Shown here piece by piece: positions 1 to 23,853 of a stretch of 23,853 nt of DNA; positions within the stretch are counted from its first letter, which is position 1; each line of letters begins with the position of its first letter. The notes beneath the pieces are model-generated. The model was given only the letters and a program-made list of their open reading frames with translations. It was not told the DNA's origin and did not search any database. The DNA is from a virus: the IMG/VR virus record IMGVR_UViG_3300036985_001283, positions 1 to 23,853 of that record; one strand, given 5' to 3'. The position numbers and the translations under genes are program-made.

Positions 1-41
1 TTCTTCCCTTCGGAAACCTTGATGTTTATTGGATTTTCCAT
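1..41 (-). CDS. 5' end of a phage gene running off the left edge
   Basis: An ATG at 41-39 opens a frame that stays open to the edge of the window, reading MENPINIKVSEGK. Only 13 codons are visible, so no family can be named. It follows the prohead protease, the 125-residue protein and a small basic protein in the same direction, so a head-morphogenesis role is possible by position. An 89-base gap with a short repeat array precedes it, which is wide for this tightly packed operon. Being partial, it may also be a chance start, but the frame has no stop and the context favours a real gene. Confidence 0.55.
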   Translation of the reverse strand, partial: MENPINIKVSEGK

Positions 42-69
42 TATCTTTAGTTTTAGGTATAATCTATCG

Positions 70-114
70 TTAAAGTATTAAAGTTCGTTAAATCGCATTA
101 AAACCGCCTTAAAA
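70..114. repeat. Imperfect ~10-bp tandem array around TTAAA
   Basis: The pentamer TTAAA occurs at 70, 78, 88, 98 and 109, spaced 8-11 bp. Read on the minus strand the units look like CGTTTTAAGG, CGGTTTTAATG and CGATTTAACG. The array sits in the 89-base gap (42-130) between the basic-protein gene and the gene starting at 41. No TATATTTG box is seen in the gap. A spacing close to one helical turn would suit bent DNA or a cooperative binding site, which is inference. Confidence 0.4.
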
Positions 115-130
115 CGAATTCTTGTTTTTC

Positions 131-268
131 TTATCTTCCTTGCCTTGCGTAACTTTTTTTGTAGTTTTTGCTTGACTTCAACCCGCTATTTCTTGTCTTT
201 GCGTGAACGCCAGAACGCTTAATTTTTGGTTTTTTTAAGTTGCTTTGTGCGCCCGTTTGCTTCGCCAT
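131..268 (-). CDS. Small very basic phage protein (45 aa)
   Basis: ATG at 268, TAA at 131-133. The 45-residue product is dominated by Lys, Arg, Ser and Asn and has only one Ala-Lys-Gln-type N-terminus before a run of basic segments (KKPKIKRSGVH, KTRNSG, SSKNYKKSYARQGR). It contains no hydrophobic core or transmembrane segment, so it is probably disordered and could bind nucleic acid or act in head assembly. It lies 27 bases after the 125-residue gene in the same direction. Similar short Lys-rich proteins ending in a GQG/RQG-type tail occur in Bacteroidetes phages as far as I recall. Function is unknown. Confidence 0.6.
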   Translation of the reverse strand: MAKQTGAQSNLKKPKIKRSGVHAKTRNSGLKSSKNYKKSYARQGR

Positions 269-295
269 TTAAATTGTATTCGTGTTTATGTTTGT

Positions 296-673
296 TTATT
301 TTAAACCTTCTAATTTTTTAATCATTACTTCAGTTGAACCTTTTGGATTGCCATTTAAAAAATCTGCACCTCTTTTCCACTCTTGTATTTTAGTTACATC
401 AACACCTAAAGCGTCGCCTTGTGTTCTAATATTATTTACTAAAACATAAACAGACTCTAAATTTTTTAAATGATTTTTAGCAGCATTAATAGATATTTGA
501 GCAAATTTTTTAGCATCTAAATAATTTTCTACCATTTCACCTTCAACACTTCTGCTTTTGTTTACAAGGGTTGTTAAATCATTAATAGCCGTTAATTCTA
601 CTTTTTGACTTGCTAACTTCGCTTCTACTTTTGCAGTAATATCTGCAATAATTAATTCTTTAGTTGTTTTCAT
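296..673 (-). CDS. Phage protein of unknown function, helical, near prohead protease (125 aa)
   Basis: The ATG at 673 lies inside the last codons of the protease gene (14-base overlap), consistent with translational coupling. The product looks almost entirely alpha-helical for residues 1-90 (regular Lys/Glu/Ala/Leu spacing) and ends with a Gly-rich stretch and a Lys-rich tail. No catalytic motif or membrane segment is visible. Its place directly after an XkdF-like prohead protease is where scaffolding or minor head proteins often lie, so an assembly role is a reasonable guess, but I do not recognise the family. Confidence 0.75.
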   Translation of the reverse strand: MKTTKELIIADITAKVEAKLASQKVELTAINDLTTLVNKSRSVEGEMVENYLDAKKFAQISINAAKNHLKNLESVYVLVNNIRTQGDALGVDVTKIQEWKRGADFLNGNPKGSTEVMIKKLEGLK

Positions 674-1247
674 TTTCCGTTATTATTTGTTTTATTTTAT
701 CAATTAAAATTTGTTCTTCATTTACTAAACTCATTTCTAATTTGTCCGCAAAATAACCTTCTATTGAAAATCCTTTTACTTCGCCTAATTTAACTTTGTC
801 CCAAATTTCGTCGTTGTTTACTTTCATTGAAATCATCCAAGTACCTTGCGGTAAATCAAAACCATAGTTTTTCGACTTGTCGTTTTCCCCTTCAATAATC
901 CAACTTTCAACAACGCTTAAACCTTTTAATTTTTGGCTATGTTCTAACGTACTATTGTTTTGGTTTGCGTTCATTAAAAACAATTCGCTTGCTTTTCGTA
1001 TTGTTGCTTCCGAAAAATAAATATAATATTCATCTTTTGTTTTGTCGTTTTTGCGGTAAATTTGTTTGTTCGGAATTAACGCCGCACCCATTAAGATTCG
1101 CTTTTCTGCGTCTATTTCTTTTAGTTCGACTTGGTGTTTTGACAAATGAATAAAATTTGATTCTATTGCGGGACTCATAACCACGCTTATTGCGTCTATT
1201 CCGCTTTGGTCGTCTTTTTCGTCTATAATTAATTCTACTATTCGCAT
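660..1247 (-). CDS. XkdF-like prohead (capsid maturation) protease
   Basis: This 195-residue protein resembles the PBSX XkdF family, a serine protease with the herpesvirus-assemblin fold that processes scaffold and capsid proteins during head maturation. Family-like segments in order: SPAIE near 25-29, GAALIPN at 54-60, YYIYFSE at 74-80, LEHS around the likely catalytic His103, and GFSIEGYF with the likely nucleophile Ser161. The length is typical for a stand-alone protease domain. It starts 21 bases after the tape measure gene and overlaps the next gene by 14 bases. Its place after the tail genes instead of next to portal and capsid is unusual. The family call is fairly secure; its substrate here is inferred. 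Confidence 0.85.
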   Translation of the reverse strand: MRIVELIIDEKDDQSGIDAISVVMSPAIESNFIHLSKHQVELKEIDAEKRILMGAALIPNKQIYRKNDKTKDEYYIYFSEATIRKASELFLMNANQNNSTLEHSQKLKGLSVVESWIIEGENDKSKNYGFDLPQGTWMISMKVNNDEIWDKVKLGEVKGFSIEGYFADKLEMSLVNEEQILIDKIKQIITENENN

Positions 1248-1268
1248 ATTGTTATAATTAAAGTATTT

Positions 1269-3650
1269 TTAAATTGTTGCATTATTTATTCGGTTACGCT
1301 CCAACGCTTGTGCGCTTGTCATTTCAGAACTCACAACATACGCTTGTACGGGTTTTTGTTGTAATTGCGCTAATTGATTCATTCCGTTATTTCCAACTAC
1401 GTTAAATTGGGGTGCTTGTACTGCACCGCCACCACCACCACCACCGCCACTACTTGCGCTTGGTTCTGCACCGCCTTCAAACTGAGATTCTTTTATTTTC
1501 TTGATATTCATTAAACCCATTGCGATTGCTCCCGCACTTGCTAAAGGGGCTAAAACGGGACCGACAACGGGAACGCCTATAACCGACTTATAAGCACTTT
1601 GAGCGCTTACAAACGTGTCAATTGTTGCGCTTGCTATATTGGTTGCTTTTTGAATATTAAACGCCCGTTTTTGACTTGCTTTACTTTTACCCGCGAATAG
1701 TTCGGCTATGTTTGCAATAGATGTTAAACCGCCTTTAACTGCGTCTAATTGTGAATTTAATAATTCTTGTTTTTTGTTTTTTGCGTCTTCGTCTAACTTT
1801 GCAATTTCCGTATTCGTTTTTTCGGTTAATTTTTCCCGTGCTAAATTATATTGTTCTTCCGTTAATAATTTTAAATCGAAATCGCTTGTTAACTTTGCTA
1901 AATCCGCAATCGCTTTTTCGTCTATTGCTTGACGTGCTAATTCTTCTTCGCTTAAAACAATTAGATTATAATTCTTTATGGCTTCAATTTCTTTTTGCCT
2001 TTGTGCTTCTTTAATTGCTTCGGCTTCGGCTAAATATTTTGCGTCAATTTCTTTTAAGGCTTCAACGTGGTCTTTTGTTAGTTTTTCAATATCCGTTGTT
2101 GCTAAACTTTCAGCGTCGAATTTTTGCATTAAAACTAATTTTTCGTAGTCTTGTTTGCTTAAGTCAATTTCTTGTTGTTTTAGCCAATTTTCGTCTTCTT
2201 TTTTAATGCGGTCTTGAGTGTATTTGTCCCGTATTTTTTGTTCGTCTATTCCTTGTTGAATAACATCTTGTGCAATTAATTCGTTCGCTTGTTTCTTTTT
2301 TACACTTCCGTCTTTAACTTGCTTTTCTAAATCTAATTTTTTACGCTCATATTGTACACGAATTAATTCAAGTTCTTTTTCTTGTCCGTCTTTTAATGCT
2401 TTTATTTTTGAGTCTTCAATTTCCCTTGAAATATCTTTAACTTCTTTAACTTCTTTTTTGGCATTTTCTGATTTTTCTTTTGCTCGTTCCCTTGCGTCGT
2501 TTGCGTGTTCCGCCTCTAAAATTGCTAAATCGTTTTGAGAGTCTAATAATGCTTTTTGTGCGGTTTGATTTTCTTCTGCAATTTTTGTTTCTTTTTCAGT
2601 TAATTTTGCTAATTCTTCTTTTGCGATAATTATTAAACTTGTAGACGCCCCATCTTCGTTATGTTGTTGCATATTTTGAATAAACAATTCATAATGTGCT
2701 TTTTGTTCTGCTTGTGTTGCCTTTACCGATTGATATTGCAAATATGTAGTTCTTATTAATCCTTGTTGATAAGAAATAGCGCCTTTTATTCTGGTGCGTT
2801 CTAATTCATAAGTGTCTTTACCTTGTGCTTTTAATAGAGCAATTTGCCTTCCAATAGCATCGTCTTCTTTTGTGTATAATTTTAATTTTTTTGCATTTGC
2901 TTTTTCAAAGGCTACAATTTGTTCGTCTAAAGCTTTTGTTTTTGCTTCGGCAATTTTCTTTGATTTGTTATTAGCTTCGTCTTCGGCAAAACTTGTTAAT
3001 CCAATCCAATCGCCAAAATCTTTTAACGCTTGTATTGCACCACTTATGGGAGTCATTAACATTTCAAAATTTGCAATTAACAAACCAACACCAACAACTA
3101 AAGCGCCTATACCCGTTCCCATTAAAGCAAGTCTAAATAACTTCATTGCACCCGTTGACGTTCCAACAACTGCGGTATATACGCCCGTTGCTACGCTTAA
3201 AGCCGTTGTTTTTACGGCATCAACTCCCTTCATAAATGCGCTTTCCTTTTGCAACGCATTTTGTACTTGTTGAACTCCATTTGCCAAAGCCATTGCGCCT
3301 TGTACCTTAAGCATTGTTCTTTGTAAGTTTTCGTTTTCAGAACCTGCCAAAGCCATTGCACCTTGTACCGCTTCGAATCCACCCGTTACCGCACTTAGTC
3401 CGCCTAAAGCAATATCAACTTTTCCCGTGTCGGACGCAAAGTTTTTAACTTGTTGGTTTAAGTCTCCAATTTTGTCTTGTAACTTACCCGCTTCAGCAAC
3501 TAATTCTTTAAAACCTTCAGACCCTTCGTCCATTGTTCCAAGTTGCTCCTTCATTTCCTTAAGTTGTTGCTTAAGGGTTTTCGTTTTTTCCGTTACTTGG
3601 TCGAATCCACTTTCTTTTACTTCGAGTTCAATTGTTCGTTTTTCAGCCAT
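1269..3650 (-). CDS. Tape measure protein (793 aa)
   Basis: This is the longest gene in the window. The product has a coiled-coil N-terminus (LKQQLKEMKEQLG near 26-38), a repeated QGAMALA motif around 95-120, a hydrophobic Gly/Ala-rich region near 150-195, a very long charged helical middle (about 225-650) and a second hydrophobic segment near 695-720. A run of nine glycines near 735 precedes the C-terminus; it is encoded by a CCA/CCG-type repeat around 1425-1450. This layout is characteristic of tail tape measure proteins that set tail length and help DNA ejection. At roughly 1.5 Angstrom per residue the tail would be near 120 nm. The ATG overlaps the stop of the 51-residue gene upstream (TAATG). 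Confidence 0.92.
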   Translation of the reverse strand: MAEKRTIELEVKESGFDQVTEKTKTLKQQLKEMKEQLGTMDEGSEGFKELVAEAGKLQDKIGDLNQQVKNFASDTGKVDIALGGLSAVTGGFEAVQGAMALAGSENENLQRTMLKVQGAMALANGVQQVQNALQKESAFMKGVDAVKTTALSVATGVYTAVVGTSTGAMKLFRLALMGTGIGALVVGVGLLIANFEMLMTPISGAIQALKDFGDWIGLTSFAEDEANNKSKKIAEAKTKALDEQIVAFEKANAKKLKLYTKEDDAIGRQIALLKAQGKDTYELERTRIKGAISYQQGLIRTTYLQYQSVKATQAEQKAHYELFIQNMQQHNEDGASTSLIIIAKEELAKLTEKETKIAEENQTAQKALLDSQNDLAILEAEHANDARERAKEKSENAKKEVKEVKDISREIEDSKIKALKDGQEKELELIRVQYERKKLDLEKQVKDGSVKKKQANELIAQDVIQQGIDEQKIRDKYTQDRIKKEDENWLKQQEIDLSKQDYEKLVLMQKFDAESLATTDIEKLTKDHVEALKEIDAKYLAEAEAIKEAQRQKEIEAIKNYNLIVLSEEELARQAIDEKAIADLAKLTSDFDLKLLTEEQYNLAREKLTEKTNTEIAKLDEDAKNKKQELLNSQLDAVKGGLTSIANIAELFAGKSKASQKRAFNIQKATNIASATIDTFVSAQSAYKSVIGVPVVGPVLAPLASAGAIAMGLMNIKKIKESQFEGGAEPSASSGGGGGGGGAVQAPQFNVVGNNGMNQLAQLQQKPVQAYVVSSEMTSAQALERNRINNATI

Positions 3651-3805
3651 TATTTTTTATAATTATAAATTATTTGTCTCTTTGCTTTTTTCCAACCTTG
3701 TTTTATTGTTGTGGCTAAAATATATTTTCCTTTTGCTATTTCTATATTTTCGGATTGACCGTAGTGTTCGGACGATTCCAAAAGTTGAATTATTAGTGCT
3801 ATCAT
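3650..3805 (-). CDS. Small phage protein before the tape measure gene (51 aa)
   Basis: The start ATG (3805-3803) shares one base with the TAA of the fibre-like gene upstream, and its own TAA shares one base with the tape measure ATG, so the gene is coupled on both sides. The product begins with a short hydrophobic stretch (IALIIQLL) and ends in a very basic helix with Lys, Arg and Trp. It is too short for a classical tail chaperone and shows no recognisable domain. The double TAATG coupling makes it very likely real; the role is unknown. Confidence 0.7.
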   Translation of the reverse strand: MIALIIQLLESSEHYGQSENIEIAKGKYILATTIKQGWKKAKRQIIYNYKK

Positions 3806-4398
3806 TATCCTATGCGGTTAAAGGTTGCTATTACTGAAGGCGTTGCGGGGTGTAATGGTTGTTCTTCTTCCATTTGTAATTGTATTGTACTAACGGACGG
3901 CATCCAAATTATTTCTATATAATCGTTTTCGCTCATAGCTAAAACAAAATTCCAAGAAGCCACTATATAATGCGAATTATTTGCAATTGTTATTCTTGTG
4001 TTTGAGTTGTCTATATTAACCCCGTTCAAAGCAAACCAAATGTCTATGTGCGCATTTGTTCCGCCAGACGTTCTATAAAGTTGAGCGGAAAACTGAACGT
4101 TAAAAACTCCCGTTTGATTAGTTGTTATTTTGGTAAAATCTACAATTGAACAATCGTTTGCTAAAACATTATTTCTTATTCGCATAGGCGTTGGCGTATT
4201 CGCTAAAGTACTTTGCGTTTGCGTGTCGTAAAAAGAACCCGTAACGTTTCCGTTAAAAACCCCATCCCGAATTAAGTACCCTTTTATTTTCTTTGTTGTA
4301 TAAGTATCACGCATTGCGTCAAACTCTGAAACACACGCCAAATCTTCATAATCTAAAGCGGTTGTTTTTTCTTCCATTTCACTAAACTTGATTGCCAT
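3805..4398 (-). CDS. Tail fibre-like protein with C1q/TNF-like jelly-roll domain (197 aa)
   Basis: Residues 1-45 form a short acidic and Lys-rich N-terminus that may anchor the protein. From about residue 58 the sequence follows a pattern common in phage fibre heads: FYDTQTQS, ANTPTPM, then TTNQTGVFNVQFSAQL, a His-Ile-Asp-Ile-Trp strand, a VASWNF strand, a DYIEIIW strand, and the closing PATPSVIATF. This alternating strand pattern is typical of C1q/TNF-like trimeric jelly rolls that bind host surface receptors. It lies one base after the 704-residue tail gene. Receptor binding is inferred from domain type and position. Confidence 0.7.
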   Translation of the reverse strand: MAIKFSEMEEKTTALDYEDLACVSEFDAMRDTYTTKKIKGYLIRDGVFNGNVTGSFYDTQTQSTLANTPTPMRIRNNVLANDCSIVDFTKITTNQTGVFNVQFSAQLYRTSGGTNAHIDIWFALNGVNIDNSNTRITIANNSHYIVASWNFVLAMSENDYIEIIWMPSVSTIQLQMEEEQPLHPATPSVIATFNRIG

Positions 4399-4399
4399 T

Positions 4400-6514
4400 T
4401 TATTCTATTATTAAGTTAATACTTCCTTGAGTTTGCATTTGTATATCGTCTTCCGTTATTATTCCGCCTTCTTGTGGTTCGGGTAATATTGGGATAAAAT
4501 CATTTAATAAATTAAATATTGTTTCGCCCGTTGTTAAACTTGTTTTAAAGTCGTTTATGATATATCTTTTGTCTCTTATTATAAGCCTATCGTTTAGTTT
4601 TAAGGACGTTAAAATTGAAATAGGTAAAACCGCCTTAACGTTTGTTATTCTATTCTTAGGGTCGTACAAATTAGCTAAATAATCAAAGTAATAAGTTGCA
4701 AATAAACTTTGTTGAATCGGTATGCCTAAGTAAGTTGATGTTTCTGGCGAAAAGTTTAACGAGTAATCTATGCCCCCAACATTTGTATCTTGTCCGAATA
4801 TTTGAACCGAGTTACATACGTTTGTTCCCGTTGAATCTTTTATGTAAATCGGATTTGTTGCAACGACATCTTGAGAATAATAAAGTATGCAAGGCTTCGG
4901 AATATACGGAGACAAAGCATTATTAATTGAAAATCCAACTTGTACGTTTGTTCCCGTGTACTTGCTGAACATAAGATTTTCAAAAGGAACGTCTATGTTT
5001 AATTCTCCGCCATCGTATGGGTAAGGTTGCTCCGTGTTTCCGTATTCTTTTAAACCAATTTGTAAATAATATTTATTTGTAATGCTTTCGCTTGGTTGAT
5101 ATCTAAACGAAATCTTTTTGTAAAGTTTTACCCTTTCAATATCTATGCTTGTGGAATCCGTAAACGTTGTGATGTCGAAAACATTTCCCGAAGCATACCA
5201 ATAATTTAAAGTCTCAACTAAAAAAGTGTTTGGTGTTTCCGTACCCGTACAAGTTAAATTAAATTCTTTTAGCAACCCCGAAAAGAAATCCGAAATTTTT
5301 AAATCGGGGGCGTTTCTTTGTAAAGATGTTGTTGGAATATTAACTATTGATGAACTTTGCCATTGTGCAAATGGAGCGACTGATAATCCAAAAGTATATT
5401 CGTAAAAATAATATATATTAAAATCTAAATTTATTGTTCCTTGCGCTCTAATTTGAAAAAAATACGTGTTGTTTAATCCTAAAACGTCGGGTTGATGAAC
5501 TATATTAAATAAAGCTCCCGTTCCGTCCCCTTGTATTGATTGAACTAAATTACCATTTGAATAAACGTCAACAAAATAAGGTATTAAAGTTGGTGGCGAA
5601 ATTAATTCTAATTTTACTGCGTGTCCACCGCCATTTCCAGCGTTGGTTGTTGCTTGAATTAAAATAGTATTGTTAATCGTATCGACAAAACTTACCATTG
5701 GAACGCCATTTGGAAAAGTTCCCGTTTGCCCTAAAAAAGTTGTAAAATCTAACGTTTGTGGCGTAGACATTATTTCGAAGCGGTCTCGGTTTTTATACCA
5801 CAAGTAAGCGTTTTTAAAATTGTCCGTTAAAAAGAAATTACTACTAAAAGTTATTCCGTAATGCAACTCTATTAACTGCATTATTCTACTTAATCTTAAG
5901 GCGGGGAATAATTCGCTTATATCTATTGCGCCTAAAAAAGTATCTATTTCACTTGCCGTGCCTAAATTAAACCACGACGGGGGCGTACCACTTGCGGGAG
6001 TTGCGTTATATTTCCAAAATTCGCCAGAACTAATTAACGGGTACGCTATATCCGTAAACGCTAAAAGTCCTTCAATATAAAATTGTAAGATTGTAAGGTT
6101 TACGGCTTGGTCTACGCTTGAATAATCTAAGTCGCTTAACTTGTCTTCGCCAAATATATCCTTAAGACTTGTTAATTGCCCATAAAAAGTAATCGTATAA
6201 TTTTCAACTTGTCCGTTCTTTACGTTTGACTTTTCTAACTGAATTCGTCCGCGTCTAAACGTTGTCATATCCAACTCAATATATCCGTCTTTTCGTTCTT
6301 GAAAATTATAAGTCCCGTCAACGTCCGATTGGTAAAAGTGTTGGAATATTGCGTTGTTTCGTGTTGTTGCGGGAATCGTAAACGCTTGGGAAAAGTCCGT
6401 ACTTGTCTTTGAAATATCCGCTATGTTTTGAACGCTTGAATTTACTTCAATAGTTTCGTCGTTGAATAAATCTATTTGTTGCCCTTCGATAAAAACCCTT
6501 ACTTCCCTTTTCAT
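4400..6514 (-). CDS. Large tail structural protein, hub or baseplate candidate (704 aa)
   Basis: A beta-rich 704-residue protein. The N-terminal part (1-130) contains DISKTSTDFSQAFTIPAT, a charged ERKDGYIEL strand and FGEDKLSDLDY, a combination I associate with conserved Bacteroidetes phage tail proteins. The middle is rich in Asn, Thr and aromatic residues. The last 100 residues contain LPISILTSLKLNDRLIIRDKRYIINDFKTSLTTGETIF-type strands, split here only for description, which resemble terminal domains of tail hub proteins. It overlaps the previous gene by one base (TAATG). No enzymatic motif is seen. Tail hub or tail-tip placement is inferred from size and neighbours. Confidence 0.7.
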   Translation of the reverse strand: MKREVRVFIEGQQIDLFNDETIEVNSSVQNIADISKTSTDFSQAFTIPATTRNNAIFQHFYQSDVDGTYNFQERKDGYIELDMTTFRRGRIQLEKSNVKNGQVENYTITFYGQLTSLKDIFGEDKLSDLDYSSVDQAVNLTILQFYIEGLLAFTDIAYPLISSGEFWKYNATPASGTPPSWFNLGTASEIDTFLGAIDISELFPALRLSRIMQLIELHYGITFSSNFFLTDNFKNAYLWYKNRDRFEIMSTPQTLDFTTFLGQTGTFPNGVPMVSFVDTINNTILIQATTNAGNGGGHAVKLELISPPTLIPYFVDVYSNGNLVQSIQGDGTGALFNIVHQPDVLGLNNTYFFQIRAQGTINLDFNIYYFYEYTFGLSVAPFAQWQSSSIVNIPTTSLQRNAPDLKISDFFSGLLKEFNLTCTGTETPNTFLVETLNYWYASGNVFDITTFTDSTSIDIERVKLYKKISFRYQPSESITNKYYLQIGLKEYGNTEQPYPYDGGELNIDVPFENLMFSKYTGTNVQVGFSINNALSPYIPKPCILYYSQDVVATNPIYIKDSTGTNVCNSVQIFGQDTNVGGIDYSLNFSPETSTYLGIPIQQSLFATYYFDYLANLYDPKNRITNVKAVLPISILTSLKLNDRLIIRDKRYIINDFKTSLTTGETIFNLLNDFIPILPEPQEGGIITEDDIQMQTQGSINLIIE

Positions 6515-7629
6515 TAAATTACATTGTTTATAACATCAAACCCCATTTCGAAATCTAAAGAATAATTTATCTTTTTGTTGTTTATATTCTTTTCTTTATT
6601 AAGGCTTTTAGTGTTTATTCTTATTGGTAGTTTTGTGTTTCCCTTCGTCCATAAAACCCGCTCAGATAATAAAAGTTGTTGCAGGTTTTCGTTAAATGTT
6701 TCGTCAACCCAACCCGAATTAACTTTATATTTTGTGCTTCCGTTATTATTAAATATTTGCTTTTGCCCTTGCTTAACGTCGTAAGTCAAAGCGTCGATTG
6801 TCATCATAAAATTATAAGGCGTCGATTGAACTTCTAAGTTTTCAAAACTTGCCTTAAAAAATGTTTCCCGTTGCCAACCTCCGTATTTATTTATAAAGTC
6901 TAAAACGATTGGTTCGTATTTACATTCCGTAACGGGTCTAAAATATCCAGTCCAAACAAGAAACGAAAAAGGTAAAGGAGTTAAAATTTTAACTTTTGCC
7001 CCTTCCGAAATCATAGACGGCGGAACTCGAAATAAATCAAATACCCTTGCGCTTGTCGCTGAAAAAGTAAATGTTGTTCCCGTTTGTAAGCCCGTGTATT
7101 CGACAATATAATTAATAGGTAAGTAAGCCGTAATTGTACCCGCTAAACTTTCGCTTGTTGTTGGGTAAGCGGGGGCATAATAATAATTGTAATCCATTTC
7201 GTCTGCTAAAACAACTGCTGACCCAAACGAGTAATCGGGATTAATTCCCGTTTCATAATAACCGAATCCGTCAAACGCTCGGTAAGTTGTATTGAATTGA
7301 GCGACATACGTACCGCCAATTAAATTGTAAGTGTAAACATCAACTAAAGTAAATTCGTCGTAAGGCGTTAATTGCAAGTTAATAATTGCGTTGTCGGGAC
7401 TTGACGGGTGCGTTATGTTTTCCCGTATATATGGGCTTAGATTGTAAAGCGTAACCGTGTTGTTTGACGCGGGTATTAATTTACTCAAAGTGTAAGTCGG
7501 TGTCGCGGGTGGTAATGCGTTCGCCTTGTAAATAAATATTTCGACTTTCGAACCCGTTTGCGTTGGGTCGTCAACTTCGATTATAAAAGGACTGCGGACA
7601 AAAATATGGTCTTGAGTAGGTAACGCCAT
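6514..7629 (-). CDS. Tail structural protein (371 aa)
   Basis: A beta-rich protein with many Tyr, Thr and Asn residues and no membrane segment. The N-terminus (HIFVRSPFIIEV) and the C-terminal third (KYEPIVLDFINKYGGWQ, a Gly-Gln-Lys turn, an NSGWVDE element and a LLLSERV helix) look like a conserved Bacteroidetes phage structural family placed next to the 704-residue protein. It could be a distal tail or minor tail component. Two bases separate it from the upstream gp10-like gene. I cannot name the exact structural role. Confidence 0.65.
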   Translation of the reverse strand: MALPTQDHIFVRSPFIIEVDDPTQTGSKVEIFIYKANALPPATPTYTLSKLIPASNNTVTLYNLSPYIRENITHPSSPDNAIINLQLTPYDEFTLVDVYTYNLIGGTYVAQFNTTYRAFDGFGYYETGINPDYSFGSAVVLADEMDYNYYYAPAYPTTSESLAGTITAYLPINYIVEYTGLQTGTTFTFSATSARVFDLFRVPPSMISEGAKVKILTPLPFSFLVWTGYFRPVTECKYEPIVLDFINKYGGWQRETFFKASFENLEVQSTPYNFMMTIDALTYDVKQGQKQIFNNNGSTKYKVNSGWVDETFNENLQQLLLSERVLWTKGNTKLPIRINTKSLNKEKNINNKKINYSLDFEMGFDVINNVI

Positions 7630-7631
7630 TG

Positions 7632-8174
7632 TTATATGTTTTTAAAATTTTCTTCCATTATTGTATTAAATGTTTCTTCAGCTTCTAAGCCGTATGCTTC
7701 AATCATTTCGTCGGGTAAATTCTTAAATGCTTTTTCAAAAGGCGTGGTAAAAAATAAACTTCTTGATATACCTTGTCTAAAAACACTTTCACGAACTGCG
7801 AACGGACTTAACCCTTTTGAATTTGCCCATTGTGTAAAATGCTTAACGCTTGGTTTGTTTCCTATCTTAAAACTAAACGGACTACCTTTACCTTTTTGTT
7901 TCCACATTTTGCCCTTGTTGTTCGTCTTTTTGAATTTGCTTGTTGTTGACCTTACGCCCCCCGCACCCATAACCCCTTGGTCTTGATAGAATCCGTATTC
8001 CTCCATATCAAAATAAAGACGCAAAGAATTTGGCATAACTTTTATTTCGCCAGTAATGGAATCGTATAATTTGCGGGTGTGGTTCTTTTTTAACTTGCTT
8101 AAATTGCTTCGTGCTTGTTGTATAACGTAGTCCCTAAAATTTTCAAGAATTATTTGTTGTTCGGCTTTTTCCAT
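7632..8174 (-). CDS. HK97 gp10-like neck / head-tail joining protein (180 aa)
   Basis: A basic 180-residue protein with an N-terminal helix (residues 1-30), a LYDSITGEIK strand, then a loop with YGFYQDQGVMGAGG, a Gly/Lys-rich mobile segment (about 75-105) and a C-terminal helical part. A short beta pair carrying a YGxYQDxG-type turn followed by a Gly/Lys-rich loop fits HK97 gp10-like neck and minor tail proteins that join head and tail. It starts one base after the tail-terminator candidate. The call rests on overall layout, not on catalytic residues. Confidence 0.6.
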   Translation of the reverse strand: MEKAEQQIILENFRDYVIQQARSNLSKLKKNHTRKLYDSITGEIKVMPNSLRLYFDMEEYGFYQDQGVMGAGGVRSTTSKFKKTNNKGKMWKQKGKGSPFSFKIGNKPSVKHFTQWANSKGLSPFAVRESVFRQGISRSLFFTTPFEKAFKNLPDEMIEAYGLEAEETFNTIMEENFKNI

Positions 8175-8175
8175 C

Positions 8176-8631
8176 TTAACAAATAGTCATTTCGTTTGGT
8201 ACTAAAACGTCGAATGTCATCGTCCAACCGCTTAACAAGTTTTCGAATCGTTCGGTAAATGGTTCACAAGTTGGGTTGCCGTCTATCTGGAAAAGGTCGT
8301 AAGCAAGGCTTCCGTGTAACATAATATCATAGGCTCGGTTTAAGATTGCTAACGTTGAGTTTAATGCGTCTTGTGTGTTGTCGTTGCCTAAATAAACATT
8401 CGTGTTTTCCGTCTTCGATATGTCTACTAAATCCATTGCAATCAAAGAAATATTAAACCTAAGTACGTTTGTTTCGAATGAACACGAATTAACCATAATA
8501 TGGACAAGCGGAAAAATAGTTTGTTTAGCTAAATCAACTTGGAAAATGTCCCCTTCGCTTACTGAGTTAACTAAAGCGTCTGCGTCAAAGTGTGTTTTTA
8601 GTTTGTCTATTGCCGTGTAAAATCCTATCAT
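8176..8631 (-). CDS. Tail terminator / tail completion-like protein (151 aa)
   Basis: The product has the size and layout of tail terminator proteins: an N-terminal helix (IDKLKTHFDADALVN), a strand with IFPLVHIMVNS, a central ISLIAMDLVD strand, a helix ending in ILNRAYDIML and a final WTMTFDVLVPN strand. Such proteins cap the tail tube and connect it to the neck. Its ATG overlaps the stop of the frameshifted chaperone frame (ATGA), which argues that the -1 frame upstream is really translated. Confidence in the specific role is moderate. Confidence 0.6.
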   Translation of the reverse strand: MIGFYTAIDKLKTHFDADALVNSVSEGDIFQVDLAKQTIFPLVHIMVNSCSFETNVLRFNISLIAMDLVDISKTENTNVYLGNDNTQDALNSTLAILNRAYDIMLHGSLAYDLFQIDGNPTCEPFTERFENLLSGWTMTFDVLVPNEMTIC

Positions 8632-8900
8632 TTTAAATACTTGTTAAGTTGTCTTTGTTCTATTTCGTTTTTTTGTTTTTCAAATGTTAAGTAGGTTAAA
8701 CATTTAAGTAATCCCATTCGTGTAACTTCGTCAAATTTTGTGACATCTCCCTTAGCGAGAGCATAAATGCTTTGATACCATCCCCATTGTTTTGAAAATT
8801 GTGTTCTTTCGCTAAAGTCTCCAATGCCTTCGGGTTCTTCGCTATCTCTTGTTCTAAATAAACTATCGTAGCCGTTAGTAATTCGCTTCCTAAATTCCAA
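8628..8900 (-). CDS. Frameshift extension of tail assembly chaperone (GT-type C-terminus)
   Basis: This 90-codon frame lies almost wholly inside the end of the chaperone-like gene and has no ATG at its head; it begins with TTG right after a run of nine T. It is in the -1 frame relative to the upstream gene. Shifting back one base at T TTT TTT (8906-8900) joins 163 codons of the upstream gene to these 90, giving a 253-residue product. The segment SKQWGWYQSIYALAKGD and the ending rich in Lys/Glu look like a real conserved domain, not noise. The ATGA overlap with the tail terminator gene supports translation. Independent initiation at TTG is the alternative. Confidence 0.7.
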   Translation of the reverse strand: MEFRKRITNGYDSLFRTRDSEEPEGIGDFSERTQFSKQWGWYQSIYALAKGDVTKFDEVTRMGLLKCLTYLTFEKQKNEIEQRQLNKYLK

Positions 8901-9388
8901 AAAAAAACCGAAGAACTTAATACAACTCCAAGCGGGGCGAACTTCATTAAGTCTGAAAATTCAGCCGTGCCAGTATAATCAATTATTTCGTGTCCGTCTT
9001 TTCGTTTAATCTTAATTGGACGATACATTACCGCCATTGCTTTGTGGTAAGTGTCCCAACTTTTTAAGTTTTCTTCAAGGTCTACGTATTCACCAAAACT
9101 TATATTTTGTAAGTCGGGAATAAATCCGAACTCCATATCTTTAATTTTAAATGTCGGTGTAAACTTCGGGGTCTCGGAAAACAATTTATTAAAGTGAGCA
9201 ACTAACTTTTGTACTTCAGTATATTTTATATTTATAATTTCTTTTAATTCAATATCGCAAAAGATTTGAATCATTTTTTCCGCTAACATTTCGTTGTCGG
9301 TTGTTGTCTCCTTAACCTTAATAAACTTTTGGTATTGCCCTAAAGTAATTTCGTTTAAATCAGTCGGTATGGTTAATTCTAATTTCAT
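8696..9388 (-). CDS. Tail assembly chaperone-like protein, zero-frame product (230 aa)
   Basis: The frame is open from 9427, but the ATG at 9388 is the better start: it follows the stop of the 57-residue gene by ten bases and yields an N-terminus MKLELTIPTDLNEITLGQYQ typical of a folded domain. Residues 100-120 (GFIPDLQNISFGEYVDLE) and 130-140 (KAMAVMYRPI) look conserved. After residue 163 the zero frame continues 67 codons through a helical segment (ATIVYLEQEIAKN, NNGDGIKAFML), so both frames appear protein coding over about 205 bases. Chaperones of this kind bind the tape measure during tail assembly and usually come as two frameshift-related forms. That role is inferred from the frameshift layout. 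Confidence 0.65.
   Translation of the reverse strand: MKLELTIPTDLNEITLGQYQKFIKVKETTTDNEMLAEKMIQIFCDIELKEIINIKYTEVQKLVAHFNKLFSETPKFTPTFKIKDMEFGFIPDLQNISFGEYVDLEENLKSWDTYHKAMAVMYRPIKIKRKDGHEIIDYTGTAEFSDLMKFAPLGVVLSSSVFFWNLGSELLTATIVYLEQEIAKNPKALETLAKEHNFQNNGDGIKAFMLSLREMSQNLTKLHEWDYLNV
8900..8906 (-). other. Putative -1 ribosomal frameshift site (T TTT TTT)
   Basis: On the minus strand the zero frame reads GTT TTT TTT TGG across nine T (8907-8899). The heptamer T TTT TTT is a canonical X XXY YYZ slippery site; after a one-base backward slip the next codon is TTG at 8900-8898, which enters the 90-codon downstream frame. I did not identify a clear downstream stimulatory stem. A homopolymer length error in assembly is the main competing explanation, but it would not explain why both frames look coding downstream. 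Confidence 0.6.
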
Positions 9389-9398
9389 ATTTATATAA

Positions 9399-9572
9399 TT
9401 AAGTTTTCGTTTTCTTGTTATATGCAACTGCTATTTCGTAAGCGTAAAGCAACATTTCAAAATGCAATACAAACTTCCTTGAATCGCTCATATTTATTTT
9501 TACTTTAACCCCTTTGCGTTGGTAAATGTATTCTTCTACAACGGCAATCATTACGCTTATATCGTTTGTCAT
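9399..9572 (-). CDS. Small phage protein after the large terminase (57 aa)
   Basis: ATG at 9572 overlaps the TGA of the large terminase by four bases (ATGA) and the frame ends with TAA at 9399. The 57-residue product is probably one or two amphipathic helices with a hydrophobic middle (SVMIAVVEEYIYQRKG and HFEMLLYAYEIAVAYN) and a basic C-terminal tail. No known domain is recognised. Its coupling to the terminase and 10-base distance to the chaperone gene argue that it is a real member of the late operon. Confidence 0.65.
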   Translation of the reverse strand: MTNDISVMIAVVEEYIYQRKGVKVKINMSDSRKFVLHFEMLLYAYEIAVAYNKKTKT

Positions 9573-10774
9573 CTTATAAAATATAGTCCCTTTGTTGGGT
9601 TTGCTAATTGGTACGATACCGCATAACGTAAAGCGTCGATAGCGTGGTTATGTTTGTCGATTGGTGTTTTGCTTTTCTTTTCCAACCACGAATAGTTGTT
9701 TAGTTCTTTTATTAAGTCTATGCTATCTTCGGAAATTACCAAGTCGTAATCTTGTAATAAACTGATTCCGTAAATTACGGAGTCCGCTCCTTTGATTGTT
9801 GGAACTACATTATTACCCAAAGAATTTAATTCGCTTATTAATCGTGGTTCGGAGTTGTCCCCAACTATTAAATCCTTTTCCGCAAAGTCTGAATTTAACC
9901 GTGCTATTTGGCTTGTTGTTAATGCTTGTTTGTAAAATAGTAGTTTAACGTAAATAACTTTGTTTGCCTTGTCTATGTTTGTTTTAACTAATGTTGTTGG
10001 GTCGGCGCTGAATCCGTAATCTTGCCCGTAAACATTTGTACCTATTTCCCTAAATTGACCTATTGTCCAATTGGTAAATATTACACCTTCGGCTTTGTCC
10101 AACCAACCCCCTAATATTGTATGCTTGTATTTTTCGGGTCTTCGTTTTTTTATATTTTCTACTTGGGTTAAAAATGATTCCGATAAATTCTCTATGTTGT
10201 CTAAGTAAGTTGTATGTATGTACGTGGTATCGTTTTTTATTATGGTTGCCCCTTGTTCTATTCCTTTGCTTTCAAAAAACTTGTCGTAAATAAAATGTTC
10301 CTTTGTCGTGGGGTTGAGAATAAGTATAACTCGGTTTTGTTTTGTCTTATGCCTAATCGATAAATCTATTTTATCAAACGTGTCTTCGTCGGTAAGTTCT
10401 TCGGCTTCGTCCAATACCCAAGTCGTTACCCCTTGCAAAGATTTAAGGTTTGCGGTTTGAGTTCCAGAGCTTGTTTTAATTCCTTTGAATATTATTTTGC
10501 TACCCGTTTGCAAATTTATTATTTCGTCTTTTGTTACGATAAAATTATCTTGCATATCCATCAACTCAATCTTTTCTATAAATTCGGGAATGATTGAAAT
10601 ACCCGCAGAAACTAAAGTGTAACGTGTGAATAAAATAACGTGTCCGCTTTCTTTCGTAAGCAACAATAAGAATGTAGTAACTGAATAAGACTTAGACGAA
10701 CCACGCCCGCCCGTTACAATAAAGTACCGCGAGTCCGTACCTAAATAATTAAACTTCGGGTTTAATACTATCAA
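9569..10774 (-). CDS. terL: Terminase large subunit (401 aa)
   Basis: This protein packages phage DNA: an N-terminal ATPase drives translocation and a C-terminal RNase H-fold nuclease cuts the concatemer. Walker A is GGRGSSKS at 22-29, and Walker B with the catalytic acid is VLDEAEE at 120-126. A coupling-type segment ILNPTT lies near 152-157. Nuclease acids are likely Asp252 (YGQDYG), Asp306 (VGDN) and Asp380 (HAIDALRY). The length fits the PBSX/Terminase_3-type large subunits. It overlaps the preceding small gene by 26 bases. Unlike most siphophages, no portal gene follows it here. Confidence 0.95.
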   Translation of the reverse strand: MIVLNPKFNYLGTDSRYFIVTGGRGSSKSYSVTTFLLLLTKESGHVILFTRYTLVSAGISIIPEFIEKIELMDMQDNFIVTKDEIINLQTGSKIIFKGIKTSSGTQTANLKSLQGVTTWVLDEAEELTDEDTFDKIDLSIRHKTKQNRVILILNPTTKEHFIYDKFFESKGIEQGATIIKNDTTYIHTTYLDNIENLSESFLTQVENIKKRRPEKYKHTILGGWLDKAEGVIFTNWTIGQFREIGTNVYGQDYGFSADPTTLVKTNIDKANKVIYVKLLFYKQALTTSQIARLNSDFAEKDLIVGDNSEPRLISELNSLGNNVVPTIKGADSVIYGISLLQDYDLVISEDSIDLIKELNNYSWLEKKSKTPIDKHNHAIDALRYAVSYQLANPTKGLYFIR

Positions 10775-11051
10775 TTTTGAAAAGGTCTTTTACGTCAAAA
10801 TTAGATACGCTTAATGTTGTTTCAACCGTTTCTTTTGGTTTGCCAAATAAATGTTCAGCAATAAATATTTGTCCGCGTTGTGATTCTAATAAAGTAACTA
10901 CAAAACTAATTTTATTTTCGTCGTCCGTATCTTTGTTGTAAAGGCGTTTTAAACCTTCAACGAATAATGTATTAACTTTTGCTTCGTCTGCCTTTGTATG
11001 CCTTCCTCCGTTCGTCTTATGCCCTCCGTTGTTCTTTCTTTTGTCTTCCAT
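10749..11051 (-). CDS. Putative terminase small subunit (100 aa)
   Basis: A 100-residue protein with a Gly/His/Lys-rich N-terminus (NNGGHKTNGGRHTKADEAKV), then helices LFVEGLKRLY and FVVTLLESQRGQIFIAEHLFGKP and an acidic C-terminus. This layout, a flexible basic N-terminus followed by helices ending in a FGKP-like motif, is common among small terminase-like proteins that recognise packaging sites. Its overlap with the large terminase gene supports the call. The helix-turn-helix itself is not obvious, so the assignment rests largely on position. Confidence 0.6.
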   Translation of the reverse strand: MEDKRKNNGGHKTNGGRHTKADEAKVNTLFVEGLKRLYNKDTDDENKISFVVTLLESQRGQIFIAEHLFGKPKETVETTLSVSNFDVKDLFKIDSIKPEV

Positions 11052-11073
11052 AATTAAAAAAAGTATTAATTAA

Positions 11074-11478
11074 TTAATTTTCTTGTTTGTATTCGTTTAC
11101 AACTTTGTTTAATCCGTTTACAACTTCTCGTAAACAACTCCCGCAACTTGTCGGTTGCCTTCTTTGGCTAAATACTCTATTGTAAATTTTAAGTAGTTCC
11201 CTTTGTTCGCTTGGAATTAAAGAATTAGTATTTAAAACTTTGGTTGTTGTCAAGTAAGTATATTCATCTTGAGTTAAACACTTGGGTTTTGCGTATGGAA
11301 ATAGTTTATTTAACTTTTCCTTTCGCTCTTCGCACCCGCAGTCTTCACCTAATAACCATTTGGCTACTTTTGCTATTCCCGTTTTTTCTAAAACAATTTC
11401 GATTGTGTCTCCTAATCCAGTAGGTTCGATAATTGTATTTTCTTCAATATCAATTTTAGTTAGTTTTTTCTTTGCCAT
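11074..11478 (-). CDS. Conserved Cys-rich phage protein upstream of terminase (134 aa)
   Basis: The product begins with a Lys-rich tail, then EPTGLGDTIEIVLEKTGIAK and a segment with Cys residues CGCEERKEKLNKLFPY (about 47-62), a later Cys in KPKCLTQDEY, and a final SCGSC pair near 111-115. The paired cysteines could bind zinc. The GLGDTIE...CGCEERKEKLNKLFPY arrangement recurs, from memory, just upstream of terminase genes in Bacteroidetes phages. The function is unknown; a packaging or late-gene accessory role is conceivable from position only. Confidence 0.75.
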   Translation of the reverse strand: MAKKKLTKIDIEENTIIEPTGLGDTIEIVLEKTGIAKVAKWLLGEDCGCEERKEKLNKLFPYAKPKCLTQDEYTYLTTTKVLNTNSLIPSEQRELLKIYNRVFSQRRQPTSCGSCLREVVNGLNKVVNEYKQEN

Positions 11479-11480
11479 AA

Positions 11481-11696
11481 TTATAAGTTATATTTAATAA
11501 ATTGTTCTTCTGTTCCTAATAATATTGTTTCGTCTTTTAGTATGTTTGTTTTAATTATTTTCAATCCTAAAAATGTTTTTGGATATTCTTTATATTCACA
11601 AGACAACCAAAACTTAAAATTAAGTTGCTTTAATTCTTTAGCATTAAATTTAGTAAATAAAATCATATCCTTTAAAACGCTTTTTTGTATTTTCAT
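11481..11696 (-). CDS. Small phage protein of unknown function (71 aa)
   Basis: A longer version starting at 11771 is open, but that N-terminus would overlap the sigma-factor gene by 79 bases and be mostly Arg/Lys. The ATG at 11696-11694 overlaps the sigma factor TGA (ATGA) and gives a compact 71-residue protein, so I prefer it. It shows alternating strand-like segments (DMILFT, FKFWLSCEYKE, GLKIIKTNIL, ETILLGTEEQFIKY) with no recognised motif. Two bases separate its stop from the Cys-rich gene. Confidence 0.65.
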   Translation of the reverse strand: MKIQKSVLKDMILFTKFNAKELKQLNFKFWLSCEYKEYPKTFLGLKIIKTNILKDETILLGTEEQFIKYNL

Positions 11697-12226
11697 TTTA
11701 TAAGTTCGTAATCTTTGTTTTGGTAATCTTGATAGTTTTCTTTTAAGTTTTCTTTGATTCGTGTTTTGCAATATTTCAACGTATGGAAAATACTCGTAAC
11801 GCTTATATTTGTTTCCTTGCTTATTTCGCGCATAGACATATCAGAATCTTTATAAAGGTTAAAAAGCATTTGGTCGTACCAATGCCATTCATCTACTACG
11901 TTTTCAACTTGGTTCAATAAGTAATTATATGATTCGTGTTTTTGTACTTCTGGCGCTTCGTCGGGTAACATAGCGATTGAATCCAAATCAACCTTTTGCA
12001 TTTTGTTTGCTTTATTAACGTGTTGTAAAAATGTATTCTTTAGAGCAAACCAAACATAACTTTTGTTTAAGTTTCCGTTTGTAAATAGTTTTTCTTCGTT
12101 GCTCCATTTCAATAACATTAAATAAGTTTCTTGTACGATGTCTTCAGCAAAGAAATATTCGCCAAACGAGTTAACTATTTTAACCCATTCTTTATGATGC
12201 TTTACAACTTTGTTAATCCATTCCAA
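11693..12226 (-). CDS. Sigma-70-family RNA polymerase sigma factor (177 aa)
   Basis: Region 2 is visible at about 10-75 (AEDIVQETYLMLLKW at 27-41, a clear sigma-2 signature of a DIVQET type) and region 4 at about 113-160, with the helix-turn-helix MSMREISKETNISVTSIFHTL. The size is that of ECF-type sigma factors with no region 1 or 3. It is the first gene after a terminator and a TATATTTG promoter and directly precedes terminase and tail genes, so it probably directs host polymerase to late phage promoters. Those promoters cannot be defined from this window alone. Late-gene activator is inferred; the sigma fold is well supported. Confidence 0.85.
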   Translation of the reverse strand: MEWINKVVKHHKEWVKIVNSFGEYFFAEDIVQETYLMLLKWSNEEKLFTNGNLNKSYVWFALKNTFLQHVNKANKMQKVDLDSIAMLPDEAPEVQKHESYNYLLNQVENVVDEWHWYDQMLFNLYKDSDMSMREISKETNISVTSIFHTLKYCKTRIKENLKENYQDYQNKDYELIK

Positions 12227-12249
12227 TTTTACTTTGTTTAAATATTAAT

Positions 12250-12283
12250 CAAATATATGTTTATTTTTTCAACAAGTAACAAA
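12250..12283 (-). promoter_or_regulatory. Bacteroidetes-type promoter of the late operon
   Basis: The minus strand carries TATATTTG at 12257-12250, matching the Bacteroidetes -7 consensus TAnnTTTG. A TTTG at 12283-12280 stands 22 bases upstream, slightly long but within reported spacing. Transcription would begin near 12243, leaving a very short leader before the sigma-factor ATG at 12226. Confidence 0.55.
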
Positions 12284-12310
12284 AAATTTTATCAACAAAC
12301 TTTTGTTAAA

Positions 12311-12335
12311 TAAAAAACCCCTAATTAAAGGGGTG
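12311..12335 (-). terminator. Intrinsic terminator after the middle operon
   Basis: On the minus strand CCCCT pairs with AGGGG around a six-base AT loop (12333-12318) and is followed by a run of six T. It lies just past the stop of the 67-residue gene and before the sigma-factor promoter, so it separates the recombination/SSB operon from the late operon. Confidence 0.75.
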
Positions 12336-12340
12336 TAAAC

Positions 12341-12544
12341 TTATTGTAGTTTCAAGCGGTAAATGTACTTGTCTAACTTCTTTGCGGTTTCCAAACTTAC
12401 GTCTTTACCCGCTAAGAATCGGTCTATATTGTATTGATGGAATTTTTCCCCCCTACCTTTGATTTCTTTTACAACTTGGTTTCTTGTTCGTGTTTTTAAT
12501 GCTTCGAGTAAACAAGCTCGTAAATTATAATCGTCTATTAACAT
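12341..12544 (-). CDS. Small putative DNA-binding protein (67 aa)
   Basis: The 67-residue product is basic and helical. The segment HQYNIDRFLAGKDVSLETAKKLDKYI has the look of the second half of a Cro/XRE helix-turn-helix (recognition helix, then SLETAKKLDKY as helices 4-5). It overlaps the 74-residue gene by 7 bases and is the last gene before a terminator. A repressor or Cro-like role is possible; the HTH is not complete enough for certainty. Confidence 0.6.
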   Translation of the reverse strand: MLIDDYNLRACLLEALKTRTRNQVVKEIKGRGEKFHQYNIDRFLAGKDVSLETAKKLDKYIYRLKLQ

Positions 12545-12762
12545 CGGTCTAAATTTATTTCGTTGTCGTTTAAAACTTCATAAAAATAACTTCTTAATAG
12601 TTCAATCATTTCATATTGATTTTCTTTTAAATCTTCGCACTTTAATTGCCTTCTTAATTCGTCTTGTATTTCAGTTAGTGCAAAATACATTTTTGTAGAT
12701 TTTACCGCGCAATTAAATTCAAATTCATCGTCTGGCAAGTTATATTTTAGTTTTGCTTCCAT
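12538..12762 (-). CDS. Conserved small phage protein (74 aa)
   Basis: The protein begins MEAKLKYNLPDDEFEF, followed by a helical segment with Tyr/Leu (MYFALTEIQDELRRQLK) and an acidic C-terminus ending near INLDRC. This opening (EAKL.fNLPDD..EF) recurs in small Bacteroidetes phage proteins, to my recollection, usually in the replication region. No function is known. The next gene overlaps it by 7 bases. Confidence 0.7.
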   Translation of the reverse strand: MEAKLKYNLPDDEFEFNCAVKSTKMYFALTEIQDELRRQLKCEDLKENQYEMIELLRSYFYEVLNDNEINLDRC

Positions 12763-12809
12763 ATCATTTCTATTTTATTAATGTGGCAACTTTTACCACT
12801 TATCCTTTA

Positions 12810-13142
12810 TTAAAATGGTAAATCGTTGTCGCTATCGTCAACCATTATAATTGGTTCTTTAACTGCCGTTCCAACTGCGTTAATTTGCCAACCTTCAATA
12901 GTGTTAAAGTATTTTATTTCGCCTTGTGGACTTTTCCATTCACGCCCTCGTAAATTAATACTAATTTCAACTTGTTGTCCTATGTCGTTTTGGGTTATTA
13001 AGTCGGTTTTGTCTTGAGTAAATTGGATTGTAATATACTGCGGAAACTTTTCGTCCGTTAATAATACAACATCTTTTGATTTGAATTTTTCGCTTACTTT
13101 TCTAAGCGTTCCCACGTTGTGGATTTTTCCCGTTACTTTCAT
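12810..13142 (-). CDS. DUF3127-like single-stranded DNA-binding (OB-fold) protein (110 aa)
   Basis: The 110-residue protein starts with strands MKVTGKIHNVG, VVLLTDE and QYITIQFTQDK, then an EISINLRGREW strand and a WQINAVG strand, a five-strand pattern consistent with an OB fold. It ends with an acidic tail DDSDNDLPF, the classical SSB-type tip that contacts partner proteins. This matches DUF3127 (SSB-like) proteins of Bacteroidetes. It sits in the same operon as an annealing protein and an exonuclease, so it probably protects single strands during recombination and replication. Confidence 0.8.
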   Translation of the reverse strand: MKVTGKIHNVGTLRKVSEKFKSKDVVLLTDEKFPQYITIQFTQDKTDLITQNDIGQQVEISINLRGREWKSPQGEIKYFNTIEGWQINAVGTAVKEPIIMVDDSDNDLPF

Positions 13143-13166
13143 TTTTATTTTGGTTTTAATTGATTA

Positions 13167-13265
13167 CTAATGTTCATTATCGAAAAAATCTATTATATGC
13201 CATATTGTGGCTATCCAACCCCAAGCAACTGCTGGTGCTAAAAGAATTATTAAAAGTGTTATCAT
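13167..13265 (-). CDS. Tiny membrane protein (32 aa)
   Basis: The ATG at 13265-13263 overlaps the exonuclease TGA by four bases (ATGA), and the frame ends with TAG at 13167. The product is one transmembrane helix (residues 2-25, ITLLIILLAPAVAWGWIAT and on) followed by a short acidic tail. It has no recognisable family. The start coupling is the main support; at 32 codons it could still be incidental. Confidence 0.5.
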   Translation of the reverse strand: MITLLIILLAPAVAWGWIATIWHIIDFFDNEH

Positions 13266-13939
13266 AATATTTGTATTAAGTTATTGTAATATTCTCGACA
13301 TTCTTCTATTCGTGTTTTGATTGCTTCAATTACTTCGTCGTCTTTTGCTATTTTAAACGTTTTTAAGCGCTTTTCTTTTGGTATATGTCCAAACGTATGC
13401 TTTGCTTGTACAAACGCTCTTAAATCGCTATTTTCTTCAATCAAACTTGCTTTCCAATGCTCTCGTCTTATTTCGTCTTCTACTATTTGTAAAGGGGTGT
13501 CAATTAAACAATAGCATAAAAGCGCTTCGGTTTTATTCGTAAGCCAAAGGTAGCCTTGCAATTGGTAAAAGTAGTCTTTATTTTTCAAGTCGTCGTCCAA
13601 TACCTTTTCAAAAAACGTAAACGCGTCCCAATTACTCTTTACATCTAATAATATTTCGTCCGTGTTTACGTCGGGAGTTCCAGAAATCCAATCGTTTGAA
13701 TAGTGTTCTTCGTTTTTATAGATAAATCCTAAATTTAAAACGTCGTTACAAAGTGCAATTGAAAGTTCTTCAACCTCGTTGCCTTTATCGGTGTAACGTG
13801 AACTAAATTCTTTGCGTATGCCGTAAATTTCTTCAACTGCTAATTCTTGTAAATAAGTTTTAGTAGTTTGGCTTAATGATTCCCCTTTTGTTTTGGGGTT
13901 CGTCATTATTTTTCCGATTGCTGAGCATCTTATTTTCAT
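13262..13939 (-). CDS. YqaJ / lambda exonuclease-like recombination nuclease (225 aa)
   Basis: This enzyme is expected to degrade one strand of duplex ends to create single strands for annealing. PD-(D/E)XK motifs are visible: Glu55 in KGNEVEE, GTPD at 87-90, DVK at 99-101 and YQLQGYLWL at 125-133, as in YqaJ/lambda Exo. Its ATG (13939) overlaps the stop of the ERF annealing gene upstream by four bases, a typical exonuclease-annealase pair. It is about the length of lambda Exo (226 residues). Confidence 0.88.
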   Translation of the reverse strand: MKIRCSAIGKIMTNPKTKGESLSQTTKTYLQELAVEEIYGIRKEFSSRYTDKGNEVEELSIALCNDVLNLGFIYKNEEHYSNDWISGTPDVNTDEILLDVKSNWDAFTFFEKVLDDDLKNKDYFYQLQGYLWLTNKTEALLCYCLIDTPLQIVEDEIRREHWKASLIEENSDLRAFVQAKHTFGHIPKEKRLKTFKIAKDDEVIEAIKTRIEECREYYNNLIQIL

Positions 13940-14463
13940 AACTCAAGGGTTTTAAGTTGTTCTGGCGTTAATTCGAAAGTCTTTGTAAGTTCGTCCATTG
14001 TGTAACCGCCTTCGCTTATTGCTTTAATTGCTTTTGCAAGTCTTTTATCGTCAATAGCAACTTTTTTAGTTTCGTTTTTTGGTTCGGTCTTTACTTGTTC
14101 GCCACCCGCGTCCGTGTCTTTGTCCGTAACTAATCCCAAACAACTTGATAAAGAGTACCTTCTTAAGTAGGTACACGCACTTCCAAAAACTTGGAAATCA
14201 TTCATTCCTTTTAATTGTACGTTTTGCGGAATAGCCGTTTTACTTTCGAGTGTTTCCCCGCTTTCAACGTGAAATACAATCGTAATTAAATCCGTGCCGT
14301 GAATCAATTGCGTAAACCCTAAGCCGTGCTTTTTTAACAAGGGGTTTATTACTTCAAAGATTTTTGGTAAATCTGCGTAGGTATATCCGTAACCTTGCGT
14401 CGCTTTGTGAATCGTTGGAACTTCTTGTTGAAATTCCGCTAAACTTTTAAATAGGTGTTTCAT
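13936..14463 (-). CDS. ERF-family single-strand annealing protein (175 aa)
   Basis: ERF proteins anneal complementary single strands during phage recombination. Family motifs are clear: YGYTYADLPKIFEVINPLLKK (25-45), HGTDLITIVFHVESGETLES (55-74), and GSACTYLRRYSLSSCLGLV (94-112) followed by the acidic TDKDTDAGGEQ. After about residue 122 a short variable linker leads to a C-terminal helical domain. The gene begins about 25 bases after the predicted transcription start of the promoter at 14495 and is coupled to the exonuclease. Confidence 0.92.
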   Translation of the reverse strand: MKHLFKSLAEFQQEVPTIHKATQGYGYTYADLPKIFEVINPLLKKHGLGFTQLIHGTDLITIVFHVESGETLESKTAIPQNVQLKGMNDFQVFGSACTYLRRYSLSSCLGLVTDKDTDAGGEQVKTEPKNETKKVAIDDKRLAKAIKAISEGGYTMDELTKTFELTPEQLKTLEL

Positions 14464-14494
14464 TTTATTGGTTTTATTGGTTAGTAATTATATG

Positions 14495-14522
14495 CAAATA
14501 TAACAATTTAATTAATATGCAA
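14495..14522 (-). promoter_or_regulatory. Bacteroidetes-type promoter for the recombination operon
   Basis: The minus strand has TATATTTG at 14502-14495 and TTG at 14522-14520, 17 bases apart, a good match to the TTG-N17-23-TAnnTTTG consensus. Transcription would begin near 14488, giving a leader of about 25 bases before the ERF ATG at 14463. Confidence 0.7.
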
Positions 14523-14530
14523 CTATTTTT

Positions 14531-14884
14531 TTAATTTATTTTTAAGAAATCTATTATTGGTAATAAAATTCCTTTGCTGGTGTTGTTGTCCCCGCCTAAA
14601 ACATCGTTTTTTGTTCCTAAATATTTTCTACAAAGTATTTTTAATTCGTTTTTTTCTATTGTAATAAAATGCTTTTCGCTCAACCAATAAACCCAATAAT
14701 GCGCTTCGCTTGTTGCTAATCCACTTGGTTTGTTTCGGCTTTCGTATTCAACAAAAATATTACCCGTTTTTATTGCTCTAAAATCCCGTTTAACTTCTAT
14801 TTTTTTTTGTAGTAATTCTGCTAATTGGTTTTCGTATGTTTGTCCGACTTGTAAATCAAACTTAAAATCGTTATTATGCTTCAT
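14531..14884 (-). CDS. Putative PD-(D/E)XK-type nuclease (117 aa)
   Basis: The protein has a short N-terminal helix (LQVGQTYENQLAELLQ), then EVKRDFRAIKTGNIFVEYESRNKP (split here for description): Asp in KRDF and Glu in VEYESR are spaced as in small PD-(D/E)XK nucleases, and a basic SRNKPSG loop follows. It ends with a helical Lys-rich part. From memory this pattern recurs in Bacteroidetes phages. It overlaps the NinG-like gene by four bases (ATGA). A nuclease role is suggested by the motif but remains unproven. Confidence 0.55.
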   Translation of the reverse strand: MKHNNDFKFDLQVGQTYENQLAELLQKKIEVKRDFRAIKTGNIFVEYESRNKPSGLATSEAHYWVYWLSEKHFITIEKNELKILCRKYLGTKNDVLGGDNNTSKGILLPIIDFLKIN

Positions 14885-15393
14885 TTTAATTTTTGTTTGT
14901 ATATGCTAATTATTTCTTTTAATTCGTCGCGTGTAAATTTTCGTGTTTCGTGTGCTTTTTCACTTAGTTCAATTAAGCGTTCCGCTCCAATTCTTTTTTG
15001 TATTCCAATTTGATAGTTTAATAAGTTTCCGTGTAAATATTGATTGCAGTAAACGCATTGCCCGTGTACGTTGTCTTCGTTGAATGTAACGGCTTTATGT
15101 CCGCCCATTGAGTAATAATGTCCCGCGTCAAACTTTTGACCTAACTGAGAACCGCAAGAAATACAACCTTTTGTTCGGTCTCGATTCCGTATAAAAGAAT
15201 TAAAATACGTTTGCGCTAATTTTGTAAGTTCTTGAACGGTTTGTAATTTTTCCTTTATTTCGTGTTTTCGTGTTTTCCATTCTTTTTCCTTTTGTGAGTT
15301 AACCCAAACTTTTATACAAGGTTCTTCTAAACAATATTTTTGGTTGAATCTTATTGGCGTAAATTCCGCCTTGCAATTTTTACATTTTTTCAT
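14881..15393 (-). CDS. ninG: NinG/Rap-like recombination protein (170 aa)
   Basis: NinG (Rap) proteins are structure-selective nucleases acting on recombination junctions in lambdoid phages. Family features in order: N-terminal Cys4/Cys7 and Cys21/Cys26 (probable zinc site), a Lys-rich helical middle, CISCGSQLGQKFDAGHY with Cys77, Cys80 and a His in DAGHY (89-93), and QCVYCNQYLHGNLLNY with Cys113, Cys116 and HGN (121-123). The length is close to lambda NinG (about 200). It is coupled to the methyltransferase upstream by an ATGA overlap. Confidence 0.88.
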   Translation of the reverse strand: MKKCKNCKAEFTPIRFNQKYCLEEPCIKVWVNSQKEKEWKTRKHEIKEKLQTVQELTKLAQTYFNSFIRNRDRTKGCISCGSQLGQKFDAGHYYSMGGHKAVTFNEDNVHGQCVYCNQYLHGNLLNYQIGIQKRIGAERLIELSEKAHETRKFTRDELKEIISIYKQKLK

Positions 15394-16346
15394 AATTCTA
15401 TAAATTTAAAGATGTGTTCTATTATTGGCAACGTCCACCCGTCACCCAATAAACTTCCTGCTTTTGCAGTTGTTAAAATATCGCAATAATTATCGGGGAA
15501 ACCTTGTAAACGGCACATTTCAACTTTGTTTACTGTTCTAACTATTTCGTTTTCTTGAATTAAAGTAAGCATTCCCGTTGTTTCGTTTCGGTGTTTTAGT
15601 GCTTCTTGACTGCCTTGATTATTTCGATGTCCTTGCATTTTTAAAGAAACGTGTTTATCAGTATCAACATAAATCATATTTATAAATTCTCTTTTTGCTC
15701 GTTTTTTAATACTTTCTTGACTTGAACAAACCCTACTTTCACTTTCTAATAAAGCAAGTGCTTTAATTCTTTCAACCCGTCCGCCCGTTATAATATCCTT
15801 AAACATTATTTCCAAATCTTTTGGCTGCGGAATATCCGTAACTAAATCAAACATTGTTTCTTTCGTTTTTATGTTGCTCCAATAATATCGGTCTCGTAAT
15901 TGTGCCGTTACTAAACTTGAATTTATACGAACTGGGTAAACGCCTAAAGCTCTTGACATAATTCCAACGTCTAACTTATTTGCACTTCCAACATTTTCTT
16001 GTAAAAATAAAACCTTTGGATTCAAACTTTTTATGTGTTCTAAAATTTCCACAAACACGAAAAATAAACTTGACTTACTTCCGTTTATACCCGCTCGTTT
16101 TCCTGCAGCACTTAAATCTTGACAAGGCGAACCGCTTAAAATTAAATCAATTGTTTTCCAATCAATATCCCATTCACGCCATTTTGTAACATCGCCTAAT
16201 TGAATAGTGTCGGGAAAATGAAATTGGGTTAATTCGATTGCGTAAGATTTAATTTCACTTGAATAGTATTTATTAACTTTTATACCTACGTTTTCAAGTG
16301 CTTGTCTTCCCGTGTTCATTCCGTTAAATAAAGATACTACGTTCAT
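15390..16346 (-). CDS. C5 cytosine-specific DNA methyltransferase
   Basis: This enzyme would methylate cytosine at C5 in a specific DNA site, probably protecting phage DNA from restriction. Motif I is SLFNGMNTG, motif IV GSPCQDLS with catalytic Cys82 (counted from the upstream Met), motif VI ENV at 124-126, motif VIII QLRDRYYW at 156-163, and the terminal motifs CRLQGFPDNY and LLGDGW. All catalytic elements are present. Starting at the inner Met (16346), one base after the previous stop, gives the usual MNVVSLFNG opening; the longer frame starts at 16367. No restriction partner is seen nearby. The recognition sequence cannot be inferred. Confidence 0.92.
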   Translation of the reverse strand: MNVVSLFNGMNTGRQALENVGIKVNKYYSSEIKSYAIELTQFHFPDTIQLGDVTKWREWDIDWKTIDLILSGSPCQDLSAAGKRAGINGSKSSLFFVFVEILEHIKSLNPKVLFLQENVGSANKLDVGIMSRALGVYPVRINSSLVTAQLRDRYYWSNIKTKETMFDLVTDIPQPKDLEIMFKDIITGGRVERIKALALLESESRVCSSQESIKKRAKREFINMIYVDTDKHVSLKMQGHRNNQGSQEALKHRNETTGMLTLIQENEIVRTVNKVEMCRLQGFPDNYCDILTTAKAGSLLGDGWTLPIIEHIFKFIEL

Positions 16347-16347
16347 C

Positions 16348-16632
16348 TTAAAAATTATTTGCTTCAATTTCGTTTTCTAATTCCTTAATTCTAAATTTCA
16401 ACTCTAAATTTAATTGTTCTAAATTGTTTGAACTTGACGAAAAAATTCGAGCTTGTTTCTCCAGAACTAAAAAAGTTGTTAATACTTCCGATAGTTCGTT
16501 TTCGGTTTCAATCATAGAATTTATTAAATCGGTTCGGTGTCCGTTTTTTTCTTCAATTTCTTCACGGCTAATTTTTAACTTTAATAAAGTTTTGCGTAAA
16601 ATAGCGGTTGCGCTTAATAGTTTAATTTCCAT
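16348..16632 (-). CDS. Coiled-coil protein of unknown function (94 aa)
   Basis: Nearly the whole 94-residue product has helical heptad-like spacing (LKLKISREEIEEK, ENELSEVLTTFLVLEKQ, LNLELKFRIKELENEIE), suggesting a coiled coil. It lies between the helicase (ten-base gap) and the methyltransferase. No motif is recognised; it could be a helicase partner by position. Confidence 0.65.
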   Translation of the reverse strand: MEIKLLSATAILRKTLLKLKISREEIEEKNGHRTDLINSMIETENELSEVLTTFLVLEKQARIFSSSSNNLEQLNLELKFRIKELENEIEANNF

Positions 16633-16642
16633 TTTCGTGTTT

Positions 16643-17575
16643 TTATTGGTTTGCTTTTTTGTTCAATTCGTCCCAAATATCAAGTTTTTTTTGTTGCTTA
16701 AAAATTGGCGCTTGTTTTGGTCTTAACTTTTGTAAAGGGTCTATTGAATCAATTGTAAACCCAACTCCGTAATTATAATTACATAAAACGGGAACATCCA
16801 AAGCCGTATGTTTTCCGCCCGTGTCCGTATCTTTTATTTTTTCAACTCCTACCATTGTAAAAAATTTCATTGTTTCGTGTTTTATAAGCCTATGGATTAC
16901 AAACATATCGTCACACCTATTTAAAAATGCTTTTCCTCCTTCGATATGGTCTTTTAACGGACTTTTCAAGTGTTGCTTCCAATGGTGGTTTTCGGGGTAT
17001 AAATTACCGCTTCGTCCGCTTTCGCTTGTGGGATGGGTATTAATGTAAATTGTTTTTCCCGTTTCGTTTACAAATTGCCGTGCCATATTTAAAAACTTGT
17101 AATTGCCTTCGTAATTCATTTCCCTATCTAAGCCCGTAAACGGGTCAATTAAACAAGCGTCTGCGTCTGAGTTCCTAAAAATTTCTAATAATTCAGTCGG
17201 TTTGTAAAGTTTTGAGTTGTCAATAAAAGTAAATGATTGCTCTAAAAATGTTGAATAAGTTAAAATTTCTTGTTCGCTTAATTCTTTAAATGGTCTTCCC
17301 GAATACATCTGAATCATATCGCGTAATATTTGCCCGTGTTGATTTTCACCGCTCCATAAAATAAACTTAAGATTGTTCGTTAAACTCAAGGTTAAAAAAT
17401 ACCAAGTAATCCAATAAGACTTGCCAACGTTGTCGTGTCCCAAAATTATATTTAGTTGCTTTGGTTTAAATCTTAAATGATTATCCAACGGGCAACCAAT
17501 CGACAAACCTTGTTTTATTTTTCCGTTTTTATAATCCAATAAATAGTTGATTCCAGAACCGCTTTTAATTAACAT
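16643..17575 (-). CDS. RecA-fold replicative helicase/ATPase (DnaB or RepA type)
   Basis: The protein carries Walker A LGHDNVGKSYW with GxxxxGKS at 46-53, a strand FILWSGENQ (71-79), Walker B ADACLIDPFTGLD with Asp144, and a Thr/His/Ser segment INTHPTSESG near 174-183 that fits a sensor or loop region. The 310-residue length lacks a DnaB N-terminal domain, closer to RepA-type or AAA_25 helicases that load on origin DNA and unwind it. It overlaps the upstream replication protein by 11 bases, so the two probably act together. Confidence 0.8.
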   Translation of the reverse strand: MLIKSGSGINYLLDYKNGKIKQGLSIGCPLDNHLRFKPKQLNIILGHDNVGKSYWITWYFLTLSLTNNLKFILWSGENQHGQILRDMIQMYSGRPFKELSEQEILTYSTFLEQSFTFIDNSKLYKPTELLEIFRNSDADACLIDPFTGLDREMNYEGNYKFLNMARQFVNETGKTIYINTHPTSESGRSGNLYPENHHWKQHLKSPLKDHIEGGKAFLNRCDDMFVIHRLIKHETMKFFTMVGVEKIKDTDTGGKHTALDVPVLCNYNYGVGFTIDSIDPLQKLRPKQAPIFKQQKKLDIWDELNKKANQ

Positions 17576-18164
17576 TTTTTTTGGCTTTTAAGATTTGTTC
17601 GTTTTTTGCTATTTGTGCCATTACGTTTTTGTATAATCTATCGTCGCTTGTTTCAACTTCGTTTTTTTGTACGTCCCGTTTTAACCAATTCTTAGCCGTC
17701 AAATATAACGAGGAATAACTTTTATTTTGTTTATAGTTTTCAATACTATCAAGAACGTTATTTATTTGGTCTGCGGAATATTCAATTCTTAATTTATCAA
17801 AGTCTTCAATACTTAATTTTAAATGATTAAATTTTCTATATATATATATATCTTTTTCATTATCATTTACATTAACATTTACATTAGCTTCGGTTTTGCT
17901 TGTTTTTTGCTTCGGTTTTGCTTCCGTTTTGCTTTCTGGTTGCTTGTTTTTTGGTTTAATTCCGTTAAGATATTTTTTTAAATTTGCTTCTAATTGGGGT
18001 GCAATCAAAGTAAAGATGGTTTTACTTATTCCTTTTAACTCAACCCGTTTTCCGTTTAAACCTAATTCGTAAACTGCGTTCCAAACTTCCGCTTGATTTT
18101 CTTTTGGCAATTCTTTTATTGCTTCAAAAAAACTTCTGTAAATAATCATTGAATCCCTTTCCAT
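17565..18164 (-). CDS. DUF6291-like replication protein (199 aa)
   Basis: The N-terminus (SMIIYRSFFEAIKELPKEN, VWNAVYELGLNGK) matches DUF6291-type phage proteins found ahead of replicative helicases and often treated as replisome organisers or helicase loaders. The middle is a low-complexity hinge rich in Lys, Thr, Glu and Asn-Val repeats; the C-terminal half (about 115-175) is helical. The hinge DNA carries a (TA)7 tract at 17837-17851, a repeated catttacatta unit at 17864-17887 and a GCTTCGGTTTT-type repeat at about 17887-17937. Its ATG stands just after the terminator-like RNA and overlaps the helicase gene by 11 bases at the other end. The family call is fairly sure; the loader role is inferred. 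Confidence 0.7.
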   Translation of the reverse strand: MERDSMIIYRSFFEAIKELPKENQAEVWNAVYELGLNGKRVELKGISKTIFTLIAPQLEANLKKYLNGIKPKNKQPESKTEAKPKQKTSKTEANVNVNVNDNEKDIYIYRKFNHLKLSIEDFDKLRIEYSADQINNVLDSIENYKQNKSYSSLYLTAKNWLKRDVQKNEVETSDDRLYKNVMAQIAKNEQILKAKKNVN

Positions 18165-18165
18165 T

Positions 18166-18276
18166 TTAATAATTTTTAAGTAAAAAAAAACCCTCTTTAA
18201 ATCCGCAGGGTCTCACGTCCGCTTCATTAAAAAGGGTAATAATTTTTAGTGTTCTTATATTGTGAGACCGAACCAT
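18166..18276 (-). CDS. Possible 36-codon ORF over the structured RNA
   Basis: ATG at 18276-18274 to TAA at 18168-18166 gives 36 residues, MVRSHNIRTLKIITLFNEAD followed by a Cys-Gly-Phe segment ending in FFLLKNY. The ATG falls where a promoter at 18281 would start transcription (leaderless) and the stop is one base before the next ATG. The end is encoded by terminator bases (poly-T read as Phe/Leu), which is typical of spurious ORFs. An RNA is the better explanation; coding cannot be excluded. Confidence 0.25.
   Translation of the reverse strand: MVRSHNIRTLKIITLFNEADVRPCGFKEGFFLLKNY
18181..18276 (-). ncRNA. Putative small structured RNA with pseudoknot topology
   Basis: The minus-strand transcript contains GGUCUCAC (18269-18262) able to pair perfectly with GUGAGACC (18216-18209), and ACCCUUUUUAA (18238-18228) able to pair with UUAAAGAGGGU (18200-18190) with one U-G wobble. 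The order is stem B, stem A, B', A', with loops of about 23, 11 and 8 bases, so the two stems interleave as an H-type pseudoknot or act as exclusive alternatives. Nine T follow stem A, forming an intrinsic terminator. A TATATTTG box at 18288-18281 would start a roughly 90-base RNA. It may be a standalone sRNA, or a leader that controls readthrough into the replication genes. Class unknown. Confidence 0.55.
18182..18238 (-). terminator. Intrinsic terminator hairpin before the replication genes
   Basis: Eleven pairs between ACCCTTTTTAA (18238-18228) and TTAAAGAGGGT (18200-18190) enclose a large loop and are followed by nine T (18190-18182) on the minus strand. The loop contains GTGAGACC, which can instead pair with GGTCTCAC upstream. 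The replication protein gene starts 17 bases beyond, so readthrough or another promoter must express it. Confidence 0.65.
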
Positions 18277-18280
18277 ATTG

Positions 18281-18288
18281 CAAATATA
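18281..18288 (-). promoter_or_regulatory. Promoter -7 box (TATATTTG) for the structured RNA
   Basis: The minus strand reads TATATTTG at 18288-18281, identical to the boxes at 12250, 14495 and 20101. No TTG or TTTG is present 17-23 bases upstream, so it is a half-match. Transcription would start near 18275, at the base of the structured RNA. It overlaps nothing coding; the DnaA-like gene ends ten bases further. Confidence 0.45.
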
Positions 18289-18298
18289 AACTTTTATT

Positions 18299-18700
18299 TT
18301 AATTTAATTCGTTTTTATCTGAAAACTTATAAACATTATTTTGCAAACGCTTTTTAATCTTTGCTAAATCGTGGTAGTTTTTGCCATCCATTATATCTTG
18401 TATTAAATTACGTTCTTTTAATTCAATTTTTTTATTGTTAAATTCTTCGAATAAATCTTTAGTGTCAATCAAGTACATTTCGTCTTTTGCTCGTCCAAAA
18501 AGTTTGGATTGTGTTATTCCGTGAATTATAGTAGCGTGGTTCATCTGGAACAATTCCGCTATTTCACGTAAAACAAAATTGTTTCTTCGTAAGTAATTAA
18601 ATATAAACCAACGCCTATGCACTTTGTTTGGTTTTTTCGTGCGTTCCCGCAGGTTTTCGGTTTCAATTATTTCGTGTATTCTATCAATCAAGGTTTCCAT
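18299..18700 (-). CDS. DnaA domain IV-like DNA-binding protein (133 aa)
   Basis: Residues about 28-70 (HRRWFIFNYLRRNNFVLREI then AELFQMNHATIIHGI) resemble the DnaA C-terminal helix-turn-helix, including the NHATIIHGI variant of the DHTTVLHA signature that reads DnaA boxes. No AAA+ ATPase domain is present, so it is a stand-alone DNA-binding module of the kind found in phages, possibly an origin-binding or host-replication-modulating factor. The C-terminal half is Lys-rich and helical. It lies last in the early gene run, just before the structured RNA and the replication genes. Confidence 0.75.
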   Translation of the reverse strand: METLIDRIHEIIETENLRERTKKPNKVHRRWFIFNYLRRNNFVLREIAELFQMNHATIIHGITQSKLFGRAKDEMYLIDTKDLFEEFNNKKIELKERNLIQDIMDGKNYHDLAKIKKRLQNNVYKFSDKNELN

Positions 18701-18745
18701 AAGTATAAGTTATAATTTGTAAGTAAATGTATTCGATTAGTTTTT

Positions 18746-18901
18746 TCATATTGTTTCAACTTTTAAAATTAGTTTTCTTTGCATTGCCATTCTTTGTATT
18801 GCGTGGTCTCGGTCAAGTGCTTTTAAAACACGATACCCAATTGTTTTTTTAGTGCATTGCGTATCTAAATAAAACACGTATGTAATTTTATAATTTTTCA
18901 T
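18746..18901 (-). CDS. Small phage protein of unknown function (51 aa)
   Basis: ATG at 18901-18899 overlaps the TGA of the 82-residue gene (ATGA). The product has a short strand-rich N-terminus (YKITYVFYLD), one Cys, then a helix with RDHAIQRMAMQRKL. It is basic overall and shows no recognised domain. The coupling and protein-like composition argue that it is real. Confidence 0.65.
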   Translation of the reverse strand: MKNYKITYVFYLDTQCTKKTIGYRVLKALDRDHAIQRMAMQRKLILKVETI

Positions 18902-19146
18902 TTTTCCGTGTTTTTAAATGTTTCGTTGTAGTATTGATATGAATTAATTTTAGGTGATGCATTTTTAAGATAATGATATTCATACTTTTCACCTTCCTTA
19001 AAAGCCTTAGTAATCTGCTTATGCTCTATTGCTAGATACTTATGAAAATGATTAACAAATTCTTTTCCTTCGGTTGTGTGCATATTAAATAAATTTGGGT
19101 GCAATTTTTCTAAATCGCTAAACACTTCTTGTATTGCTGTTTTCAT
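18898..19146 (-). CDS. Small helical phage protein (82 aa)
   Basis: The product is helical with EGKEFVNHFHKYLAIEHKQI and AFKEGEKYEY in the middle and ends with QYYNETFKN. The QYYNETF-type C-terminus recurs in Bacteroidetes phage small proteins as far as I recall. Its start overlaps the upstream gene by four bases, its stop the downstream gene by four. Function is unknown. Confidence 0.65.
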   Translation of the reverse strand: MKTAIQEVFSDLEKLHPNLFNMHTTEGKEFVNHFHKYLAIEHKQITKAFKEGEKYEYHYLKNASPKINSYQYYNETFKNTEK

Positions 19147-19349
19147 TTGTTTTTTATTTTTAATATTGTTTCTTCGTTAAATTCTTGATTCTCTAAATAA
19201 TCTAAGTAAAGTTCTAAATTGAAACTTCCGCCTTTGTCGCCTTCAACGCTTTGTTCCCGCCACCAATTCATTTTTCGTTTTAATGAAAAGGTTGTTTGTG
19301 TAAATTGGTTTTCTGTGGTCGCAATTTGCGACTTTAATAATTGTTTCAT
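19143..19349 (-). CDS. Small phage protein of unknown function (68 aa)
   Basis: The ATG (19349) overlaps the stop of the 108-residue gene by four bases. The N-terminal part is Gln/Thr-rich (SQIATTENQFTQTTFSLKRK), followed by NWWREQS and an acidic helical segment LELYLDYLENQEFNEET. No motif is recognised. It is part of the compact early operon. Confidence 0.6.
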   Translation of the reverse strand: MKQLLKSQIATTENQFTQTTFSLKRKMNWWREQSVEGDKGGSFNLELYLDYLENQEFNEETILKIKNK

Positions 19350-19672
19350 AAGTTCTCGTTTTTTTGTTCGTTATAAAAATCTAATTCGCTTTCCAAGTGT
19401 TCAACCAATCCCCAATCAACGGGCGATTCTAAAACAACGTCTTCTATTGCCGTTTTAATTGCTTTTATTTCGTCAAGGCTTGGAAAATACGAATGTCTAA
19501 CTCCGTTAATCCATTGTTCTGCATAATTACAATAAACATCAATTTTGCAATCGTAAGTTTTTGGGTCTGCGTCGTAAAAATTCCAATCAAATTCCATTAT
19601 AAATTCTACTCCGTCAATTTCATAGTTTAAACTTGCGGTGTTTTGGTCAATTTGTAATTCTTCTAAATTCAT
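19346..19672 (-). CDS. Acidic small phage protein of unknown function (108 aa)
   Basis: A clearly acidic protein (many Asp/Glu, for example FDWNFYDADPKTYD and ESPVDWGLVEHLESELDF). The first half reads as alternating strands (LNYEIDGVEFIMEFDW, DCKIDVYCNY), the second as helices. Acidic early proteins can mimic DNA or bind host proteins; that is only a suggestion. Gap of 84 bases upstream carries no promoter box I can see. Confidence 0.6.
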   Translation of the reverse strand: MNLEELQIDQNTASLNYEIDGVEFIMEFDWNFYDADPKTYDCKIDVYCNYAEQWINGVRHSYFPSLDEIKAIKTAIEDVVLESPVDWGLVEHLESELDFYNEQKNENL

Positions 19673-19735
19673 TTTAAATCGTTTTAAGGGTTAGTAAATA
19701 GTAAAGTTATATAAATGTATGTCTTTTAAATAATA

Positions 19736-19750
19736 ATGCGTTAAACGTGC
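19736..19750. repeat. 15-bp direct repeat, copy 1 (ATGCGTTAAACGTGC)
   Basis: Exact copy of the sequence at 20454-20468, which lies in the last codons of the metallophosphoesterase gene. This copy is non-coding, just past the stop of the 57-residue gene. The two copies flank the early promoter region. It could be a duplicated remnant; chance is not excluded for 15 bases in an AT-rich window of this size. Confidence 0.3.
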
Positions 19751-19756
19751 TTAAAA

Positions 19757-19930
19757 TCAATACTCGTTAAGTTCAAGTTTGTCAAGTAAAAGCAACATCG
19801 TTACTAATTTAGTTTCGTTTCGTTTTGTCGCTGGGTCTTGTTGCCCGAATGCTTTACAAAGTTCGTTGTAATCTCTTTGCAATTCGTCTTTGTAATTTAA
19901 AATTACTTCAATCATTTCTTCTTTGTTCAT
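19757..19930 (-). CDS. Small early protein (57 aa)
   Basis: ATG at 19930-19928 overlaps the upstream TGA (ATGA) and the frame ends in TGA at 19757. The product is a helical 57-residue protein (MNKEEMIEVILNYKDELQRD then ETKLVTMLLLLDKLELNEY) with one Cys. No domain is recognised. It is second in the operon started by the promoter at 20101. Confidence 0.65.
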   Translation of the reverse strand: MNKEEMIEVILNYKDELQRDYNELCKAFGQQDPATKRNETKLVTMLLLLDKLELNEY

Positions 19931-20064
19931 TTTGTTTGGTTTAAATTGTTTCTAAATTCAATTGCTTCTTTTTTTGAGTAAAAACTTTTTATTATTTCTT
20001 TTCCAATCATTACTGTAAAAGTTGGAAAGGTGTAAGGGTTTTTTGTTTTAATTGTCGCTTTCAT
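19927..20064 (-). CDS. First gene of the early operon, small basic protein (45 aa)
   Basis: ATG at 20064-20062 lies about 31 bases after the predicted transcription start of the promoter at 20101. The product is strand-rich and basic (MKATIKTKNPYTFPTFTVMI, then KEIIKSFYSKKEAIEFRNN) and has no recognised domain. Its TGA overlaps the next ATG. Position makes it an immediate early gene. Confidence 0.6.
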   Translation of the reverse strand: MKATIKTKNPYTFPTFTVMIGKEIIKSFYSKKEAIEFRNNLNQTK

Positions 20065-20100
20065 TTGGTTAGTTTTAAATAGTTAGTAATTAATTATACA

Positions 20101-20131
20101 CAAATATAAAGACTATTTTTATAACTGCAAA
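20101..20131 (-). promoter_or_regulatory. Bacteroidetes-type early promoter
   Basis: The minus strand has TATATTTG at 20108-20101 and TTTG at 20131-20128 with 19 bases between, the best consensus match in the window. Transcription would start near 20095, a leader of about 30 bases before the ATG at 20064. The palindromic repeats at 20298-20343 stand about 170 bases upstream. Confidence 0.75.
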
Positions 20132-20293
20132 CATTTTAACAATTATTTTTAACTCATTAACAAAGTTTTTTATAAAACCCTTGTATCTATTACGTTTCAG
20201 CAATACAAAAAAACGTTATTAATAATGATTCTAAATAAGAAAATGAACATATTTTGTCCTCGTGTATAGAAAAGGCGAAAATTTGAACATAAG

Positions 20294-20425
20294 AAATAAG
20301 GTTATACCCTTAAAAATGCGGTAAAAAATAAGGTTATTCCCTTTATAATGGAAAATTTCCGTCACTAAAACGGATTAATTACGATTATAGTGGAAAATTC
20401 TAACAAAATTTGTGACAAAATGTCA
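20294..20425. promoter_or_regulatory. Repeat-rich non-coding control region (operator or origin candidate)
   Basis: Within the gene-free stretch 20065-20444 lie two 18-bp direct repeats at 20294-20311 and 20326-20343 (one mismatch, 32 bp apart), each with a palindromic core AAGGTTATWCCCTT. A second repeat pair, TATARTGGAAAATT, occurs at 20344-20357 and 20386-20399. GGAAAATTTCC (20350-20360) and TGACA-AAA-TGTCA (20413-20425) are further dyads. No ORF above about 20 codons is seen. The cluster may bind a phage regulator of the early promoter, or serve as a replication origin with the DnaA-like and helicase genes nearby. Both are inference. Confidence 0.5.
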
Positions 20426-20444
20426 AGTTAAATGCGCCTAAAAC

Positions 20445-21479
20445 TTAAAAGATATGCGTTAAACGTGCGATTTGCCCGTGTTCTTTGTGGTGAATGTAGC
20501 CTTCAACCGCTTTTGGAACGCCCGTAAAACCTTTTTTGTAGTGCCAACTATCAGTTCCAGAAGGGGAACGCAAAGTTTCAAACGTACAACCAATCATATC
20601 TTTACTTGTTTTGTGGTGTACGTGGTGTGAATAAATGTAGCGGTGTTTTGTTTCGCTCCATAGAATCGGAAATTCAGTAGCTAATAATAAAGGTAAATTT
20701 TCGGTTTTCGCTCCGTCTCCGTGCGTTGTTCCAATTAGATTAGTTCCGTACTTAAATGCTTTTCGGTGTTTTAAGTCTACATTAAAACGAATGCTTGAGT
20801 TATGAAAATGCGCTTCAATCAATTGCATAAGAAAAAACCCGTGTGTTAAATCGTGATTACTTGGATTGTACACAACTTCAACTTCTGCAATTGTTTGTAA
20901 TTGTTCCAATAGTTCAATATAAAGGTTCTTCGCCATTATAAAGTTTTCAAACCAACTTCCGTCGGTATCTTGTGGCGTTCCGTTAGTCGTTGTTCGCCTT
21001 GTGTTGTCGGTGTGTAAAATATCGTTACCCGCAACGAATAGAATCTTGTCAATCTTAAACCCTTGCGACTTGTTTAATATTCCTTGCATTCCGTCTTTTG
21101 CCCTCTTAACTGCTATTTGACAATTATAGTCTTCGCCAACTTCAAATGCACTTGCTAATTTTCCAATATGCAGGTCGGCAATGTCAATAACTAATAAATG
21201 AGAATCGTTGGTTTTTTCAAACTTTATTTGATTGTATTTTGGAGCGTGGTTTTTTACCGCTTCAATACATTCGTTTTTGATTGTTTCAAACCCTTGTTCA
21301 ATTTCATTTTTAAAGTTTGGGTTTTTAAAGAATAAACTTGCGTTGTCATTTTTTAGCCATCCGTGTTTTACGTCTGCGTCGTTTATTCCAATTTCGTCGG
21401 ACGCTTTTTTTATTGCTCGGTATTTTTGTAAAATTTCCGCTTCGTCTGGCGTTAATCTCGGTCTAAATTTGTTCGTCAA
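20445..21479 (-). CDS. Calcineurin-like metallophosphoesterase (344 aa)
   Basis: Metal-binding motifs are in family order: DLH at 102-104 (DIADLHIGK), GND at 151-153 (VAGNDILHTD), NH at 208-209 (NPSNHD), GTTHGD at 250-255 and HHVHH at 285-289. The fold hydrolyses phosphoester bonds and includes DNA phosphatases and nucleases; the substrate cannot be told. Residues 1-85 form a separate N-terminal part with a basic helix and ADVKHGWLKNDNASLFF, possibly a DNA-binding or targeting element. The gene is coupled to the spanin candidate (ATGA) and is the last of the lysis cluster before the control region. Such enzymes are common in Flavobacterium-type phages, as I recall. Confidence 0.85.
   Translation of the reverse strand: MTNKFRPRLTPDEAEILQKYRAIKKASDEIGINDADVKHGWLKNDNASLFFKNPNFKNEIEQGFETIKNECIEAVKNHAPKYNQIKFEKTNDSHLLVIDIADLHIGKLASAFEVGEDYNCQIAVKRAKDGMQGILNKSQGFKIDKILFVAGNDILHTDNTRRTTTNGTPQDTDGSWFENFIMAKNLYIELLEQLQTIAEVEVVYNPSNHDLTHGFFLMQLIEAHFHNSSIRFNVDLKHRKAFKYGTNLIGTTHGDGAKTENLPLLLATEFPILWSETKHRYIYSHHVHHKTSKDMIGCTFETLRSPSGTDSWHYKKGFTGVPKAVEGYIHHKEHGQIARLTHIF
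20454..20468. repeat. 15-bp direct repeat, copy 2 (ATGCGTTAAACGTGC)
   Basis: Identical to 19736-19750. Here it overlaps the final codons of the metallophosphoesterase (encoding Ala-Arg-Leu-Thr-His region). The pair brackets 700 bases holding the early promoter and the first two early genes. Confidence 0.3.
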
Positions 21480-21940
21480 ATTATACGTCTAAATTTATCA
21501 ATCAATCGTAAAATAAAAAACGTTGCGAAACCCGCTAAGAACCCCCAAAAAAATAAGCTCCAATTTGTTCGTCTTTTTGTTTGCTGAACTTCTTTGCGCT
21601 TTTCTTTTGAATCCTTATAAATATATTTGTATTTCAATACGTCTTGTTTGACCAATTGGGTTTTATAACGATATTCTATTTTAGTCTGCCATTTCGTTTT
21701 CGGAATATAAACATTTCTAAAAAACACTATGGAATCGCGGTAACGAATAATTTTTTCGTATCGTATCGTATCATTTATATAATAAGCAACTGAATCAATG
21801 GTTGCAATTCTTATTGTGTCGCTATCTTGTACCAATTTTAAGCCGTGTTTAAGCGCTTTTTGATAGTGGTATTGCGCCAATCGTTCACTTGAACAACCAA
21901 AGATTGTTAGAACGCTTAAAAAGACGATTAGCCTTTTCAT
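21476..21940 (-). CDS. Putative unimolecular spanin (u-spanin) lipoprotein (154 aa)
   Basis: An N-terminal signal (MKRLIVFLSVLTIFG) ends in a lipobox-like IFGC with Cys16, predicting attachment to the outer membrane. A charged segment of about 110 residues, mostly strand and helix without other membrane helices, follows. A single C-terminal transmembrane helix lies at about 127-147 (WSLFFWGFLAGFATFFILRL) with a basic tail DKFRRII inside. This N-terminal lipid plus C-terminal membrane anchor is the layout of u-spanins such as T1 gp11, which fuse inner and outer membranes in the last step of lysis. It is coupled to the lysin gene by ATGA. The lipobox is slightly atypical (Phe at -2). Confidence 0.65.
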   Translation of the reverse strand: MKRLIVFLSVLTIFGCSSERLAQYHYQKALKHGLKLVQDSDTIRIATIDSVAYYINDTIRYEKIIRYRDSIVFFRNVYIPKTKWQTKIEYRYKTQLVKQDVLKYKYIYKDSKEKRKEVQQTKRRTNWSLFFWGFLAGFATFFILRLIDKFRRII

Positions 21941-22521
21941 AACTCTATTAATGTATAGGTAAATTTATTTCCGAATACCGCTTTAGCTTTATTTATTATT
22001 TTCATAAATTCCACAAAGTTTGCGTTGTATCTGAAAACTTGGCAACCTTCCGAAAAGTAATCTACATTTGATGGGTCTTTATAAATGCTTGAGCGGTGAA
22101 TATTGATTCCAAACATACCGCAATCAATTACTTTTTCGTCGTGAATTTTGTCTTTATTGTTGTCTCTATATACGCAAACATTCCCCAACCTTTGACAAAG
22201 CGCTTCATATTTTCCGTTATGTAAACTTACTGCGTAAACGCCTCTATATTGATTTGGAACTAATCTGGCAACGCCCCGTGAACTTCTTAAAATTTCAGTT
22301 GGTTTTTTTCCCGCGTCGGTTGTTATTGTCCATTCGTGAAATTGCCAAACTCCGTTAATTTTATAACTCAAAGTTAAAGTATCGTCGAATTCGTTAGTTA
22401 CTTTTTTTCCGCTTTTTAAATTACGAACTCCAACAATATTAACGTCGTAATCTTTTGCACTATCGAACCAAACGTAACCTTTACTTTTAACTGCCTTTTC
22501 TATTTGTTCCCGTGTGTACAT
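21937..22521 (-). CDS. Putative lysin with L,D-transpeptidase-like active site (194 aa)
   Basis: The protein lies in the lysis cassette between holin and spanin candidates. Near the C-terminus GINIHRSS (His142) and YFSEGCQVF (Ser157, Gly159, Cys160) form a pattern like the His and SxGC[IVR] of the YkuD L,D-transpeptidase fold, where Cys is the nucleophile. An N-terminal helix and a beta-rich central part (LTLSYKINGVWQFHEWTI) precede it. No lysozyme, amidase or M15 motif is present and no signal peptide is seen, so holin would have to release it. A peptidoglycan cross-link cleaving role is inferred. The ATG lies two bases after a 25-codon ORF. Confidence 0.6.
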   Translation of the reverse strand: MYTREQIEKAVKSKGYVWFDSAKDYDVNIVGVRNLKSGKKVTNEFDDTLTLSYKINGVWQFHEWTITTDAGKKPTEILRSSRGVARLVPNQYRGVYAVSLHNGKYEALCQRLGNVCVYRDNNKDKIHDEKVIDCGMFGINIHRSSIYKDPSNVDYFSEGCQVFRYNANFVEFMKIINKAKAVFGNKFTYTLIEL

Positions 22522-22523
22522 AT

Positions 22524-22601
22524 TTAGATTTTAGAATAAATAATTGCTTTTATCTTTTCTTGTTGAAGAAAATTCAAATAATCAAAAAATTTCTTTATCA
22601 T
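22524..22601 (-). CDS. Tiny ORF between holin and lysin (25 aa)
   Basis: ATG at 22601-22599 overlaps the holin TGA by four bases and the TAA ends two bases before the lysin ATG, giving MIKKFFDYLNFLQQEKIKAI plus YSKI. It is a short basic helix. The spacing pattern is that of translational coupling; it may serve mainly to carry ribosomes to the lysin start, or be a small regulator. It could also be incidental. Confidence 0.4.
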   Translation of the reverse strand: MIKKFFDYLNFLQQEKIKAIIYSKI

Positions 22602-23059
22602 TTTATTTCGTTTAATTCTTCTTTAATTTCTTTTGCTCTGGAAAAAAGGTTCTTCATAGCAACCCAAATATTTATGCCTCGAACGGCTTCGTAATTTTCC
22701 GAAATTGAAATACATTCTATTGAAACAAGTACAAGCGAAAGTATTTTAGTCAACATTAAAGGAACGGAAAAAAAAGTTAAAATAATATCGTTTAGAATAA
22801 AATAATCTATTAAGTAAAATCCAATAACCGCAACTTCATATAAAAAGAACTTTGAAACAATAGCCGAAAGTTTTCGGGACGTAATCGGAATTCCCAATTT
22901 CTTTGACTTCCAAATTCCCGTCAAAGTATCTAACAAAATAGCAAACCCAATTAAAAATAGTATTCCCGAAATAGGCAAAAAAAACGCCCCAACAACCGCA
23001 AGTAATTTCATAAACGACAAGCGAATATTTGTAAGTAAAATAATTAATTGAATTCTCAT
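22598..23059 (-). CDS. Phage holin (Bacteroidetes/PF05105-like, 153 aa)
   Basis: Several hydrophobic helices are visible: about 5-15, 18-45 (LLAVVGAFFLPISGILFLIGFAILLD with short breaks), 66-85 (IVSKFFLYEVAVIGFYLI region) and 90-115. Between them the LDTLTGIWKSKKLGIPITSRKL loop matches the phage_holin_4 signature (DTLTGI...ITSRK). Such holins accumulate in the inner membrane and open it at lysis time to let lysin reach the wall. The start at 23059 overlaps the stop of the 53-residue gene upstream by four bases (ATGA). An inner Met at position 17 could give a shorter form, as in dual-start holins. Confidence 0.78.
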   Translation of the reverse strand: MRIQLIILLTNIRLSFMKLLAVVGAFFLPISGILFLIGFAILLDTLTGIWKSKKLGIPITSRKLSAIVSKFFLYEVAVIGFYLIDYFILNDIILTFFSVPLMLTKILSLVLVSIECISISENYEAVRGINIWVAMKNLFSRAKEIKEELNEIK

Positions 23060-23217
23060 TTTTTAAATTGGTATTGCTCAACAAGTTGATGGGTTAAAAA
23101 AGCGAATAAAGCAACCCCGCCAAATTTTAAAAATAATGCGCTTTCGCAAAACATCGCAAGGGAACACAAATAAGCAAACGCAAAAAACAATAAAGATAAA
23201 GCTCGTAAATGTTCCAT
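23056..23217 (-). CDS. Small two-helix membrane protein, possible second holin/antiholin (53 aa)
   Basis: ATG at 23217-23215, TGA at 23058-23056 overlapping the holin ATG. Two hydrophobic helices are seen at about 6-23 (ALSLLFFAFAYLCSLAMF) and 26-42 (SALFLKFGGVALFAFLT), with a short polar tail ending in FKK. The size and topology suit small holins, antiholins or other membrane effectors. Its place just ahead of the holin supports a lysis role, but no family is recognised. Confidence 0.6.
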   Translation of the reverse strand: MEHLRALSLLFFAFAYLCSLAMFCESALFLKFGGVALFAFLTHQLVEQYQFKK

Positions 23218-23219
23218 AA

Positions 23220-23303
23220 TTATCTTTTTTCTTTGTTTAATTTCGTTAAATAAACGAGTAACTTTTTAATGTTAGTTTCTTTTGGTTTGTGTTTCTTTTT
23301 CAT
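23220..23303 (-). CDS. Tiny basic ORF (27 aa)
   Basis: ATG at 23303-23301 overlaps the connector TGA (ATGA), TAA at 23220 ends two bases before the next ATG. The product is MKKKHKPKETNIKKLLVYLT plus a Lys-rich tail; 11 of 27 residues are Lys or Arg. The coupling suggests translation. Function is unknown. Confidence 0.4.
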   Translation of the reverse strand: MKKKHKPKETNIKKLLVYLTKLNKEKR

Positions 23304-23800
23304 ATATACCAACCCGTAAAATTGTTTTGAGTACTTGGGAACATATCAGCGTTTGAATTCGTGCTATATTCTGGAAACAAAGAATTGTTAAAATTGATAT
23401 AAGTAATAAAACGCTCCGTGTAATTTTGCGCAATCATTCGTTCTTTTTCAACTAAGAAATCAACTTCGTTTTTATCTACACTTGTGGCGTTTTCGCTCGT
23501 ATGTTTGAACACTCCTTTATTCGCTATTGTGTAAGCCGAAAACGGCAAGTACTCAACCATTGCCCAGTGAATCAACATAGGCTTTACATACGTCGTTAAT
23601 AACGATAAATAAGGGTTTACAAGTGTGTTGTTTATTATGTCGGTTTTAATCTTTTCAAGTAAGTTCGTCCCCAAGTAATTTTGTATATGAATATCTTGAG
23701 CGACCTTAATCCATTGTATAAAAGAATCCGTATCTATATTTCCGTTAAGTGCGGTAAATTTTACGATGTCGTTTCGTGAAATTAGTAATGCTTCAGCCAT
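23300..23800 (-). CDS. gp6-like head-tail connector (DUF6712 type, 166 aa)
   Basis: The protein is mostly helical: an N-terminal SRNDIVKFTALNGNID element, WIKVAQDIHIQNYLGTNLLEKI, a helix near VKPMLIHWAMVEYLPFSAY, then a polar segment with FLVEKERMIAQNYTERFITYI and a Ser/Asn-rich tail. This is the layout of gp6-type connector (head completion) proteins and fits DUF6712. Such proteins form a ring under the portal and join head to tail. Its ATG overlaps the stop of the partial gene upstream (TAATG). It marks this side of the window as the end of the head module. Confidence 0.7.
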   Translation of the reverse strand: MAEALLISRNDIVKFTALNGNIDTDSFIQWIKVAQDIHIQNYLGTNLLEKIKTDIINNTLVNPYLSLLTTYVKPMLIHWAMVEYLPFSAYTIANKGVFKHTSENATSVDKNEVDFLVEKERMIAQNYTERFITYINFNNSLFPEYSTNSNADMFPSTQNNFTGWYI

Positions 23801-23853
23801 TATTTAAATCTTTTGTTTGTTGGTAAAAAACCCCGTGTCGGTGTGTCTATTGG
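23800..23853 (-). CDS. 3' end of a phage gene entering from the right edge
   Basis: A frame open from the right edge ends with TAA at 23802-23800, sharing a base with the connector ATG. Visible residues are PIDTPTRGFLPTNKRFK. A GGTTTTTT-like run within it (23833-23826) codes Gly-Phe-Leu and resembles a terminator by accident only. No family is assignable from 17 residues; by position it is part of the head module. Confidence 0.5.
   Translation of the reverse strand, partial: PIDTPTRGFLPTNKRFK

Follow-up and report, generated by a model that had tools for sequence, protein, structure and literature searches.

The locus and its parts

The window, that is the whole stretch of DNA analysed here, comprises 23,853 bases of a virus record (IMGVR_UViG_3300036985_001283), and nearly all of its likely genes are on the minus strand. 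On this strand, 134 bases separate the gene of a small DnaA C-terminal-like helix-turn-helix protein (18299-18700) from that of a DUF6291 protein (17565-18164), and an RNA element that reads from 18288 to 18181 is located between them. The parts of the locus are listed below in the order in which they are read.

18299 to 18700, minus strand: gene of the small DnaA C-terminal-like helix-turn-helix protein, upstream of the RNA (Pfam Bac_DnaA_C, E 4e-4, under the curated cut-off)
18281 to 18288, minus strand: TATATTTG, a putative Bacteroidota-type -7 promoter box (TAnnTTTG), recognised by its sequence
18251 to 18273, minus strand: hairpin H1, with a GUUC/GAAC stem (18273-18270 with 18254-18251) and a loop that begins with GGUCUCAC
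18262 to 18269, minus strand: kissing strand 1, GGUCUCAC, in the H1 loop, pairing with 18216-18209
18238 to 18250, minus strand: A/U-rich linker of 13 nt, from H1 to the terminator
18190 to 18237, minus strand: terminator hairpin, with an 11-bp stem (arms 18237-18227 and 18200-18190, one U-G)
18205 to 18222, minus strand: hairpin H2, nested in the terminator, with a GCGG/CUGC stem (18222-18219 with 18208-18205) and the loop AC-GUGAGACC
18209 to 18216, minus strand: kissing strand 2, GUGAGACC, in the H2 loop, pairing with kissing strand 1
18182 to 18190, minus strand: T tract of nine T, read from the sequence
17565 to 18164, minus strand: gene of the DUF6291 protein, downstream of the RNA (PF19808, E 1.5e-13, Pfam)
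16643 to 17575, minus strand: DnaB/primase-helicase-like gene, next in the operon (phrog_18375, E 2e-15, and related families)

The sequence-only reading had described a box, an 8-bp pairing, an 11-bp stem and nine T beside genes for a DUF6291 replication protein and a helicase, the strand being left unstated. All of these elements are present, on the minus strand, and the Pfam match together with the matches of the next gene to phage primase/helicase families agrees with the two protein assignments. The C-terminal part of the DUF6291 protein gave a weak match to a phrog 'replisome organizer', and the protein is probably a replisome organizer. Its ATG (18164) lies 17 nt past the T tract. The DnaA-C-like upstream neighbour recurs in 74 of 166 homologous loci, and this small protein may bind a nearby origin. 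Elsewhere in the window, an ORF upstream of the terminase genes (11693-12226, minus strand) has a weak UPF0122/YlxM-like helix-turn-helix match just under the cut-off; it resembles a small sigma-factor-like protein and is a possible phage transcription factor. In addition, a DUF3127 protein (12810-13142, minus strand; PF11325, E 4e-24) adjoins ERF and exonuclease recombination genes, a location that suggests a single-strand-binding role.

The RNA has a length of about 95 nt. In DNA letters, its kissing pair is GGTCTCAC (18269-18262) with GTGAGACC (18216-18209), which form 8 bp. Beneath H2 lies a conserved UGAA/GGA internal loop. The sequence has the make-up of an intrinsic terminator, since the 11-bp stem is followed by nine T in the window, and this terminator is unusually long (about 48 nt with a 10-nt apical loop).

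Covariation and topology of the RNA

That the element is a structured RNA is near certain. The real evidence for its fold is comparative, since the single-sequence fold of the window RNA is just mildly better than that of shuffles (z -1.8). Covariation was evaluated in 33 sequences: the window, 26 obtained by a search with the downstream protein and 6 from a previous DUF6291 search. Changes on both sides were observed in 25 of 27 pairs, counts that do not equal independent events as the sequences are related, and 98.4% of cells were paired. The four helices together reached a covariation score of 0.821, as compared with 0.064-0.094 when partners were slid by 1-3 columns. A larger set (n=67) gave the same picture.

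In the kissing helix, which was scored on this same set of sequences found through their neighbouring protein, 7 of 8 pairs are compensatory and 99.6% of cells are paired, with a score of 0.730 against 0.024-0.071 for slid partners. This result is not circular, because the covariance model used for the alignment consisted of H1, H2 and the terminator, without the kissing pairs. For the other helices, where covariation is somewhat favoured by the model fitting, compensatory changes were found in 5 of 5 columns of the H1 stem (98.2% of cells paired), in 10 of 10 modelled pairs of the terminator stem (97.3%) and in 3 of 4 pairs of the H2 stem, the fourth being invariant (99.2%). Given the many distinct loop types, common descent of one sequence is insufficient as an explanation.

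The order B-A-B'-A' of the pairing strands, proposed from the sequence and read as a pseudoknot, is real. Both stems and their interleaving were correctly drawn, covariation, on which the proposal had been staked, is strong in both, and B' does lie within the terminator loop. The GUUC/GAAC and GCGG/CUGC helices had been missed, and B' is also the loop of H2 nested there. Since the H1 and H2 stems turn both strands into hairpin loops, the 8-bp pairing amounts to a kissing of loops, one of which is inside the terminator. The covarying loop-loop helix with two flanking stems that covary too is what characterizes a kissing-loop RNA, and the topology predicted from the sequences is that of a kissing-loop complex compatible with the terminator. 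The earlier reading had left it open whether the two stems coexist or exclude each other. Coexistence is favoured, because covariation is seen in the kissing helix, in the terminator and also in the H2 stem, which cages the kissing strand. When the consensus of growing transcripts was folded, with a nested model in which the kissing and the terminator cannot be drawn together, the loop-loop helix was favoured at 70-78 nt and the terminator took over later.

The flanking signals are also retained. A run of at least five T was present in 87 of 93 homologues, and in the 93 aligned copies the linker measures 10-16 nt and is 84% A+T. TAnnTTTG was found in 38 of 39 protein-found homologues, as against 2.7% of background 23-nt windows, and exactly 5 nt ahead of H1 in 27 of the 39 copies; by its sequence it matches the Bacteroidota promoter -7 box and probably serves as such. 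The sequence-only proposal of a structured RNA that precedes the replication operon and ends in a terminator is supported, and the RNA has a promoter box of its own. The terminator arm contains an AUG (AAUGAA), which was considered too; of this stretch, only the UGA of the internal loop is conserved.

Family, neighbours and carriers

A pattern made of the two loop strands alone was run against the viral collection. Among the matches listed, spacings pile up at 45 and 46, and most of these matches share the box, H1, H2, the terminator and the T tract. As this pattern fixed the loops, two unbiased searches were added. The pattern for one of them consisted of the box and the H1 frame (GTTC N11 ATAGAAC) with free loop letters. 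It returned at least 99 distinct viral matches, of which 97 of 99 contain the full 8-bp partner with at most one G-U, and these 97 copies have 20 different loop sequences. When loops of different sequence were exchanged as a control, a mean of 1.6 out of about 86 matched. The other search, blind to the RNA, used an alignment of the downstream DUF6291 proteins as query and yielded 80 loci. The RNA was detected directly before the gene in 39 of them at E<1e-8 with the covariance model R2, a home-made model whose E-values are rough, and these 39 RNAs end 10-19 nt before the start codon. About 16 further loci contain, as judged by eye, a divergent RNA of the same topology; in the remaining ones the genes are too close together or nothing recognisable is present. 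DUF6291-type genes without the RNA generally lie close behind an upstream coding region. All totals for the family are lower bounds.

The divergent RNAs, which combine a box, a 5' strand and a terminator loop with its complement, have very different sequences such as GGTAGGA/TCCTACC and GTTGCAG/CTGCAAC. In ten loci they lie before the DUF6291 start codon at about 880-1000 of the locus, and they are possibly further subfamilies or convergent designs. Another variant, found in nine loci directly before the DUF6291 gene, scores weakly, at about 21-22 bits with model R1; its H1 loop is shorter and the contact comprises six bases (GTGCAG/CTGCAC). Separately, six contigs unrelated to the family (L034, at 683-891, and five others) hold the words GGTCTCAC/GTGAGACC many times over in clusters; GTGAGACC, for instance, recurs at intervals of a few tens of bases. 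A general scan of flavophage segments for pseudoknotted terminators was dropped as a statistic; it was too noisy because its swap control was contaminated by shared loops.

Each of the 185 copies checked has a start codon in line with it, no more than about 47 nt past the T tract. An in-line ORF was measured in 180 of them, at a median distance of 20 nt; the other 5 are located at contig ends and show an ATG in line at about 20 nt. The distances from box to H1 and from RNA to ATG are nearly fixed. The downstream genes form 35 clusters. Those with most members (62 of 180) encode DUF6291-type and other replisome-organizer-like proteins, and the products of others include a Prim-Pol protein, a GIY-YIG/AP2 protein, an antirepressor and small proteins of unknown kind. 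Most genomes that were searched whole contain one strong copy, usually one per genome of about 30 kb. Two metagenomic genomes have two strong copies each, with loops that differ (CATCCTAC/GCTCTCAC in one copy pair and GGTCTCAC/CGTCTAAC in the other), so each copy pairs with itself.

Among cultured phages, Tenacibaculum phage Gundel_1 holds a strong copy (NC_062747.1, 33903-34005), and the gene that immediately follows it encodes an AntA/KilAC antirepressor. A second candidate in this phage (NC_062747.1, 16801-16897) scores weakly and has loops that pair perfectly. It is flanked by a DnaA-like and a primosomal gene, and the gene order there is as in the window, with a quite different sequence. 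Cellulophaga phage phi10:1 holds a copy as well (E 5e-7, a rough value). Weak-scoring candidates with perfect loop pairs are present in Polaribacter phages Freya_10 and Danklef_1 and in Cellulophaga phage phi46:3, and these elements are likely relatives. One of the two phi46:3 candidates precedes an HNH endonuclease (KC821622.1, 2860-2951, minus strand); the other, which surfaced in the pseudoknotted-terminator scan, lies amid a cluster of tiny unknown genes (near 22,100-22,200, plus strand). By BLAST, the window RNA gave only chance matches in cultured phages, and a consensus-like query led to Gundel_1. Matches of the window RNA to Flavobacterium were gone with a narrower query.

In 84,980 bacterial species genomes, two patterns gave 0 and 11 matches, and the loop partner was present in 0 of 10 distinct ones. 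In 395 Bacteroidia genomes, the covariance model found none, in a weakly sensitive search that scored only 10 candidates in each genome listed, and a pattern search gave only chance-level matches. The family thus looks confined to phages, within the limited sensitivity of the bacterial searches. Judging by the promoter box and by the phages in culture that carry the RNA, the hosts are probably Flavobacteriia.

Known systems and competing readings

The element had not been recognised as a known class from its sequence, and Rfam 15, which includes Flavo-1, Bacteroidales-1, 6S-flavo, c4 and the PyrG leader, gave no match at gathering thresholds for the window and 10 homologous loci. The best weak match was PyrG_leader, with 20.3 bits where 65 are needed. 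Flavo-1, Bacteroidales-1, 6S-flavo and other Bacteroidota families of Rfam come from the same host phylum and were not among the weak matches either. No report of phage kissing terminators or of such an RNA was found in the literature covered, which includes few subscription journals.

By analogy, the RNA appears to work most like promoter-proximal phage control RNAs such as HK022 put and, from general knowledge, lambda pR'-tR', and it falls within the definition of none of them. In the lambda pR'-tR' late-gene switch (6S RNA, Q antiterminator), a promoter gives a short terminated RNA and the gene is expressed only on read-through. This layout of promoter, short terminated RNA and gene on read-through is shared, whereas the kissing RNA has a conserved structure, a spacing of about 100 nt and no identified antiterminator protein. 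The c4 antisense RNA of P1/P7-like phages (RF01695) is likewise a small phage RNA tied to antirepressor control, and the Gundel_1 copy precedes an antirepressor. In contrast to c4, the present RNA has no Rfam match, pairs within itself and in most copies precedes replication or other genes.

A small RNA, an attenuator or a ligand-sensing leader had been suggested by the sequence-only reading. A metabolite riboswitch is disfavoured by the 35 downstream clusters and by the few conserved unpaired bases of the family. A mutually exclusive antiterminator helix, which defines a classical transcription attenuator, was absent from consensus folding of truncated and full alignments. We lean towards a phage leader RNA, i.e. 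a cis-acting, promoter-proximal terminator with folding dependent on loop kissing. A cis leader is favoured by the constant distance of about 20 nt from RNA to start codon, and this link together with the copy-specific loops favours action in cis. The diversity of the downstream genes, with no obvious common signal, counts against it, as does the fact that a small RNA gene dropped into an operon would also place a strong terminator beside a start codon. The main rival, which seems rather unlikely, is accordingly a stable trans-acting small RNA whose ends would be shielded by the kissing fold and the terminator, whose linker would act on other RNAs or a protein and whose neighbouring gene would be expressed through read-through. 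An own promoter box at fixed spacing with a strong terminator, the usual single copy per genome, the diverse downstream genes and a linker that is fairly conserved and longer than any other unpaired part all speak for it. Nevertheless, an independent small RNA gene would not be required to lie before an in-line start codon as all 185 copies do, and no segment is invariant enough for a shared target, the loops differing among phages.

Two further readings turn on what the complementary loops and the promoter-proximal position might mean. The pRNA of phi29, part of the packaging motor, has two mutually complementary loops whose letters differ between phages. An oligomerising RNA of this sort, with loops pairing between molecules, would account for complementary, covarying loops in one phage RNA that vary by phage; it is very unlikely, as the kissing RNA is located in replication or early operons rather than among packaging genes, and as its linker length and adjoining hairpins give a geometry that fits pairing in cis. 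The kissing RNA also differs from pRNA in that it includes a terminator. By rough geometry, a linker of 10-16 nt would be long enough for pairing within one molecule. The idea that the stretch is no RNA and instead codes for protein or acts at the DNA level, for instance as a replication origin, is more improbable still. The element does adjoin replication genes, and one of the window's frames is by chance open through it, which is why a leader peptide was also considered; it was rejected. However, in 61 representatives, stops occur in 42, 59 and 52 of 61 for the three frames and indels are not in multiples of three. The coding pattern that would have spoken against an RNA is absent, since a loop spacing of 43-50 nt and these stops break all three frames in most of the 61. 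Moreover, the promoter box and the T tract are kept in orientation, and copies precede unrelated genes such as the Gundel_1 antirepressor. Finally, the RNA could be a put-like element that stays folded on the polymerase during elongation and suppresses termination at the RNA's own terminator and at later ones, which we regard as unlikely. HK022 putL is about 70 nt long, has two stem-loops and lies just downstream of PL (PMC9378689); the kissing RNA resembles putRNA as a short two-hairpin phage RNA directly downstream of an early promoter, and its position near such a promoter fits a put RNA. In contrast to the put RNA, for which PMC9378689 describes neither an intrinsic terminator nor a loop-loop helix, it includes an intrinsic terminator and covarying kissing loops and belongs to Bacteroidota hosts.

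A proposed leader model and its meaning

As a cis-acting leader, the RNA would be classed as a new family within the known kind of structured phage leader RNAs. Its cassette would consist of a promoter, an RNA of about 95 nt, an intrinsic terminator and a start codon about 20 nt later, placed where the replication or early operons of flavobacterial phages begin. H1 would form at the extreme 5' end of the nascent transcript and, once out of the polymerase, the H2 loop strand could form 8 bp with the H1 loop, after which H2 and the outer terminator stem would close around the kissing strand. The kissing may in this way help or time the folding of the long terminator. Most transcripts would presumably end early as a short RNA, and read-through into the replication gene would occur under a condition, or through a factor, that interferes with the kissing or the polymerase. 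Since the kissing letters vary freely among phages, recognition would be of shape, or the pairing purely intramolecular. More tentatively, and with some doubt, the RNA can be seen as a two-part terminator that works only if a distant 5' hairpin loop kisses the apical loop, thus a self-contained mobile switch in which each phage's own loop code would prevent interference between two copies.

The structured RNA is widespread and strongly supported by covariation, and its carriers are a group of phages in which gene regulation has hardly been studied. The natural self-matching loop pairs, of which there are at least 20, are ready-made parts for RNA engineering. Because the RNA sits at the entry to the replication operon, it probably sets the timing or strength of the start of replication, and across many flavobacterial viruses the kissing lock is kept while its letters change from virus to virus.
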